Source: Peptoniphilus harei
GTDB taxonomy: Bacteria; Bacillota; Clostridia; Tissierellales; Peptoniphilaceae
Assembly (NCBI RefSeq): GCF_900454685.1
Contig: NZ_UATM01000032.1
Coordinates: 1,550,001 to 1,614,000, forward strand
Direction: 5' to 3'
DNA: 64,000 nt
Made by a program: the position numbers and the translations under genes. Positions 1-64,000 of this stretch are shown piece after piece. The notes under the pieces are model-generated. The model saw nothing but the letters and a program-made list of their open reading frames with translations, did not search any database and had not been told where the DNA came from. How positions within the stretch are numbered: the stretch's first letter is position 1; the number at the start of each line of letters is the position of its first letter.

Positions 1-244
1 CTTCACCACTTGACTTGTCATACTGGATATCTTTGTCAAGATATTCCTTTATGTAGTCTAGGGAAAGATAAATCATTCCATCTTCTATAGAAAAGTCTTC
101 CTTATCTATATCCTTGTCTTCTGTCAAAAAGTTGAATTTATCGTACTTAGTTGAGATTTTGCTAGTTCCTCTATTTTCAACAAATAAAAATGCACCAGCT
201 GCTAGAACCACTATTAAAAATAGTCCCATAAAAAGTTTTTTCAT
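1..244 (-). CDS. Membrane-anchored or secreted protein, N-terminal part
   Basis: Reading frame of 81 codons that runs off the left edge, so only the N-terminus is present. It starts with ATG at 244, MKKLFMGLFLIVVLAAGAF, a short positive end followed by one hydrophobic segment (about residues 3-22), so the product is exported or membrane anchored. Residues about 40-75 (containing DGMIYLSLDYIKEYLDKDI) resemble the short stalk/copper-amine-oxidase-like segments found at the N-terminus of clostridial cell-wall proteins such as family 18 glycosyl hydrolases. That assignment is by eye. It lies downstream of rplS on the same strand, 70 bases away, with a weak hairpin between. Confidence 0.6.
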   Translation of the reverse strand, partial: MKKLFMGLFLIVVLAAGAFLFVENRGTSKISTKYDKFNFLTEDKDIDKEDFSIEDGMIYLSLDYIKEYLDKDIQYDKSSGE

Positions 245-289
245 ATTATCACCCTTTATTAAATAATTTGCTCAAAATAAAAGAATACT

Positions 290-311
290 AAAAATAGGAC
301 ATAAAGTCCCA
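290..311 (-). terminator. Weak terminator-like hairpin after rplS
   Basis: On the minus strand GGGAC-TTTAT-GTCCT forms a 4-5 bp stem followed by TATTTTT. It lies 5-25 bases after the rplS stop. The stem is short, so termination may be partial and the cut-off gene at the left edge may be co-transcribed. Confidence 0.4.
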
Positions 312-314
312 TTC

Positions 315-662
315 TCAGTAATTTGTTTTTTCTCTAACTTTTGCAGCCTTACCTTGTCTATCTCTAAGATAGTAAAGTTTAGCACGTCTAACTCTACCTT
401 TTCTTGTAACTACAAGATCAGCAATTCTTGGTGAGTTAAGTAGGAATGTTCTTTCAACTCCAATACCATAAGAAATTCTTCTTACTGTGAAAGTTTTTCT
501 AGCGCCTTTTCCTTGAATCTTTAATACAGTACCATCAAATACTTGGATTCTTTGTCTTTCGCCTTCAATAATTCTGTAGTGAACGCTAACTGTATCCCCA
601 ACGTTAAATTTAGGTAAATTTTCATTTATTTGTTCATCTTCAATAGCTTTAATATAATCCAT
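315..662 (-). CDS. rplS: Ribosomal protein L19
   Basis: Component of the large ribosomal subunit at the interface with the small subunit. The protein is 115 residues, the usual length, and has the family core [13 protein letters not shown] and [23 protein letters not shown] start with GGAGGTAAAGACA upstream. It is the last gene of the ylxM-ffh-rpsP-khpA-rimM-trmD-rplS unit, and its start overlaps the end of trmD by 14 bases, which suggests translational coupling. The trmD-rplS order is widely conserved. Confidence 0.98.
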
Positions 663-1392
663 TGTCTTTACCTCCTTCCAGTAAATCTTTCAATATATCT
701 TTTTCTTCATCATTTAAAGTTTTTTCTTTTAATAAGTCTGGCCTCTTCTGTAAAGTATTTTTTATAGACTCTCTAAGCCTATATTTTCTAATTTTTTCAT
801 GGTCTCCACTTAGAAGAATATCTGGAACTTCAAGTCCTCTAAATTCTCTTGGTCTAGTGTACTGAGGATGTTCTAAAAGTCCATTGTAGTGTGATTCGTC
901 TTCAAAAGACTCTTCACTTGCAAGTACACCATCAAGTAGTCTTGACACGCCATCGATAACAACCATAGATGCCAGTTCTCCACCAGTTAAAACATAATCA
1001 CCAATGGAAATTTCTTCATCTACATAATTTTCAATGACCCTATTGTCAATCCCTTCATAGTGTCCATTTAGAAGAATTATATGTTCTTCATCTTTTAATT
1101 CTTTTAGCTTCTCCTGTGTTAGCACCTTGCCCTGTGGGGACATATAGTAAACCTTAGAATTTTCTGTCTTTACAGATTCTATTGCCTCTACTATTGGTTT
1201 AATTTGCATTAGCATACCAGGTCCACCGCCATAGGGATAATCATCAACTTGTAAATACTTATTGATAGCAAAATCTCTAATATCTACAGTCTCTAATTCT
1301 AACTTTCCTTGGCCAATAGATCTTCCAACAATAGAAAAATCTCTAATATTATTTATGAAATCGGGAAATAATGTTAAAACACTAATTTTCAC
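649..1392 (-). CDS. trmD: tRNA (guanine-N1-)-methyltransferase TrmD
   Basis: Methylates G37 N1 next to the anticodon using S-adenosylmethionine, which prevents +1 frameshifting. At 247 residues it is full length. It begins [12 protein letters not shown] and carries the trefoil-knot SAM-binding segments [14 protein letters not shown] and [13 protein letters not shown]. The start is GTG (1392-1390), overlapping the rimM stop in a GTGA arrangement, with AGAAGGA upstream. Neighbours rimM and rplS are the classical partners of trmD. Confidence 0.98.
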
Positions 1393-1892
1393 AAAATCAT
1401 TCCTTCTATTAACTTAATAGTTATTGTTGAATCTATTTTTTTTATAAATTCTTTAACTCCTGGCACTTGGTAAGTTTCCTTATCCTTGCCTTCTATGACA
1501 AAAATATCATTAGCTGGGTATTCCAATATTTCCTTTAAGACTCCAATGTAATTTCCATCAGTGTCATAAACTTCTTTTCCAATTAAATCAGAAACATAAT
1601 ATTGGTCTTCTTCAAGCTCTAACCTGTCTTCATCCTTAATATAAATGTTTAAACCCTTTAAATTAAGGACATCATTTATATTTTCATATCCCTCAAAGCT
1701 TAGGTAGACAAAATCATTTACTCGAACTTTTTTTATAAAAAATTCCTTTAAATCTTCACCTACAAATACGCTTTTAAGTTTAGAAAACCTGCTTTTGTCA
1801 AAGGTATAGGGATCAACCTTAAGTTCACCCTTAATACCGTGAGTATTAATAATTTTACCAATGCAAGTAATTGAATCTTTAATATTCTTCAA
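1389..1892 (-). CDS. rimM: 16S rRNA processing protein RimM
   Basis: Maturation factor for the 30S subunit head that binds ribosomal protein S19. The protein has 167 residues: the N-terminal RimM domain contains IGKIINTHGIKGELKV, and the C-terminal PRC-barrel domain contains LIGKEVYDTDGNYIGVL. It overlaps khpA by 14 bases and trmD by 4 bases, a tightly coupled operon typical of Bacillota. Confidence 0.97.
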   Translation of the reverse strand: MKNIKDSITCIGKIINTHGIKGELKVDPYTFDKSRFSKLKSVFVGEDLKEFFIKKVRVNDFVYLSFEGYENINDVLNLKGLNIYIKDEDRLELEEDQYYVSDLIGKEVYDTDGNYIGVLKEILEYPANDIFVIEGKDKETYQVPGVKEFIKKIDSTITIKLIEGMIL

Positions 1893-2112
1893 TTTCCAAA
1901 TTAACCTTTACATCTTCTTTTAGTGAAACAGCTTTTAAAATTGCTCTTATTGCCTTAGCAATTCTGCCTTGTTTGCCAATAACTTTTCCCATATCATTTG
2001 ATGCAACTTTAAGAGTAATATCAATTGAATTATCATTCTTAGTCATTGCCACATCAACTGAAGAAGGATCGTCAACTAAAGATTTAGCAATATATTCAAT
2101 TAATTCAACCAT
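1879..2112 (-). CDS. khpA: KH-domain RNA-binding protein KhpA
   Basis: Small 77-residue single KH-domain protein. The nucleic-acid binding loop is the GKQGR in VIGKQGRIAKAIRAILKA. Family members (YlqC/KhpA) bind RNA, usually with KhpB, and affect cell division and elongation. It lies between rpsP and rimM, as in most Bacillota. ATG start with GGAGGACCAAA upstream. No KhpB partner is in this window. Confidence 0.93.
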   Translation of the reverse strand: MVELIEYIAKSLVDDPSSVDVAMTKNDNSIDITLKVASNDMGKVIGKQGRIAKAIRAILKAVSLKEDVKVNLEIEEY

Positions 2113-2133
2113 TTTGGTCCTCCAAACATACTG

Positions 2134-2433
2134 TTATTCAGTAGCTTCTGATTCACTTGCTTCTGCTGTATTATTTGAGTTTGCACCAGCACCATACACT
2201 GAGTTTTCTCTGAAAAGTCTGTCAACTGTATCAGTAGGCTTTGCACCATTCTTAATCCAATTGTTAGCTTTTTCTGCATCTACAACAACTTTTTTAGGAG
2301 TTGTAAGTGGGTTGTAATAACCAATCTCCTCGATGAATTTTCCATCTCTAGGGCTTCTAGAGTCTGCTACAACTATTCTATAAAAGGGTGTTTTCTTAGC
2401 ACCCATTCTTCTAAGTCTAATTTTAACTGCCAA
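2134..2433 (-). CDS. rpsP: Ribosomal protein S16
   Basis: Small-subunit ribosomal protein, with the family signature [19 protein letters not shown] place the start at the TTG at 2433-2431, which gives M-AVKIRLRR and 99 residues; a GGAGGTG ribosome binding site sits 6 bases upstream. An in-frame GTG at 2448 is part of that binding site and is unlikely to be used. The C-terminal tail is short, Ser/Glu/Ala-rich and acidic. It follows ffh in the operon. Confidence 0.97.
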
Positions 2434-2482
2434 ATTATTCACCTCCACAATAAAATTTATATATTAAAATATATAAGCTAGC

Positions 2483-3820
2483 TTAAAAGGAAAAAGGAAG
2501 TTTAAATTTTCTTTTTCCCATTGTCTTGGACATGTTTCCAAATTGCTTCATCATCTTTCTCATGTCCTTAAACTGTTTAATAAGTTTATTTACATCGGCT
2601 GGACTAGTTCCAGAACCCTTTGCAATTCTCTTCCTTCTGGAAGAATCTATAATTTCTGGCTTTTGTCTTTCCTTCTTAGTCATGGAAAGAATCATAGCCT
2701 CTACCTTAGCAAATTCATTTTCAGGTAAGCTAATACCCTTTAGAGCCTTGCTGTTCATACCAGGAATCATTCCTATAATATCTTCAAGGGGCCCCATGTT
2801 TTTCATTTGTTGCATCTGATCTAGGAAATCTTCAAAAGTGAAAGTTGACTTTCTAAGCTTTTCTTCAAGTTCCTTTGCCTTTTTATCATCAACAGCTGTC
2901 TGTGCTTTTTCAATTAAGGAGAGCACATCCCCCATGCCAAGTATCCTTGAAGCCATCCTGTCTGGATGAAAAACTTCAATGTTGTCCATTTTTTCACCAC
3001 TGGCGATGAACTTTATTGGAACATCTGTAACTGACCTAATTGATAGGGCAGCACCACCTCTTGCGTCACCATCAAGTTTAGTTAAGATAACACCTGTTAG
3101 CTTTAACATATCATCAAAGGTATCTGCAACATTTACTGCATCTTGACCTGTCATTGCATCTAGGACAAGAAGAACTTCTGATGGTTCTAGTGCATCATGA
3201 ATATCTTGAAGCTCCTTCATAAGAGTTTCATCTATGTGAAGTCTACCAGCTGTATCAATGATGACAACATCATTGCCATTTTTCTTAGCATGCTCAAGAG
3301 CTGCCTTAGAAATATCTACTGGGGAAATTTTGTCACCCATAGTAAATACTGGAGTATCAACAGACTCACCTACAACTTGAAGTTGTTTTATAGCTGCCGG
3401 TCTGTAGACGTCACAAGCAACTAGAAGAGGTCTCTTTCCATCTTTTTTCAATTTATTAGCAAGCTTACCACTTGTAGTAGTTTTACCTGCACCTTGAAGA
3501 CCACACATCATTATAACTGTTGGTTTTTTTGAGAAGTCAATCTTGACCTCGCTAGTTCCCATTAAGTTTGTGAGTTCTTCATTAACAATTTTTATTACTT
3601 GCTGGCCGGGAGTTAGGGATTCTAAAACTTCTTTCCCCAAAGCTCTTTCTTTTACTGTCTTGACAAAGTCTTTTACAACTCTGAAGTTTACGTCAGCTTC
3701 AAGAAGTGCAAGTTTTACCTCACGCATTGCAGCGTCAATATCTTTTTCAGATAATTTACCCTTGCCTCTTAGGTTTTGCAGGGTATTTTGCAATTTATCG
3801 GATAAACTTTCGAATACCAA
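2483..3820 (-). CDS. ffh: Signal recognition particle GTPase Ffh
   Basis: SRP54 subunit that binds signal sequences of nascent chains and delivers ribosomes to FtsY at the membrane. The 445-residue protein has an N domain, then the GTPase (G) domain with GLQGAGKTTTSGKLA, DTAGRL and TKLDGDARGG, then the methionine-rich M domain (FLDQMQQMKNMGP and RKMMKQFGNMSKTMG). The start is TTG at 3820, preceded by AGGAGGTG. It is directly downstream of ylxM; its receptor ftsY lies in the adjacent operon. Confidence 0.98.
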   Translation of the reverse strand: MVFESLSDKLQNTLQNLRGKGKLSEKDIDAAMREVKLALLEADVNFRVVKDFVKTVKERALGKEVLESLTPGQQVIKIVNEELTNLMGTSEVKIDFSKKPTVIMMCGLQGAGKTTTSGKLANKLKKDGKRPLLVACDVYRPAAIKQLQVVGESVDTPVFTMGDKISPVDISKAALEHAKKNGNDVVIIDTAGRLHIDETLMKELQDIHDALEPSEVLLVLDAMTGQDAVNVADTFDDMLKLTGVILTKLDGDARGGAALSIRSVTDVPIKFIASGEKMDNIEVFHPDRMASRILGMGDVLSLIEKAQTAVDDKKAKELEEKLRKSTFTFEDFLDQMQQMKNMGPLEDIIGMIPGMNSKALKGISLPENEFAKVEAMILSMTKKERQKPEIIDSSRRKRIAKGSGTSPADVNKLIKQFKDMRKMMKQFGNMSKTMGKRKFKLPFSF

Positions 3821-3831
3821 AGATCCACCTC

Positions 3832-4188
3832 CTAGTCAAAAAGTATTTGTCTAAGTTCTTTAATCTTCAAATTATTATTTTGACTTAAAGATTCTTTTTC
3901 TATACTTTCTAAAATACTTTCTATTTTTTCTTTTTTTTCTTCTTTATTAGCTTCTTCTTTTTTTGTGTTTTTTATTAACTCAAGCTTTTCTTCAAACTCT
4001 TCTAAGTTGTTTTCAGCTCTTTTTAAGTTGTCGAAAACTGCTTGCTTAGATATATTAAGCTCAGATGAAATCTCATTGATTGTGCAATCATAAACATAAT
4101 ACATTAGTGCAGGCTTCATCTGCTTTTCAGTAAGAAGCTTTCCGTAGAAATCAAGTAAGCTGTTCATCCTGAAAAATTTCTCATTCAT
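3832..4188 (-). CDS. ylxM: YlxM-family helix-turn-helix protein
   Basis: 118-residue protein of the YlxM/p13 family, which resembles sigma-factor region 4. The helix-turn-helix is in NEISSELNISKQAVFDNLKR, and a Lys/Glu-rich helical tail follows. It is almost always encoded just upstream of ffh, and family work links it to SRP function. I place the start at ATG 4188 (MNEKFFRMN) with GGTGATAAA before it; a TTG at 4215 would add nine residues but lies inside an inverted repeat. First gene of its operon. Confidence 0.93.
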   Translation of the reverse strand: MNEKFFRMNSLLDFYGKLLTEKQMKPALMYYVYDCTINEISSELNISKQAVFDNLKRAENNLEEFEEKLELIKNTKKEEANKEEKKEKIESILESIEKESLSQNNNLKIKELRQILFD

Positions 4189-4209
4189 TTTATCACCATT
4201 TTTCTGAGA

Positions 4210-4230
4210 GGTCAACCTCTTTACTTGACC
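4210..4230. repeat. Inverted repeat in the ylxM 5' leader
   Basis: GGTCAA (4210-4215) and TTGACC (4225-4230) form a perfect 6-base inverted repeat around a 9-base loop. It begins where transcription from the promoter at 4237-4265 should start, so it would form a hairpin at the very 5' end of the mRNA. It could stabilise the message or be an operator; the function is not known. Confidence 0.55.
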
Positions 4231-4236
4231 TATTTA

Positions 4237-4265
4237 ATTCTAACTAATAGCCCACTTAATGTCAA
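4237..4265 (-). promoter_or_regulatory. Promoter of the ylxM-ffh-rpsP operon
   Basis: Housekeeping-type promoter: -35 TTGACA (4265-4260), 17-base spacer, -10 TAGAAT (4242-4237). It points toward ylxM, whose ATG is about 50 bases downstream. Confidence 0.85.
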
Positions 4266-4453
4266 CAAGAATTTTGAAAATTTTTAAATTTTTTTAGGAT
4301 GTTTTAACATTTTTCTCTCATGAGTAACTTTGAATTTAAAGAGTTTAATAACTTATAGAATTTTAATAAATGGCAAATTTATATAACTTGTAAAAATTTT
4401 TGACAATATGTCTTCTTATAATTTTTTAAGAACATCTTTTAAAATTGATCAAT

Positions 4454-4482
4454 AAAAAAAGTAGGCTCTGTGACCTACTTAA
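4454..4482 (-). terminator. Terminator after ftsY
   Basis: On the minus strand AAGTAGG / CCTACTT form a perfect 7 bp stem with an 8-base loop, followed by a run of T. It lies 15 bases after the ftsY stop and closes the plsX-to-ftsY operon. Confidence 0.9.
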
Positions 4483-4496
4483 TATCTTTATTAATT

Positions 4497-6164
4497 TTAT
4501 CCAAAAATTGTTTCTAAGAAGCTATCAATGTTAAAGTCTTGAAGGTCATCAATGCCTTCTCCAACTCCAATAAGTTTAATAGGAATTCCTAGTTCTGATT
4601 GAAGGGCAACAACCACCCCACCCTTTGCAGTTCCATCAAGTTTTGTAAGAGCAATTCCTGTTATGTCAGTTGCTTCTCTAAAGGTCTTAGCTTGGTTAAT
4701 TGCATTTTGACCTGTTGTTGAATCAAGAACTAATAGATTTTCACGGTTTGCTTCTGGATACTTATTAGTGATAATTCTGTTAATTTTTTCAAGTTCCTTC
4801 ATTAGATTAGACTTGTTGTGAAGTCTTCCCGCTGTGTCAACTATTAAGACGTCAGTCTTTCTTGCCTTAGCAGCTTCTATTGCGTCAAAGACAACTGCTG
4901 CAGGATCAGACCCTTCAGCGTGACTGATTATATCTACGTGAGCCCTATTTCCCCATTCCTTTAATTGGTCAATGGCTGCTGCCCTAAAAGTATCAGCTGC
5001 ACAAACAAGAACTGACTTGCCATCTCTTTTGAATCTTGAAGAAAGCTTACCAATAGTTGTTGTCTTTCCAACACCATTTACTCCAACTACCAAGATGATT
5101 ACAGGTGGTTCTGTATTAATTTGAGTGTTTAGGTCTGGGTTCATTAATTTCTTTGCTTCTGCCATTAGAAGTGGTTTAACTTCTTGTGGATCATTTATTT
5201 TTTCTCTTATAATTGTTTCACGCAAGTTGTCAATTAACTTCATTGTCGTTTCCATTCCAATATCTGCTGATATTAAAATGTCTTCCAGGTCTTCAAGCAT
5301 TTCGTCATCAATCTTGACATAGGCCCCTAGGACTGTGTTAATTTTTATTCCTACTTCTTTTCTAGTCTTATCCAGACCTTCCTTTAGTCTTTGGAAGAGT
5401 GAAACTTTTTTGGGCTCTTCTTCTATTTCTTCTTGCTTTTCTTTCTTATCTTCTAAAGCTTCTTCAACTACTTCATTATCCTTAAAGGCTTCATTTGTAT
5501 CTTCTTTTTTTTCTGAAGTTTCTACTTCTTCTTTAGAAAGATTTCCACTTTCTGAAACATTTTCAAGCTTTTCATGAATGTCTTCTACTTCTGATTGAGT
5601 TTCTTCTTGCTTTTCTTCCTTATCTTCTAAAGCTTCTTCAACTACTTCATTATCCTTAAAGGCTTCATTTGTATCTTCTTTTTTTTCTGAAGTTTCTACT
5701 TCTTCTTTAGAAAGATTTCCACTTTCTGATACTTCTTCAAGTTTTTCATGAATGTCTTCTACTTCTGATTGAGTTTCTTCTTGCTTTTCTTCCTTATCTT
5801 CTAAAGCTTCTTCAACTACTTCATTGTCCTTAAAGGCTTCATTTGTATCTTCTTTTTTTTCTGATGTCTCTACATCTTCTTTAGAAAGATTTCCACCTTC
5901 TGATACTTCTTCAAGTTTTTCATGAATTTCTTCTGCTTCCGCTTGAGTTTCTTCTTGAGCAGGTTTTTCTTTCTTATCTTCTAAAGCTTCTTCAACCACT
6001 TCATTGTCCTTAAAGACTTCATTTGTATCTTCTTTTTTTTCTGATGTCTCTACATCTTCCTCAGAAAGATTTCCCTCTTCTGAAACTTCTTCAAGTTTTT
6101 CATGAATGTCTTTTGTTTCTTCAGAATCTTTTTTCTTAAATTTATCTTTTAACCAATTAAACAT
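4497..6164 (-). CDS. ftsY: SRP receptor FtsY with long repeated acidic extension
   Basis: Membrane-associated GTPase that receives Ffh-ribosome complexes. The C-terminal ~300 residues are a normal NG domain: GVNGVGKTTTIGKL near residue 365, DTFRAAAIDQLKEW, DTAGRL and TKLDGTAKGG. The N-terminal ~245 residues are unusual: a basic start MFNWLKDKFKKK, then four near-identical acidic units of 58-60 residues beginning IHEKLE. FtsY commonly has an acidic A region, but such tandem units are not typical. Start chosen at ATG 6164, behind AGGTGATAGAT; an in-frame GTG at 6173 lies in the binding site. It follows smc by 9 bases. Total 555 residues, against about 300-330 for short Gram-positive FtsY. Confidence 0.96.
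   Translation of the reverse strand: MFNWLKDKFKKKDSEETKDIHEKLEEVSEEGNLSEEDVETSEKKEDTNEVFKDNEVVEEALEDKKEKPAQEETQAEAEEIHEKLEEVSEGGNLSKEDVETSEKKEDTNEAFKDNEVVEEALEDKEEKQEETQSEVEDIHEKLEEVSESGNLSKEEVETSEKKEDTNEAFKDNEVVEEALEDKEEKQEETQSEVEDIHEKLENVSESGNLSKEEVETSEKKEDTNEAFKDNEVVEEALEDKKEKQEEIEEEPKKVSLFQRLKEGLDKTRKEVGIKINTVLGAYVKIDDEMLEDLEDILISADIGMETTMKLIDNLRETIIREKINDPQEVKPLLMAEAKKLMNPDLNTQINTEPPVIILVVGVNGVGKTTTIGKLSSRFKRDGKSVLVCAADTFRAAAIDQLKEWGNRAHVDIISHAEGSDPAAVVFDAIEAAKARKTDVLIVDTAGRLHNKSNLMKELEKINRIITNKYPEANRENLLVLDSTTGQNAINQAKTFREATDITGIALTKLDGTAKGGVVVALQSELGIPIKLIGVGEGIDDLQDFNIDSFLETIFG
5430..6107 (-). repeat. Four tandem coding repeats in ftsY
   Basis: Four in-frame copies of a 174-180 base unit encode IHEKLE..VSE.GNLS, then ETSEKKEDTNE, then FKDNEVVEEALEDK. 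Copies 2 and 3 differ at only a couple of residues. The first copy is two codons longer (KPAQEETQAEAEE). The DNA is nearly as conserved as the protein, which indicates recent duplication or ongoing gene conversion. The copies lie in the acidic region of FtsY. Confidence 0.9.
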
Positions 6165-6173
6165 ATCTATCAC

Positions 6174-9100
6174 CTAATCCTTTAATTTTACAGAGAACAA
6201 CTTACTAATTCCCTTCTCTTCCATTGTAACACCATACATGGTCTTTGCAATCTCCATTGTGAGCTTTCTGTGAGTAATTATAATGAATTGAATTCCTTCT
6301 AGTGTTAAAAGGTAATCTGCATACCTCTTAATGTTTGCATCATCAAGCGCCGCATCAATTTCATCTAGGATGCAAAATGACGCCGGTCTATACTTTAAGA
6401 GAGCAAATAAGAGGGCAACTGCCGTAAGAGATCTCTCGCCACCTGATAAAAGTGAAAGTGACTGCAATCTCTTACCTGGTGGTGATGCCTTGATTTCAAT
6501 TCCTGATTCTAAGACATCTCCCTCAATGCTTATTTCTGCTCGACCACCATTAAATAGAATTTTGAAAATTTCTGTAAAGTTCCCTGAAATTTCTTCCATA
6601 GCTTCATTAAATAATTTTTTCATCTCATGGTCAAGCTTGCTTAAGATCGATTTAATCTCTTCCTTAGATTGAATTAAGTCATCTCTTTGAGAAGTGTAGA
6701 AATCAAATCTTTCTTTAACTACCCTATACTCTTCTATCGATGAAATATTTACTTCTCCATAGTCACGAACTTTTTTCTTTAACCTTCTTAGGGTACCCTC
6801 TTTTAAGTCCTTGAGGCTTTCGTCAATAAATTCATGATAATCTTCTACTTCGTAATCTTCCTTTAACCTTTCCACTTCATTAGAAATTTTATTCCTATTC
6901 ATTTCTATTTTTAGTTCTGTCTTTTCCATTTCAGAACTTATAACCAAGGACCTTTCCTTCAAATCTGAAAGTTCTTCTCTCTTATCTAAGTAAGTCTTAT
7001 TCTTCTCATCTAAATCTTTTTTTATTTCTTCTAAATGATTCTTCAAACTTTCAATGGATTTTCTGACTTCTTCAAGAGACTTTTTGTTTTCATCATTAGA
7101 TTTTTTCTTTTCTTCAATATTTCTTTGAGCTTCTATTAGAAGTTTCTTATTATTCTCAAGTTTCTCCCCAGTTAAAGATAAGTCTGAATTTATCCTATCT
7201 ATTTCCCTAGTCTTATAAAGGATTTTCTCTCTATTTTCTCTTTCTAATAATTGGATTTCAATTTTTTCTGTCTTTAACCCTTCGATTTCCTTTGAAAGTC
7301 CTGCAAGCCTATCTCCGCTGTCAACTTCATTTAAGAGGTCTTCAAGTAACTTGTTTTTGTTCTCAATCTCAAGCTTGTTATTTTCTAAGGTTTTTAAATC
7401 AGCTTCTATATTTTTTTCAAGTTCTTCTTTTTCCCTTAGATACTTATTTAAGTATTCTGAATTAAGGTCCTTATCATTTTTATTTTTATAAATATTTGAC
7501 TCAATATCATTGATCTTAAGCTTAAGGGAATTTCTCTTTTCCATATAAGTTTCTGCAAATTCATTGAGTTCAGAAATTTTTTCTTCAAGATGATTTTTTT
7601 CAGATTCAATTTTCTTTATTTGCCCTTGAAGATCCTTGAATTTATTTTGGAAGTCTGTAATTTCATTTTTACGCAAGATAAAGCTACTATTGTAATTGTT
7701 AAGGGAACCACCTGTTATTGCTCCTGATGGGTTAAAAACTTCTCCCTTAATAGTTACAACTTTAAGTCTGTGCTTTTTTGAAATTCTAGAAGCATTCTTG
7801 AAGTTATCGGCTATTATGACTCTTCCAAGCAAATTATAAAAGATACCTTTAAAGACTTCATCAAATTTTATTAGGTCACAAGCAAGTCCAACCATTCCAT
7901 CTTCCTTAGAATTTATTTTGACCTTGTTGCCAGACACCCTATCCAGAGGCAAGAAGGTAGCCCTTCCCATCTTATTTTTTTCCAAGATTTTTAACATCTC
8001 TGAAGTATCTTTGGTTGATGACACAATAATGTTTTGTGACATAGACCCAAGGGCAACAGAAATTGCCTTTTCAAATTCTTTTTCTACATAGAATTTCTCT
8101 GCCACTGGACCATAGAGTGAATCCTTAAAAATATCGTTTTTAGAAGAAAAATTCATAAAGGATTTAACAGTTCTATTGTAACCTTCATAATTTAATTCCA
8201 TATTTTCCAAAATTTTTAATCTTGCAAGGATTTCGTTTCCTTCGTTTTTTCTTCCAATTAATTTGTTTTCTAGATTTTTATTTTCTTCATCAAGCTTTAA
8301 AAGGCTTTCTTTGGTTTTTTCAAATTCCTGATCATCTTTTTCTAGATTTTCTTTTAAGGTTTTTAATTCTAAAGAATCTCTATCTATAATCTTTGAAAAT
8401 TCAGCTTGATTTTCTTTGAGGTTTTCAATTGACTTATCTAAATTAGACTTCCTGTTATTTTTTTCTTCTATAATGTCTTTTAAAGTTTCACTCTTGAATT
8501 TTATATTTTCAATTTCATTCTTTACTTTATTTTTATTTTCAAAATTTAAGTTGCCTACTTCTTCTAAGTTTTTAAATTCAGCTTCTAAATTTTTTATTAC
8601 AGAATCCTTTGTAGTTAACTTCTCAAGAATTCCTTCCTTTGATTTATTTAAAACTTCTCTATCTTTTCCTATTTCTTCAAGAGATTCTTTTAAACCAAGT
8701 AGGTCTTTATCTAGATTTTCATTTTCAAGACCAATTCTTTCAATATCTTTCTTTAAAGAATTTATTTTTTCTTCATCAAGGTTAATTTCTAAATTTAACT
8801 TATCAAACTCTTCCTTATAAAGCCTTAGTTTTTCACTGGAAACTTCATCTTCTTCTTTCAATTTTTCTAATTTTTCTTGGATTTCTTCAAGGTTTTGCGA
8901 CAAACTTTCTCTATTAATTAAGATTTTTTTAGAATCTTCTTTAAGGACTTCAAGCTCTTCTATCTTATTAGTCAAGTCTTCTTCACGTTTTTTCATATCC
9001 TTACAAGAGTAGTTTATGTCATAGATTTTTAATTCTTCATAGTCTTTTAAGTAAGCTTCAGCTTTTTCTGCCTGAACCCTCAAATTCTTTTCTTGACTTT

Positions 9101-9695
9101 CAATTTCCGAAAGAATATCTTCTATTCTAATTAAATTTTCCTCAGTCTTTAAGAGTTTGTTCTTAGATTGAACTTTCTTGTACTTATATTTTGAAATTCC
9201 TGCAGCTTCTTCGAAGATATTTCTCCTGTCTTCTGGCTTTGAACTTAGGACTGATTCGATTTTTCCTTGACCAATGACGGAATAACCATCCTTACCAATT
9301 CCCGTATCCATAAATAGTTCTTTTATGTCCTTGAGCCTGCACTTCTTGTTGTTAATTAAGAATTCACTTTCAAGAGACCTGTACATCCTCCTAGTTACAG
9401 AAACTTCATTATAAGGAAGGTTTAATGACTTATCTGAATTATCAAAAAGGATTGTAACTTCAGCCATACCAAGGGGTTTTTTTGAGTCAGTTCCAGAGAA
9501 AATAACATCTTCCATCTTGGCCCCACGTAGGTTTTTAGCAGAAGATTCTCCCAGTACCCAGGTTATTGCATCTGTAATATTACTTTTTCCACTTCCATTA
9601 GGTCCAACAATTGCCGTAGTGGTCTTATCTAATTCAATTTTTGTTCTATTTGCAAAGGACTTAAAGCCCTGCATAGTAACGGATTTTAAAAACAT
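6174..9695 (-). CDS. smc: Chromosome segregation ATPase SMC
   Basis: Condensin ATPase that organises the chromosome with ScpA/ScpB (not in this window). 1173 residues, full length. Walker A GPNGSGKS at residues 31-38; two long Glu/Lys-rich coiled coils flank a hinge at roughly residues 510-650 (LYGPVAEKF through VFNPSGAITGGSL). The C-terminal head has the ABC signature LSGGERSLTAVALLFALL and Walker B FCILDEIDAALDD. ATG start with AGGTGAGCAG upstream. The order rnc-(radical SAM)-smc-ftsY matches other Bacillota. Confidence 0.98.
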   Translation of the reverse strand: MFLKSVTMQGFKSFANRTKIELDKTTTAIVGPNGSGKSNITDAITWVLGESSAKNLRGAKMEDVIFSGTDSKKPLGMAEVTILFDNSDKSLNLPYNEVSVTRRMYRSLESEFLINNKKCRLKDIKELFMDTGIGKDGYSVIGQGKIESVLSSKPEDRRNIFEEAAGISKYKYKKVQSKNKLLKTEENLIRIEDILSEIESQEKNLRVQAEKAEAYLKDYEELKIYDINYSCKDMKKREEDLTNKIEELEVLKEDSKKILINRESLSQNLEEIQEKLEKLKEEDEVSSEKLRLYKEEFDKLNLEINLDEEKINSLKKDIERIGLENENLDKDLLGLKESLEEIGKDREVLNKSKEGILEKLTTKDSVIKNLEAEFKNLEEVGNLNFENKNKVKNEIENIKFKSETLKDIIEEKNNRKSNLDKSIENLKENQAEFSKIIDRDSLELKTLKENLEKDDQEFEKTKESLLKLDEENKNLENKLIGRKNEGNEILARLKILENMELNYEGYNRTVKSFMNFSSKNDIFKDSLYGPVAEKFYVEKEFEKAISVALGSMSQNIIVSSTKDTSEMLKILEKNKMGRATFLPLDRVSGNKVKINSKEDGMVGLACDLIKFDEVFKGIFYNLLGRVIIADNFKNASRISKKHRLKVVTIKGEVFNPSGAITGGSLNNYNSSFILRKNEITDFQNKFKDLQGQIKKIESEKNHLEEKISELNEFAETYMEKRNSLKLKINDIESNIYKNKNDKDLNSEYLNKYLREKEELEKNIEADLKTLENNKLEIENKNKLLEDLLNEVDSGDRLAGLSKEIEGLKTEKIEIQLLERENREKILYKTREIDRINSDLSLTGEKLENNKKLLIEAQRNIEEKKKSNDENKKSLEEVRKSIESLKNHLEEIKKDLDEKNKTYLDKREELSDLKERSLVISSEMEKTELKIEMNRNKISNEVERLKEDYEVEDYHEFIDESLKDLKEGTLRRLKKKVRDYGEVNISSIEEYRVVKERFDFYTSQRDDLIQSKEEIKSILSKLDHEMKKLFNEAMEEISGNFTEIFKILFNGGRAEISIEGDVLESGIEIKASPPGKRLQSLSLLSGGERSLTAVALLFALLKYRPASFCILDEIDAALDDANIKRYADYLLTLEGIQFIIITHRKLTMEIAKTMYGVTMEEKGISKLFSVKLKD

Positions 9696-9699
9696 CTGC

Positions 9700-10749
9700 T
9701 CACCTGTAGTAATCTCTCACATCAATAATTTCGTCTTTCTTTGACAGAATCTTTACTTCAAAATTAGTAAGATCTTCTTGTCTAAGATTTAATTTTTTTA
9801 TTCCTAATTCCTTAATTATTTCATTCTTGTTTTTTGACCCCTGTCCACTTATATTTGAAATATTTTTCCCATTAGCAATGATTGTAACTTCATCTTCAAT
9901 ATTATTTGAAGACCTAAAATAATTTATAAGTGCCTTTTTAAAATAATAAGATTCAACTAATTGTCTGTAGGCTGGATGAAAGGCTCCTGCAACAATATCG
10001 CCACCATAATTTATATTATCTGTTGGCTGAAGTCCAACCCTTATTACATTAATATTGTGCCTATAATAAATATTTAAAAGATTTGCTACATATCCAATAG
10101 AATCTTCTAATTCAAGAGCCTGGTAACTTCCTCTTTCCAAATTTTTACATAAGGCCGTCTCTTTTATAACAAGGGTTGGATAAATTCTAACGCAATAGGG
10201 GTCTAACTTAACAAATTCTCTGGCAGTATAAAGCGATTTTTCCAAATCATCTCCTGGAAGGCCTACCATTTGCTGAAGACCTAGTTTAAAACCATAGGAC
10301 TTAATTAAGCTCGCTGCTTCATATACACAAGAAGAATCATGTCCCCTGTTGGATAATCTTAGAACCTCTGGGTCAAGACTTTGGACGCCAAGTTCAATTA
10401 TGTCTACGCCATATTTTTTTAAATTGTCTAGAATCTCTTCATCAATGGCATCGGGCCTTGTTGAAAGTCTAATGTATTTAACTAAACCCTTCTCCTTGTA
10501 AGAGTGGGCAACTTTTAAAAATCCAACCTGTTCTTCAAGGGGAATGGCAGTAAAACTTCCGCCATAAAAGGCAACTTCAACATTATCCTTCCTCTTAAAA
10601 TAAGAAAGATATTCCAAAATAGTATCTTCCACATCACTATTTGAAATATCTGTAGATATCCCTGTAATTTTTCTTTGGTTGCAAAAAACACAATCATTAG
10701 GACAGCCGTAGTGAGGAATGAAAATAGGTATTATATTTCTCTTAGCCAT
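9700..10749 (-). CDS. Elp3-like radical SAM protein
   Basis: Radical S-adenosylmethionine enzyme. The cluster-binding motif CPNDCVFC (CX3CX2C) is near residue 17, followed by the glycine-rich EVAFYGGSFTAIP and GLQQMVGLPGDD that help bind SAM. It resembles Elp3-like radical SAM proteins commonly encoded next to rnc and smc in clostridia; the substrate is not known. I see no acetyltransferase domain; the ~80-residue C-terminal end is unassigned. Start at ATG 10749 with AAAGGAGAAGG before it, so it overlaps rnc by 8 bases. Its stop is 4 bases from the smc start. Confidence 0.85.
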   Translation of the reverse strand: MAKRNIIPIFIPHYGCPNDCVFCNQRKITGISTDISNSDVEDTILEYLSYFKRKDNVEVAFYGGSFTAIPLEEQVGFLKVAHSYKEKGLVKYIRLSTRPDAIDEEILDNLKKYGVDIIELGVQSLDPEVLRLSNRGHDSSCVYEAASLIKSYGFKLGLQQMVGLPGDDLEKSLYTAREFVKLDPYCVRIYPTLVIKETALCKNLERGSYQALELEDSIGYVANLLNIYYRHNINVIRVGLQPTDNINYGGDIVAGAFHPAYRQLVESYYFKKALINYFRSSNNIEDEVTIIANGKNISNISGQGSKNKNEIIKELGIKKLNLRQEDLTNFEVKILSKKDEIIDVRDYYR

Positions 10750-11437
10750 TCCTTCTCCTTTCAAGGGCAACTTTGGCGGCTTCCTGCTGAGACTCTTTCT
10801 TAGTCTTTCCAGATCCCTTACCTTCTAAAATTCCATCTAGGTATAATTCTGTAAAGAAGGTCTTGTCATTGTCAGGTCCTTCTTCTCTAACTAGTTTATA
10901 CTCAGCTTTCTGTCCAGACTTTTGAACCTCTTCTTGAAGCATGGTTTTAAAATCAATGTTAAAAAGCTTATATCCATCTTCCTTTAAGAATTCATCAAAT
11001 AAACTTAAAATAATATTCTTTGCTACCTTGAAGTCTGAATCCAAATAAACTGCGCCAATTAGGGCTTCAAGAGCGTCAGCAGAAGTTGATTCTCTCTTGC
11101 TTCCCCCATTTTTCTCTTCACCTTTGCCAAATCTTATATAATCTCCAAGGCCTAGACCCTTGGCAATGAAAAACAAAACTTTTTCGTTAACAGACTCTGC
11201 CCTCATCTTAGTTAAAGATCCTTCAAGATCATGGGGAAATTTTTTATAAAAATATTCTCCAATAACCAAGCCAAGTATGGCATCGCCAAGAAACTCAAGT
11301 CTTTCATTGCTGTCATATTGTTTCATCTTATTTTCATTTACATAAGATGAATGAGTCAAGGCTGTTTTCAAAAGACCTTTGTCCTTAAAATCATAATTTA
11401 ATTTTTTTTCAAGATTCTTTAAATTGGAAAAGGTCAT
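10742..11437 (-). CDS. rnc: Ribonuclease III
   Basis: Double-strand-specific endoribonuclease for rRNA and mRNA processing. 231 residues: the catalytic domain has the signature ERLEFLGDAILGLVIGEYF and the acidic ADALEALIGAVYLD, followed by a C-terminal dsRNA-binding domain (TMLQEEVQKSGQKAEY to KKESQQEAAKVAL). ATG start 4 bases after the acpP stop; no clear ribosome binding site, so it probably depends on translational coupling. Confidence 0.97.
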   Translation of the reverse strand: MTFSNLKNLEKKLNYDFKDKGLLKTALTHSSYVNENKMKQYDSNERLEFLGDAILGLVIGEYFYKKFPHDLEGSLTKMRAESVNEKVLFFIAKGLGLGDYIRFGKGEEKNGGSKRESTSADALEALIGAVYLDSDFKVAKNIILSLFDEFLKEDGYKLFNIDFKTMLQEEVQKSGQKAEYKLVREEGPDNDKTFFTELYLDGILEGKGSGKTKKESQQEAAKVALERRRNG

Positions 11438-11441
11438 GAGA

Positions 11442-11669
11442 TTATTGTTCCAAATCTTCTACGTATTCAATTACATCGCCAATTGTTTTTAGTTTTTCAA
11501 GATCTTCTTCAGAAACTTCTGTCTCAAATTCTTCTTCTATTGTCATTACTAGTTCAACTAACTCAATAGAGTCTGCATTTAGGTCATCTTGGAAGTTCAT
11601 ATCTTCAGTAAGATCTTCTTTATCAAAATTAAATTGTTCAGCAATAATTTGTAATATTCTATCCTTCAT
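11442..11669 (-). CDS. acpP: Acyl carrier protein
   Basis: Small acidic carrier of fatty-acyl intermediates, 75 residues. The phosphopantetheine attachment serine is in NADSIELVELVMTIEEEF. It overlaps the plsX stop by one base (TAATG). Placement between plsX and rnc is the classical fatty acid/phospholipid arrangement; no other fab genes are in the window. Confidence 0.97.
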   Translation of the reverse strand: MKDRILQIIAEQFNFDKEDLTEDMNFQDDLNADSIELVELVMTIEEEFETEVSEEDLEKLKTIGDVIEYVEDLEQ

Positions 11670-12652
11670 TATTTTTCCACCTTTTCTTTTATTTTTTCTA
11701 CAATATTAGATTCTACTATATCTATTGCATATTTTGCAGCATTTTTTATAGCTTTGGCATCAGAATTTCCATGAGCCTTAATAATATTTCCGTCAATTCC
11801 AAGTAGAATTGTTCCACCAACTTCTTTAGCATCAAGATTTTTAAATTTATTCATTAAAAACTCAGTGAAGGCTTTTTTGCTCTTATCATCTAGGTCTGAT
11901 GTTGCTATTCCGTGAAATACGCTCTTTGTTGCAAAGTCAACTACACCTTCAATAGATTTAAGAAGGACATTTCCATCAAATCCATCACAAACAAGAAGGT
12001 CAACATCATTATCCATTATGTCTCTAGCTTCAATGTTTCCCACAAAGTTAAGATCAGATTCTTTTAATTTTTGGTAAGCTTCTTTATAAAGTTTGTTTCC
12101 CTTTCCTTCTTCTGCTCCAACATTTAAAAGTCCAATTCTAGGGCTTTCTATCTTAGAATATTCTCTTAGAAAGATATCGCCTAAGACTGCAAATTCTTCA
12201 AGGAGTTCTTGACTTGTGTCCATGTTTGCTCCCGAATCTATCACAAGTGTGTTGGACTTAAGCCCTGGAATTAAAGTTGGAAGCACTCCTCTTTTTATTC
12301 CCTTTATTCTACCAACTAAGAAGATTCCTCCCCCTAATAGGGCACCAGTGCTCCCTGCAGATATTAAGGCATCAGCCTTTTTTTCTTTTAATAAAGTCAT
12401 TGCCTTAACAATAGAAGAGTCCTTCTTTTTTCTTAAAGCAAGAACAGGTTCTTCATTGTTTTCTATGTTTTCACTTGCATTTATTATTTCTATTTTTTCT
12501 TTATCATAATCTAATTCTTGAAGATTTTCCTTTATGAAATCTTCTCTTCCAACTAGGATAACTTCTTTGTCAAATTCCTTGGAAGCATCAATCGCCCCTT
12601 TTATTATTTCAGCCTTATTGTCGCCACCATTTATATCAAAAATTAGTTTCAT
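11669..12652 (-). CDS. plsX: Phosphate acyltransferase PlsX
   Basis: Converts acyl-ACP to acyl-phosphate for phospholipid synthesis at the membrane. 327 residues from the ATG at 12652 (MKLIFDINGGDNKAEI), chosen because GGAGGTCGAA lies just upstream; an upstream start at 12670 would overlap that site. Typical segments are ISAGSTGALLGGGIFLVGRIKGI, DSGANMD and DGFDGNVLLKSIEG. The N-terminal glycine motif reads INGGD instead of the common AMGGD. First gene of the plsX-acpP-rnc-rSAM-smc-ftsY unit. Confidence 0.94.
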   Translation of the reverse strand: MKLIFDINGGDNKAEIIKGAIDASKEFDKEVILVGREDFIKENLQELDYDKEKIEIINASENIENNEEPVLALRKKKDSSIVKAMTLLKEKKADALISAGSTGALLGGGIFLVGRIKGIKRGVLPTLIPGLKSNTLVIDSGANMDTSQELLEEFAVLGDIFLREYSKIESPRIGLLNVGAEEGKGNKLYKEAYQKLKESDLNFVGNIEARDIMDNDVDLLVCDGFDGNVLLKSIEGVVDFATKSVFHGIATSDLDDKSKKAFTEFLMNKFKNLDAKEVGGTILLGIDGNIIKAHGNSDAKAIKNAAKYAIDIVESNIVEKIKEKVEK

Positions 12653-12677
12653 TTCGACCTCCATTAACAAATTTAAT

Positions 12678-12704
12678 ATTATATTAAATAATTAAAAAAA
12701 TCAA
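12678..12704 (-). promoter_or_regulatory. Possible promoter of plsX
   Basis: On the minus strand TTGATT (12704-12699) and TATAAT (12683-12678) are separated by 15 bases, shorter than ideal. The position, about 25 bases upstream of the plsX start, is reasonable. Confidence 0.35.
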
Positions 12705-13199
12705 TCTTTTGGCCCTATTAATTAAGATTTATTGTCTCGTTTCAGCTTGCTTCATAATAATTTTATTTTTTAAATTTCATTTTGAACTTTCTCTTATATT
12801 ATAAATATTTTCAATCCTTTTTAATAAAATCTTAAGGCCTTATTGAATTTTTATGAAAAATTTTTTTAATTTATATATTAGATTGAAAACTAAAAAGTGG
12901 CCAACTTATTGTTACAATTTAGATAATATTATTTTTGTTATAAATTTATAATAATCAAAAAGATTAATCTTCTTTCTTGAAGCCTTAATTTATAAATTGA
13001 GAACAAAAAATAGCTTACTAAATAAATATGAATTTAGAATAAATTATAACTTTATAAATAATTGTTACTTCATAAATAATTGTGACTTTGTAGACACTTT
13101 TAACTTATAAACTGATTTTAGTTTAATGAAATTTAATAAGTTTTTATCAATTTCTTATTTAACTTAAATCTTATAAGATATATACTTTTAAAATATCAA
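12705..13199. other. AT-rich intergenic spacer without a gene
   Basis: About 500 bases between the plsX upstream region and the nifJ terminator. No reading frame with a ribosome binding site, no tRNA and no clear RNA fold was seen on either strand. It is very AT-rich and contains an 18-base periodic repeat at 13049-13120. No DnaA boxes were recognised. Confidence 0.7.
13049..13120. repeat. 18-base periodic repeat
   Basis: Four consecutive 18-base units each begin with ACTT. The first two (ACTTTATAAATAATTGTT and ACTTCATAAATAATTGTG) match at 16 of 18 positions; the next two are degenerate. The function is unknown. Confidence 0.6.
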
Positions 13200-13235
13200 T
13201 AAAAAAACTCGCTCAAGTTTCCTCAAGCGAGTTAA
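13200..13235 (-). terminator. Strong terminator after nifJ
   Basis: Minus strand: AACTCGCT / AGCGAGTT outer stem extended inward by four more pairs (two G-T) to a GAAA tetraloop, followed by T7. It lies 37 bases after the nifJ stop. Confidence 0.93.
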
Positions 13236-13271
13236 ATTTATTTATTTAGAAATTATATTATTTGGCAAAAA

Positions 13272-16200
13272 TTATTCTTCGTCTTCTGAAAGTGCTAGGT
13301 AACTTGCGTATCTATCCTTAGCATTTTCTTCAGCAACTTCGTAAAGTTTTTCTGCTCTTTCAGGGAATAACTTCTTAAGAGATGTATATCTTACTTCTCC
13401 ATCTAAGAAGTCTCTGAATGGTTTAGTAGGTTCTTTAGAGTCTAGGATGAATGGATTCTTTCCTTCTTCTTTAAGTTCAGGGTTGAATCTATATAGGTGC
13501 CAGTAACCTGTTTCAACAGCTTTCTTTTCTTCTTCAATTGAGAAGCCCATACCTACTCTAATACCGTGGTTAATACATGGAGCGTAAGCAATGATTAGTG
13601 ATGGACCATTGTAAGCTTCTGCTTCTTTAATTGCCTTATAAGCTTGGTTCTTGTCAGCGCCAAGAGCAATTTGAGCTACATATACATAACCATAAGTTGT
13701 TGCCATTAGACCAAGGTCTTTCTTCTTGGTTAACTTACCAGCTGCTGCGAATTGTGCAATTGCTGCTGTTGGAGTTGCCTTAGAAGCTTGACCACCAGTG
13801 TTTGAATAAACTTCAGTATCTAGAACAAGGATGTTAATGTCTTCACCAGATGCAAGAACGTGGTCAACTCCACCATATCCGATGTCGTAAGCCCATCCGT
13901 CTCCACCGATGATCCATTGACTCTTCTTAATTAAGAATTTTTCAAGACCCTTAAGATCTTCAATGATTTCATCAGCCTTGTCGTTGCCAAATTTTTTGTC
14001 AAGAACTTTTAGTACATTTGCACTTGCTGCCTTAGAAGTCTTGTAGTCATCCATTCCTTCGATCCAAGCATTGAATGCTTCATTAGCTTCTGCGTCAACA
14101 TTAAGTTCAACAAATTCTTCCATAAGGTTTTTAATTCTATTTCTTGTTTGAGTTTGAGAAACAGCCATACCATATCCGTACTCAGCGTTATCTTCGAATA
14201 AGGAGTTAGCCCATGATGGTCCATTTCCACATTCATCTGTACAATATGGCATTGATGGTGCTGATCCACCCCAGATTGATGAACAACCTGTTGCGTTAGC
14301 AATACTCATTCTATCTCCAAATAATTGTGTAACAAGTTTTACATATGGAGTTTCTCCACAACCTGCACATGCTCCTGAGAATTCAAGATATGGAGTTTGG
14401 AATTGAGTGTTCTTGAAGTTGTTCGGCTCAATGTGTTCTTCTTTAGATTTAATATTGTTAGATGCATATTCCCAGTTAGCTGCTTGAACGTCAATTTCTT
14501 CTTCAAATGGTGTCATAACAAGTGCTTTTTCTTTTGCTGGACAAACTTGAGCACAGTTACCACAACCTGTACAGTCTAGTGGAGAAATTTGCATTCTGTA
14601 TTCGTAATCTTCAAGTCCCTTACCTCTAGCCTTAATTGTTTCAAAGCCTTCTGGTGCGTTAGCCTTTTCTTCTTCGTCAGCAAGGAAAGGTCTAATTACT
14701 GCGTGAGGACAAACTAATGAACATTGGTTACATTGGATACAGTTTTCGTTCTTCCAGTGAGGAACATTAACTGCAATACCTCTCTTTTCGTAACGGCTTG
14801 TGCCTGATGGGAATGTACCGTCAACCATGTTTACGAAAGTTGATACAGGAAGATCGTTACCTTCTTGTCTGTTCATTGGAATAAGAATGTTGTTGATAAA
14901 TTCTGGTGCTCCATCGATTTTGAAGTCCTTAGTTGTATCAGCATCTTTCCAAGATTCTTTAACTTCTACTTTGTGTAGAGCATCGATACCTTGATCTACT
15001 GCAGCGTAGTTCATGTTAACAATGTCGTCACCCTTAGCGCCGTAATCTTTTACGATAGCTTCTTTAAGAAGTTTAACAGCCTTATCTATTGGAAGTACTT
15101 GAGAAAGGTTAAAGAATGCAGCTTGCATTACCATGTTTGTTCTTCCACCAAGTCCAACTTCTGCAGCTATTTTAGTTGCGTTAATTGTGTAGAATTCAAT
15201 TTCATTATCAGCAATATATTTCTTCATATATCCTGGTAGGTGTTCGTCAAGTTGTTCATCATTCCAAATAGTGTTTAGAAGGAACTTTCCACCCTTCTTA
15301 AGTCCTCTTAATAGGTCATAAGAGTAAACATAAGATTGTTTTGAACAAGAAATAAAGTCAGTTTCTGTTAGAAGATATGTTGATGTAATCTTATTTTCAC
15401 CAAATCTTAAGTGAGACATTGTAACCCCACCAGATTTTTTAGAGTCATAGTCAAAGTAACCTTGTGCATACATGTCAGTGTTGTCACCGATAATCTTGAT
15501 TGCAGATTTGTTTGCACCTACAGTACCGTCAGATCCGAATCCCCAGAACTTACATCTAATAGTTCCTTCAGGTTCAGTTGTGATGTGTTCTTTAATTTCA
15601 AGTGATTTGTGAGTTACATCGTCAACGATACCAATAGTGAAATCATTCTTAGGTTGGTCTGCTTTAAGGTTTTCGTAAACTGCAAGAATATCTGTTGGGT
15701 TAGTGTCCTTTGAACCTAGACCGTAGATACCACCAACGATAAGAGGTCTCTTATCTGATTCGTAGAATGCATCTCTAACATCAAGGTAAAGTGGTTGTCC
15801 TACTGCTCCCTTTTCCTTAGTTCTATCAAGAACTGCAATTCTTTCTACAGTTTCTGGAATTGCTTCCATTAAATGTTTAATTGAGAAAGGTCTGTAAAGG
15901 TGAACTTTAACAAGTCCTGTCTTTTGTCCCTTTGCGTTTAAGTAGTCAACAACTTCTTCGATTGTTTCAGTTACTGAACCCATTGCCACGATAATATCAG
16001 TAGCATCTTTTGCACCATAGTAGTTAAATAGGTTGTATTCTCTACCAGTTAATTCAGAAATGTCCTTCATGTAACCTTCAGTAATATCAATGATATCAGT
16101 GTAGTAGTGGTTTGATGCTTCAATTTCTTGGAAGTAGATATCAGCGTTTTGTGCAGTACCTCTAATTTCTGGTCCATTAGGGTTAAGAGCTCTTTGTTTG

Positions 16201-16808
16201 AAAGCTTTTACTGCTTCTTTGTCTACTAGTTTTTCAAGGTCTTCGTAATTAAGTACTTCAATTTTTTGAACTTCGTGGGATGTTCTGAATCCGTCAAAGA
16301 AGTGGATAAATGGTACTCTTCCCTTAATTGATGCTAAGTGAGCAACACCAGCTAAGTCCATAGATTCTTGAACTGAACCAGATGCTAACATAGCAAGTCC
16401 TGCAGCTCTAGCTGCCATAACGTCTTGGTGGTCTCCAAAGATTGAAAGTGCATGTGATGCTAGTGCTCTAGCAGCAACGTGGAATACACCTGGAAGTAGT
16501 TCCCCTGCTATCTTGTACATGTTGGGTAGCATAAGTAATAAACCTTGAGATGCTGTATATGTTGATGTTAATGATCCAGCTTGTAGTGAACCGTGAACAG
16601 CTCCAGCAGCTCCTCCTTCTGATTGTAACTCCTTAACCAATACTTCTTGACCGAAGATGTTTTTTCTTCCGTGAGAAGCCCAAGCATCAATGTGCTCAGC
16701 CATTGGTGAAGAAGGTGTTATTGGGTAAATACAAGCAACGTCTGAAAAGGCATAAGCCACGTGAGCAGCTGCTTCATTACCGTCCATTGTTTTAAATGTT
16801 TTAGACAT
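13272..16808 (-). CDS. nifJ: Pyruvate:ferredoxin (flavodoxin) oxidoreductase
   Basis: Oxidises pyruvate to acetyl-CoA and CO2, passing electrons to ferredoxin; the central enzyme of anaerobic fermentation. Single-chain 1178-residue form. The N-terminal pyrimidine-binding domain includes YPITPSSPMAEH. Two 4Fe-4S motifs follow, CIQCNQCSLVCP and CTGCGNCAQVCP. The C-terminal thiamine diphosphate domain has the cysteines of CAGCGETPY and the GGDGWAYDIGYGG and DTEVYSNTGGQ segments. ATG start with TAGGAGG upstream. Monocistronic, with its own promoter, a palindrome at the predicted start of transcription and a strong terminator. Confidence 0.98.
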   Translation of the reverse strand: MSKTFKTMDGNEAAAHVAYAFSDVACIYPITPSSPMAEHIDAWASHGRKNIFGQEVLVKELQSEGGAAGAVHGSLQAGSLTSTYTASQGLLLMLPNMYKIAGELLPGVFHVAARALASHALSIFGDHQDVMAARAAGLAMLASGSVQESMDLAGVAHLASIKGRVPFIHFFDGFRTSHEVQKIEVLNYEDLEKLVDKEAVKAFKQRALNPNGPEIRGTAQNADIYFQEIEASNHYYTDIIDITEGYMKDISELTGREYNLFNYYGAKDATDIIVAMGSVTETIEEVVDYLNAKGQKTGLVKVHLYRPFSIKHLMEAIPETVERIAVLDRTKEKGAVGQPLYLDVRDAFYESDKRPLIVGGIYGLGSKDTNPTDILAVYENLKADQPKNDFTIGIVDDVTHKSLEIKEHITTEPEGTIRCKFWGFGSDGTVGANKSAIKIIGDNTDMYAQGYFDYDSKKSGGVTMSHLRFGENKITSTYLLTETDFISCSKQSYVYSYDLLRGLKKGGKFLLNTIWNDEQLDEHLPGYMKKYIADNEIEFYTINATKIAAEVGLGGRTNMVMQAAFFNLSQVLPIDKAVKLLKEAIVKDYGAKGDDIVNMNYAAVDQGIDALHKVEVKESWKDADTTKDFKIDGAPEFINNILIPMNRQEGNDLPVSTFVNMVDGTFPSGTSRYEKRGIAVNVPHWKNENCIQCNQCSLVCPHAVIRPFLADEEEKANAPEGFETIKARGKGLEDYEYRMQISPLDCTGCGNCAQVCPAKEKALVMTPFEEEIDVQAANWEYASNNIKSKEEHIEPNNFKNTQFQTPYLEFSGACAGCGETPYVKLVTQLFGDRMSIANATGCSSIWGGSAPSMPYCTDECGNGPSWANSLFEDNAEYGYGMAVSQTQTRNRIKNLMEEFVELNVDAEANEAFNAWIEGMDDYKTSKAASANVLKVLDKKFGNDKADEIIEDLKGLEKFLIKKSQWIIGGDGWAYDIGYGGVDHVLASGEDINILVLDTEVYSNTGGQASKATPTAAIAQFAAAGKLTKKKDLGLMATTYGYVYVAQIALGADKNQAYKAIKEAEAYNGPSLIIAYAPCINHGIRVGMGFSIEEEKKAVETGYWHLYRFNPELKEEGKNPFILDSKEPTKPFRDFLDGEVRYTSLKKLFPERAEKLYEVAEENAKDRYASYLALSEDEE

Positions 16809-16844
16809 ATTTGCCTCCTAATTATTAATAATATAAATATTAAC

Positions 16845-16859
16845 TAACCATACTGGTTA
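16845..16859. promoter_or_regulatory. Palindromic operator candidate at the nifJ transcription start
   Basis: TAACCA-TAC-TGGTTA is a perfect 6-base inverted repeat with a 3-base centre. It starts 2 bases after the -10 box of the nifJ promoter, so a bound protein would block initiation. The cognate regulator is not identifiable from the sequence. Confidence 0.6.
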
Positions 16860-16860
16860 T

Positions 16861-16889
16861 ATTATAGAACTTAATTTAATAAATTTCAA
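16861..16889 (-). promoter_or_regulatory. Promoter of nifJ
   Basis: -35 TTGAAA (16889-16884), 17-base spacer, -10 TATAAT (16866-16861), giving a leader of about 45 bases before the nifJ ATG at 16808. Confidence 0.85.
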
Positions 16890-16945
16890 TAATATTATTA
16901 ATAAAAGTCTTAGAAAGATTTGAAAATAGCGAATTGCGAAAGGTG

Positions 16946-16960
16946 TTCCACTTTATGGAA
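16946..16960. promoter_or_regulatory. Inverted repeat upstream of the nifJ promoter
   Basis: TTCCA-CTTTA-TGGAA, 5-base arms with a 5-base centre, about 57 bases upstream of the nifJ -35 box. There is no T run after it in the hprK direction, so it is not an obvious hprK terminator. It may be a regulator site. Confidence 0.35.
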
Positions 16961-17036
16961 TCATGTTTCTATTTTTATATAAAGTTTTACTATTCATAAT
17001 AATAAATAAACTACTCTCTAATACTTTTATCTTCTC

Positions 17037-17948
17037 CTACCTTCTATTATTCATTAACCTATTATTTAATGCTTCTGCGGGATTATAACCCAGTTCTTTT
17101 TGCTTATAATTCTTTGTTGCAACTTCAATTATAAGAGCTGTATGTCTTCCAGGCTTAACTGGTATGTCAAACCTTACAACATCTATCCCAAGAATGCTTT
17201 GATACTTGTTGTCTAGTCCAAGTCTTTCATATTCTTTTGATTCGTCCCAATCTTCTAAGTTAACAACAACTTCGATTTCTTTTTCTTCCATTACGAAGCC
17301 AACACCAAACATTTTTTGAATATCTATTATGCCAACGCCTCTTATTTCCATAAAATACTTTGTTATTTCTGGCGACTTTCCTATAAGCCTCTTATCTAAA
17401 TTCTTTATGATAACTGAGTCATCAGAAATTAACCTCGCACCATTAGAGATAAGGTCTAGAGCTGTTTCACTTTTTCCGATTCCACTCCTACCAGTTATTA
17501 AAACTCCTATACCTGAAATATCTAAAAGAACACCATGCATCCTCATAGTTGGTGCAAGCTCATCTTCTACTAGAGAAATTATCTTACTAAAAACTTTGGA
17601 TGTTGAATCAGGACTTCTAAGAATCGTTACATTGTATTTTTTTGCAAGTTCAATAGCTTGAGGAAAAATTTCAGCATTTCTAGAAACAATTACTGCTGGA
17701 ATGTCATACATAAATAACTTTTCTAGGGTTTCATACCTTTTCTTGTCTTCCATAGAATTTATATAGTGCCACTCTTGAGTTCCTATAAGTTGGATCCTGT
17801 CCTTAACAAATTTTGAGTAGTAACCATTAAGTTGCAGTCCTGGCCTATTGATATCGCTACTTTCTATTTCAATATCCTTGTAGTCTGTAGATGCGTGAAC
17901 AAGTTCAAAATTCAATTCATCTACTATATATTTTATTTTAACGCCCAT
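17037..17948 (-). CDS. hprK: HPr kinase/phosphorylase
   Basis: Phosphorylates HPr on Ser46 and reverses this, linking sugar uptake to catabolite repression. 303 residues from ATG 17948 (MGVKIKYIVDEL), chosen because GGGGAGGAAAAA precedes it. Walker A GRSGIGKSE and the family signature EIRGVGIIDIQKMFG are present, as is the N-terminal domain. It overlaps the end of uvrC by 11 bases, so it is translationally coupled. HPr itself is not encoded here. Confidence 0.96.
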   Translation of the reverse strand: MGVKIKYIVDELNFELVHASTDYKDIEIESSDINRPGLQLNGYYSKFVKDRIQLIGTQEWHYINSMEDKKRYETLEKLFMYDIPAVIVSRNAEIFPQAIELAKKYNVTILRSPDSTSKVFSKIISLVEDELAPTMRMHGVLLDISGIGVLITGRSGIGKSETALDLISNGARLISDDSVIIKNLDKRLIGKSPEITKYFMEIRGVGIIDIQKMFGVGFVMEEKEIEVVVNLEDWDESKEYERLGLDNKYQSILGIDVVRFDIPVKPGRHTALIIEVATKNYKQKELGYNPAEALNNRLMNNRR

Positions 17949-19800
17949 TTTTTCCTCCCCTAAAGTGCTGGTAAATGGAATTTGCACTGGCTTCATTCAT
18001 GGATTCGACTTCCATTAGTTCTTCTACGCTTGCATTTTTTATCTTATCAATTGATTTAAAATGTTTTAAGAGATTTTCCTTTCTCTTTGGCCCAATCAAC
18101 TTTATATTGTCAAGTTCTGACTTAAACATAGTCTTGGACCTTAAGTTTCTGTGATAATTTATGGCAAACCTGTGGGCTTCTTCTTGAATTTTATAAATCA
18201 TCTTATAGGCACGAGAATTTATATCTATTTTAAATTCCTCATTATTGTAAATAATCCCACGAGTCTTGTGGAAATCGTCCTTAACAAGTCCACAAATTTC
18301 TAAATTTAAGCCTAACTTGTCTAAGATTTCCTTGGCTGCATTGACCTGTCCCTTACCACCATCCATCATTATTAGGTCTGGAAAATTTGAAAAAGAAGAT
18401 GACTTAGAAGATTTTTTCTCTTCTACTCCTCTTTTAAATCTCCTTTCAATTACTTCTTTTAAGCTTGAATAGTCATCAGGACCAACTACACTTTTAATTC
18501 TAAACTTCCTGTAGTCACTTTTTTTTGCATCACCATCTTCAAAGACAACCATGGAACCAACTGATTCAACTCCTGAAATATTTGAAATGTCATAGGCTTC
18601 AATCCTTCTTGGAATTTCGTCTAGGCCAAGTAGGTCTTTTATGTCTTCAAGAGCCTTCTTATTTGTTTCGGCACGCTTCTTAAACTTGTCTCCGTATTTT
18701 TCAATCATATCAAGGGCATTTCTCTTTACCATCCTCACAAGTTCCTTCTTGTTGCCCTTTATTGGAACTACAATGCTCACCTTATTTCCTCTTTTTTCAG
18801 TGAGCCAGTCTTCCAAGACTTTTATATCCATGGGTTTTTCTTCTATTATAATTTCCTTTGGAATATAAGATGCTCCTATATAAAATTGTTTTACAAAAGA
18901 AGAAAATATTTCTTCATAGGAATCGTTGTAATAGTCCCTAATCATGTAGTGCTCGCGTCCAATAATCTTCCCATTCCTAAAAAAGAAGATTTGAATTAAG
19001 ACTTCGTCAATACCCTTGGCAAGGGCTATGATGTCTTTATCATCATTTGCCTCAGGGTCAGAAATAAGTTGTCTTTCCTTTAGGTATTCAAGATTTTTAA
19101 TCCTGTCACGAATGTCTGCCGCATTTTCATAATCAAGGTTTCTTGAATAGTCCATCATCTTCTCATGAAGCTTATCAACCACGTTACTGTTTGAAGACGA
19201 TAAAAAACTTAGAACTTCATCAACCATTACATTGTAATCTTCATCTTTTACTTCTCCTGTGCAGGGACCCAGGCACTTGCCAATGTAGTAATTAAGACAA
19301 GGCCTAAAGGGTTTTTCTTCCACATTTTCAAGATTTAAATTACAAGTCCTAAGTGGATAAATCCTCTCAAAGGTTTCAATGGATCCATTTACTGCAAAGA
19401 CATCAGGATATGGTCCAAAATATTTTGCCCCGTCTTTTTCAACCCTTCTTGTCTTCATTACCCTTGGGAACCTCTCGTTGACCTTGACCTTGATGTAGGG
19501 ATACTGCTTGTCATCACGCAAGAGGATGTTGTATTTAGGCAGATTATCCTTAATTAGGTTGGACTCAAGAACCAGGGACTCAACTTCATTTTCTACTATT
19601 ATATACTCGAAGTCATGAATCTTTGACACCATGCTGGCAACTTTTTTTGAGGACTTCCCATAGGATCCAAAGTATTGTCTAACTCTTTTTCTAAGAGATT
19701 TAGCTTTTCCAACATAGATTATCTCGTCTAATTCATTTTTCATTATATAAACCCCTGGTTTGTCAGGAAGTTTATCAAGCCTTTCTCTTAAATCTAACAA
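17938..19800 (-). CDS. uvrC: Excinuclease ABC subunit C
   Basis: Nuclease subunit of nucleotide excision repair; cuts on both sides of the lesion with UvrB. 620 residues: GIY-YIG domain at the start (KPGVYIMKNELDEIIYVGKAKSLR), UvrB-binding UVR motif near residues 200-235 (NLDYENAADIRDRIKNLE), RNase H-like endonuclease (AYDISNISG, DGGKGQV) and C-terminal helix-hairpin-helix repeats. The start is TTG at 19800, with AGAGAGGTATAGACAA before it. It lies 4 bases after the aminopeptidase stop. Confidence 0.98.
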   Translation of the reverse strand: MLDLRERLDKLPDKPGVYIMKNELDEIIYVGKAKSLRKRVRQYFGSYGKSSKKVASMVSKIHDFEYIIVENEVESLVLESNLIKDNLPKYNILLRDDKQYPYIKVKVNERFPRVMKTRRVEKDGAKYFGPYPDVFAVNGSIETFERIYPLRTCNLNLENVEEKPFRPCLNYYIGKCLGPCTGEVKDEDYNVMVDEVLSFLSSSNSNVVDKLHEKMMDYSRNLDYENAADIRDRIKNLEYLKERQLISDPEANDDKDIIALAKGIDEVLIQIFFFRNGKIIGREHYMIRDYYNDSYEEIFSSFVKQFYIGASYIPKEIIIEEKPMDIKVLEDWLTEKRGNKVSIVVPIKGNKKELVRMVKRNALDMIEKYGDKFKKRAETNKKALEDIKDLLGLDEIPRRIEAYDISNISGVESVGSMVVFEDGDAKKSDYRKFRIKSVVGPDDYSSLKEVIERRFKRGVEEKKSSKSSSFSNFPDLIMMDGGKGQVNAAKEILDKLGLNLEICGLVKDDFHKTRGIIYNNEEFKIDINSRAYKMIYKIQEEAHRFAINYHRNLRSKTMFKSELDNIKLIGPKRKENLLKHFKSIDKIKNASVEELMEVESMNEASANSIYQHFRGGKNGR

Positions 19801-19804
19801 TTGT

Positions 19805-21556
19805 CTATACCTCTCTAGTTGCTTCTTTTAAAAACTCTAAAATTTCTCCTTCAATATATGGACTTAATTTTTCAAAAACTTCTTTGTGGTAGGCATTTAA
19901 AACTTCTACTTGTCTATCTGTTAAAAGACTTACATCAATTGCATCAAGTTCAAAGGGACAGAAGGAAATTGTCTTAAACTTATCAAAGACAGAGTCCACA
20001 GTTTCACAGTCGTAAACAACCCTCATGATGTTTTCGATCCTAATTCCATGATTGCCTTCTTTATAAACTCCAGGTTCATTGGAAACTATCATTCCCTCTT
20101 CCATCCTAACTGCAGGGTCTCTTGGAGAAATTCTTTGAGGTCCCTCGTGAACTGAAAGAACAAAACCAATTCCATGGCCAGTGCCACACTTGTAATCCAT
20201 TCTCTCTTGCCAAAGGGAATACCTTGCTATCCCATCAAGGGCTAGGTCATAAGTTCCCTTTAAGAAAACTGCATCCATGAGGTTGATGTGACTCTTTAGG
20301 GTCAATGTGTAATCTCTAATCTCTTCTTCACTTAAATCTCCCATGGCAATTGTCCTTGTTATGTCAGTTGTTCCTGAATAGTATTGGCCACCTGAGTCCA
20401 CAAGATAGAGTCCCTTGTCTTCAATAGTTGACTCATTTTCTTCTGTTGCGTGATAGTGCATCATGGCAGCATTAGGTCCATAAGCAGAAATTGTATCAAA
20501 GGAATTGGAAATATAAAGTGGGTCTTCAGCACGGAGGCTATCAAGTTTCATAGCAGCCTCATATTCTCCAATTTTATTTTTTGCATTCTTCTTTAACCAG
20601 TAGATGAACTTAAAAAGTGCTACTCCATCCCTAACATAAGTTTCTTCAAGATTTTTTATTTCAACTTCATTTTTTATAGTCTTTAAATCTTCTGAAATAT
20701 TTCTTCCAAAAATAATTTCATTCTTTTCACAAAGTCCCTTATAAATTCTTTCATTAATAGATGCGGAATCAAGATAAATTTTTTCGTCCTTATAAGTTTT
20801 TAAATGTTCATAAAATTCTGAATAATCTTTTATTTTTACCACTTTAGAAAGTTCTTCTTCAATATTTTTTGTCTTAGCCTTGTCAGTAAATAAAAGAACC
20901 TTGCCTTCTTCTATTACCATAAAGGAAATTAAAACTGGTATGTCCTTTATGTCCATGCCACGAAGATTTAGAGTCCAGCCAATGTCAACAAGTGAAGAAA
21001 CCACTGTCATATGGGCATTTTTCTTTTTTAGAATTTCTCTGATCTCAGAAATCTTTTCTGACGCAGACTTACCTGCGTATTTGATGTCCAACAAGAAGGC
21101 ATCATCAGATGGGAAGTCATACCTATCTTCCCAAAGGTCTTTTATCAAATCTATGTCAAGGATTTTAATATTTTTATTTTGCAATTTCTTTGAGATAGAA
21201 GAAAACTCTTGATGAGAAAAGTATTCTGCATTAAGACCAAGTGTCATTCCCTCTTTAATATTTTCAACTATCCACTCATCATAATTTAAGACTCCAGCTT
21301 GTCCTTGCTTTTTGAGTTCAAAGCCAAAGTCTTTTATCTCTCTTGCAGCTTGGATGTAATATCTTCCATCAGTCCAAAGATAGGCTTCGTCTCTTGTAAC
21401 AAGTGCTGTCCCTTGTGAACCAGTAAAACCTGTCAAAAACTCTCTTTCCTTGTAATAGTCTGGCAGGTACTCAGACCCATGTGGGTCCTTTGATGGCACA
21501 AGATAAAAATCTATTTTATTTTCTTTCATTAATTTTCGTATTTTATTTAGAATCAC
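19805..21556 (-). CDS. M24-family Xaa-Pro aminopeptidase
   Basis: Cytoplasmic metallopeptidase that removes an N-terminal residue before proline. 583 residues: two creatinase-like N-terminal domains (LTGFTGSQGTALVTRDEAYLW), the pita-bread catalytic domain with metal ligands visible in LVDSGGQYYSGTTDITR, GTGHGIGFVLSVHEGP and VSNEPGVY, and the C-terminal M24_C extension typical of the ~590-residue eukaryote-like subgroup. The start is GTG at 21556 behind GGAAGTGATAAT. First gene of the aminopeptidase-uvrC-hprK unit. Confidence 0.94.
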   Translation of the reverse strand: MILNKIRKLMKENKIDFYLVPSKDPHGSEYLPDYYKEREFLTGFTGSQGTALVTRDEAYLWTDGRYYIQAAREIKDFGFELKKQGQAGVLNYDEWIVENIKEGMTLGLNAEYFSHQEFSSISKKLQNKNIKILDIDLIKDLWEDRYDFPSDDAFLLDIKYAGKSASEKISEIREILKKKNAHMTVVSSLVDIGWTLNLRGMDIKDIPVLISFMVIEEGKVLLFTDKAKTKNIEEELSKVVKIKDYSEFYEHLKTYKDEKIYLDSASINERIYKGLCEKNEIIFGRNISEDLKTIKNEVEIKNLEETYVRDGVALFKFIYWLKKNAKNKIGEYEAAMKLDSLRAEDPLYISNSFDTISAYGPNAAMMHYHATEENESTIEDKGLYLVDSGGQYYSGTTDITRTIAMGDLSEEEIRDYTLTLKSHINLMDAVFLKGTYDLALDGIARYSLWQERMDYKCGTGHGIGFVLSVHEGPQRISPRDPAVRMEEGMIVSNEPGVYKEGNHGIRIENIMRVVYDCETVDSVFDKFKTISFCPFELDAIDVSLLTDRQVEVLNAYHKEVFEKLSPYIEGEILEFLKEATREV

Positions 21557-21604
21557 ATTATCACTTCCTAGGTCTTATATTATCACAAGAGGAATTTAGG
21601 GCAA

Positions 21605-21632
21605 AGAAAAAAGTCCGGTCTCCCGAACTTTC
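21605..21632 (-). terminator. Terminator after the histidine kinase gene
   Basis: Minus strand AAGTTCGG-GAGA-CCGGACTT (8 bp with one G-T pair) followed by T6, 25 bases after the kinase stop. Confidence 0.9.
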
Positions 21633-21654
21633 TCTCTTTCTCTTAAATTTATTT

Positions 21655-23730
21655 TTAAAATTCGATTGTAACTTTGAATAAGTCTCCGTCGATGTCTATG
21701 TCAAAGCTTGCTCCGTGAGCTCTTACAAAGGAAGATGCTATTGATAGACCAAGACCTGATCCTGAAGTTGTCCTTGATTTTTCTCCACGAGTGAATCTTT
21801 CCATGAGTTCTTCTGCAGAAATATTAAGTGGATACTTAGAAATATTTTTTATTGTAAGCTTAACTCTGCCATCATCTCTTAAGTCAACATATACTCTTGA
21901 GTTTTCTAAGGCATACTTAGAAATATTTGAGAATAAGTTGTCTAAGACTCTTGAGAATTTTTGTCCATCAATGTTAAGCATAACTTTTTCTTCAGGAAGG
22001 TTTGAAATTATCTCAATATTGTTTTCTGCAATTTTATCTTCCCACTCGCCAATGGATTGGGCAACGAGAGAATTAAAATCAAGTTCTTGCCTATCAAGTT
22101 CAACGTTGTTAGAACTTGCCTTTGAAACTTCAAACAAGTCTTCGATTAAGACCTTGAGCTTGTTGGACTTTTCATTAATTATCCTTGCATACTCTCTAGC
22201 TTCCTCTTCAGAATTATCTTCCTTTGAAAGCAAGTCAGAGTAATTTAGTATTGAAGTGAGAGGTGTCTTTAGGTCGTGGCTCACATTTGTAATTAGTTCT
22301 GTCTTTAACCTTTCGGACTTGACTGCATCTTCAATGGCAAGGTCTAAGTTTTCTCCAATGTTGTTAAAATTGTCAACTATGCCGTCATAAAGACCACCAT
22401 TTTTTTCTATATTCTTTTTGTAATTTCCCTTAACAATTTCGCTGGACTCTCTGTAAATTCTTGCAACTTCCTTTATGTTTTTAAAAATTATCACATAGAG
22501 AAAGATGCCAAATAATATCATTGGAATCATCATTTTTTCAGGAGCATAGTAAGACATAGTTGAAAACATCATGTTGAGTATTGCAAACAATAAGAAAACT
22601 ACAAAATAAACTAGGGTAAATTTAACTTTTGCATCTTTAATATTTTTGTTGTCATCAGACGCATTTGAGAATTCAGAAATTGCCCCAGTAAAAATCCTAT
22701 AAATTAATGAATTTTTCACTAGATAATTTTCTGTATTTTTATTAAATATGCTCTTTAGTAAGATTACAAAATAATTTACTGTTAGTGAAACAATCACAAG
22801 ACCAATAAAATACAATAGATAGAAAACATACAAGTTTCTATAAATTTGATTCATACTTGATATTCCTGCACTGGAAATTACAAATATTACAAATAAGATA
22901 ATCACAACTTCTATTGGAAACTTAAAGACTTTTCGCAAGCTTTCGCTGCCGTCAATTTTTTCCATATTCATAAATAGTCCAAGTATTGCTGATAAGACCG
23001 CTGCAATCAATACGCTTACTCCAATTTGCACTTGGACCTGGTCCCTAAAGACATCTCTTCCAATTTCTTTAAAGACTTCATCGTCTAAAGAAGCATAGTA
23101 AGCAAATTTTAAATTCTTAACATTATTGTTACTATTTAATCTACTGAAGGCTTCATTTAAACCTGATTTAAAAGACTTATCAATAAAATTGTAGTCGCTA
23201 TCCATTAGTCTTTGACTCTTTTGAACCTTATCAATCACTGTACTATCATTGATTACTGAACCAGTGATTAAAAAGTCATTATCTCCTAATTCAATCTCTA
23301 GAGGATCAAATTCATTTTTTTCATATTCATTAGTTAGGTAAAAGGTTTTGTATTCAGACTTTAATTCTGGTTGATTTAACATACCTTCGTCCAAGTAAAG
23401 TTTTGGGTCAAGTCCCTTGGCCTTTAGGTCATCCTTCTTCTTTTGAGCTTCAATTGCTCCTGTGTCTGTAACTACATCTCCATAAATATCAAAATACTTT
23501 AGCTTGTAAGACTTTACAGCATAGTTAAATTCTTTATAACTACTATAAAATTCATCATTGTTATTTACTGACTGATAAAGAGTGTTGTATATCAAACTTT
23601 CTGTAATCCTTCTTCTATAAGAAGAATCAGGGTTTTTTTTGTATAAAAATGATCCTGCCAAAAGTGATACAAGTGAAATTACTAAAATTATTAAAGCATA
23701 ATAGGATAATTTGTAAGAATTTTTTTTCAT
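21655..23730 (-). CDS. Membrane sensor histidine kinase
   Basis: 691-residue sensor of a two-component system. One TM helix near residues 8-28, an extracytoplasmic stretch of about 190 residues, then several further TM helices between about 230 and 420. The catalytic part follows: HisKA with NVSHDLKTPLTS (histidine near residue 483), N-box DNLFSNISKYA and ATP-lid GSGLGLSIASSF. The large membrane part is unlike simple two-helix sensors; the signal is unknown. The start overlaps the response regulator stop (TAATG), so the two are coupled. Confidence 0.95.
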   Translation of the reverse strand: MKKNSYKLSYYALIILVISLVSLLAGSFLYKKNPDSSYRRRITESLIYNTLYQSVNNNDEFYSSYKEFNYAVKSYKLKYFDIYGDVVTDTGAIEAQKKKDDLKAKGLDPKLYLDEGMLNQPELKSEYKTFYLTNEYEKNEFDPLEIELGDNDFLITGSVINDSTVIDKVQKSQRLMDSDYNFIDKSFKSGLNEAFSRLNSNNNVKNLKFAYYASLDDEVFKEIGRDVFRDQVQVQIGVSVLIAAVLSAILGLFMNMEKIDGSESLRKVFKFPIEVVIILFVIFVISSAGISSMNQIYRNLYVFYLLYFIGLVIVSLTVNYFVILLKSIFNKNTENYLVKNSLIYRIFTGAISEFSNASDDNKNIKDAKVKFTLVYFVVFLLFAILNMMFSTMSYYAPEKMMIPMILFGIFLYVIIFKNIKEVARIYRESSEIVKGNYKKNIEKNGGLYDGIVDNFNNIGENLDLAIEDAVKSERLKTELITNVSHDLKTPLTSILNYSDLLSKEDNSEEEAREYARIINEKSNKLKVLIEDLFEVSKASSNNVELDRQELDFNSLVAQSIGEWEDKIAENNIEIISNLPEEKVMLNIDGQKFSRVLDNLFSNISKYALENSRVYVDLRDDGRVKLTIKNISKYPLNISAEELMERFTRGEKSRTTSGSGLGLSIASSFVRAHGASFDIDIDGDLFKVTIEF

Positions 23731-24428
23731 TATTTTCGCCTCAAATCTTCAAACTTATATCCAAGACCCCACTGAACTTTTAAGTACATTGGCTTCTTTG
23801 GATTTACTTCGATTTTCTCTCTAATTCGTCTAATGTGAACTGTCACAGTCTTTGCCTCCATGGCTGGTTCATTCCAGACACTTTCGTAAATTTCTTCAAT
23901 GGAAAAGACCCTATTGGGATTCTTCATCAAGAGTTCCAAAATTTTAAACTCAATAGAAGTAAGCGCCACTGGCTTGTCCTCCACATAGGCAATTTTTTGT
24001 GACAAGTCTAGCTTAATACTGCCTATCTCAATAAAGTTCCTGTCCTTTTTTAAATCATAGGCATAAAATCTTCTCAAGTTGCTCTTTACTCGAGCAATAA
24101 GTTCCATTGGATTGAAGGGCTTTTGAACATAATCATCAGCACCAATGTTGAGTCCAAAAATTTTGTCTGTGTCCTCTGATTTTGCAGATAGGATAATTAT
24201 TGGGACAAAGGAAACTTCTCTTAGTTTAATTATTGCTTCTTCGCCAGAAAGTTTTGGCATCATGAGGTCCATTATAATTAGGTCAATTTTTTCATTTTTA
24301 AAAATTTCTAGAGCTTCAAGTCCATCTTCAGCGTAAAAAATTTCAAAATTTTCATTTTTTAGATAAATTCCAATGGACTTTGCGATTTCCTTGTCGTCCT
24401 CGGCAATTAAAATATTGTACTTATCCAT
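23730..24428 (-). CDS. OmpR/PhoB-family response regulator
   Basis: 232 residues: receiver domain with acidic pocket EDD and phospho-acceptor D54 in DLIIMDLMMPKLSG, then a winged-helix DNA-binding domain (TSIEFKILELLMKNPNRVFS, VTVHIRRIREKI). Partner of the kinase encoded directly downstream. ATG start with AGAAGGAGGGATGTA upstream. A perfect tandem 10-base repeat upstream of the gene looks like a binding site for this kind of regulator. Confidence 0.96.
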   Translation of the reverse strand: MDKYNILIAEDDKEIAKSIGIYLKNENFEIFYAEDGLEALEIFKNEKIDLIIMDLMMPKLSGEEAIIKLREVSFVPIIILSAKSEDTDKIFGLNIGADDYVQKPFNPMELIARVKSNLRRFYAYDLKKDRNFIEIGSIKLDLSQKIAYVEDKPVALTSIEFKILELLMKNPNRVFSIEEIYESVWNEPAMEAKTVTVHIRRIREKIEVNPKKPMYLKVQWGLGYKFEDLRRK

Positions 24429-24475
24429 TACATCCCTCCTTCTGACATTATAATAGCAAATAATAATTACAAAAC

Positions 24476-24495
24476 TTCTTACAAATTCTTACAAA
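24476..24495 (-). promoter_or_regulatory. Tandem 10-base repeat upstream of the response regulator
   Basis: Minus strand TTTGTAAGAA occurs twice head-to-tail with no gap, with partial copies on both sides. OmpR/PhoB-type regulators bind direct repeats of about 10-11 base period, so autoregulation is the natural reading. A TATAAT lies about 25-30 bases further downstream. Confidence 0.6.
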
Positions 24496-24511
24496 AATCT
24501 TAAATCTTATT

Positions 24512-24874
24512 TTAAAATAACTTTATTGTGATTTCTCTTGCGAGATATATAGCAATGATAGACAAAATTATGCTAAGAAAGGCATAAAAAATTCCTGTCC
24601 CAAACTTGTTACTCTCTCCCATCTTAAATATCTCAAAGGCAAAAGTTGAAAAGGTAGTGAAGCCTCCACAAAATCCAACCTTTAAAAATAAAACAAGTCT
24701 CGAGTCCAAATTATTTTTCTCTGCGTAAAAAGCAATAAGTCCAATTAAAAATGATCCCACTACATTTATAATAAAAGTGCCAAGAGGAAAGTCCCCGTTA
24801 CTTTTTATGGTATTAGATAAAAAATATCTAAGCATAGACCCCAAGGCTCCACCAAGTCCAACAAATATGTACAT
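24512..24874 (-). CDS. fluC: Fluoride ion channel FluC/CrcB
   Basis: Exports fluoride as a dual-topology dimer. 120 residues with four hydrophobic segments, the N-terminal GLGGALGSMLRYFL and the channel motif GFCGGFTTFSTFAFE, which contains the paired phenylalanines. Only one copy is present, consistent with a homodimer. No fluoride riboswitch could be recognised in the roughly 80-base upstream region. It lies divergent to the purine permease. Confidence 0.93.
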   Translation of the reverse strand: MYIFVGLGGALGSMLRYFLSNTIKSNGDFPLGTFIINVVGSFLIGLIAFYAEKNNLDSRLVLFLKVGFCGGFTTFSTFAFEIFKMGESNKFGTGIFYAFLSIILSIIAIYLAREITIKLF

Positions 24875-24966
24875 TTTTTCATCCTTTCTATCCTAGAAAT
24901 ATTGTTAGTTAAAAGTGAATGTGTTAAAATTTACTCAACATTATTATATGAGAAATGAGGTTTATT

Positions 24967-26286
24967 GTGAAGAAATATTATGGTATGAAACTTGAATATG
25001 AAGTTGACGACAAGCCAGATTTTTTGAAATCATCTCTACTTGGTTTTCAAAATATTTTGACAGCCTTTAGTGGAATTATTGCAGTCCCACTTAGTATCGC
25101 TGCTATTGCTGGCACAAATGTCGCTGAAACTTCAGTACTTATCTCTGCTGCCCTCCTTGCTTCGGGTATATGTTCCTTTATCCAAACAAGGGGGATTTTT
25201 AAGGGCAAGGCCAAGGTTGGTATAGGACTTCCAACTATTATGGGGACAGACTTTGGATTTGTTCCGCCTGCCAATGCTGTTATTAATACTATGGGCGGCG
25301 GTCTCGCTGGTTACTTCGGTGCAACAATTATGGGGGCCTTCCTAGAGTTAATCTTGAGCTTTTTTATAAAGCCACTACTTAGATTCTTCCCAGAAGTTGT
25401 AACTGGAACTGTAATCACTCTTATTGGTATTACTATGATGCCTGTTGCCTTTGACTGGGTTGGTGGAGGTTATGGTGCAGAAAATTATGGGGACCCACTC
25501 TTTATTGGGATAGCCGTCTTTACCTTCCTACTTATAATTTTTATAAATCATTACGGTAGAGGCTTTGCAACAACAGCATCAGTTGTCATTGCCATGACTA
25601 TCTCCTACATCATTTGTATTCCACTAGACCTTGTTGACTTTTCACAAGTTGCTGCTGCTCCTTGGATAAGACTTCCAAGTTTATTTCCCTTTGGACTTAA
25701 ATTTGATGTGAAATTTGTTATCCCCTTTATAGCAGGTTATCTTGTTACAATTATAGAAACTGTTGGAGTTATGAAAACACTTGGTGAAGTTTGCGAAGTT
25801 GACCTTGATGACAACGACATAGCTTCTGGTGTAAGAGCAGATGCTATTGGTTCAATGCTCTCTCCTGTCTTTGGTTCAGGTGCAGCCCAAACCTTTAGTC
25901 AAAACGTAGGACTTATTCCACTTACAAAGTGTGCGTCAAAAAAAGTTGCAATCTTCTCCTCATTTATTTTAATTATAATGAGTCTTTGTCCAAAATTTGC
26001 AACTCTTGTTTCTATTATGCCAACACCAATCCTTGGTGGAGCTGGAATTCTTATGTTTGGAACAATTTTAGGTTCAGGTATGCAGGCCCTATCAAGAGCT
26101 AAGTTCTCATCTAAGAATCTAATGATTATTGCTGGTGGCATTGGTGTTGGTATTGGAATCACAATGAGGCCTGACATTGTTGCAAAACTTCCAACTGTTA
26201 TTGCTGCTCTTTTCTCTTCTGGAATTTCTGGAGGAACTATTGTAGCTGTTATCTTAAACATTTTATTAATAGACAAAGAATATTAA
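24967..26286 (+). CDS. NCS2-family xanthine/uric acid permease
   Basis: Proton-coupled nucleobase transporter with about 12-14 membrane segments. The NCS2 signature appears as QNVGLIPLTK near the middle, with AGYLVTIIETVGVM before it. The composition fits the xanthine/urate branch better than uracil permease, though the substrate is not certain. I favour the GTG at 24967, 6 bases after AATGAGG; an ATG at 24955 would add four residues. The gene ends in a strong terminator, so it appears monocistronic. Confidence 0.88.
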   Translation: MKKYYGMKLEYEVDDKPDFLKSSLLGFQNILTAFSGIIAVPLSIAAIAGTNVAETSVLISAALLASGICSFIQTRGIFKGKAKVGIGLPTIMGTDFGFVPPANAVINTMGGGLAGYFGATIMGAFLELILSFFIKPLLRFFPEVVTGTVITLIGITMMPVAFDWVGGGYGAENYGDPLFIGIAVFTFLLIIFINHYGRGFATTASVVIAMTISYIICIPLDLVDFSQVAAAPWIRLPSLFPFGLKFDVKFVIPFIAGYLVTIIETVGVMKTLGEVCEVDLDDNDIASGVRADAIGSMLSPVFGSGAAQTFSQNVGLIPLTKCASKKVAIFSSFILIIMSLCPKFATLVSIMPTPILGGAGILMFGTILGSGMQALSRAKFSSKNLMIIAGGIGVGIGITMRPDIVAKLPTVIAALFSSGISGGTIVAVILNILLIDKEY

Positions 26287-26288
26287 TT

Positions 26289-26313
26289 AAACTGCCTCTT
26301 GGCAGTTTTTTTA
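26289..26313 (+). terminator. Terminator after the purine permease
   Basis: AAACTGCC-TCTT-GGCAGTTT hairpin followed by a T run, starting 3 bases after the stop codon. Confidence 0.93.
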
Positions 26314-26342
26314 TTTTCAAAAAGTATTTTATATATTTACTG

Positions 26343-26351
26343 TGATATAAT
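26343..26351 (+). promoter_or_regulatory. Extended -10 promoter of alr
   Basis: TG-A-TATAAT about 35 bases upstream of the alr ATG. The -35 region is poor, which the extended -10 would compensate. Confidence 0.6.
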
Positions 26352-26385
26352 AAAAAAAGTAACTTTTAATCGAAAGGACAATGAG

Positions 26386-27543
26386 ATGAAAGATTTTTTG
26401 ACAAGACCTGCTTGGATAGAGATAGATCTTGATAAATTTGAAAATAATATGAAAATAATAAAAGACAAGGTTGGAGAAAAAACTGAAATTATGAGCGTGG
26501 TAAAAAGCGACGCTTATAGGTTGGGTGCTCTCCCACTTTCACAAGTTTCCCTTAACCTTGGGATAAATTATTACGCAGTGGCAACTCTTTCTGAAGCACT
26601 TAGTTTAAGAAGGAGATTTGATGGAGTTAATATTTTCATTTTAGGCTACACTCCTCGCCACCTTTACGAAGAAGCAATTAAAAATCAAATTACCTTAAAT
26701 ATTTACTCCTTAGCTGACGCAAAAGTCTTAAATGATCTTGCAGAAGATTTAAAAGAAGAAGCTAAGATACATATTGCCTTTGACTCAGGCATGTCAAGAA
26801 TTGGTTTTACTCCCTGTGATGAAGCAAAAGAAGAAATAAAAGAAATTTTCAAACTTGAAAATATAAATGTTGAGGGGATTTTTTCCCATTTTGCAGCCTG
26901 TGAAAGTGACCCAGAATTTACTGAAAGACAATTTAGAATCTTCACTTCATTTATTGATGAATTAAATAATCTAGGATGTACTTTTAAGTATAGGCATATT
27001 GCAAATTCTCTTTCAGTTCTCTTTCACGATGAGTACGACCTGGATATGGTAAGACCTGGTATAATTCAATTTGGATACACTGACAGTGACCACCTTCCAG
27101 AGGAGTTTGGTTTAGAAGAAATTATATCTTTAAAGGCTCAAATTTCTTCAATAAGAGAAGTGAAAAAAGGAGAATCTGTAGGTTACGAAAGATTTCATAT
27201 TTGCGAAAAAGACACAAAAGTTGTGACCCTTCCCCTTGGATATGCAGATGCCTTCCCAAGAATTCTCTCTGAAAAAATTGAAGTTTTGATCAATGGGAAA
27301 AGATGTAAACAAATTGGTCTCATCTGCATGGACCAAATGATGGTCGATGCCACAGGTATTGACTGCAAAATTGGCGACGATGTTGTCTTAATTGGAAGAC
27401 AGGGCCATGAAGAGATAAAGGTTCGTGACATCTGTATCCACTCTGGTGATTGTGAAACATCCTTCATAACCCACTTCAACAGGAGACTTCCAAAATACTA
27501 TTACAAAAATAAAGAACTTGTCCACGTGAGCAAGATGGACTAA
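26386..27543 (+). CDS. alr: Alanine racemase
   Basis: PLP enzyme making D-alanine for peptidoglycan. 385 residues from ATG 26386 (MKDFLTRPAWIEID), behind AAAGGACAATGAG. An N-terminal TIM barrel with the PLP-lysine region SVVKSDAYRLG (usual families read VVKANAYGHG) is followed by a C-terminal beta domain containing VGYERF and LPLGYADAFPR. The altered residues around the lysine make the family certain but leave room for a relative such as a serine racemase. It stands alone between two terminators. Confidence 0.88.
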   Translation: MKDFLTRPAWIEIDLDKFENNMKIIKDKVGEKTEIMSVVKSDAYRLGALPLSQVSLNLGINYYAVATLSEALSLRRRFDGVNIFILGYTPRHLYEEAIKNQITLNIYSLADAKVLNDLAEDLKEEAKIHIAFDSGMSRIGFTPCDEAKEEIKEIFKLENINVEGIFSHFAACESDPEFTERQFRIFTSFIDELNNLGCTFKYRHIANSLSVLFHDEYDLDMVRPGIIQFGYTDSDHLPEEFGLEEIISLKAQISSIREVKKGESVGYERFHICEKDTKVVTLPLGYADAFPRILSEKIEVLINGKRCKQIGLICMDQMMVDATGIDCKIGDDVVLIGRQGHEEIKVRDICIHSGDCETSFITHFNRRLPKYYYKNKELVHVSKMD

Positions 27544-27544
27544 T

Positions 27545-27570
27545 AAGGCTATGGTTACATAGCCTTTTTT
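27545..27570 (+). terminator. Terminator after alr
   Basis: GGCTATG-GTTA-CATAGCC, a perfect 7 bp stem, followed by T6; immediately after the alr stop. Confidence 0.93.
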
Positions 27571-27584
27571 ATTTGTAAGTTAAC

Positions 27585-27612
27585 ATAAAAAAAGAGAGCT
27601 CTTGGCTCTCTA
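27585..27612 (-). terminator. Terminator after spoVG
   Basis: Minus strand AGAGAGC-CAAGA-GCTCTCT followed by T7, about 20 bases after the spoVG stop. It faces the alr terminator. Confidence 0.92.
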
Positions 27613-27632
27613 AATCTTTAAATTCTTAAATT

Positions 27633-27956
27633 TTATTCTTCGATTACTTCTTCTGCTTCAACTTCAATAACTTCAGCCTTGTTTTCTTCTTGGTCAAGTT
27701 GTTCCTTCACAGAATAGTATTCTTTAAATACTACATCTTCAAGTTCTTTTCTCGCTTCAGCGCTAATAGGATGGGCAATGTCTCTGTATTCTCCATTAGG
27801 GAGTCTTCTGCTTGGCATTGCTAAAAATAATGATTCTTTTCCTTCTATTATTTTTATGTCGTGAAGCACAAATTCATTATCAAAGGTTACAGATACTATC
27901 GCTTTAAGTTTTCCCTCAGTTGGCAATTTACGTAGTCTTACATCAGTTATGTTCAT
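27633..27956 (-). CDS. spoVG: SpoVG-family regulator
   Basis: Small nucleic-acid-binding regulator, widespread in Bacillota including non-sporeformers. 107 residues with the conserved core [30 protein letters not shown] and [19 protein letters not shown]. The C-terminal tail is Glu-rich. It is monocistronic with its own promoter and terminator. Its presence does not prove sporulation; no other spore gene is seen here. Confidence 0.96.
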
Positions 27957-27985
27957 AGAAGTATCATCCTCTCTTTCTTTATCAC

Positions 27986-27994
27986 ATTATAACA
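27986..27994 (-). promoter_or_regulatory. Extended -10 promoter of spoVG
   Basis: Minus strand TG-T-TATAAT about 30 bases upstream of the spoVG ATG. There is no good -35 match. Confidence 0.6.
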
Positions 27995-28085
27995 CAATCA
28001 AGCTATATATTGAATATGTTAGTTAAATATTTTCCCTAAATTTACTTAAAAGAAGACTTAAAAAATTTTCTCACTTTAGAAAATA

Positions 28086-28094
28086 TGTTATAAT
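28086..28094 (+). promoter_or_regulatory. Extended -10 promoter of murC
   Basis: TG-T-TATAAT about 24 bases upstream of the murC TTG start. The -35 region is weak. Confidence 0.6.
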
Positions 28095-28117
28095 TATAAA
28101 GAATTGGAGGAAGTAAA

Positions 28118-29512
28118 TTGTTTGAAATTAATATAGATAAAAGTGATTATAAGAATATATTTTTTATAGGAATTGGTGGCATCTCCATGTCTGCTCTCGC
28201 AGAGTTGATGTTATCTAAGGGCTACAATATTTATGGAAGCGACAGGAGCCCTTCTATTAATACTGAAAAGTTAGAAAAAAATGGTGCCAAGGTTTACTAC
28301 GAACACAAAAAAGAACACATCAATGGCATGGACCTTGTGGTTTTTACTGATGCAATTTCCTTTGACAACGAAGAATACACAGAAGCTGTTAAACAAAAAA
28401 TAGATCTTGTTGACCGAGCAAGCTTCCTAGGCGCAGTTATGAAGAACTATGAGAAATCTATCGCTGTTTCAGGAACTCATGGCAAAACTTCTACTACATC
28501 AATGCTTACAGAAATTATTAAGGACCTAAAAGTTAATCCAACAATTATGCTTGGTGGCCAACTAAAGGATATTGATGGAAATATAAAAATCGGAGATAAG
28601 AATTTATTTTTAACAGAGGCCTGCGAGTACAAGGCAAATATCCTAAAATATTTCCCTACAACAGAAATTATTTTAAATATTGATGAGGATCACCTAGATT
28701 ACTTTGATAATATAGAACACATAATAAGAACTTTTAAAGGTTATGTTGATAATCTAACAGAAAGTGATTATGTAATCTTAAATATTGATGATGAAAATGT
28801 GAAGACCCTCTTGCCAATTGAAAATTGCAATGTCTTTACATTTGGAATACAAAATCATGCAGACCTTATGGCAAAAAATATTGAATTCAATAAGGAAGGC
28901 TTCCCAACTTATGACCTTTACCTGAAAGGCGAAAAGATTGCCCACGTTGAACTCTCAGTTCTTGGTAGACACAATATTTTAAATTCCCTTGCTGCTATTA
29001 GTGCTGCCTATATAAATGGAATATCCATTGAAGACTCTCTTGCTGGTTTAAAATCTTATAGAGGCGTTGAGAGAAGGCTTGAGGAAAAGGGATTTTATAA
29101 AGGTGCAAAGGTCATGGACGACTATGCCCACCACCCAACTGAAATAAAATCGTCTATTCATGCAATTAAAAATGCTTGTAAGGGCAAACTTTACACAGTT
29201 TTCCAACCTCATACCTTTACAAGGACTAAACTCCTGCTTGATGCTTTTGCAAATTCTTTTGATGAATCTGATGTAATTATAATCACAGATATTTATGCAG
29301 CACGTGAGAAGGACTATGGTGACATCCACTCAAAGACCTTGAAAAATGCCATTGCCGACCACAGAGACAATGCCTTTTACATTTCTGGTTTCGAAGACAT
29401 AGTGAAGTTTGTTAAAGAAAATATCTCTAAGGACGATATCTTCGTTACTATGGGAGCTGGTGACGTCTATAAAATTGGCGAAATGCTCTTAAATGAAGAA
29501 GATAATAAATAA
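28118..29512 (+). CDS. murC: UDP-N-acetylmuramate--L-alanine ligase
   Basis: Adds L-alanine to UDP-MurNAc in the cytoplasm, the first amino acid of the peptidoglycan stem. 464 residues: N-terminal Rossmann domain (FFIGIGGISMSALAELML), central ATPase domain with SGTHGKTSTTSM at about 118-129, and C-terminal domain with DDYAHHPTEI. The start is TTG at 28118 behind GGAGGAAGTAAA. Monocistronic with its own promoter and terminator. Confidence 0.98.
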   Translation: MFEINIDKSDYKNIFFIGIGGISMSALAELMLSKGYNIYGSDRSPSINTEKLEKNGAKVYYEHKKEHINGMDLVVFTDAISFDNEEYTEAVKQKIDLVDRASFLGAVMKNYEKSIAVSGTHGKTSTTSMLTEIIKDLKVNPTIMLGGQLKDIDGNIKIGDKNLFLTEACEYKANILKYFPTTEIILNIDEDHLDYFDNIEHIIRTFKGYVDNLTESDYVILNIDDENVKTLLPIENCNVFTFGIQNHADLMAKNIEFNKEGFPTYDLYLKGEKIAHVELSVLGRHNILNSLAAISAAYINGISIEDSLAGLKSYRGVERRLEEKGFYKGAKVMDDYAHHPTEIKSSIHAIKNACKGKLYTVFQPHTFTRTKLLLDAFANSFDESDVIIITDIYAAREKDYGDIHSKTLKNAIADHRDNAFYISGFEDIVKFVKENISKDDIFVTMGAGDVYKIGEMLLNEEDNK

Positions 29513-29514
29513 AA

Positions 29515-29542
29515 TTAGGAACTCGTAGGAGTTCCTTTTTTA
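29515..29542 (+). terminator. Terminator after murC
   Basis: AGGAACTC-GTAG-GAGTTCCT, a perfect 8 bp stem, followed by a T run just after the murC stop. Confidence 0.94.
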
Positions 29543-29563
29543 TTGCTCTTATAATATTTTCCA

Positions 29564-29591
29564 TAAAAAAATCTCCCCTAAAGGAGATCTT
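29564..29591 (-). terminator. Terminator after the phosphodiester glycosidase gene
   Basis: Minus strand ATCTCC / GGAGAT stem with a 6-base loop followed by T7, directly after the stop codon. It converges on the murC terminator. Confidence 0.88.
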
Positions 29592-31859
29592 TTAATTTAA
29601 CAAGTTTTTGTTGTTGTCATTTGTATTTGAAGAATTATTATTTGTTTCTAAGTTATTATTAGAAAGCTCATTATTTTTATTATTTTCATTAGACTTATTG
29701 TTTAAATTCTTGTTATTCTTTGAATTAATATCCTCATTAATAGAATTATTCACTTCAGTCTTTTCATTAAGCTCTTTATTATCTAATTCTTTTTTATCTT
29801 CAAAGTAAGAAATTTCAATTTCACGACTTTCGTGGATATAATTTACATTCATTTCTAAGTTTTCTGCAATAAATCTTATTGGAACATAAGTCCTGTCCCC
29901 TTTAATTATTGCAGCTTGGTCAATAGCAATATCTTTTCCATCAACTTTTATTGTCTTTGAGTCGATTGGAAGAAGAAGTTCTCTTCCATGGCTATTTACT
30001 GTCACCACTCTCTTATCTCCATCCCACTGAACGTCGCCGCCAATAGCTTCAACTATAAATCTAAGTGGAACAAGAGTCCTTGAGTTAGAAATAAATGGCT
30101 TTGCATCCATTTTTTTCTTTTCTCCATTAACTGTGTAGTTTACATCATTTATCTTCATCTTTATAAGTCTTGTGTTTTCATCATAAAGTGGAAGACTTGC
30201 AATTTTATCTCCAAATTTAAGAGTAATCTTTGGATTTTTTCCGTAATCATTAATTTTTATATTAAAATTATTTGGATTTACTTCAGCATTTAAATCTTCA
30301 AAGTTTAGCTTTAAAACTCTTGGAGAAATTTTTATTTTTCTTCCCTTGTATTCACCTGTTGCCTCAACCTTGATCTCGCTTCCTCTTTTTATAATATTGT
30401 TTTTTGTTGAAAGCTTTAAGTTTGTATAACTTGATGGGTCAGCAACACTAATTTCTTTATTAAAGCCATCGCCCTTGTCAGCCTTAAGATTCACCACAAA
30501 CTTGCCAGGAGTCATTGGAAGATAAGTTTGACCATTTAGGATATTTGCCCCGTTTGATGATTCTGTAAGTGTGTAAGTCCTTGACTTAGTATCAATAGGA
30601 TTTAAAAACTCATCCCAAGCTGCTTTTAGCTTTAGGTTTAATTGTTCACCAACAATTGTGTCTACATCACTTTCAAATTTTCCATCAGCAATGAGACCAG
30701 TGTTCTTACTTGTGTTGTAAACGCCAAGTCCATTGACAACTCTTCTTTCAGCCCCATTTCTCTCAGGGTTTGTCGCCCTAGTCCTCTTTAGGTCTCCAAG
30801 ATTTCTAACAGCCATGGCAGTGGAGCCACCACCGTCAAGATTCATAGCCTTGTCTACTCCAAGGTCTAACATAAATTGTGCAAGTTCACTAATTGTAAGT
30901 CCAGATGATCTTTTTGTCCTGCCTTCAGCAGTTACAATATAAACTGTCTTACCATCTCGGCTAATTCCAACAGCAGTTCTTGCTCTTACACCGTCAATAG
31001 ATTTTATGTCCTTTGTATATTTTTTTATTGCTCCATTTTCAACTAGAAGGGCATGACCGCCAATCATCATCTTCCAATTTCTGTTAGGCTCAATATTTGT
31101 TCTTACTGTAAGCTTATCTCCAACTTTAACATTATCTTGCATAAACTTTTCTGCATTTTCGGAGAATTGTAAAATCTTCTTTCCCTTAGGCACAGCCATA
31201 TCTAAATTCTTCCTATAAGAAATTTGTTCTACGACATCATTTTCTGATAAAAGTAATTCCCCAGTAGTCTTATCTCCCCTAGTCTTTGAAGTCCAGAAAG
31301 AGTCATACATTTGAATTTTAGATTGGTGAGAATATTCTTTAGATGGTTGGTACCAATAAATAGTCTTGTTCAGTCCATCTATTGGAAAAGACTTGCCATT
31401 AGGCGCCGTTACACTTCCAGCGAACTTTGTAAGATCAATAAAGGCCTTGTTGTTGCTATCAATCCCAAAGGACCAAAGGTCTGTTAAGACTGCTGGAGAT
31501 GATTTTATTTCCCCATTGATAATAGATGGTCCCAGTGGAGCTCCTTGAAGTTTCATTGTGAAGAAGTCACCATTTACAAGGGCAACTGCATTAGTCCTGT
31601 TGGCCATTTGTGAAACAGTGGCCTTATTTGTATAAGTACCTCCACCTGCAACAGTGTTGATCTTTACATGGGGATTGTTTAAATCTACTTTTATTACATT
31701 TGTCTCTGCATTTCTCTTACCTCTCTTAACTTTGTATTTGTATCTTACTACTCCTGGAGCAATTGGCTCTTGAAAGAGTAGTTGGTTTTCTGCAAACACA
31801 TTTGAAGTTATAAAAAGTAAAAATAAAATCAATGCAATACTAATTTTTTTCTTATTCAT
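29592..31859 (-). CDS. Secreted phosphodiester glycosidase-like protein with stalk domains
   Basis: 755-residue secreted protein. It starts with a signal peptide (MNKKKISIALILFLLFITSNVFA). Residues about 45-400 form a phosphodiester glycosidase (NAGPA-like) domain with VNGDFFTMKLQGAPLGPSII and the characteristic MNLDGGGSTAMAV. A linker of ~150 residues with Ig-like features follows, then about 120 residues of copper-amine-oxidase N-terminal-like stalk (two repeats, SRTLVPLRFIVEAIGGDVQWD and DRTYVPIRFIAENLEM). The last ~65 residues are mostly Asn, Glu, Lys and Ser. It probably acts at the cell envelope on a sugar-phosphodiester; the substrate is unknown. It has its own promoter and terminator. 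Confidence 0.88.
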   Translation of the reverse strand: MNKKKISIALILFLLFITSNVFAENQLLFQEPIAPGVVRYKYKVKRGKRNAETNVIKVDLNNPHVKINTVAGGGTYTNKATVSQMANRTNAVALVNGDFFTMKLQGAPLGPSIINGEIKSSPAVLTDLWSFGIDSNNKAFIDLTKFAGSVTAPNGKSFPIDGLNKTIYWYQPSKEYSHQSKIQMYDSFWTSKTRGDKTTGELLLSENDVVEQISYRKNLDMAVPKGKKILQFSENAEKFMQDNVKVGDKLTVRTNIEPNRNWKMMIGGHALLVENGAIKKYTKDIKSIDGVRARTAVGISRDGKTVYIVTAEGRTKRSSGLTISELAQFMLDLGVDKAMNLDGGGSTAMAVRNLGDLKRTRATNPERNGAERRVVNGLGVYNTSKNTGLIADGKFESDVDTIVGEQLNLKLKAAWDEFLNPIDTKSRTYTLTESSNGANILNGQTYLPMTPGKFVVNLKADKGDGFNKEISVADPSSYTNLKLSTKNNIIKRGSEIKVEATGEYKGRKIKISPRVLKLNFEDLNAEVNPNNFNIKINDYGKNPKITLKFGDKIASLPLYDENTRLIKMKINDVNYTVNGEKKKMDAKPFISNSRTLVPLRFIVEAIGGDVQWDGDKRVVTVNSHGRELLLPIDSKTIKVDGKDIAIDQAAIIKGDRTYVPIRFIAENLEMNVNYIHESREIEISYFEDKKELDNKELNEKTEVNNSINEDINSKNNKNLNNKSNENNKNNELSNNNLETNNNSSNTNDNNKNLLN

Positions 31860-31883
31860 TTTATCTACCTCACTTAATTAAAA

Positions 31884-31912
31884 ATTATAAATCATACTTT
31901 CTTCATTCTCAA
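31884..31912 (-). promoter_or_regulatory. Promoter of the phosphodiester glycosidase gene
   Basis: -35 TTGAGA (31912-31907), 17-base spacer, -10 TATAAT (31889-31884), about 25 bases upstream of the ATG. Confidence 0.8.
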
Positions 31913-31954
31913 AGAATACGTGGATTTGTAACAAAAACTTAATTATGAATTATA

Positions 31955-31991
31955 AAAGACCTAGAGAAGGAATCATCCTCACTAGGTCTTT
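31955..31991. terminator. Symmetric hairpin, possible second terminator
   Basis: AAAGACCTAG and CTAGGTCTTT form a perfect 10-base inverted repeat, with an inner AGGA/TCCT pairing around a short loop. T-rich sequence follows on the minus strand (TTTTATAATT) and less so on the plus strand. It lies just downstream of the strong terminator of the aminotransferase gene and upstream of the glycosidase promoter, so it may be a back-up terminator. Confidence 0.5.
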
Positions 31992-32009
31992 ATTTAAACT
32001 AAATATACA

Positions 32010-32040
32010 ATAAAAAATATCCTGTCGCCCAGGATATTCT
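32010..32040 (-). terminator. Terminator after the class V aminotransferase gene
   Basis: Minus strand AATATCCTG-GGCGA-CAGGATATT followed by T-rich sequence. A perfect 9 bp stem, 6 bases after the stop codon. Confidence 0.94.
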
Positions 32041-32045
32041 TTAAT

Positions 32046-33113
32046 TTATTTATTTAATATTTCGTCAAAAGTTTTTGTGAATTCTTTTATATCATCTAAG
32101 CTTGTATCACCCATATGACCAACCCTAAAAGTCTTGCCAGCAAGTTTTCCATATCCATTGGAAATTAAGAATCCCTTGTTCATAAATTCGTGACTTAAAA
32201 TATCAAATTTTAAATCCTTAGTATTCTTAACACAAGTTATTGTTGGAGAAAGATGGTCCTTGTTACCAAAGATTTCAAAGTTTTCATCTGCCCACTTTTT
32301 AAAATATTGGGACATCTCTTCATGTCTTTTAAATCTATTTTCAAGTCCTTCTTCATTAATAATATAGTTAAGTTGATACTCTGCAGCAACCATATTAGAA
32401 ATTGCTGGAGTTGATGGATATTGGTAATCGTGTTCTTTAACATAATTATACAAAAGAAGTAAGTCTAAGTAGTGACCTCTGTTTTCAACAGTCTTTGCCT
32501 TTTCAACAGCTTTCTCAGAAAAAGATGCAAAGCTAAGTCCTGGTACTAGTGAAAGACACTTTTGTGAAGATGTAATAGCAATATCAATTCCATATTTATC
32601 TTGATCAATTGGAGCTCCACCAGCAGAACTTACTGTATCAAGTGCCCAAACAATATTTGGATACTTGTCAATAACTGGCTTAAGTCCAGCTAGATCATTT
32701 AAGATACCAGATGAAGTTTCATTGTGAGTGATTCCTACAAAATCATAATCTTTTTCCTTCAAAGCTTCTTCTAGTTTATTAGGATCAGTTACTTCTCCGT
32801 CTTCTGCTCTCAAAATATCTGTCTCTATTCCATTTTCAAGTCCAAGTCTTTGCCAAAGGTCCCCAAAAGTTCCTATAGAACATATAAGAGCCCTCTTCTT
32901 AGTGCAAGACCTAATAGCACCTTCCATAAGTCCAGTGCCTGATGATGTTGAAACAAGGATTTCTTCCTTTGTTCCAAATATCTTTTGCATATTTATTGAA
33001 ATTGATTTTTGAACTTCTGATGCTTCCTTAGTTCTATGTCCAATAACAGGTTTTTCAAATTGTTTTAAAACTTCGCTGCGAACAGACACAGGACCGGGTA
33101 AAAATAATTTCAT
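32046..33113 (-). CDS. Class V aminotransferase (serine-pyruvate/alanine-glyoxylate type)
   Basis: PLP enzyme of 355 residues. It begins LFLPGPVSVRSEVL with the family GHRTKE segment; SSGTGLMEGAIRS binds the cofactor phosphate; ALDTVSSAGG carries the aspartate and TSSQKCLSLVPGLSF the Schiff-base lysine. This subgroup includes serine-pyruvate, alanine-glyoxylate and phosphonate (2-aminoethylphosphonate) aminotransferases, and the exact substrate cannot be told. Start at ATG 33113 with GGGGGAACAAAA upstream. Monocistronic with its own promoter and terminator. Confidence 0.88.
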   Translation of the reverse strand: MKLFLPGPVSVRSEVLKQFEKPVIGHRTKEASEVQKSISINMQKIFGTKEEILVSTSSGTGLMEGAIRSCTKKRALICSIGTFGDLWQRLGLENGIETDILRAEDGEVTDPNKLEEALKEKDYDFVGITHNETSSGILNDLAGLKPVIDKYPNIVWALDTVSSAGGAPIDQDKYGIDIAITSSQKCLSLVPGLSFASFSEKAVEKAKTVENRGHYLDLLLLYNYVKEHDYQYPSTPAISNMVAAEYQLNYIINEEGLENRFKRHEEMSQYFKKWADENFEIFGNKDHLSPTITCVKNTKDLKFDILSHEFMNKGFLISNGYGKLAGKTFRVGHMGDTSLDDIKEFTKTFDEILNK

Positions 33114-33140
33114 TTTTGTTCCCCCTTTTATTACTAACAA

Positions 33141-33169
33141 ATAATAATACAAATCAATTTTACCGTCAA
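33141..33169 (-). promoter_or_regulatory. Promoter of the class V aminotransferase gene
   Basis: -35 TTGACG (33169-33164), 17-base spacer, -10 TATTAT (33146-33141), about 28 bases upstream of the ATG. Confidence 0.75.
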
Positions 33170-33297
33170 ATAAAAATATTTGTAGGCTTGTATATAATAT
33201 TTTTGTTTTCTACTATCTTAGATTATATTTATACCTCTAAAGTGAAGATCTCAATCATAAGCTTCTTGTGATAATTTAAATTATAAATTTTTGCCAA

Positions 33298-33328
33298 ATA
33301 AAAAACTCTGCCCTAAGACAGAGTTTAA
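33298..33328 (-). terminator. Terminator after the PIN/TRAM gene
   Basis: Minus strand AACTCTG-8 bases-CAGAGTT followed by T6, about 13 bases after the stop codon. Confidence 0.9.
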
Positions 33329-33338
33329 AAATTAATTT

Positions 33339-34427
33339 TTATTTTAGCTTTGCAAAAATCATCTTACCTGCAGAAGTTTGAAGGGCTGATGTAACAACTA
33401 CATTTACCTTTTCTCCAATTAGGTCCTTACCATTTTCAACAACGATCATAGTGCCGTCGTCAAGATAAGCAAGACCTTGCTTGTGCTCCTTGCCCTCTCT
33501 CACAATTAAAATCTCCATTTCTTCTCCAGGAAGGTAAAGGGGCTTAACAGCATTGGCAAGCTCATTAATATTCAAAACATCTAAGTTTTGCACCCTAGCC
33601 ACCTTGTTTAAATTAAAATCATTAGTAACAATTTTTCCATTTAATTCTGTGGCAAGTTTTAAAAGCTTTGAATCTACTTCAGGAATTTCTTCTATTTTTC
33701 CATTGTAAATTATAACTTCTACATTTTTTAATTCTTGGATTTCTGCAACAGTATCTAGCCCTCTCCTGCCACGATTTCTCTTTAATCCATCAGCAGAATC
33801 GGCTATATGTTGTAATTCTTCTAGTACAAAAACGGGAACAACAAGAGGGCCTTCAATAAATCCAGCCTTTGCTATGTCTAGTATCCTTCCATCAATAATG
33901 ACAGAAGTATCTAAGACTTTTGGAATGCCTGTGTATTCTTTTACTACATCCTTTGGCTTAACATTTCTCTTTGCAGCCAAAGATGTAAGATCCCTAACTT
34001 TTTCTGATATAGTGTCCTTGTTTGACATTCCAATAGTAAGACCTAAATAACCAAGCATACCATAGAGTAAAATAGAAATTACTGAACCCACATAGGGAAT
34101 TGGTATCTTGTAAATAGGTTGCGAAATTAAGAATGCTATTATAAGACCTAATATTAGGCCTACGGCACCAAGTATTACTTCTGTAAAAGATTTTGTTTGG
34201 ATTTGTCTTTCCCAAATAACTAATAAATCTTCCAAGGCTTTAAAAACCCTTGGAGAAAGTATAAAAAATATAAGTGCAAATAAAAATACAATAACCACAG
34301 AAACACCTGTGATAATTTTTTGACTTCCAATACCTCTTACAAAATCAATATCTGATAAAACAGATACAATAAAAATACCTACTAATGCGCCGATTACAGT
34401 AAATAGAAACTTAAATATTTTGGACAC
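33339..34427 (-). CDS. PIN/TRAM-domain membrane protein (YacL-like)
   Basis: About 362 residues. Four hydrophobic segments (about residues 5-25, 38-60, 83-105, 112-132) are followed by a PIN nuclease domain (VLDTSVIIDGRILDI, NRGRRGLDTV, LKLATELNGKIVTNDFNLNKVA) and a C-terminal TRAM RNA-binding domain. Family members such as YacL are membrane-bound putative ribonucleases, usually next to carD, as here. The first standard start in frame is GTG 34427, but it lacks a binding site. A strong GGAGGG at 34455-34460 instead points to an in-frame ATT at 34448-34446, which would add seven residues. Confidence 0.9.
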   Translation of the reverse strand: MSKIFKFLFTVIGALVGIFIVSVLSDIDFVRGIGSQKIITGVSVVIVFLFALIFFILSPRVFKALEDLLVIWERQIQTKSFTEVILGAVGLILGLIIAFLISQPIYKIPIPYVGSVISILLYGMLGYLGLTIGMSNKDTISEKVRDLTSLAAKRNVKPKDVVKEYTGIPKVLDTSVIIDGRILDIAKAGFIEGPLVVPVFVLEELQHIADSADGLKRNRGRRGLDTVAEIQELKNVEVIIYNGKIEEIPEVDSKLLKLATELNGKIVTNDFNLNKVARVQNLDVLNINELANAVKPLYLPGEEMEILIVREGKEHKQGLAYLDDGTMIVVENGKDLIGEKVNVVVTSALQTSAGKMIFAKLK

Positions 34428-34460
34428 AATTCTTCGGTTTTTGCTAATAAAAATCCCTCC

Positions 34461-34943
34461 TTATCCAAAAATGGCATCGTCAATTAACTTTGTCACTTCT
34501 TCAACATTTTTTTCAAAGACAAGAACCATTTCTGATACAATAATTTGCTTTGCTTCAGTCAATATTTTTCTCTCGCCCGTTGATAAAGATTTCTCCCTAT
34601 CTAGATTTTCAAGAGATCTAACAACATCAGCAATTTCAGTTAAGTCACCAGATTTTATCTTGTCAAGATTGAACCTGTACCTCCTATTCCAGTTTTTAGG
34701 CATAGAAATTTCCACTTTGGATTTCAAAGTTTCTAAAACTTTTTCCATGGTTTTATTGTCAGAAATATCTCTAACACCAATTTCTTCCGCATTTTTAACA
34801 GGCACCATTACCTTAAGATCATTTATAGGTAACCTCATTATGTAATACTTGTGGACATTACCAAGGATTTCTCTCTCTTCTATTCCAACAATTTCGCCTG
34901 CACCGTGCATAGGATATACAATCTTATCACCAATTTTAAACAT
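34461..34943 (-). CDS. carD: CarD/CdnL-family transcription regulator
   Basis: 160-residue RNA polymerase-binding protein that stabilises open promoter complexes, notably at rRNA promoters. N-terminal Tudor-like RNAP-interacting domain (MFKIGDKIVYPMHGAGEIVGIE) and C-terminal helical DNA-binding domain (NWNRRYRFNLDKIKSGDLTEIADVVRSL). ATG start with AGAGGAGGTAAGTA upstream. Co-transcribed with the PIN/TRAM gene, whose ribosome binding site starts right at its stop codon. Confidence 0.95.
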   Translation of the reverse strand: MFKIGDKIVYPMHGAGEIVGIEEREILGNVHKYYIMRLPINDLKVMVPVKNAEEIGVRDISDNKTMEKVLETLKSKVEISMPKNWNRRYRFNLDKIKSGDLTEIADVVRSLENLDREKSLSTGERKILTEAKQIIVSEMVLVFEKNVEEVTKLIDDAIFG

Positions 34944-34970
34944 TACTTACCTCCTCTTGTCCCTTATTCT

Positions 34971-34999
34971 AGTATAACAGAGGTTTTTATAAAAGTAAA
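34971..34999 (-). promoter_or_regulatory. Promoter of carD
   Basis: -35 TTTACT (34999-34994), 17-base spacer ending in TGT (extended -10), -10 TATACT (34976-34971). Confidence 0.8.
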
Positions 35000-35350
35000 C
35001 GTAATACTATATCATAATCTTTTGAATTATGCAAAGATTTTTTGGTGATTTTTTTATTTTTTATAATTATAATTTTTCTTTGTGAAATATATAGATGGTC
35101 ATTGTGAAATCTATTTGAAGTAATTTAAAATCTTTTTAAGTTTATTAAAATTTTATAAATAAACTTCGCTAAATAATTTTTTACGAGTTAATTAATTTTT
35201 AATAAGTTATAAATATTTACAAGTTTATAAATTTTAATCACTTATCAATATAATACAACTTTGTATTTAATTTTGACTTACAAATAAAATTTAACTTTTC
35301 CTTTGTTTACTACTTTGTATTTATTTCTTATTACTCAATAAAAAAAGCAT
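35000..35350. other. AT-rich intergenic spacer without a gene
   Basis: About 350 bases between the carD promoter and the terminator of the CoA-transferase gene. I saw no reading frame with a ribosome binding site and no clear RNA structure on either strand; it is mostly A/T tracts. Confidence 0.7.
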
Positions 35351-35378
35351 AAAAAAATCCCCTGATAAATCAGGGGAA
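35351..35378 (-). terminator. Terminator after the CoA-transferase gene
   Basis: Minus strand CCCCTGA-TTTA-TCAGGGG, a perfect 7 bp GC-rich stem, followed by T7. Confidence 0.95.
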
Positions 35379-35391
35379 AATAATTTATATT

Positions 35392-36735
35392 TTATCTCTT
35401 GTTAGTTCTTCTCCAGATATTCATTTTTTCTGCTTCCTTGATTAGGTCATCCCTAAATTCTGGTGCAGCTATGTTAATGATACCTTCTGCTCTTTGCCAA
35501 GTTGATTGGCCCTTGCAGTTGAACTTACCATATTCAGTTACAAGCCAGTGAGTGTTAGGTCTTGCAGCTGTAATAGCTGAGAATGTTTCAAAGTTTGGAA
35601 CAATTCTTGATTCTTCTTTTCCTGTCTTCTTGTTCATAAATTTAGAAGATAGACAGATGAAGGATTTACCACCCTTAGATAGGTAAGCACCTAGTACGAA
35701 GTCAAGTTGTCCACCTGCTCCAGAAATATGTTTAATTCCTGAAGATTCAGAACTTACTTGGCCAAACAAGTCAACGTTTACTGCGTTGTTAATAGAAACA
35801 AAGTTATCAAGTTGTGCAATTACTCTTGCATCGTTAGTATAAGATGTTGGTGCTGCCATACATGCTGAGTTACCATCAATGTAGTCATACATTTCTTGAG
35901 AACCAGCTGCAAATCCATAAGCTTGTCTAAATCTGTCGATGTTTTTCTTAGCTCCAGTAAGTTTACCCTTCTTAGCCATTTCAACAAATCCATCAACATA
36001 CATTTCTGTGTGAACTCCAAGGTCCTTTAAATCAGAATCAGCAATTAGAGATCCAACAGCGTTTGGCATTCCACCAATACCTAGTTGAAGTGTAGCTCCA
36101 TTAGGAATTTCTTCTACAATTAATTCTGCAACTTTTTTATCAACTTCACCAAAAGATCCCTTAGGAAGTGCTGCAATGTCAGGATTATCTCCTTCTATAA
36201 TGTAGTCAACATCCTTGATGTTAATTTCGTGTTCAAATCCACCAAGTCCTCTTGGCATCTTTTCGTTAATTTCTATTACAACCTTGTCTGCTGTTTCAAT
36301 AACAGCCATTAGGTGAGAGGCACTAAGTCCAAAGTTAAAGTTACCGTGTTTATCCATTGGAGGTGTAACAATAACTGCTACGTCTACTTTACAGTTTTCT
36401 CTGTACCATCTAGGTAGTTCAGAATATCTTAATGGAATATAAAATCCACCTAGAGTTGTGTTAATTCTCTTTCTGTCTGGTCCACCAGCGTGCCAAGAAT
36501 TCCATACAACTTTTTCACCTTCTGGATCCTTTTTAAATACTTCTGGTTCCCAAAGAAGTACTCCACCTCTTAAATAAATTTCATTTAATTCATCAAGTCT
36601 TTCAGCAAGAGCCTTATCAAAAGCAACTGGTGTACTAACACCCCATGCGTAGTCAACCCACATATTGTCTTTTACTAGGCCAGCAGCTTCTTTAGCCGTA
36701 ATTAACTTGTCCTTATAATCCTTAGAATAGTCCAT
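35392..36735 (-). CDS. Acetyl-CoA hydrolase/transferase family, probably butyryl-CoA:acetate CoA-transferase
   Basis: 447 residues, the length of clostridial butyryl-CoA:acetate and 4-hydroxybutyrate CoA-transferases. Recognisable blocks are [33 protein letters not shown] (the catalytic glutamate is expected here) and [18 protein letters not shown]. The last block closely matches the But type, which would finish butyrate formation by moving CoA to acetate; the related 4-hydroxybutyrate enzyme cannot be excluded. ATG start with TTAAGGAGGAAAT. It lies 20 bases after the helicase gene, so it is probably co-transcribed with it and with arsR. Confidence 0.88.
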
Positions 36736-36755
36736 ATTTCCTCCTTAAATATAAA

Positions 36756-39689
36756 TTATAAATAATCCCTTAATAGCTTGTGAGACCTTATAAAATTAAT
36801 GTAATCTAAAAATTCATCCATTACTTCTTTATATTTTTCTTCACTTGTCTCTACAAGTATTTTATTTTTACCCCTTAGGTCAAATATATATGCAGCTTTC
36901 ACTTTAACTTTATATAGCTTTTCATAGATTGCCGAATAAAGTATTAATTGTTTTTCATAAGTCTTCTTTAACTCCTCTTCATCGAGGGTACTAGTTTTGA
37001 AATCAACAATAAAATATTCGCCATTTATTTTTATGACTTGGTCAATGTAACCCTTTACAAGGAATCCTTCTAAGTCGTAGTAAAATAAAAGCTCTTTATC
37101 TATTATAACCTTTTCTTCCATTTCTAGATAGTTCAAAGCTAGTTTTCTTGAAATATTTAATTTTTCTTCTGTCAAACCTTCTTCATAATATGTGAAAATT
37201 TCTTTTAAGTCTTCATCAATATTTTTATCTTCTAGTAAGCTTTGGTCTCCACCATACTTATAGGCGAAGAAGTGAATAATATTTCCCAGAGTCTTGGGGT
37301 CCATAGCTTGACCCTTTCCTTGACCCATGGTGTAGTTATCAATGCCCAAGAAATATTTGTAATAAAAATCCTTCTTGCTTCTGTCGAAATTAATGAAGTC
37401 TGTGACTGTATAATACTCCCTAATCCTATTGTCAAACTTTAGGTCTAGATTAAGAGGTAAATAATTCTTTTCTTCTTCTTTTACTTCTAAGTTTGAAAAT
37501 TCATATTCTTTTAGGCCTGAAAGATCTCCCAGAAGTAAAAAATAAGATCCAGCTCTTGCCTTTTCTAAATTACCAAATAAAATTAATTCCTTTTTTGCCC
37601 TAGTCATTGCGACATATAGGACCCTAATTTCTTCTTCCTCATCAATTGTCCTTAACTTATTAGATATCTCCCTATAGGAATAATTTGAAAGTTTAGAATT
37701 AATTCCAAGCCCCAAGTCCTTGTCCACAAGAATTCTATTTGTCTTTCCATATTTTTTTCCCTTATCCATGTGGGATATTATCAGCCCATCAAACTCAAGA
37801 CCCTTAGACTTGTGAATTGTTAAGAGATTAATCCCATCTTCAAGGTCTTCAAAGGTCATGGAAGAAATTTGTCTTTCAAAAGACCTGTAGTCCTTGGAAT
37901 TATTTTCCACAAAATCTCTTGCTAGATCCTTAAAATTATAAATATATTCCCAATCAATTTCCCTTAAAGTTCCAAGACCATAAAAATAATTCATTATCTC
38001 TTCAATTACTTCATCAAGCATGAGGTAAGATGATTTTTCTCTTGTGTCTTTTATAAAGTTTAAAAATTCTTTTATATTTTTATCTGTGGACTTGTAAGCT
38101 AATAGGTCCTCTGAATTATCAATTCCTTGGTTTAAAATCTCAATTAGATCTTTGAAATCAAAATCCAAGAGATTGGAGTTAAAAAGAGACAAAAAATTTA
38201 AAAAGTCTTTTGGACTATAAATTGCAGATAAAATATTTTTAATAAGCCTCAAGACTTCAATCTCGTCAAGCCTTCTCTCACCCTTGTTAAATTTTATCTC
38301 GCCTTGGGATAAAATTTTTCCAATTTCATCTATTTGAGCATTGGATCTTGAAAGGATGGCAATGTCTTTTGCATCATATTTTTTTAATAAGTCCTTAACT
38401 AAATCAAGGAGCTCAGCATATTCAGGGGTGTTGTAGAGATAAACTCCTCCCCCATAATTGTTGAAGGATTCCATCTCGTCATAGGGCTCAATTAAGTCCT
38501 TAAATTTTTCATTTACAAAGTGGATAATCTCTTCATCAGACCTATAGTTCTTGTTCATTAAAAGGGTCTCTCCCCTTTTTTCAATGTCTTCTGAAAAAGA
38601 AAAGTAAGATGATAGGTCTGTCCCCCTGAAGGCATAGATGGACTGCTTGGGGTCACCAACTATAAATATGTTGGAAGAAGAAAAGACGCGTATAATGTCA
38701 TTTTGGATCTCGTTTGTATCTTGGTATTCATCAACTAATATGTAGGAATACTTTTCTATCAATTCACTTTTTACAATTGGATTTTTTAAAAGTATATGAC
38801 AGTAAAAAATTATATCGTCATAATCTAGGCCCCTAATTTCTTCTTTAGATTCTTTATAAATTCTGTCTATTGACTTTAAAATTTTTATAATAATTTCGTA
38901 GTAAGCTTTGTTATTATCTTCTAAACCTTTTTTTAACTCTTGAATGAGATCTTTTATCTCTAGAATTTTATCATTTTCTTTTTTTGAACTACCAAGATTT
39001 TCTTCTATTTCACTTAAAACTTCGCCATCAAAGGACACAAGGTCTCTTAAATTTTCAATATTAGAATCATAAAATCCCTTAAACTTCTTTCCACTAACTT
39101 GCCTATATTCATCTAAAAGATTAATTAAGTCTTGGAAGGTCTTTTCTGATGTATCAAAGTTCAAAGATTTCTTTAAAATATCATCAAAATCTAAATTATT
39201 ATTTTTAAAATCTCCATAAAGATTTATAAAATTATTTACTTCTTCAAAGGGTGATGTTTTAAAATCTAATAGGTAATCCTTAAATTTTTCATCTTCAATC
39301 TCATTTAAACTTTCCTTAACGGCTTCTTCCAAAAGATAAGCAGACTCTCCATCATCAAGAATCTTAAATTTTGGATTTATGCCTAAAATATAAGAATAGG
39401 ATTCCACTATCTCGAGAGCAAAGGAGTGGATAGTCATTATGTTAAGGTCCTTATCTTCATAATCTATCCTATTTAAAACAAGGTCTTTTGAAATCCTAGC
39501 TCGCATTTCTTCTGCAGCTTTTTTAGTAAAAGTTATAGCAAGAACTCTTAGGGGTTTGACTTTATTTTTTACAATATTAATAAACCTATTGGTGAGAACC
39601 CTGGTCTTACCAGTACCGGCTCCCGCCATTAGGTTTACATCTTTGTCTAGAGTTGTGACAGCTTTTTTTTGAACTTCACTTAGTTCCAT
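36756..39689 (-). CDS. UvrD/RecB-like helicase with C-terminal nuclease domain (AddA-like)
   Basis: 977 residues. Superfamily 1 helicase motifs in order: AGAGTGKTRVLTNR near residues 22-35, LVDEYQDTNEIQ, VGDPKQSIYAFRG, LTIHKSKGLEFDGLI and YVAMTRAKKEL. A RecB-type PD-(D/E)XK nuclease ends the protein (GYIDQVIKINGEYFIVDFKTS). This is the layout of AddA, the Bacillota double-strand break resection helicase-nuclease, though somewhat shorter than the usual ~1200 residues, and no AddB gene lies next to it. ATG start with AAAAGGTGTTTTT. Preceded by arsR (14-base gap). Confidence 0.88.
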   Translation of the reverse strand: MELSEVQKKAVTTLDKDVNLMAGAGTGKTRVLTNRFINIVKNKVKPLRVLAITFTKKAAEEMRARISKDLVLNRIDYEDKDLNIMTIHSFALEIVESYSYILGINPKFKILDDGESAYLLEEAVKESLNEIEDEKFKDYLLDFKTSPFEEVNNFINLYGDFKNNNLDFDDILKKSLNFDTSEKTFQDLINLLDEYRQVSGKKFKGFYDSNIENLRDLVSFDGEVLSEIEENLGSSKKENDKILEIKDLIQELKKGLEDNNKAYYEIIIKILKSIDRIYKESKEEIRGLDYDDIIFYCHILLKNPIVKSELIEKYSYILVDEYQDTNEIQNDIIRVFSSSNIFIVGDPKQSIYAFRGTDLSSYFSFSEDIEKRGETLLMNKNYRSDEEIIHFVNEKFKDLIEPYDEMESFNNYGGGVYLYNTPEYAELLDLVKDLLKKYDAKDIAILSRSNAQIDEIGKILSQGEIKFNKGERRLDEIEVLRLIKNILSAIYSPKDFLNFLSLFNSNLLDFDFKDLIEILNQGIDNSEDLLAYKSTDKNIKEFLNFIKDTREKSSYLMLDEVIEEIMNYFYGLGTLREIDWEYIYNFKDLARDFVENNSKDYRSFERQISSMTFEDLEDGINLLTIHKSKGLEFDGLIISHMDKGKKYGKTNRILVDKDLGLGINSKLSNYSYREISNKLRTIDEEEEIRVLYVAMTRAKKELILFGNLEKARAGSYFLLLGDLSGLKEYEFSNLEVKEEEKNYLPLNLDLKFDNRIREYYTVTDFINFDRSKKDFYYKYFLGIDNYTMGQGKGQAMDPKTLGNIIHFFAYKYGGDQSLLEDKNIDEDLKEIFTYYEEGLTEEKLNISRKLALNYLEMEEKVIIDKELLFYYDLEGFLVKGYIDQVIKINGEYFIVDFKTSTLDEEELKKTYEKQLILYSAIYEKLYKVKVKAAYIFDLRGKNKILVETSEEKYKEVMDEFLDYINFIRSHKLLRDYL

Positions 39690-39703
39690 AAAAACACCTT
39701 TTA

Positions 39704-39985
39704 TTACTTAGTGAAAAGTGCACTAGCTAGCTTCAAAATAAATTCATTTTCAACCTTATAATAAATCTCTGTTCCATTTCTTCTTGATATTAAAACACCA
39801 GCCCTCCTAAGCTTGCCTAGGTGAGACGAAACAGTTGGTTGTGGAATATGAAATTTTTCTTGTAGTGATCCCACATTAGAAGGACCATTATCGATTAAAC
39901 TCTTTATAATCTTTAGCCTAATTGGATGGGCCATGACCTTTAAAACCTCAGCAGTATTCTCAAGGTTGTCATTTTTGGTTTTCAT
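39704..39985 (-). CDS. ArsR-family transcription regulator
   Basis: 93-residue winged-helix protein: VLKVMAHPIRLKIIKSL, recognition helix region IPQPTVSSHLGKLRRAGVLISRR, wing NGTEIYYKV. There is no cysteine at all, so the classical ArsR/CadC cysteine metal site is absent and the inducer is unknown. ATG start behind GGAGGCAAAAA. First gene of arsR-helicase-CoA-transferase; it may repress its own operon. Confidence 0.9.
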   Translation of the reverse strand: MKTKNDNLENTAEVLKVMAHPIRLKIIKSLIDNGPSNVGSLQEKFHIPQPTVSSHLGKLRRAGVLISRRNGTEIYYKVENEFILKLASALFTK

Positions 39986-40042
39986 TTTTTGCCTCCAAGC
40001 ATATATTTATTTTTCTTTATTGGTAATTACTTTACTATAGTT

Positions 40043-40071
40043 AGATTATGTAATTTTTATGAATTTGTCAA
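40043..40071 (-). promoter_or_regulatory. Promoter of the arsR-helicase-CoA-transferase unit
   Basis: -35 TTGACA (40071-40066), 17-base spacer, -10 TAATCT (40048-40043). The palindrome ACTATAGT lies just downstream at about 40034-40041, at the predicted start of transcription, a possible site for the ArsR protein. Confidence 0.75.
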
Positions 40072-40148
40072 TAGTTTTTGTATAAATATAAATTATGAAA
40101 ATATTTCCATTAGCTTAAAATACAATTCTAACATTGTACTTTTTTACA

Positions 40149-40176
40149 AAAAAAATAAGGCCCATGACCTTATTTT
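40149..40176 (-). terminator. Terminator after argH
   Basis: Minus strand AATAAGG-7 bases-CCTTATT followed by T8, a few bases after the argH stop. Confidence 0.88.
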
Positions 40177-40182
40177 AAAAAT

Positions 40183-41553
40183 TTATATATTTAATGATTT
40201 TTTTAGATTTTCAATTTGAACAGTGACTGCTTCTTCAGCTGGTCCTCCATAAACTTTTCTATTTTTTAAAGAATTTTCAATTTCTATAAAGTTATAAAGA
40301 TCTTCTTCAAAAATCTTGTTAAAATTCTTATATTTTTCAAGAGAAATTTCTTCTAATTTTAAATTTTCTTCTATAGCATAATTCACGATTTTACCAACTA
40401 AGTCATAGGCTTCTCTAAAGGCAAGTCCCTTTAGGACCAAATAGTCTGCTAAGTCTGTGGCATTTAAGAATCCTTTTTCTGCTGAATCTCTCATCTTATC
40501 CTTGTTTAGTTCGAGGCTTTCAATAATTCCCTTCATAATTTTTAATGAAGAAGAAGTCGTCTTTACTGAGTCAAATAAGGCTTCCTTATCTTCTTGAAAG
40601 TCCTTATTGTAGGCTAATGGCGTTCCCTTTAAAATTGTAAAAACTGTTATTAAATCTCCAAAAGTCCTTCCACTCTTTCCCCTTATTAATTCTGCCATAT
40701 CGGGATTTTTCTTTTGAGGCATTATAGATGACCCTGTAGAAAATTTGCCAGAAAACTTAATATAATCATATTCACTAGATGAAAAATAAATTAATTCTTC
40801 GCAGAGTCTTGATAGGTGGGTCATAATAAGAGAGTTGTTAAATAAAATCTCAAGAACATAGTCCCTATCTGAAACTGAATCCATGGAGTTCTCTGTGGGC
40901 TTTTTAAATCCCAAGATTTCACTAGTCATAAACCTATCTATGTCGAAACTTGTTGTGGTAAGGGCACAAGATCCTAAGGGATTCTCATCTATTCTAAGAA
41001 GACTATTGTTTAACCTCTCAATATCTCTTTTAAACATCTGACCATAGGCAAGGATATAATGAGCAAAGCTAGTAACTTGTGCATGTTGCATGTGGGTAAA
41101 GCCTGGCATTATTGTGTTTTTGTTTTCCTCAGCAAGTGAAATGATTGCTTTTATAAGATTTTTTAAATCCTTATTAATTTCAGCTAAAACTTTCTTAGAA
41201 TATAACTTAAGGTCTAGGGCACACTGGTCATTTCTAGATCTTGCAGTGTGAAGCTTCTTACCCACACTGCCCACTCTTTTTGTCAGTTCATTTTCCACAA
41301 AAGAATGAATATCTTCTTCCTTTAAATCTATTTCAAGTTTTTTAGACTTTATTTCTTCTAAAATATTTTTTAGTTCACTAGCTATAATTTCAAAGTCTTC
41401 TTGGCCAATTATTCCTTTTTTACTCAACATCTCAACATGAGCAAGTGAACCAGTGATGTCTTCTTCGAATAAAATTTTATCAAAATCTATTGACTTATTA
41501 AATTCATGAGTAAATTCTTCCAGTCCTTCTAAATGAGATCCCCATAAATACAT
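40183..41553 (-). CDS. argH: Argininosuccinate lyase
   Basis: Last step of arginine synthesis: argininosuccinate to arginine and fumarate. 456 residues from ATG 41553 (MYLWGSHLEGLEEF), behind AAAGGAGTTTAAT. Family blocks HTARSRNDQCALDL, MPGFTHMQHAQ, DSVSDRDYVLE and the signature loop GSSIMPQKKNPD are intact. It starts 1 base after the argG stop, with its ribosome binding site inside argG, so its translation would normally depend on ribosomes finishing argG. Confidence 0.97.
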   Translation of the reverse strand: MYLWGSHLEGLEEFTHEFNKSIDFDKILFEEDITGSLAHVEMLSKKGIIGQEDFEIIASELKNILEEIKSKKLEIDLKEEDIHSFVENELTKRVGSVGKKLHTARSRNDQCALDLKLYSKKVLAEINKDLKNLIKAIISLAEENKNTIMPGFTHMQHAQVTSFAHYILAYGQMFKRDIERLNNSLLRIDENPLGSCALTTTSFDIDRFMTSEILGFKKPTENSMDSVSDRDYVLEILFNNSLIMTHLSRLCEELIYFSSSEYDYIKFSGKFSTGSSIMPQKKNPDMAELIRGKSGRTFGDLITVFTILKGTPLAYNKDFQEDKEALFDSVKTTSSSLKIMKGIIESLELNKDKMRDSAEKGFLNATDLADYLVLKGLAFREAYDLVGKIVNYAIEENLKLEEISLEKYKNFNKIFEEDLYNFIEIENSLKNRKVYGGPAEEAVTVQIENLKKSLNI

Positions 41554-41554
41554 A

Positions 41555-42776
41555 TTAAACTCCTTTATTGATCTTAGCTTCAACTAGGCTTGCTAGTGAA
41601 TAGAGGTTTATAAATCCATCTGCATCCTTGTGAGAGAATAAATCTTCTGCCCCATCGCCAAAGGAAGCTAAGTCTTCGCTATAAAGTGATTTGTCTGCTT
41701 CTACTCCTGCTGGTATAATATTTCCCTTGTAAAGTTTTAATTTCACCTTACCTGTAACATTTTTTGTGATTTCATTTCCAAAAGCCAAAAGTCCCTTGAT
41801 AGAATTTGAATACCACTTTCCATCATAAACTAAATCGGCAAACTTTATAGAAAGATAGTCTTTTAAGTGGGCTGAGTCCTTATCAAGAGTAATAGATTCA
41901 AGAATTTCTAGAGCCTTATAAAGGATAGCTCCACCTGGATTTTCATAAACTCCACGACTCTTCATGCCAACTAGACGATTTTCTACAATGTCATCAATTC
42001 CAATTCCATTTTCTCCACCAATTTTATTTAAGTAATTTAAAATTTCTGCAGGTGTCATTTCCTTGCCATTTATTTTTTTTTGCTTCGGCAGCTTCAAATT
42101 CAATTTCCACATCGCAAACTTCATCCTTTGCCTTCATTGGAGATACAGACAGTTCTAAAATTTTGTCGTAGTCTGGGAAGTTTTTTGGATTTTCAAGGTC
42201 TAAGCCTTCGTGAGACAAGTGCATAATATTTAAATCCTTTGAATAGTTTGTCTCCCTTGATATTTTAAGTGGAATATTGTGGGCTTCTGCATAGTCAATT
42301 TCTTCTTCACGAGATTTTATGTCCCAAATTCTCCAAGGTGCAATTATTGGCATATCTGGAGCAAAATGTTTAATCCCCATTTCAAAACGAATTTGATCAT
42401 TTCCCTTTCCTGTACAGCCGTGGCAAATTGCATCGCAATTTTCTTTTTCTGCAATTTCAACTAGGGACTTTGCTATAAGAGGTCTTGCTGTTGCAGTTCC
42501 CAAGAGATAATTTTTTTCATACTTTGCACCCATTTTTATAGTTGGAAATACAAAATCTTTTACATATTCTTCTACAAGATCAACTATATAAATCTTCGAA
42601 GCTCCTGTTTTAATAGCCTTCTCTTCTAGGCCTTCAAGTTCTTTTTCTTGACCAACATTTCCCACTACTGCAATAACCTCACAATTATAATTTTCCTTTA
42701 ACCAAGGAATAATAATTGACGTATCAAGGCCACCTGAATATGCTAGAGCAATTTTTTTATAATTAGTTTTTTTCAT
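41555..42776 (-). pseudogene. argG: Argininosuccinate synthase, interrupted by a one-base frameshift
   Basis: ArgG joins citrulline and aspartate (ATP-dependent). The first part, from ATG 42776 behind GGAGGATAAAA, has the PP-loop [13 protein letters not shown] and [14 protein letters not shown]. It continues in frame to [11 protein letters not shown] near 42075 and then runs into a nonsense tail ending at about 42024. The expected continuation [20 protein letters not shown] to the end lies in another frame that stops at 41555. The break is in a run of nine A (minus strand, 42081-42073); eight A would restore one ~406-residue protein, the normal length. It could be a real inactivating mutation, an assembly error, or a site tolerated by transcriptional slippage. 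Behind an arginine T-box. Confidence 0.93.
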
Positions 42777-42843
42777 TTTTATCCTCCAAATTAAATCTTT
42801 AATATTACAACAGCTAACTTTGAGACTCAAAAAAAGTATAAAA

Positions 42844-43058
42844 AAATCGCCCCTATCAAGGGACGAAGAACGTGGTACCACCCAAATTTGTATATTTCTA
42901 TACCTCAAAAACTATAACGCATAACCGGGCAAATCTAAATATCGAGATGCCAGTTCCAAGCTCCTATTTCAAATTATCCTCCCTATTTTCTCCCAGCAAA
43001 CGAAAACTCTCTTTAAGTCTTGGATAATTTTACTTCGCTTTTCAAAACTTTTGATTTG
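42844..43058 (-). promoter_or_regulatory. Arginine T-box leader of argGH
   Basis: T-box sequence GGGTGGTACCACG (42871-42883 region) is followed by a terminator hairpin TCGTCCC / GGGGCGA and T7. In Stem I the helix AATTATCC / GGATAATT sits above an internal loop whose 5' side has AGTA; below it AAGC pairs with GCTT. The 3' side of the loop ends AATAGGA, so the codon followed by one purine and then the helix is AGG (42965-42963), arginine. Uncharged tRNA-Arg would favour read-through into argG. Confidence 0.85.
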
Positions 43059-43064
43059 TTTGAT

Positions 43065-43093
43065 ATCCTAGCAAGATAATTTTTGTTTGTCAA
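43065..43093 (-). promoter_or_regulatory. Promoter of the argGH leader
   Basis: -35 TTGACA (43093-43088), 17-base spacer, -10 TAGGAT (43070-43065). Confidence 0.85.
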
Positions 43094-43227
43094 GCATATT
43101 TTTAAAAAAATTTTGTAATTTATCAAGTTAAAATAATTCTATCTATTAAATGCAAAGAAAAATTAATTTTAAAATTTTTTGAATTTTATATCTCTCAAAA
43201 TATTTTTTAATTTTTTTATAAAAACTA

Positions 43228-43256
43228 TTGACAAAAATAATTTATCGTAGTAGAGT
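43228..43256 (+). promoter_or_regulatory. Promoter of the amino-acid ABC transporter leader
   Basis: -35 TTGACA (43228-43233), 17-base spacer, -10 TAGAGT (43251-43256). Divergent from the argGH promoter, about 135 bases away. Confidence 0.82.
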
Positions 43257-43262
43257 GTTCAG

Positions 43263-43476
43263 AAATCAATGAAGTGGACAAAAAGTATTTTCAGAAACTT
43301 TTTAGAGAGCAAGGTTAGGTGAAAGCTTGCAAGTGAAAGGAATATAATAGAACCACTGAGATTCTGTAAGGAAATTAGTATTTACAGAGGTTAACTGCCT
43401 TAAAGTTTTGAGATATCCAAAAGATAATTAGAGTGGTACCGCGGACTTCGCCTCTTTCATAGAGGCGATTTTTTTA
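43263..43476 (+). promoter_or_regulatory. Arginine T-box leader of the ABC transporter
   Basis: T-box AGAGTGGTACCGCGG (43430-43444) then a terminator TCGCCTCT-TTCAT-AGAGGCGA with T7. In Stem I GTGG (43274-43277) pairs with CCAC (43353-43356), AGTA lies on the 5' side of the specifier loop, and the distal part has the GAGAGC...GGTGAAAGC elements. The 3' side of the loop is AATAGAA directly before CCAC, giving specifier AGA (43349-43351), arginine, followed by A. The same reading frame of the fold gives AUC for ileS, which supports the method. Confidence 0.87.
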
Positions 43477-43492
43477 TTATGGAGGGAAAATT

Positions 43493-44302
43493 ATGAAAAA
43501 AATATTAAGTATATCAAGTCTTATTTTACTAGTATTAATATTCGGCCTTGTAATATTTTTTACTAAGTCCAAGGACATTTCTAATTCAAGATTAGATGAA
43601 ATAAAAAAATCAGGAAAAATCGTCATGGGTTGCAATGCAAACTACCCACCTTTCGAATTTCACAAAAATATAGATGACAAAGACGAAATCCTTGGCCTTG
43701 ATGTTTTTATTGGAAAGGAAATAGCAAAAGACCTTGGTGTTGAACTAGAAATTTCAGACATGGAATTTTCATCAGTTCTTGCAAGTCTAGATACAGGTGT
43801 TATTGATCTAGCTATCTCTGGAGTTTCAAAGACTCCTGAAAGAGAAAAGTCCATGGCCTTTTCAGATGTTTACTATGAACCTAAAAATTATTTATTAGTC
43901 AACAAAGAAAATCTTGGCAAGTACACTAAAGAAGATGATGTAAAAGACCTCACTATTGGAGTTCAAACTGCAACTAGCCAAGAAGATATTGGAAAAAATT
44001 TGGGCATTAAAAAGTTAGTGTCCTTACCTAAGACACCAGACCTAGTTGCCCAACTTGACAAGGGTCTTATTGATGGGATTATCGTAGAAAAATGTGTTGG
44101 CGATAATTATGAGCTTTCCAATGAAAATTTAAAAATTGAAGATTCTTTTTACTTTAAAGCTGAACTTCAAGGGACAGCCATTGGACTAAATAAAAATGAC
44201 ACAGAACTTTTAGACCAAGTTAATAAAACTCTAAAGAGATTAAAAGTTGAAGGTAAACTAGATGAATATTATCAAGAAGCCTTAGATTTATCTACAAAGT
44301 AG
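43493..44302 (+). CDS. Amino-acid ABC transporter substrate-binding protein (probably arginine)
   Basis: 269 residues of the family 3 (polar amino acid) binding proteins: VMGCNANYPPFEF, LGLDVFIGKEIAKDLG, DLAISGVSKTPEREKSMAFSD. The N-terminus has one hydrophobic segment (about residues 5-23) but no lipobox cysteine near it, so it is probably anchored by an uncleaved or normally cleaved signal rather than lipidated. ATG start with GGAGGGAAAATT. The Arg-specific T-box makes arginine (or a precursor) the likely ligand. First gene of a three-gene transporter. Confidence 0.92.
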   Translation: MKKILSISSLILLVLIFGLVIFFTKSKDISNSRLDEIKKSGKIVMGCNANYPPFEFHKNIDDKDEILGLDVFIGKEIAKDLGVELEISDMEFSSVLASLDTGVIDLAISGVSKTPEREKSMAFSDVYYEPKNYLLVNKENLGKYTKEDDVKDLTIGVQTATSQEDIGKNLGIKKLVSLPKTPDLVAQLDKGLIDGIIVEKCVGDNYELSNENLKIEDSFYFKAELQGTAIGLNKNDTELLDQVNKTLKRLKVEGKLDEYYQEALDLSTK

Positions 44303-44309
44303 GTGGACC

Positions 44310-45110
44310 ATGGAAAATATTTATAAAATCGAAAATAAAAAACTTTCTAAAAATAATATAATTAATGGTCTAGTTATTTTTGGATTTTTAATATTTATCT
44401 TAATCTTTGGAAAATTATTAATGGAGTTCTTTGGATCTAGCTTGGAAATTTTAAAAAATTATTCATCTTACTATCTAAAAGGACTTTTGGTTACAATTTC
44501 ACTTTCATTAATTTCTGTAATCCTGGGCTCCATCTTTGGACTCTTCTTATACCTTATGAAGTCATCAGAAATAAAAAGTTTAAAGGTTTTTGCCTCTTGC
44601 TATCTTGAACTTGTCAGAGGAACTCCAATGCTGACTCAGGTATTTTTTATATTCTTTGGTCTAGCAAGTATTGTAGACTTTAAAAGCTTTGGACTTTCTA
44701 TTTCTTCTTTTGCATATATAACAGGAGTTATTGCAGTGAGTTTGAACTCTGCCGCCTACGTTGCAGAAATTATAAGATCAGGTATCAATGCCATTGACAA
44801 GGGGCAAATGGAAGCTGCCAAATCTCTTGGTATGAAAAAATCTCTTGCCATGGAAGAAGTTATACTTCCCCAAGCTACAAAAAATATTTTGCCAGCCTTG
44901 GCAAATGAATTTATAGCAGTCATTAAGGAAACATCTATTATTTCAACAATTGGTGTGACTGATATTATGTATAATGTCAACCTTGTTAGGGGATCATCTT
45001 ATAAGGCTCTTGAACCTCTAATACTTGGGTCGCTTCTTTATTTCGCCATTACCTTTACTTTGACCAGATTATTAAAATTTATGGAGGGAAAATATGATAA
45101 AAATTCATAA
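44310..45110 (+). CDS. Amino-acid ABC transporter permease
   Basis: 266-residue HisM/GlnP-type permease with about five membrane segments. The permease signature is clear: ELVRGTPMLTQVFFIFFG, then EIIRSGINAIDKGQMEAAKSLGM, the EAA-like loop that contacts the ATPase. It starts 7 bases after the binding protein and overlaps the ATPase gene by 17 bases. Confidence 0.95.
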   Translation: MENIYKIENKKLSKNNIINGLVIFGFLIFILIFGKLLMEFFGSSLEILKNYSSYYLKGLLVTISLSLISVILGSIFGLFLYLMKSSEIKSLKVFASCYLELVRGTPMLTQVFFIFFGLASIVDFKSFGLSISSFAYITGVIAVSLNSAAYVAEIIRSGINAIDKGQMEAAKSLGMKKSLAMEEVILPQATKNILPALANEFIAVIKETSIISTIGVTDIMYNVNLVRGSSYKALEPLILGSLLYFAITFTLTRLLKFMEGKYDKNS

Positions 45111-45814
45111 TTTACAAAAATCCTTTGGAGACAAAAAAGTCCTCAAGGGGATTGATCTTACTATAGAAGATTTCACAGTAACATCCATTATTGGCGCCAG
45201 TGGTTCTGGCAAGTCCACCCTACTTAGGTCCATTAATCTCTTGGAAAAAAGTAATGGCGGAGAAATTTATCTCGATGAATATGAAATTACTGGCGAAAAT
45301 CCAAACCTAGAAAAAATAAGACAAGAAATTGGCATGGTATTTCAAAATTTTAACCTCTTCCCCAATAAAAGTGTTCTAGAAAATATTACTCTTGCACCAA
45401 TAAAGGTTAGGGGTGAAGATAAAAAAAAGTGCAGAAGAAAATGCCATAAGCCTTTTAAAGGCCATGGGACTTGAAGACAAAAAAGATTTTTATCCGGACT
45501 CCCTTTCTGGCGGTCAAAAACAGAGGGTTGCAATTGCTAGAGCCCTTGCAAATAAACCCAAGTATCTCTTATTTGATGAGCCAACATCAGCCCTTGACCC
45601 AGAAATGGTAAAGGAGGTTTTAAACGTTATAAAATCCTTAAAGGACAAGCTGACAATGGTAATTGTCACTCATGAAATGGGGTTTGCAAAGGAAATATCT
45701 GATAATATAGTCTTTATGAAGGATGGATTAGTTGAAGACTATGGCAGCCCTCAGCATATTTTTAAAGATACAAATAATTTAAACACAAAAAAATTCTTAG
45801 AAGCCGTCTTGTAA
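45094..45814 (+). pseudogene. Amino-acid ABC transporter ATPase, interrupted by a one-base frameshift
   Basis: ATPase of the GlnQ/HisP type. The first frame (ATG 45094) has Walker A GASGSGKST and Q-loop MVFQNFNLFP, then runs out of frame after VRGEDKK. The rest (SAEENAISLLKAMGLEDK, LSGGQKQRVAIARAL, Walker B YLLFDEPTSALDP, VTHEMGFAKEI) is in the next frame and ends at 45814. The break is in a run of eight A at 45421-45428; seven A would give one protein of about 239 residues, the family size. As it stands no complete ATPase is made unless slippage corrects the frame. Confidence 0.92.
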
Positions 45815-45845
45815 AAATTAAAATAAATAATTTGTGCATTAAAAT

Positions 45846-45875
45846 AAGGCCCTGGTTTCCCAGAGCCTTTATTTT
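45846..45875. terminator. Bidirectional terminator between the transporter and ileS
   Basis: AAGGC-C-CTGG / CCAG-A-GCCTT hairpin (45846-45869), T-rich on the plus-strand side and A-rich before it, so it can serve both convergent units. Confidence 0.85.
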
Positions 45876-48800
45876 TTACATTTTTTCTATATTTATTTTT
45901 ATGTCGTGACCATTTAGGTTTTCAACTTCTGCATCATTGTCTTCATTAACAACTTCAAGAGCAAGAGTTTCTGACTTAATAAATTCCTTGTCAGCTTCAA
46001 TAGCTTTTTCAACTTCATCGTCAGACTTATAAGAAATTTTTATGTTGTCAAGAATGTCTAGGTCTTTTTTCTTTCTAAGTTGTTGGATCTTTGATACAAA
46101 TTCTCTTACATAACCTTCATTTAAAAGTTCTTCGTTAAGTTCTGTATCTAAGATTATAAAGAGGTTATTTTCCATTATTACGTCGAAGCCTTCTTTTGCA
46201 GAAATCTTAACTTCAACATAATCTCTTTCAATTTCTGTTTCTTCTCCACCAAGTTCAAGACTTACTTTTCCTTCTTCAAGTTTTCCAAGTAATTCTTTTG
46301 CATCAGCTTCTCTTAAAACTTTGCCAAATTCTTTAACCTTTGAACCTAAAATACTTCCACAAACTCTGAAGTTTGGTTTAAGTTCAAATTCCATAAATTC
46401 TGAAAGGTCTTCTTCGAATTGAACTTCTTTTACATTAAGCTCTTCTTTAATAAGTTCAGTTAAGTCGCCAATGATTTCCTTATACTTTCCGTCGATGATT
46501 ACCTTAGAAAGTGGTTGTCTAACCTTGATCTTAGCTTCTTCTCTTGATGCTCTTCCTAGAGTTACAAGATCTCTTACAAGGTCCATTTTTTCTTCAACCT
46601 TGTCGTTAATCATGTTTTCATCATAAGTTGGATAGTCAGCTAAGTGAACTGATTCTTCATCTGTAAGTGACTTAAATAATTCTTCTGCTAGGAATGGAAC
46701 CATAGGTGCAATTAACTTCGTAACGCCGAGTAGGACTTCATAAGTTGTCTTGTATACTGCAACCTTAGTGTTGTCCTTGTCAGTCTTCCAGAATCTTCTT
46801 CTATTTCTTCTGATATACCAGTTGGAAATATCTTCTATTACGAAGTCTTGGATTTCTCTTACAACTTTTGTAAGTTCGAATGCATCCATATCTTCTCTTA
46901 CAATTTTAACAAGTCTATTGTACTTAGACAATAACCACTTGTCGATTTCTTCAAGGTCGTCATAAGAAACTTTTACTTCTCTTGGGTCAATCTTATCTGT
47001 ATTTGCATATAGACTGAAGAAGTTGTAAGTGTTTCTTAAAGATCTAAAGAATTTTGATTCAATTTCACGAAGTCCATCTTCATCGAATTTTGTTGGAGTC
47101 CATGGTGGAGATACATAAAGTAGGTACCACCTAACAACGTCAGCACCATACTTGTCAAAGAGCTCAAAAGGTGCAACTGTGTTGCCACGTGATTTTGACA
47201 TCTTCTTGCCTTCCTTATCAAGGATAAGGTCGTTAACAAGTACATTCTTATAAGGACTCTTGCCTGTCATGTAAGTTGATATTGCAATAAGAGAGTAGAA
47301 CCAACCTCTTGTTTGGTCTATCCCTTCACAAATAAAGTCTGATGGGAAAAGTTCATCAAAGTTGTCCTTGTTTTCAAATGGATAGTGCCATTGAGCAAAA
47401 GGCATAGCACCAGAGTCGAACCAAACGTCAATTACGTCTGCTTCTCTTGTCATTGGTTTTCCACACTTAGGACACTTAAGGTGGATGTCATCAACATAAG
47501 GTCTATGAAGTTCAACATCTTCTGCCACATCTTCTATGGCCTTATTTCTCAAATCTTCAATTGAGCCAACAGATTCTGTGTGACCACATTCACATCTCCA
47601 AATTGGAAGTGGAGTACCCCAATATCTTGATCTGGAGATTGCCCAGTCATTTAAGTTTTCTAGCCAGTTGCCAAATCTCTTTTCTCCAACAAAGTCTGGG
47701 AACCAGTTAACTCCATTGTTGTTTTCAATTAGTTTATCCTTGAACTTAGTTACTTCTATATACCATGATGGGTGAGCGTAGTAAATAAGTGGAGTGTGAC
47801 ATCTCCAGCAGTGTGGATAGTTGTGAAGCATCTTTTGTTTTGAGAACATAAGATTATTGTCAATTAAATAGTGAAGAACATCGTGGTCAGCATCAATTAC
47901 AAATTGACCCTTCCAAGGTGTGTCTGTAAACTTACCATCTTCATCAACTGGTTTTAGCATTGGTAGGTCATATCCCCTTGCAGTTTGGTAGTCATCTTCA
48001 CCAAAGGCAGGAGCAATGTGAACTATACCAGTACCATCATCAGTTGTTACATAATCAGCACAGATTACAAAGAAGGCCTTCTTGTCAACTTCTAGGAATT
48101 TAAGAAGTTGTTCATATTCTATATACTCAAGGTCCTTGCCAAGCATCTCTTCTAAGACTTCATATTCATCATCTTTAAATACTTGCTTTGCAAGTGACTT
48201 AGCTACATAGTAAATATTTCCGTCAGAGTGCTTAACTTTTATATATTCAACCTTAGGGTTGACAGCAAGGGCAACGTTAGATGGAAGTGTCCATGGAGTA
48301 GTTGTCCATGCCAAGAAGTATTCATTATCCTTGTCTTTTAATTTAAATTTACAAGTTGCTGTTGTGGTTTTGATTTCTTCATAACCTTGAGCAACTTCGT
48401 GAGATGCAAGTCCAGTACCACATCTTGCACAATAAGGAACTATTTTGTGACCTTCATAAATTAGGCCGTCCTTAAACATCTTATCAAGTATGTGCCAAAC
48501 TGATTCAATATAATCATTTTCAAGAGTTATATAAGGATGGTCTAGGTCAGTTAAGTATCCCATTCTTCTTGTAAGCTTTCTCCATTCCTTTTCATATTCG
48601 AAAACAGATTCTCTACATTTTTTATTAAAGGCTTCAACACCATAGGACTCAATGTCTTGCTTGTTGTGAAGTCCTAATCTTTTTTCAACTTCAATTTCTA
48701 CTGGAAGACCATGTGTATCCCAACCAGCTTTTCTCTTAACTTGGTAACCAAGCATTGTATGGTATCTACAAGTCAAGTCTTTAAGAGTTCTTGCCATGAC

Positions 48801-48977
48801 ATGGTGGATGCCTGGCTTACCATTTGCTGTTGGAGGTCCCTCATATAAGATATAATTTTCTCCGTCTTTTCTTGTTTCAACAGATTTGTGTAGAAGATCT
48901 ATTTCGTCCCAAAATTTTGAGACATTTTCTTCTCTAACACTTACACTGTCTTTAGATAATTCTTTAAATACTTTCAT
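45876..48977 (-). CDS. ileS: Isoleucyl-tRNA synthetase, type 2
   Basis: Charges tRNA-Ile. 1033 residues. The N-terminal active-site region reads YEGPPTANGKPGIHHVMA (residues 45-62) instead of the type 1 DGPPYANGxIHIGH; this and the overall pattern place it in the eukaryote-like IleRS2 group. The HIGH tetrapeptide is replaced by GIHH (56-59). The editing domain (TTTPWTLPSNVALAV), KMSKSRGN and the anticodon-binding domain are present. IleRS2 enzymes are naturally less sensitive to mupirocin. ATG start; preceded by an Ile T-box. Confidence 0.97.
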   Translation of the reverse strand: MKVFKELSKDSVSVREENVSKFWDEIDLLHKSVETRKDGENYILYEGPPTANGKPGIHHVMARTLKDLTCRYHTMLGYQVKRKAGWDTHGLPVEIEVEKRLGLHNKQDIESYGVEAFNKKCRESVFEYEKEWRKLTRRMGYLTDLDHPYITLENDYIESVWHILDKMFKDGLIYEGHKIVPYCARCGTGLASHEVAQGYEEIKTTTATCKFKLKDKDNEYFLAWTTTPWTLPSNVALAVNPKVEYIKVKHSDGNIYYVAKSLAKQVFKDDEYEVLEEMLGKDLEYIEYEQLLKFLEVDKKAFFVICADYVTTDDGTGIVHIAPAFGEDDYQTARGYDLPMLKPVDEDGKFTDTPWKGQFVIDADHDVLHYLIDNNLMFSKQKMLHNYPHCWRCHTPLIYYAHPSWYIEVTKFKDKLIENNNGVNWFPDFVGEKRFGNWLENLNDWAISRSRYWGTPLPIWRCECGHTESVGSIEDLRNKAIEDVAEDVELHRPYVDDIHLKCPKCGKPMTREADVIDVWFDSGAMPFAQWHYPFENKDNFDELFPSDFICEGIDQTRGWFYSLIAISTYMTGKSPYKNVLVNDLILDKEGKKMSKSRGNTVAPFELFDKYGADVVRWYLLYVSPPWTPTKFDEDGLREIESKFFRSLRNTYNFFSLYANTDKIDPREVKVSYDDLEEIDKWLLSKYNRLVKIVREDMDAFELTKVVREIQDFVIEDISNWYIRRNRRRFWKTDKDNTKVAVYKTTYEVLLGVTKLIAPMVPFLAEELFKSLTDEESVHLADYPTYDENMINDKVEEKMDLVRDLVTLGRASREEAKIKVRQPLSKVIIDGKYKEIIGDLTELIKEELNVKEVQFEEDLSEFMEFELKPNFRVCGSILGSKVKEFGKVLREADAKELLGKLEEGKVSLELGGEETEIERDYVEVKISAKEGFDVIMENNLFIILDTELNEELLNEGYVREFVSKIQQLRKKKDLDILDNIKISYKSDDEVEKAIEADKEFIKSETLALEVVNEDNDAEVENLNGHDIKINIEKM

Positions 48978-49020
48978 CTAAAACTCCTTTTCTTCCTTTT
49001 TTTATAAAAAATTTTGTATA

Positions 49021-49222
49021 AAAAAAGCCCCTTCTCAAAAGAGAAGGGACGAACTAACCGCGGTACCACCCTAATTATAGGAAACTATCACTTAATATTA
49101 TAACGCAAAATAGCGCAAGAGCTTTTGACTCTTGGGCTCCGAGGTGATATGTAAAATTTCGAAAGGCAGTTTTGCACCAACCAACTGTTCTCTTACTTTC
49201 TAGAAGTTACCGTCCTCATCAA
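49021..49222 (-). promoter_or_regulatory. Isoleucine T-box leader of ileS
   Basis: T-box AGGGTGGTACCGCG (49059-49072), then terminator CCCTTCTC-TTTT-GAGAAGGG with T7. Stem I base pairs GAGG / CCTC; the specifier next to it is AUC (49148-49146) followed by A, matching isoleucine and the gene it controls. The distal GTTGGTTGGTG element is present. A promoter was not clear: TATAGG at 49230-49225 is a possible -10 inside the end of the Rrf2 gene. Confidence 0.93.
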
Positions 49223-49225
49223 AGC

Positions 49226-49636
49226 CTATATGAAATTGTCAATTGTTTGACTTTTAAACATTTTAATTATTTCTGATTGCATACCAGCAAGTGCCACATG
49301 GAATTTACAGTGTCTTGTATCTCCTTCAGGGTGCTTGCTGCAGAAAGATTCTTCTTCTTGTAGACACCTATTGATTACAATAGGGCCATCTACAGCTATA
49401 AGTATATCATATAAAGTGATTTCTTCCTTGGGTTTATTTAAAAAATATCCGCCCTTAGATCCCCTCTTCGCATCTGTAATACCAGCTAAGTTTAATTTTC
49501 TAAGGATTCTAAGTGTAAATCTTTTTGTAACACCTTCGCTCTCAGCAATTTGTGGTGCTCCAATTACCTTTCCCTCGTTCTTAGCAAGATAACTTACAAT
49601 ACGAAATGCATAGTCTGTTTCTTGTGTTATTCTCAT
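49226..49636 (-). CDS. Rrf2-family regulator with three clustered cysteines
   Basis: 136-residue Rrf2/IscR-type winged-helix regulator: MRITQETDYAFRIVSYLA, recognition region GVTKRFTLRILRKLNLAGI, wing RGSKGGYFLNKP. Three cysteines follow in INRCLQEEESFCSKHPEGDTRHC (CX7CX10C), the place where IscR and NsrR bind an Fe-S cluster, so it probably senses iron-sulfur status, oxygen or NO. ATG start with AGGTGATAAT. Its end abuts the ileS leader with no terminator between. Confidence 0.92.
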   Translation of the reverse strand: MRITQETDYAFRIVSYLAKNEGKVIGAPQIAESEGVTKRFTLRILRKLNLAGITDAKRGSKGGYFLNKPKEEITLYDILIAVDGPIVINRCLQEEESFCSKHPEGDTRHCKFHVALAGMQSEIIKMFKSQTIDNFI

Positions 49637-49655
49637 ATTATCACCTATTTACGAT

Positions 49656-49664
49656 ATTATACCA
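49656..49664 (-). promoter_or_regulatory. Extended -10 promoter of the Rrf2 gene
   Basis: Minus strand TG-G-TATAAT about 20 bases upstream of the ATG and 8 bases outside the preceding stop codon. Confidence 0.6.
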
Positions 49665-49671
49665 TCAATGT

Positions 49672-50949
49672 TCACAATTTAAAATAGTCATCTTGAATTT
49701 TTCTCAACTTAACAATTTCTGAGTCCTGGTTTAGAGAAACATCATCGTAAGTGAGTAGACTTCCCTTTTTAATATCCCTCTTGGCAATAGCACCTTCAGT
49801 TACTATCCCTATTGGTAGGTGGTTTCCTTTCTCTTGGTCTTCCTTCTTCTCAAGACTTCCAAAAATCATTTCTCCACCAATAGAATCAAAGGCCTCTCCC
49901 TTTTTGATATCCCTCTTGGCTACAGAAACTGTTTCAGCAAAAGGCCTTCCAATAGGAGCAATAGATTCATCTCTTAATACAACAGCATTTATAATAGAAA
50001 CAATTGTCTCGATGCTAGTCAAGTGATAGGGCCTATAAATAGCGTAGTTTGGACCTTCTCCCATAGAAAGATACTTCATTTCCTTATCTATTATGTCTGA
50101 TTTTGGTCTTACTACTGCAAAAACTCCTGGAGCAATCCCCGTTGCAAAGTCAACAACTCCATAGGAATTTAAAATTCCCCCATCTTCTTTTAGCTTGAAG
50201 TCATCTGAAATACTTTTTGGATCAGTATCTATAAAGTGACAGCCTCTTACGTCTGGCACAAATCCAAGGGCATTGCAAACTGCATTGAGTTCAATCATTG
50301 TGTTTGTTCCGTCAACAAAGGAGGTTAGCATCCTAGGGTTTATTCCCTTTTTTTCTGCTGCTTCCCTTAAAGTGTCTGGTGTAGCATAATTATTTAATTC
50401 ATTATTTTTACCCTTGCCTAAGACTAGGACTTCAAAGCCACAAGTTTTTGCAAATTCATAAATTTCTACAATTGCACCAGGTTCGTCTCCCTTAGTTCCA
50501 GAATAAACTACTCCCTTTTCATCTGCCAAGACTTTTAAATAAGGACCAACAGTTGCATCCATTTCCACATTGAGGCTGACAATGTCAACCTTGTTCTCAA
50601 TAGCAATAAGAGAAAGCCTTGTTCCTGTCTCTGTATCTCCAGTGCAATCCACTAGGCAATCTACAAGGGATGCAGCTATTAAATTATTCGTAGTTCCAAT
50701 ATATTTTTTTTCTTTTAAAAGCTTCTTAGCTTCTTCTATGTCATCAGTAAAGGCAAGGTCATTTTTATCTATATTTGCTGCATCAATGGCAGCTTCCAAA
50801 GTTTTTTTATTTCTTGACGCAAATACAAGGGGATAAAAATTTTCATTTTGGCTAAGCAAAGTGAAAAGCGAGCTTCCCATAATACCTGAACCAACAATTC
50901 CAACAGAAATATTCCCAAATTCCTTTAATTTTTTCTGTAAATAAAACAT
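49672..50949 (-). CDS. NAD(P)-dependent oxidoreductase with C-terminal SAF domain (COG4091 type)
   Basis: 425 residues. The N-terminal Rossmann fold has VGIVGSGIMGSSLFTLL; the middle is homoserine dehydrogenase-like (CLVDCTGDTETGTRLSLIAI, GTKGDEPGAIVEIYEFA). The C-terminal ~80 residues form an SAF domain (VAKRDIKKGEAFDSIGGE and IAKRDIKKGSLLTYDDV, two similar halves). This matches predicted homoserine dehydrogenases with SAF domain. The true substrate is not established from sequence; other members act on sugar acids. ATG start with GGAGGAAGT. It precedes the Rrf2 gene by 35 bases. Confidence 0.82.
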   Translation of the reverse strand: MFYLQKKLKEFGNISVGIVGSGIMGSSLFTLLSQNENFYPLVFASRNKKTLEAAIDAANIDKNDLAFTDDIEEAKKLLKEKKYIGTTNNLIAASLVDCLVDCTGDTETGTRLSLIAIENKVDIVSLNVEMDATVGPYLKVLADEKGVVYSGTKGDEPGAIVEIYEFAKTCGFEVLVLGKGKNNELNNYATPDTLREAAEKKGINPRMLTSFVDGTNTMIELNAVCNALGFVPDVRGCHFIDTDPKSISDDFKLKEDGGILNSYGVVDFATGIAPGVFAVVRPKSDIIDKEMKYLSMGEGPNYAIYRPYHLTSIETIVSIINAVVLRDESIAPIGRPFAETVSVAKRDIKKGEAFDSIGGEMIFGSLEKKEDQEKGNHLPIGIVTEGAIAKRDIKKGSLLTYDDVSLNQDSEIVKLRKIQDDYFKL

Positions 50950-51021
50950 ACTTCCTCCAAATCTATTGCAAGATATAATTTCAAAATTAATCGCAAAGAC
51001 TATTTTAATCTGATTTAACTT

Positions 51022-52236
51022 CTATTGCAAATTGCTTTTTTCCCTCAATATTTTTCCGAGCCTATAGCCGCAGCTAAAGGCAAAGTGAAGATTGTAACCA
51101 CCACAGTCCCCATCAATGTCTAGGGCCTCTCCAATTATATAGAGGTCCTTAAATTTTTTTGATTCATAGTTTTCTGGATTTACTTCATCAAGAGAAACTC
51201 CACCTCTTGTCACTTGGGCATTTTTAAATCCAGTGTTTCCTGTTACTCTAAAACGAGATTTTAAAAGTAGTCCAACAATCTTTTCAAAGTCTCCAACAGG
51301 AATCATGTTCATGGCAATATTTTTGTCCATATTTAGCGAGTCAACTATATAGTGGATAAACTTTTTGTCTACAATACCCAGCAAAAATTCTTCAAGTGAA
51401 AAGTCTGGGAACATGTAATACCTGTTGTAGAGCATATCGATGCTATCTTCATTTAAGTTATTTATAAGGGGAACTTCAATTATGTTATTATCACTAATAT
51501 TTACCGACATATCTAGAATTGGTGGACCACTAATTCCGTAGTTAGTAAATAAAATTTCCCCTTCTCTCTCATCTACAAGTTTTTCATCCTTTAATAGCCT
51601 TGCACGACCTAGGACCTTTGTCCCACTTAGGTGTTTTAAATATTTTGAGTCAAGTTTTAACTGAGTAAGAGCTGGTTTTAAATCAGTAACCCTTATTCCC
51701 ATCTTTTTTAGGATTTCAAAGCTAACTCCATCGGACCCACTTGCTGGCATGGCCTTGCCACCAAAGGCAGCTACCACTACATCAGCCTTGAGAGTCTCGT
51801 CATTAGTTATAAGCTCATAGCCCTTTTTTCTCTTCTTGATTTCCTTAACTTGCGAATTAGTTTTTATTTCTATTCCCTTTTTCTCAAGCCAATAAATAAG
51901 AATATTTAAAACAGAATTTGCCTTTAAGCTTATGGGATAGACTCTTTCTCCGTCACGAGTTGATTCAAGTCCTAAAATTTTAAAGTGATTTATAAGATCT
52001 TCGTTAGTAAATTCTTCTAGGGTTCTTTTTACAAAGTCAGGAGAAGAATAATTTTTCTCAGTCAAGTTCATGTTGGTGTAATTGCACCTTCCGTTGCCTG
52101 TGGCCAACAATTTTTTCCCAATCCTGTCATTTTTTTCTAAAAGAATTACCTTGTTGTTTTCATTTTTTGCATTTATTGCAGTGACAATTCCACTTGCCCC
52201 TGCGCCAATTATTATTATATCCATATTATCACTCAT
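51022..52236 (-). CDS. HI0933/BaiN-family flavoprotein
   Basis: NAD(P)/FAD-dependent oxidoreductase of about 400 residues. FAD-binding IIIIGAGASGIVTAINA with EKNDRIGKKLLATGNGRCNYTN, and the family C-terminal blocks TGFKNAQVTRGGVSLDEV and GEALDIDGDCGGYNLHFAFSCG. Roles proposed in the family include aminoacetone oxidation and bile-acid dehydroxylation; none can be assigned here. Two starts are possible, ATG 52236 and ATG 52224 (MDIIIIGAG); a likely promoter would place the RNA start at the first one, which favours the second. Confidence 0.9.
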   Translation of the reverse strand: MSDNMDIIIIGAGASGIVTAINAKNENNKVILLEKNDRIGKKLLATGNGRCNYTNMNLTEKNYSSPDFVKRTLEEFTNEDLINHFKILGLESTRDGERVYPISLKANSVLNILIYWLEKKGIEIKTNSQVKEIKKRKKGYELITNDETLKADVVVAAFGGKAMPASGSDGVSFEILKKMGIRVTDLKPALTQLKLDSKYLKHLSGTKVLGRARLLKDEKLVDEREGEILFTNYGISGPPILDMSVNISDNNIIEVPLINNLNEDSIDMLYNRYYMFPDFSLEEFLLGIVDKKFIHYIVDSLNMDKNIAMNMIPVGDFEKIVGLLLKSRFRVTGNTGFKNAQVTRGGVSLDEVNPENYESKKFKDLYIIGEALDIDGDCGGYNLHFAFSCGYRLGKILREKSNLQ

Positions 52237-52238
52237 AA

Positions 52239-52268
52239 ATTATATCCTAAGTTCATATAATTTTACAA
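52239..52268 (-). promoter_or_regulatory. Possible promoter of the flavoprotein gene
   Basis: -35 TTGTAA (52268-52263), 18-base spacer, -10 TATAAT (52244-52239). Transcription would begin within a few bases of ATG 52236, so the message would have an extremely short leader. Confidence 0.4.
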
Positions 52269-52284
52269 GATTTAAGCCATTTTA

Positions 52285-52293
52285 TGTTATAAT
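52285..52293 (+). promoter_or_regulatory. Extended -10 promoter of ppaC
   Basis: TG-T-TATAAT, about 23 bases upstream of the ppaC ATG. No good -35 match. Confidence 0.6.
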
Positions 52294-52315
52294 GACTTAG
52301 AAATTTGGAGGATGT

Positions 52316-53950
52316 ATGAAAAATAAAATTTATATAACTGGTCACAAAAATCCAGATACTGATAGCATATGTTCTGCCATAGCCCTTGCAGAATTAAAAA
52401 ACAAGATGGGCGAAGACGCTGAAGCAATTAGATTGGGAAACCTAAATAGGGAAACAGAATTTGTCCTAGACTACTTTAAGGTCCAAAGACCAAGGCTAAA
52501 AACTTCTATTAAGCCACAAGTTCGCGACATAGAAATTGATGCAGCTTACTGTGTCAACCCAAGTCTTTCTATGGCCTCTGCCATGGACCTAATTCAAAAA
52601 AATAATATTAGTTCACTCCCTGTAGTTGATGACGATGACAACTTAATTGGGATAGTGAGTCTTTCCAACATAGCATCAACTTACATGGAAATTTGGGACG
52701 ACTCAATTATTGGCAGGTCTAATACAAGTTTCGAAAATATTTTAGAAGTACTTAAGGGAAAGGTCCTCTATCTTCCCAAAGATCCAAGAAAATTCACTGG
52801 CAAGATGGCTGTCAAAGCCATAAAAAATCAAGACCTTATAAGCGAAGGGGACATTGTAATTGTTGGTGACGATGTAAAGGACCAAGAATCTGTAATAAGA
52901 AAAGGAGTTTCTCTTTTAATCCTAACTATTTCTAGTAAGCTTGACGATGAACTCATGGAGCTTGCAAAAGAAAATAATGTTGCAGTGATTTCAACTGGCC
53001 TATCTACCTTTATGGTGGCAAGACTTTTGCCTCAAGCTGTGCCTGTTGAATATGTAATGACAAGAGATGACCTAGTAGTTTTTCACAAAGACGATTTAAT
53101 TGACGACGTAAGAGAAAAAATGTCTCAATCGAGATTTAGGTCATATCCAGTCCTTGACAACAAGAACAAGGTTATAGGAAATATTTCAAGATACCACTTG
53201 ATTTCAAATTTAAAGAAGAAAATAATTTTAGTAGACCACAACGAGAGGAACCAATCTATTGACGACATTGACGCTGCAGAAATTGTTCAAATTGTGGACC
53301 ACCATAGGGTTGCAAATATCTCCACATCTTCCCCAATTTATTTTAGGAACGAACCTGTGGGATCAACTGCTACAATTGTTTCAAAGATGTTTTTTGAAAA
53401 TGGGATCAAACCATCTCGTGAAGTTGCTGGACTTCTTTGTGCAGCAATCATTTCTGACACCTTACTCTTTAGGTCACCAACTTCAACTGAGACAGATAAG
53501 TATGTCTTAAACAAGATGAAAAAAATTGCAGCCATTGATGTTGATGACTTTGCCATGAAGATGTTCCGTGCAGGCACGAGCCTTGAAGGCAGAAAACCTG
53601 ATGAACTTTTAAAGTCTGATGTTAAAAACTTTTCTGTTGAAGGAGTTAATGTAAGGGTCTGCCAAATTTTTACCATGGACCTAGAGTCAACAGCTTCAGT
53701 TGAAAATGAACTAAAAGAGACCATGGAAAACTTTGTAGCTACATCTGATGCAGAGACTTTCGTCCTAATGATTACAGACATTTTTAAAGAAGTTTCCGAA
53801 GTCATCTTGGCAGGTTCCTTCAAGGAAGCTATTGCAAGAAAATTTGACAAGAACCTAGTTGGAGATAAGTTTTTATCAGAAGGTCTTCTCTCAAGAAAAA
53901 AACAACTTTTACCAAAGATTTCCTCAGCAATATCAGAAGAAATTTCATAA
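52316..53950 (+). CDS. ppaC: Manganese-dependent inorganic pyrophosphatase with CBS and DRTGG domains
   Basis: Hydrolyses pyrophosphate in the cytoplasm. 544 residues: DHH domain start ITGHKNPDTDSICSAIA, then an inserted regulatory part with a CBS half (MDLIQKNNISSLPVVDDDDNLIGIVS), a DRTGG-like domain and a second CBS half (MSQSRFRSYPVLDNKNKVIGNIS), then DHH motif IVDHHRVAN and the DHHA2 domain at the end. Members with this insert are regulated by adenine nucleotides. ATG start with GGAGGATGT. Monocistronic. Confidence 0.95.
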   Translation: MKNKIYITGHKNPDTDSICSAIALAELKNKMGEDAEAIRLGNLNRETEFVLDYFKVQRPRLKTSIKPQVRDIEIDAAYCVNPSLSMASAMDLIQKNNISSLPVVDDDDNLIGIVSLSNIASTYMEIWDDSIIGRSNTSFENILEVLKGKVLYLPKDPRKFTGKMAVKAIKNQDLISEGDIVIVGDDVKDQESVIRKGVSLLILTISSKLDDELMELAKENNVAVISTGLSTFMVARLLPQAVPVEYVMTRDDLVVFHKDDLIDDVREKMSQSRFRSYPVLDNKNKVIGNISRYHLISNLKKKIILVDHNERNQSIDDIDAAEIVQIVDHHRVANISTSSPIYFRNEPVGSTATIVSKMFFENGIKPSREVAGLLCAAIISDTLLFRSPTSTETDKYVLNKMKKIAAIDVDDFAMKMFRAGTSLEGRKPDELLKSDVKNFSVEGVNVRVCQIFTMDLESTASVENELKETMENFVATSDAETFVLMITDIFKEVSEVILAGSFKEAIARKFDKNLVGDKFLSEGLLSRKKQLLPKISSAISEEIS

Positions 53951-53956
53951 GAAGAT

Positions 53957-54000
53957 AAAAAAATAAGAGTCTATCAAGTGATAGACTCTTATTTTTGTTA
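53957..54000. terminator. Bidirectional terminator
   Basis: ATAAGAGTCTATC-AAGT-GATAGACTCTTAT, a perfect 13 bp stem, A-rich before and T-rich after. It sits between the convergent ppaC and His/Cys-tail genes. Confidence 0.95.
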
Positions 54001-54002
54001 GT

Positions 54003-54554
54003 TTAATTGTTACAAGACTCACCACAGCCACATGAACCGTCGTGATCATCATGGGAATCGCACCCACATGAATGGTCATGATCGTGGTCGTGTTGGTGGT
54101 GGTCATTATCCTCTTCACTGTTTTCATCTATATAGACGTTGACTTCTTTTATTCCATAAACTTTTTCAAGTTCATCGGCAAATTCTACTACAGTTTTTTT
54201 GTCAAAGCCATAGATGTAAACTTCGCTTCCATAATTTAAGATTTCTAATTTTAAAATTCCATCATCATAAAGACTTAAGCCCATAAAGTTTAAGGCACTT
54301 TCACCTATAAGATTTTCTAAAATTAATTTTTTAAAGTCTTCATCAATGATGCCTTGCAAGATATACTCGTATCCATTTTCATCTGAATAAACAGCCAAGT
54401 CATCTACAAGTTTTTTTGATTTCTTGTCTTCTTTTAAAACTGTGATTTGATAAGAATCGCACCTATTAAGGTAAATTCTTACAAGGTCTTTTAGGTGTGA
54501 AAGGTCTATGTTTTCATCAATAAAAACATCATTTTCAAAATTTATATAATACAA
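54003..54554 (-). CDS. Uncharacterised protein with His/Cys-rich C-terminal tail
   Basis: 183 residues, not recognised as a named family. Residues 1-145 are mixed alpha/beta, acidic, without membrane segments (MYYINFENDVFIDENIDLSH, GIKEVNVYIDENSEE). The last ~40 residues are a dense metal-ligand tail: HHQHDHDHDHSCGCDSHDDH and GSCGCGESC, with 9 His and 6 Cys. Such tails bind nickel, zinc, cobalt or copper in chaperones, but the role here is unknown. The start is TTG at 54554 behind AGGAGGCATAAA. It follows the DUF4153 gene by 10 bases and ends at a strong terminator. Confidence 0.85.
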   Translation of the reverse strand: MYYINFENDVFIDENIDLSHLKDLVRIYLNRCDSYQITVLKEDKKSKKLVDDLAVYSDENGYEYILQGIIDEDFKKLILENLIGESALNFMGLSLYDDGILKLEILNYGSEVYIYGFDKKTVVEFADELEKVYGIKEVNVYIDENSEEDNDHHQHDHDHDHSCGCDSHDDHDGSCGCGESCNN

Positions 54555-54564
54555 TTTATGCCTC

Positions 54565-56322
54565 CTACTTAGTCAAGAGATAGAATTCAATATAGGCATT
54601 TTCCATCTTGTCTTCATTGCCAAAATAAATATTTGTGAAATAGATTTTATAGTTGTCATCTTCTATTGCTAGGTCTTCTAACTTTATTTGCTCCTTAGTC
54701 TTTTTAAGAGTTTTCAGTTTATCCCTTAGGGCCACTAGATCAATAGACTTCTTAAGCCTGTAGTCACCATTAGCTTTTTTATAAATATTTATTTCTTTAT
54801 TATTTTTTTCAAACTTATAGTCCCCAGATTTCGCTTCCTTATCTAGTGAGTAAACAAAAATAATATTCTTATATCCTTCTATATCTAAATTAAATCCAAG
54901 TTCTCCTTCGTCGACAATGCCATCAGTGTAAGAGTAACCAAGATAAGATTGGTTTTCAACTTTATTAGAGAAGCCAAAGACTCTTGTGAAACTTTCTTCG
55001 CTAAGTTTAAATTCCTTTGGAAGATATTTTAACTCTTCAAGTCTGTCTCTCTTATCCATATAAGAAACTATATCTATTATTTGGTTTTTTACAAAGCTAT
55101 CGAGCTTCACATCAGACCTTATGTCTTCTCCAGCAATCATGTTGTTCTCCTTTAAGAGTTTTTCAAACCTAGCATTTTGTGACCTAGTTCTAAGTCTTGT
55201 TGCAGAGGCTGGCCCAATTCCAGTTATCAATATAATGGCAGCTAAGAAAATTGGCACAGTTATATTTGAATTTTCTCTATAAAAAATATAGTAAATTAAG
55301 GATAAAAATACCCAAAGTCCTACAGCTAATACAATGTATCTGTTTTCTGTAAGTCCATATTCCCCAATTCTTAGGTAAATTGCAAAAAACATCATCCCAA
55401 GCAGAGGGAATAAACTTATTGGAAAAATAATTTTAAATTTATTTATAAATCCAATTGAGTCCACTCTTGAAAGGAAAAACAAGTAAACCACAGAAAAAGA
55501 TGCGAACCAAATTACAAGATTTACTATTAAGTTATTTGGGATTTGCCAAAGTACTAAAATCTTTATAAAGTATGCCAAGAGAATTAAAGCATAAATAATT
55601 ACAAGTGGCGTAAATATATAGACCAAAAGAATCCTAAAGGGTTTGGGATACTTGTAGTCTGTAAAGGAGTCCCTCACCTTTGGAAAATCTTGGAAAAAAG
55701 TTATCACGTTAAATAAGATAAAGGAAAATATTCCAATTCTTAAATAAACTAAGGATCCAAAACTAAATTTAAAAAGTGAATCCAGGGCAAATACTATAGC
55801 AGAAACTCCTACAAAAACTATAAAGCTGTAAATGTTGGAAATTATAAAGGCTCTTAAGATTTTTGCAACATAGGCTACATAGTCTTCGTGATAATTAAAT
55901 TTTGCTACAAAGGAAGATGCCACTATTAGTGATGCTATCAGGGTAAAGAAAACCAAATTATCATCATATTTTGTCAAAGGACCTGCCTCATTAGATACTA
56001 ATTCGTAAATTCCATAAAGTATGGGCAAGCTTACAACATAAGAAATTATTTTTAATAAATTATTATTTTTTAAGTTTTTTAGATCATAAAAATTTCTTAA
56101 TCCTTCATTGAAAAGTCTTATAAATGCATATAAAAATATGGCAAAGATAAAAACTAATCCGTAAGTTATCATTTTATTGTTAAAGTCTTCTGCATTTTGA
56201 TCATAAGTCGCTAGTATCAAAAATATACTTGCAAGTGTAGCTGATATTATTGTAAAGGGAAATCTTTTAAAAGTATCTTTTATACTTTTAAAATCAAGAA
56301 TTTTAATATTAAGTTTTTTCAT
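54565..56322 (-). CDS. DUF4153-type multispanning membrane protein
   Basis: 585 residues. About 10-12 hydrophobic segments cover residues 20-370, with charged short loops; the rest (from about 380) is soluble with Lys/Asp-rich sequence and YKNIIFVYSLDKE-like beta strands. It fits the DUF4153 family of unknown function; I see no catalytic motif. ATG start with GGGAGGTAATT. It probably forms a two-gene unit with the His/Cys-tail gene. Confidence 0.82.
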   Translation of the reverse strand: MKKLNIKILDFKSIKDTFKRFPFTIISATLASIFLILATYDQNAEDFNNKMITYGLVFIFAIFLYAFIRLFNEGLRNFYDLKNLKNNNLLKIISYVVSLPILYGIYELVSNEAGPLTKYDDNLVFFTLIASLIVASSFVAKFNYHEDYVAYVAKILRAFIISNIYSFIVFVGVSAIVFALDSLFKFSFGSLVYLRIGIFSFILFNVITFFQDFPKVRDSFTDYKYPKPFRILLVYIFTPLVIIYALILLAYFIKILVLWQIPNNLIVNLVIWFASFSVVYLFFLSRVDSIGFINKFKIIFPISLFPLLGMMFFAIYLRIGEYGLTENRYIVLAVGLWVFLSLIYYIFYRENSNITVPIFLAAIILITGIGPASATRLRTRSQNARFEKLLKENNMIAGEDIRSDVKLDSFVKNQIIDIVSYMDKRDRLEELKYLPKEFKLSEESFTRVFGFSNKVENQSYLGYSYTDGIVDEGELGFNLDIEGYKNIIFVYSLDKEAKSGDYKFEKNNKEINIYKKANGDYRLKKSIDLVALRDKLKTLKKTKEQIKLEDLAIEDDNYKIYFTNIYFGNEDKMENAYIEFYLLTK

Positions 56323-56412
56323 AATTACCTCCCTTTTTTAATAATATACTAAAGACAATAATTTTTAAAGAATTTCACTTAAACCTTTATCATTGTATCC
56401 ACTTTGACATAT

Positions 56413-57678
56413 TTATTTTTTGTATACAAGTTCTCCTTCAGAGATTGTATATAGGACTTCCCCTCTAAGGGTCTTATCCTTGAAAGGTGTATTAGAAGAT
56501 TTAGATTTATATTTATCTATCTTATATTCACTATCGAGATCTATTATTGCAAGGTCAGCAATTTTTCCTTGGCTTATTTCTCCTCCCTCAAGTCCATAAA
56601 TTCTTGCTGGATTTGTAGACATGAGTTCAATTAATTTCATAAGGCTAATTTCTTCTGTCAAAACTAAATTTTCATAGCAAATTGAAAAAGACGTCTCAAG
56701 ACCGATTATTCCCGATGGAGCCTTAGTTATTTCTTTAGATTTTTCTTCTGCAGTGTGAGGGGCATGGTCTGTTGCAATAATTTCTATTGTTCCTTCTTTT
56801 ATTCCCTTAATAATTCTAAGTCTATCCTCTTCACTCCTTAGTGGAGGATTCATTTTTGCAAGACTTCCATATTCTAAAACTGCAGAATCATTTAGAGCTA
56901 TGTGGTGGGGTGTTACTTCTGCATAAATATTTGCGCCCATTTCCTTTCCAAACTTCACAAGGTCTACTCCAAGTCCTGTGGAAATATGTTGGATAGAAAT
57001 TTTTGCCCCAGTATAGATTGCCATAGCCACGTCTCTTGCTATAAAAGATGTCTCTGCAATATTAGGTGAACCATATATTCCAAGTTTTTCTGAAACTTCT
57101 GAATGGTTTATTCCATTTTGTCCAATTAAGTCTGGGTCTTCTTCGTGGAAGGAAATAATTGCATCAAGGTCTTTGGCCCTGTTCATTGCTTCAAGTATAA
57201 GTTCAGAATTCCTATTTGGGATTCCATCATCAGTGAAGGCAACTGCTCCCCTCTTAAAATTTTCTTCCATATCAACTAGTTCTAAGTCTCCAAAATTTTT
57301 TGTAAGAGCTGAAACTGTAAAAACTTTTAGGGGTAAGTCTCTGGCCTTCTTGTAATGTTCAATTATTTTTTCCTTAGAATCAATTTTTGGACTTGTGTTT
57401 GCCATTTGGACCACACTAGTAAAGCCACCAGCAATGGCAGCTTGGCTTCCTGTCACTAGGTCTTCCTTTTGAGTTTGACCAGGATCTCTAAAGTGAACAT
57501 GGACATCTATTAGGCCTGGGACTACGACTTTTTCTCTTGCATCAATAACTTCTTCCTTGTCACTTGATGCTTCAATATCTTTTGCAATCTTTATAATTTT
57601 CCCATCTTCAATCTTTATGTCTATAACTTCATCTCTTTTAGATACTGGATCAAGAACTCTTCCACCTTTAATTATCAT
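56413..57678 (-). CDS. pyrC: Dihydroorotase
   Basis: Zinc amidohydrolase of pyrimidine synthesis: carbamoyl-aspartate to dihydroorotate. 421 residues with the zinc-ligand HVHFRDPGQTQKEDL, VQMANTSPKID, HHIALNDSAV and ATDHAPHTAEEK, all intact, so it is an active type I enzyme rather than an inactive paralogue. No other pyr genes are in the window. ATG start with AAGAGGAGTTTAT. Confidence 0.95.
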   Translation of the reverse strand: MIIKGGRVLDPVSKRDEVIDIKIEDGKIIKIAKDIEASSDKEEVIDAREKVVVPGLIDVHVHFRDPGQTQKEDLVTGSQAAIAGGFTSVVQMANTSPKIDSKEKIIEHYKKARDLPLKVFTVSALTKNFGDLELVDMEENFKRGAVAFTDDGIPNRNSELILEAMNRAKDLDAIISFHEEDPDLIGQNGINHSEVSEKLGIYGSPNIAETSFIARDVAMAIYTGAKISIQHISTGLGVDLVKFGKEMGANIYAEVTPHHIALNDSAVLEYGSLAKMNPPLRSEEDRLRIIKGIKEGTIEIIATDHAPHTAEEKSKEITKAPSGIIGLETSFSICYENLVLTEEISLMKLIELMSTNPARIYGLEGGEISQGKIADLAIIDLDSEYKIDKYKSKSSNTPFKDKTLRGEVLYTISEGELVYKK

Positions 57679-57729
57679 ATAAACTCCTCTTAAATAAAAT
57701 CTTAAAAAATCAAATAAAATTCTACATCC

Positions 57730-57760
57730 TAAAAAAGACGAGGGTTAACCTCGCCTTTTA
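57730..57760 (-). terminator. Terminator after the CD1247-like gene
   Basis: Minus strand GGCGAGG-TTAAC-CCTCGTC (one G-T pair) followed by T6. It ends the maf-to-CD1247 unit. Confidence 0.9.
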
Positions 57761-57767
57761 AAATATT

Positions 57768-58076
57768 TTATTCTTCTTCTGCCTCTTCTTCGTCTTCGTC
57801 ATAAATTTCTAAATCGTCAAAGTCGAAATCATCATCATAAAGGTCGAATTCAATGTCATCATTTTCATAAACATAATCTTCAAGATCAGCAAGATCTTCT
57901 TCAATAATATCTACATAGTCTTCAATTTCTTCACGAGATTCTCTCATTTCATCGATAACATCACTTAGAATATCTACAAGTTCAGAAATAATTTTTCCTT
58001 CATTTGTAGTAGTGTCTAAATCATATCCATCACAAAGACCTCGTAAGTAAGATATTCTCTTTAATAAATATTCCAT
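57768..58076 (-). CDS. CD1247 N-terminal domain-containing protein
   Basis: 102-residue acidic protein. The first ~60 residues (LLKRISYLRGLCDGYDLDTTTNEGKI) match a small domain common in clostridia (CD1247 N-terminal); the rest is almost all Asp/Glu/Tyr. Function unknown. It follows efp by 23 bases and has a duplicated ribosome binding site. Confidence 0.85.
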   Translation of the reverse strand: MEYLLKRISYLRGLCDGYDLDTTTNEGKIISELVDILSDVIDEMRESREEIEDYVDIIEEDLADLEDYVYENDDIEFDLYDDDFDFDDLEIYDEDEEEAEEE

Positions 58077-58098
58077 GTTTCCTCCAAGTTTCCTCCAA
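58077..58098 (-). repeat. Duplicated ribosome binding site
   Basis: Minus strand TTGGAGGAAAC occurs twice in perfect tandem (11 bases each), directly before the ATG of the CD1247-like gene. Each copy contains a full GGAGG. Confidence 0.85.
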
Positions 58099-58099
58099 A

Positions 58100-58657
58100 T
58101 TAAACTCTAGACATATATTCGCCATCTCTAGTGTCAATTCTTATCATATCGCCTGTATTGATAAATAGTGGCACGTTGAGAGTAAAGCCTGTTTCTACTG
58201 TAGCTGGTTTAGATCCACCACTTGATGTATCTCCCTTCACGCCTGGTTCTGTTTGAGTAACTTCTAATTCAACAAAGTTAGGAGGAGTTACCCTAAATGC
58301 CTTTCCCTTGTAGAAGTTAATAGTAGCCATGTCATTTTCCTTAATAAAGTTAAGAGCATCTTCCACCATGTCTTTTTCTAGTGGGATTTGTTCGTAGGAT
58401 TCTTGATCCATGAAGTAGTAAAGTTCACCGTCAGAATATAGGTATTGCATTTCTTTGTTTTCAATAACAACTCTTTCAAATTTTTCAGATGGGTTAAAAG
58501 TAGTGTCTCTAATTCCACCAGTTAGTACTGATTTAATTTTACTTCTTACAAAGGCAGCTCCCTTTCCTGGTTTAACGTGTTGGAAATCAATAACTTCCCA
58601 AACATCTCCATCCCATTCAAATGTAAGTCCTTTTCTTAATTCTCCTGCGTTGATCAT
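58100..58657 (-). CDS. efp: Elongation factor P
   Basis: Helps ribosomes through proline stretches. 185 residues from ATG 58657 ([18 protein letters not shown]), behind GGAGGATAAT; an upstream start at 58669 would lie in that site. The KOW-like N-terminal domain carries the tip loop [15 protein letters not shown] with the lysine modified in other species, and the two OB domains follow ([20 protein letters not shown]). Located directly downstream of the pilin-like genes. Confidence 0.98.
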
Positions 58658-58671
58658 ATTATCCTCCATAT

Positions 58672-59637
58672 TTAAGTATTATCTTCTATGTCGTAGTAGT
58701 TAAGTGAAATTGGCTGAAATTTTATGTATTCAGGCAACAAATAACCATATAAACTGAAGACTCGTGAAGAATATTTAACTCCTATACCTGAGTTTCTATC
58801 ATATAGGTCTATTAAATATCCATTTAAAGTGCAAGTATTAGCAATTTGTGCATTTTCCTTTAGTATAATTATACCAGATAATGTATTATCATTAAACACA
58901 ACTTTATCATTTATTATGAAAATTTGACCCCTAGTAGATGATAAAAATTTTAAAGTTCCTGACTTTTGAATAATTATATCTTTTTTTGATACATCATAAA
59001 GTGGATTTAATTTTTTGATGTAAGAATCACTTTCTTCATCGTACAATTCTATCTCTTCGAAAATAATATATTTCCCACCCTGATAATCATAAATAAAATC
59101 GCCGTCAAGATATATTTTTTTATTATTTTTATCTGTCCAATCATCGCATGCAAATTTTTCTCTTAAATTATTTAAAGCTTCTCCATTTACTTTAGATGAA
59201 TTTAGAATTCCATCTTCTTCCTTATAAATTTTATTTATGTAGTGACCTCGAATCCTCCCGTCCACAAGAGTATCCTTATATTTGATTTGACTCTTGAGGC
59301 TAATTAAGTCTATATCCTTATTTTTTTCATCTTCATAATCTTCTTTCTTAAAATTAAGACTTAAGAGTTCAGTATCTTCTGGAAGTTTTTTTATCTTTAA
59401 CTTATTAGAGGAATCTTTAAAAATAAAATCTTCTAGGTCTTTTTGAAAGTCATCTTGTGAGATTTTTATATTAAGTGTTGACTCTAAAGCATAGTTTGCT
59501 TGAAGAGACTCCAGTCTATTTTTACTTATGTAAGTAGAACCAGACATGTAGGAGTAAATAAAATAAAAAAAGATTGCAAGGAGGCTAATGAGTAAAATTG
59601 TAAAAATATAAATATATCCCTTTTCTCTTTTACTCAT
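58672..59637 (-). CDS. PilX-like protein of a pilin cluster
   Basis: 321 residues from ATG 59637. The N-terminus [20 protein letters not shown] and the following single membrane segment resemble minor pilin-assembly (PilX-like) proteins, but the glutamate at +5 of a classical prepilin is absent. The large outer part contains a hydrophobic beta-rich C-terminus ([26 protein letters not shown]) of the kind seen in bactofilin or adhesin-like folds. It overlaps the preceding gene by 8 bases. Confidence 0.65.
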
Positions 59638-60136
59638 AAAGTCTTGACCTCTTTGCAATCTTTCTTATAATTTCTTCTTTATCCTTATATCCAATTTTTA
59701 TAGAAAAACAATCTCCTTCATCATCAATAGAAAATGAAGAAATGTTATCTGCTAGTGCATTGACTCCGTCGGACTCAATCTTTTCCGTTTTGCCTAACCT
59801 GTCCCTCAGAAGAGAATACCTGTAAACTTTATTGTTCTTTAGTCCAAAGAAAACATAATTAAATTTATTTTCAACTGGCTGGATAAAATAAATTTTTCCA
59901 TCAACAACTGTATAGTAATCACTTGAAGTGATCTCATCTTTTATGTAACCCAAGGCGTAGGACAAGTCAGATGAAATATTTTCATTTTCATAGGTTTTTG
60001 TCAGGGCCTTCTGAGACACTCCCAAGATTGATGTTATTACCATCCCAATTATTAAGAGCATGGCCATGGACATAACAAGTTCAATCAGTGAATAGGCCTC
60101 CCTTTTTGAGGTATACCTCCATCTTAATCTCTTCAT
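59630..60136 (-). CDS. Prepilin-type protein (PilW/ComGF-like)
   Basis: 168 residues with a class III signal: basic leader ending KREA, then YSLIELVMSMAMLLIIGMVI, with glutamate at +5. The rest is a small beta-rich pseudopilin body ending in a basic tail ([15 protein letters not shown]). ATG start behind GAGGTTCTG. It overlaps the preceding pilin gene by 56 bases. Confidence 0.82.
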   Translation of the reverse strand: MKRLRWRYTSKREAYSLIELVMSMAMLLIIGMVITSILGVSQKALTKTYENENISSDLSYALGYIKDEITSSDYYTVVDGKIYFIQPVENKFNYVFFGLKNNKVYRYSLLRDRLGKTEKIESDGVNALADNISSFSIDDEGDCFSIKIGYKDKEEIIRKIAKRSRLYE

Positions 60137-60461
60137 CAGAACCTCGTCTCTTTCCCCTTAAAATTATATGGTCTAACTTATCTTCTGACTCCTTCTCAAC
60201 TTCAATCTTAAATTTATCATTAAAACCATCGGCATCATCAAAGTGTAAATCTAAGTCTTCATTATTGTAGGAGCTACCAATTACTTCTTCCATTCTAGAT
60301 GACATGAGGCTTATAAGTTCTTCCCTCTCGCCGATATAAGTCTGATTCTTTAAAAGACTTATTACATTAGGAAGAATTGTTGACGCTATTAGTGCCAAGA
60401 GAACAATAGAAAATAAAACTTCAAGCATTAAGTTGCCCTTGTGCTTATTCTTTATAATCAA
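60081..60461 (-). CDS. Prepilin-type protein (PilV-like)
   Basis: 126 residues. Leader ends KHKG, then NLMLEVLFSIVLLALIASTI with glutamate at +5, a prepilin signal. Small soluble part. The start is TTG at 60461 behind AAGGTGAATTTTA; it overlaps the preceding gene by 17 bases. Confidence 0.82.
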   Translation of the reverse strand: MIIKNKHKGNLMLEVLFSIVLLALIASTILPNVISLLKNQTYIGEREELISLMSSRMEEVIGSSYNNEDLDLHFDDADGFNDKFKIEVEKESEDKLDHIILRGKRRGSDEEIKMEVYLKKGGLFTD

Positions 60462-60885
60462 TAAAATTCACCTTACCTGTCACTGGCTGTATTGTAATCT
60501 TATATTTCTTATCTCCAATGGAAAAAATCATTGTTCCAGCTGATGATTTTTCATTTACATAAGAGGGCTTACCCTTTTTTGAAAAAGTAATTTCGCTGAG
60601 GTTTGTGGACTCTAATTTAAGAAGAGAATTAAATTTAACTTCTTTTGACTTTTTACCAAATTTTATTGAGTAACCTTGGTCATTTAAAGTCATTGAAGTC
60701 CTCAAATTATTTATTTGAGAATAATTTTTTAAAAATTTTAAATCAAGTGCTAGTTCTTTTACTTGTTCTCTAGCCTGAACCCTGTCCCTTATTTTAAAAT
60801 TAAGTCCTCCAATGCTAAGTAAAACTAAAATTATGCCTATGCTAATCACTAACTCAATTAGGGTAAAGGCTTTGTTCTTCTTCAT
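60445..60885 (-). CDS. Prepilin-type protein (GspH/ComGD-like)
   Basis: 146 residues from ATG 60885: MKKNKA followed by FTLIELVISIGIILVLLSI, the classical prepilin peptidase site and membrane helix. The soluble part fits GspH/FimT-type minor pilins. It overlaps the membrane-anchored gene upstream by about 32 bases. Confidence 0.86.
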   Translation of the reverse strand: MKKNKAFTLIELVISIGIILVLLSIGGLNFKIRDRVQAREQVKELALDLKFLKNYSQINNLRTSMTLNDQGYSIKFGKKSKEVKFNSLLKLESTNLSEITFSKKGKPSYVNEKSSAGTMIFSIGDKKYKITIQPVTGKVNFIDYKE

Positions 60886-61996
60886 AGTAATCAACTTCTT
60901 TTAAAAATAAAAGTAAATCTTCATCCTCTTCTGCTATAAAGTAAATATAGCTTATATCGTCTTGGGCTAAGTTTATTCTAGTCCACTGATTCTCAAGAAT
61001 TTCTCCACTAAAAGGCAAGTTTTCTCCAGCAATATTTATAGTTCCCATTTCTCTAAAAGATTTTTTTGGAAGATATATAGAAAAAGAAAGACCATTGCAG
61101 TGCCTGTCCACTCCAAGTTTCACTTTGTCATTTAAATCCTTTTTACTTGCAAAGACAGATGTGATTCCATCTTCTGGATAATAATCTAATTTTATATTAT
61201 CGCTTTCAATAAACTTTAAACCCTCTTCATTAGATTTAGTTTTATCTTGTTCAAATATACTTTCACTTTTAATTGAATCGCTTAAATTTAAGGGCTTAGC
61301 TGAAATACTATTCTTATCTAAATTTTTTATTGTCTCTTCATGACCCTTGATTTGCTTTTGATTCTTAGCTATATTCTTAATATTACTTTGCTTTTTATTC
61401 TTTAATTGAATATTTTTCTTGGTATTAGTAATTTTTTCAGAGTTTTTTTCTTTAGTTACATCTTGTTTTTCTTTATCTTCTGATTTCTTCTCTTCAATTT
61501 GTTTATTTTCTCCAAAGTAAGCCTTCTTTAAATCGCTATAATAAATTGCCTTTGAAGGTTTCTCTGCTTTAAGCCTGTAATTGAAGTTTCCTTCATCACT
61601 TCTAGTCAAGTCAATACTAGAGTATCCATAGTAATTAATAAGGTTCTCAATTTTATTTAAGTTATTAGAGTTTACGCTCCCCTTAATAATTAAACTTTCA
61701 ATATCACTTTGAGATTCTTTAGAAAAATTATCTTTACTTATATTGCTTTCCTTGGCAATTTTTTCTAATTTATCTTGTGAGAAGTCACGGAATCCCTTAT
61801 ATGTAAATTCTTCTTCGATTACAGGCATATTATCCTTAAGACTTGCTTCAGATGTGCTTTGGACTTCATTCTTTAATAGAAAATTATAAAATAAAAATTC
61901 AATTAAAAGTAAAATCAAAAGGCTGGATAGGATTTTTTCTCTCTTTGAAAGTTTTCGATATCCAATTTTTTTGCAAAAAATATCATAAATATCCAT
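60854..61996 (-). CDS. Single-pass membrane protein upstream of the pilin genes
   Basis: 380 residues. One membrane helix near residues 22-41 (KILSSLLILLLIEFLFYNFLL), a soluble domain at 70-150, a long Lys/Asn/Glu-rich linker (about 165-245) and a C-terminal domain that looks like a beta sandwich (CNGLSFSIYLPKKSFREMG). The topology recalls PilN/PilO or GspM-type alignment proteins of pilin machines, but I see no specific motif. It overlaps the SGNH hydrolase by 14 bases and the next pilin gene. Confidence 0.7.
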   Translation of the reverse strand: MDIYDIFCKKIGYRKLSKREKILSSLLILLLIEFLFYNFLLKNEVQSTSEASLKDNMPVIEEEFTYKGFRDFSQDKLEKIAKESNISKDNFSKESQSDIESLIIKGSVNSNNLNKIENLINYYGYSSIDLTRSDEGNFNYRLKAEKPSKAIYYSDLKKAYFGENKQIEEKKSEDKEKQDVTKEKNSEKITNTKKNIQLKNKKQSNIKNIAKNQKQIKGHEETIKNLDKNSISAKPLNLSDSIKSESIFEQDKTKSNEEGLKFIESDNIKLDYYPEDGITSVFASKKDLNDKVKLGVDRHCNGLSFSIYLPKKSFREMGTINIAGENLPFSGEILENQWTRINLAQDDISYIYFIAEEDEDLLLFLKEVDYYEEEQSLYPN

Positions 61997-62531
61997 TTAA
62001 TTTTTCCTCAAGATAAGCTGCTAAGTCCTTGTGAAGCCTTGTGTTAGGATGAATTCCATCGATAAGGTCTTCTTCTATATAGTTTTCTTTAGCATAATCG
62101 TAGAAGGATACGACCCTATAGTCTCCTTCTCTTTCCTTTAAGATCCTATCAAAATCTTCTATTTTTTTATTTACAGAAGTAAAATTTATAAAACTTTTAT
62201 AGGCTTCGTCAAGATTTAAAAAAGACGTTGGATAAGGTGTAATTATGAAAATTTTTCCCTTATTTATTTTTAACTTATCTACAATTTTAAAAATATTATC
62301 TAAGACATGATCAAGAGACTTCCCATTATAAAAATCATTTAAACCAATACAAACTAAATTCACATCATAGGCAATTAAGTTATCTAGTGTCAAAAGTAGT
62401 TCGTCACTAGTTAGACCATTAACCCCATAGTTATCAATATCATAACCTTTTCCCGATAAGTAATAAACTAAGGATTTTCCTCCTACTAAAAATCCCTCAA
62501 AAATCGAATCACCTAAGGCACAGAATTTCAT
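61983..62531 (-). CDS. SGNH/GDSL hydrolase
   Basis: 182-residue esterase-type hydrolase: catalytic Ser in ALGDSIFEG (residue 9), Asn in IGLNDFYNG, and the Asp-His pair in DGIHPNTRLH. No signal peptide, so cytoplasmic. Substrate unknown. ATG start behind TAGGAGGGCTT. Sits between radC and the pilin cluster. Confidence 0.9.
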   Translation of the reverse strand: MKFCALGDSIFEGFLVGGKSLVYYLSGKGYDIDNYGVNGLTSDELLLTLDNLIAYDVNLVCIGLNDFYNGKSLDHVLDNIFKIVDKLKINKGKIFIITPYPTSFLNLDEAYKSFINFTSVNKKIEDFDRILKEREGDYRVVSFYDYAKENYIEEDLIDGIHPNTRLHKDLAAYLEEKLNGYL

Positions 62532-62539
62532 AAGCCCTC

Positions 62540-63259
62540 CTATAAAAGTCCTTCTTCAAGAAAACTAAAGTATCTGTTGTCTCCAATAATTATATGATCC
62601 AAGATGTCTATACCAATAATCTTAGAAGCCTCAATTAAATTTTTTGTGAGCCCTATATCTTCCTTTGATGGGCTGGGGTCACCAGTTGGGTGATTATGTA
62701 ATAGAATTATGCTGTGAGCATTGTCAGATATAGCGGCCCTGAAAACTTCCCTTGCATGGACTATAGTCATATTAATAGTTCCCTTAGAAATTTCCCTGAT
62801 AAAGTTTATTTCCTTCTTTGTATTAAGAGTCATAATCCTAAAGTGTTCTTGCTCCAATACACTCATCTCGCTCAACACATAATTAGCAGCTATAGATGGC
62901 GAAGTAACTCTTATCTTTGTTCCATTACTTGAAACAGCAAGTCTTATGCCCAGTTGGACTGCCGCCAAGATCATAGCAGCCTTGGCCTCTCCTATTCCAT
63001 CAACCTCCATAAGATTAGAAAGGTTTGCATTCTTTAAGGAGTTTAGTCCATTAGAATCATTAGCTGTCCTAAGGGACCTCAAAACCTTAGTAGCAGTATC
63101 AATGGCTGAATCTCCCTTCCTATTTCCCGTCCTAATAATTAGGGCTAGGAGTTCAGCATTAGATAGATAATCTGGACCAAACTTAATTAGTTTCTCTTGA
63201 GGCCTTTCGTCCTCTGGCATTTCCTTTATAGTGTATTTTTCAAAATCTCTCTCTTTCAT
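62540..63259 (-). CDS. radC: RadC-family JAB-domain protein
   Basis: 239 residues. Helix-hairpin-helix part with LMEVDGIGEAKAAMI, then the MPN/JAB metalloprotease-like domain with HNHPTGDPSPSKED and the upstream glutamate (VLEQEHFRIMTLN). The DNA-repair role once given to RadC is doubtful. Placed with maf as in many Bacillota (where mreB usually follows). Confidence 0.95.
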   Translation of the reverse strand: MKERDFEKYTIKEMPEDERPQEKLIKFGPDYLSNAELLALIIRTGNRKGDSAIDTATKVLRSLRTANDSNGLNSLKNANLSNLMEVDGIGEAKAAMILAAVQLGIRLAVSSNGTKIRVTSPSIAANYVLSEMSVLEQEHFRIMTLNTKKEINFIREISKGTINMTIVHAREVFRAAISDNAHSIILLHNHPTGDPSPSKEDIGLTKNLIEASKIIGIDILDHIIIGDNRYFSFLEEGLL

Positions 63260-63275
63260 CTAAACCACCAATCAC

Positions 63276-63854
63276 TTATTGCCATAAATTAAAATCAAAT
63301 AACCTAGTTAGGTCTCTATTTATTTTTCCAATTGGAAGACCAACAATATTAAAAAAGTCACCCCTGATTTCTTCAACAAGTAAGGCTCCCTTGTCTTGTA
63401 TACCGTAGGCACCAGCCTTGTCTTCATATTCTAATGTATCCAAATAATTTTCAACTTCTTCATGGCTTAAGTCATAAAATTTTACAGAAGATTTTTCATA
63501 GTCCACATACTTTATGCCTTGAGACAATTTAAAAATAGCATAAGCCGTATAAACATTGTGGACCTTACCACTTAAAGACTTAATCATTTCTCTCGCCTCA
63601 TCCCTGTTCTTAGGTTTGCCCATTAGTTTTCCATCAAGTTCCACTAGGGTATCAGCAGATAAAACAATAGAGTTTTCATTTTCCTTGGCAACTTCTATAC
63701 CTTTTCCAAAAGCAAGGCCCATAACAGTTGCCCAGGGAGAAAAAGTATCGTCCTTAATTTCATTTATTTCTCTTGTTATAATTTCAAAATCTATAAATTC
63801 TCCCAAAATTTCTCTTCTTCTTGGAGAATTTGACGCTAAAATAATTTTTTCCAT
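63276..63854 (-). CDS. maf: Maf-family nucleotide pyrophosphatase
   Basis: 192 residues. Removes non-canonical or excess nucleoside triphosphates (dTTP/UTP-type subgroup). Signature LASNSPRRREIL at the start, then SADTLVELDGKLMGKPKNRDEA. ATG start, binding site AGAGGTATAT overlapping the stop of the gene before it. First complete gene of the maf-radC-SGNH-pilin-efp unit. Confidence 0.95.
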   Translation of the reverse strand: MEKIILASNSPRRREILGEFIDFEIITREINEIKDDTFSPWATVMGLAFGKGIEVAKENENSIVLSADTLVELDGKLMGKPKNRDEAREMIKSLSGKVHNVYTAYAIFKLSQGIKYVDYEKSSVKFYDLSHEEVENYLDTLEYEDKAGAYGIQDKGALLVEEIRGDFFNIVGLPIGKINRDLTRLFDFNLWQ

Positions 63855-63862
63855 ATATACCT

Positions 63863-64000
63863 CTACTTAGAAATGTTTGTGTTGTCAACTATATAGATTG
63901 AAGTAAGTCCAACAAAAAAACCTGTGAAAATACCAAGAATAACCAAAATTGGAAGATAGGCTAAGATTGCTGTGGTCCTCATTATAAATGAAGCCACAAG
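63863..64000 (-). CDS. C-terminal end of a membrane protein
   Basis: 45 codons plus TAG enter from the right edge. The sequence is hydrophobic (AILAYLPILVILGIFTGFFV) followed by a short polar end DNTNISK. No binding site precedes the internal ATG, so it is most likely the end of a longer protein rather than a small complete one. The maf binding site overlaps its stop codon, so it heads the same operon. Confidence 0.6.
   Translation of the reverse strand, partial: LVASFIMRTTAILAYLPILVILGIFTGFFVGLTSIYIVDNTNISK

Follow-up and report, generated by a model that had tools for sequence, protein, structure and literature searches.

Genes and leaders at the locus

The window (the whole stretch of 64,000 nucleotides of Peptoniphilus harei DNA that was analysed) contains an operon in which an ABC ATPase gene lies with an SBP_bac_3 substrate-binding protein and a BPD_transp_1 permease, as for polar amino-acid ABC transporters, and this ATPase gene (45094-45811) is split by a run of eight A between the Q-loop and the ABC signature. 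On the opposite strand, argG is split as well. The features are:

43260-43458, plus strand: T-box leader of the transporter operon, specifier AGA (Arg), read by eye
43493-44302, plus strand: substrate-binding protein, intact, SBP_bac_3 family match
44310-45110, plus strand: permease, intact, BPD_transp_1 family match
45094-45474, plus strand: upstream ATPase fragment, 126 residues, with Walker A and Q-loop, then 14 out-of-frame residues past the run and a stop
45413-45814, plus strand: downstream ATPase fragment, 133 residues, in the other frame, with signature, Walker B and H-loop, and an out-of-frame GTG start
45421-45428, plus strand: run of eight A (A8) where the frame breaks, net +1 relative to five orthologues
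42856-43054, minus strand: T-box leader of argGH, specifier AGG (Arg), read by eye
41555-42788, minus strand: argG in two frames (ORFs 42024-42908 and 41555-42124)
42073-42081, minus strand: run of nine A (A9) at the argG frame break, net +1; A10 and A9 in a second contig, C26
40183-41583, minus strand: putative argH, an intact ORF downstream of argG, named by context and by eye

The best NCBIfam match of the substrate-binding protein is of the lysine/arginine/ornithine type, under its cut-off, and each half of argG matches argininosuccinate synthase models. T-box specifiers were read, by a rule applied by eye, as the triplet that precedes the conserved A and the pairs after it; on the same rule, three relatives (L138, L139 and L140) also have AGA before the transporter and AGG before argG. 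The T-box leaders with their Arg-type specifiers make the arginine context credible, and the claim of the initial annotation that both breaks sit in arginine-controlled operons was thereby borne out. A third T-box leader (49042-49231), with an AUC-type (Ile) specifier by eye, lies upstream of a minus-strand gene of 1033 residues (45876-48977).

The frame break and its absence from relatives

The plus strand at 45418-45432 reads 'gataaaaaaaagtgc', with the A8 run in the context 'ggtgaagataaaaaaaagtgcagaagaa'. Five motifs, which we take by eye to be Walker A, Q-loop, signature, Walker B and H-loop, are all found, spread over the two frames. In a profile search, the two fragments match opposite halves of the GlnQ, TcyN, EhuA and ArtP models (for GlnQ, with 240 positions, the upstream fragment covers 1-118 and the downstream one 110-239). 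The run falls at codon 110 of about 239, that is, about 46% into the gene and not near the 5' end or promoter, and a single frame results only if one base is skipped or lost, or if two are added.

Five full-length orthologous operons were found among 13 other genomes of the genus. A contig search named as close relatives Peptoniphilus timonensis, P. phoceensis, P. faecalis, P. lacydonensis and a Peptoniphilus MAG; these named loci and the orthologue genomes were treated as one set, and hence we count five relatives, not ten. In all five orthologues the ATPase is in a single frame, with one base fewer in the stretch of the run, which there encodes D-E-K-S-A and has no A run longer than five; neither a slippery A8 run nor a split ATPase gene occurs in any of them. 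These data, together with the ORFs, confirm what had been read from the letters before (eight A at 45421-45428, one more than needed, splitting the ATPase between Q-loop and signature), and they supply the run lengths in relatives that the initial annotation had proposed to survey. Among four more distant loci, the A8 run is absent from three (in rough alignments) and the fourth is unaligned over the run. The downstream frame of the window has K-K-S-A versus E-K-S-A in the relatives, and therefore the run would have grown by a substitution, either earlier than the extra base or along with it.

The argG break was correctly described as being of the same kind: its A9 run is one base longer than the same stretch in the five relatives aligned. 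The run encodes lysines, whereas the five relatives have a non-lysine stretch before N-G, without a run, and solved ArgG chains have V-A-L-N-G, A-V-N-G or A-I-N-G at the break site. Several substitutions to A accompany the extra base at 42073-42081. Since no A run longer than five is found in the five relatives, the ATPase tract would be new to this lineage, and, as judged from the alignments, both the ATPase and the argG tracts are new relative to the five sister species.

The genes around the breaks are not degraded. Against a sister genome (G012), dN is 0.100 and 0.101 for the two ATPase parts, 0.095 for the binding protein and 0.064 for the permease; values between sister species are alike, and both ATPase parts and argG are within that range, which rules out pseudogene decay. 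Selection on both sides of the ATPase break thus looks intact at the sequence level, and the break should therefore be very recent, not real, or harmless. The mutS and mutL genes are open frames with scores above the model cut-offs; a mutator strain is rejected as far as tested, and none is needed or implied. Related permease and ATPase matches occur elsewhere in the same genome, PADLOC matches were taken as generic ABC/AAA matches, and a scan of viral contigs found no relative of the locus.

Homopolymer runs and frameshifts along the chromosome

The window has 15 A/T runs of at least eight, of which 14 lie inside ORFs of at least 120 codons and one in no such ORF; 12 of the 14 show no break at the run and two are at frame breaks. 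A general homopolymer fault is thus ruled out for the window, as had been argued from other A8 runs being in frame, although this does not extend to sporadic errors, which are still possible. In an ftsY-like ORF (4497-6173), the N-terminal array of acidic repeats contains four A8 runs, none of which breaks the open frame. A8 is rarer than expected by chance (16 matches versus a shuffle mean of 69, both strands, overlaps counted), and two sister genomes show the same steep fall between A7 and A8. The ATPase run is uncommon, not unique: 0.8 Mb of the chromosome has 51 A8 runs on the coding strand.

We surveyed frameshifts by tblastn of the ORFs of two sister genomes, G012 (0.8 Mb) and G006 (0.4 Mb), against 1.2 Mb of the chromosome. 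A frameshift was called wherever two adjoining collinear pieces lay in different frames, and the summed scores of the halves were compared. Best matches cover 649 kb. Eight sites were called and six internal ones kept, those at 1145911 and 1473833 being left out as near start codons. The six (names by eye, apart from the last) are:

chromosome 930805: IS200-like transposase, net +1
chromosome 1254820: small CYTH-like protein, net -1, the only one of the six that is not +1
chromosome 1281230: miaB, net +1, in an A-rich stretch with A7, just upstream of mutS and mutL
chromosome 1442563: large protein with a VWA-like end (646 residues in G012), net +1 at A7, with the break near the C-terminal part
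the remaining two: argG (A9) and the ATPase (A8) of the window, both net +1

The predominance of +1 (five of six) is not significant (p 0.22). In the reverse direction, no internal site was left in G012 of four called over 622 kb (292886, 411208 and 739559 are near starts, and 511504 mirrors the miaB site), and up to three of six were left in G006 over 212 kb (33787, 35240 and 302694, the first two at low identity; 216837, 235466 and 350509, near gene ends, were left out). Breaks at A runs of at least seven number four of about 506 here versus none of 764 in G012 (p about 0.025, with an approximate denominator: 455 A7 and 47 A8 covered runs plus the four breaks, miaB being counted as an A7 break even if its extra base could sit in a neighbouring A run). 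By run length, about two breaks are at A7 (455 covered), one at A8 (47 covered) and one at A9. That is, the breaks roughly follow run length, with a modest excess over G012 and not clearly over G006. Four of the internal frameshifts in the sampled chromosome lie outside arginine genes; arginine control is therefore not their common factor, and any hint of a special or shared mechanism is unsupported.

Assembly quality and a second contig

The assembly has 36 contigs, and the window is in one of 1.87 Mb. Contig C26 (10751 bases) is a palindrome, whose first part matches window 39142-45242 in reverse complement and whose second part matches 39065-43857 in forward orientation (98.8 and 98.4% identity, 142 gap positions, seven mismatches). 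Of 20 small contigs examined, 11 match stretches of the chromosome (0.8 Mb compared; cut-offs 800 bases and 95%), and seven of these are clearly palindromic, with scattered single-base gaps (L150, L153, L154, L155, L159, L162 and L163). Four others (L146, L157, L161 and L164) have many mismatches and look like diverged repeats, L164 being two-way like the palindromes but diverged; they are included in the tallies of run differences. From the palindromes and their scattered single-base gaps we infer long reads with missed adapters, and hence an assembly that looks long-read; palindromes are described in long reads after amplification (PMC6218980). The palindromic contigs may inflate the contamination estimate of 3.52%.

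Against the chromosome, A/T runs of seven to eight in the small contigs are one base shorter in 24 cases and one longer in five, agree in 139 and are unclear in seven. C26 covers the argG run twice, reading A10 and A9, not A8; two overcalls there would have a rough probability of 0.001 if the two passes are independent, which is uncertain. Because C26 reads the run as A10 and A9, the extra base in argG is probably a real mutation. No second contig in the assembly covers the ATPase run, C26 ending at 45242.

Alternative explanations

It is possible that the run is in frame in the DNA and was overcalled by one base in a long-read assembly, a serious possibility to which we give somewhat less than an even chance. 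The palindromic, low-accuracy contigs (seven of the 11 matching small contigs plus C26) are consistent with this alternative, and so is the apparently intact selection on both ATPase parts. The count of internal frameshifts, six over about 0.65 Mb and partly in core genes like miaB and argG, fits a residual error of about one per 100 kb, the usual yardstick being near that value, and none were left in 0.62 Mb of G012. Long-read-only bacterial assemblies usually keep errors, mostly in homopolymer length (PMC8812927, on Polypolish), and singleton frameshifts validated by BLAST are expected to be sequencing errors (PMC3711429, on GeneTack). However, the breaks are mostly +1 (even if not significantly so) while the errors visible in the small contigs are mostly -1; a second contig backs a length of at least A9 for argG, the closest analogue; and a long-read-only assembly can be exact, as for one PacBio HGAP/Quiver genome that fully matched its hybrid assembly (PMC7363880). 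Given that nothing independent covers the ATPase run and that some of the breaks are in core genes, we regard a consensus error as nearly as likely as a genuine mutation, which is barely favored because C26 supports the argG break and the direction of the change opposes that of the visible errors.

The ATPase tract could be a reversible, phase-variable site caught by the assembly in its off state, given that it is uninterrupted and within the length range (about seven or more) of homopolymer phase variation, that poly-A switches are described for Bacillus subtilis swrA, Mycoplasma hominis vaa-2 and M. fermentans p78 (PMC2831843), and that the argG tract reads both A9 and A10 within one assembly. 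We consider such a switch unlikely: the tract is absent from the five orthologues and sits mid-gene rather than at the 5' end, the A9/A10 difference may be a read error, and mutS and mutL are unbroken. Switch genes are usually of the surface or motility kind as well, and the ATPase and argG are neither. If argG and the importer ATPase were paired poly-A switches in young tracts without counterparts in sister species, which seems quite improbable, arginine synthesis and uptake would go off together, reversibly, giving rise to arginine-dependent subpopulations.

Slippage of RNA polymerase or ribosomal frameshifting could, in theory, restore the full ATPase. The A8 and the G after it include A AAA AAG in phase, and homopolymers of at least eight are typical transcriptional slip sites according to PMC3711429. 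In a reporter study (PMC6260861), slippage by the E. coli polymerase became productive from seven T onward and took a longer run in the case of A, but the study cites remarkably high frameshift bypass in B. subtilis, and T6-T9 runs with mostly deletions. Selection on the downstream half also looks intact. Nonetheless, we find such rescue highly improbable as an explanation. A -1 shift yields VQKKMP and then a stop, and no fold that could stimulate a shift lies downstream (z +1.05; 179 of 200 shuffles fold equally well or better), so that ribosomal -1 frameshifting at A AAA AAG was rejected; conserved programmed slippage was rejected too, the run being unconserved in the five orthologues. Further, a +1 run in the DNA needs a base lost from the transcript, yet in E. 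coli and Buchnera the errors in A/T runs are mostly insertions and deletions are rarely in runs (PMC5574713, Traverse and Ochman), and that genome-wide survey detected no case in which a transcription error put a frame right. Rescue may still yield a trace of full-length ATPase, since comparable breaks in Blochmannia may be rescued (PMC3017870). Finally, that the two halves are translated separately and assemble into a working subunit is extremely improbable: the second frame offers a GTG at 45413, preceded at a few bases' distance by AAAGG, but in the relatives this stretch belongs to the normal coding frame, and none of their five orthologues is split.

Recent slippage, the narrowly favored explanation

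We lean, at close to an even chance, toward the hypothesis that the ATPase break is a genuine and recent loss-of-function mutation by replication slippage. The case is a single homopolymer indel with intact orthologues, as in recent slippage pseudogenes, and the +1 change runs against the -1 bias of the visible small-contig errors. Under this hypothesis, substitutions in this lineage would have turned the conserved D-E-K-S-A stretch into an uninterrupted poly-A tract, which would then have gained one A. Translation would stop 14 codons past the run, such that no ATPase with both Walker A and signature would be made from this gene and the arginine transporter would not be energised by its own ATPase. 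Peptoniphilus lives on peptones, and the loss would probably be tolerated, with related ABC transporters elsewhere in the genome and arginine obtainable from peptides. That is, we infer an extra base in the DNA, a lost protein and a tolerated loss. Gains from A6 to A7 are more frequent than losses from A7 to A6 in Listeria inlA (PMC2831843), and the same source quotes T8 to T7 losses far above T7 to T8 gains for Campylobacter coli flhA. Against slippage, the excess of breaks at A runs is the pattern expected of a long-read-only consensus, and it is biologically awkward for one strain to have lost this importer as well as arginine synthesis.

If real, the break is, along with that in argG, another case of slippage in a dispensable nutrient gene of an AT-rich anaerobe; if not, it is a warning that core genes on a good-looking chromosome contig can be broken by a single base. 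In both cases, read-level support for the two breaks in one regulon is needed before any biological story is told.

Relation to known systems

The gene belongs with the polar amino-acid ABC ATPases of the ArtP/GlnQ type. One intact orthologue, L138:5785-6501, can be aligned over its full length with 4yms_J, an 'ABC-type polar amino acid transport system, ATPase component', and 4yms chain J and 3c41 chain J are its best solved relatives; unlike these ATPases, the gene in the window has its frame broken between Q-loop and signature. It resembles swrA, vaa-2 and p78 in tract length, p78 being also an ABC transporter subunit (PMC2831843), but its tract is mid-gene and its length is known from one assembly of the species. 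The contigs resembling long-read artefacts recall the homopolymer errors of long-read-only assemblies, although the chromosome contig is mostly in frame here and the direction of the break is +1. Altogether, the ATPase break looks ordinary, a homopolymer indel of one base in a poly-A tract of recent origin and no new way of reading genes. Its likeness is to the poly-A frameshifts of the insect endosymbionts Blochmannia and Buchnera, in which a poly-A tract has likewise changed by a single base although the gene is otherwise conserved (PMC3017870). In the same source, some of those frameshifts recur across species or populations and are reported to be rescued by slippage, whereas here GC is 0.32 in 0.4 Mb and the tract is absent from sister species.
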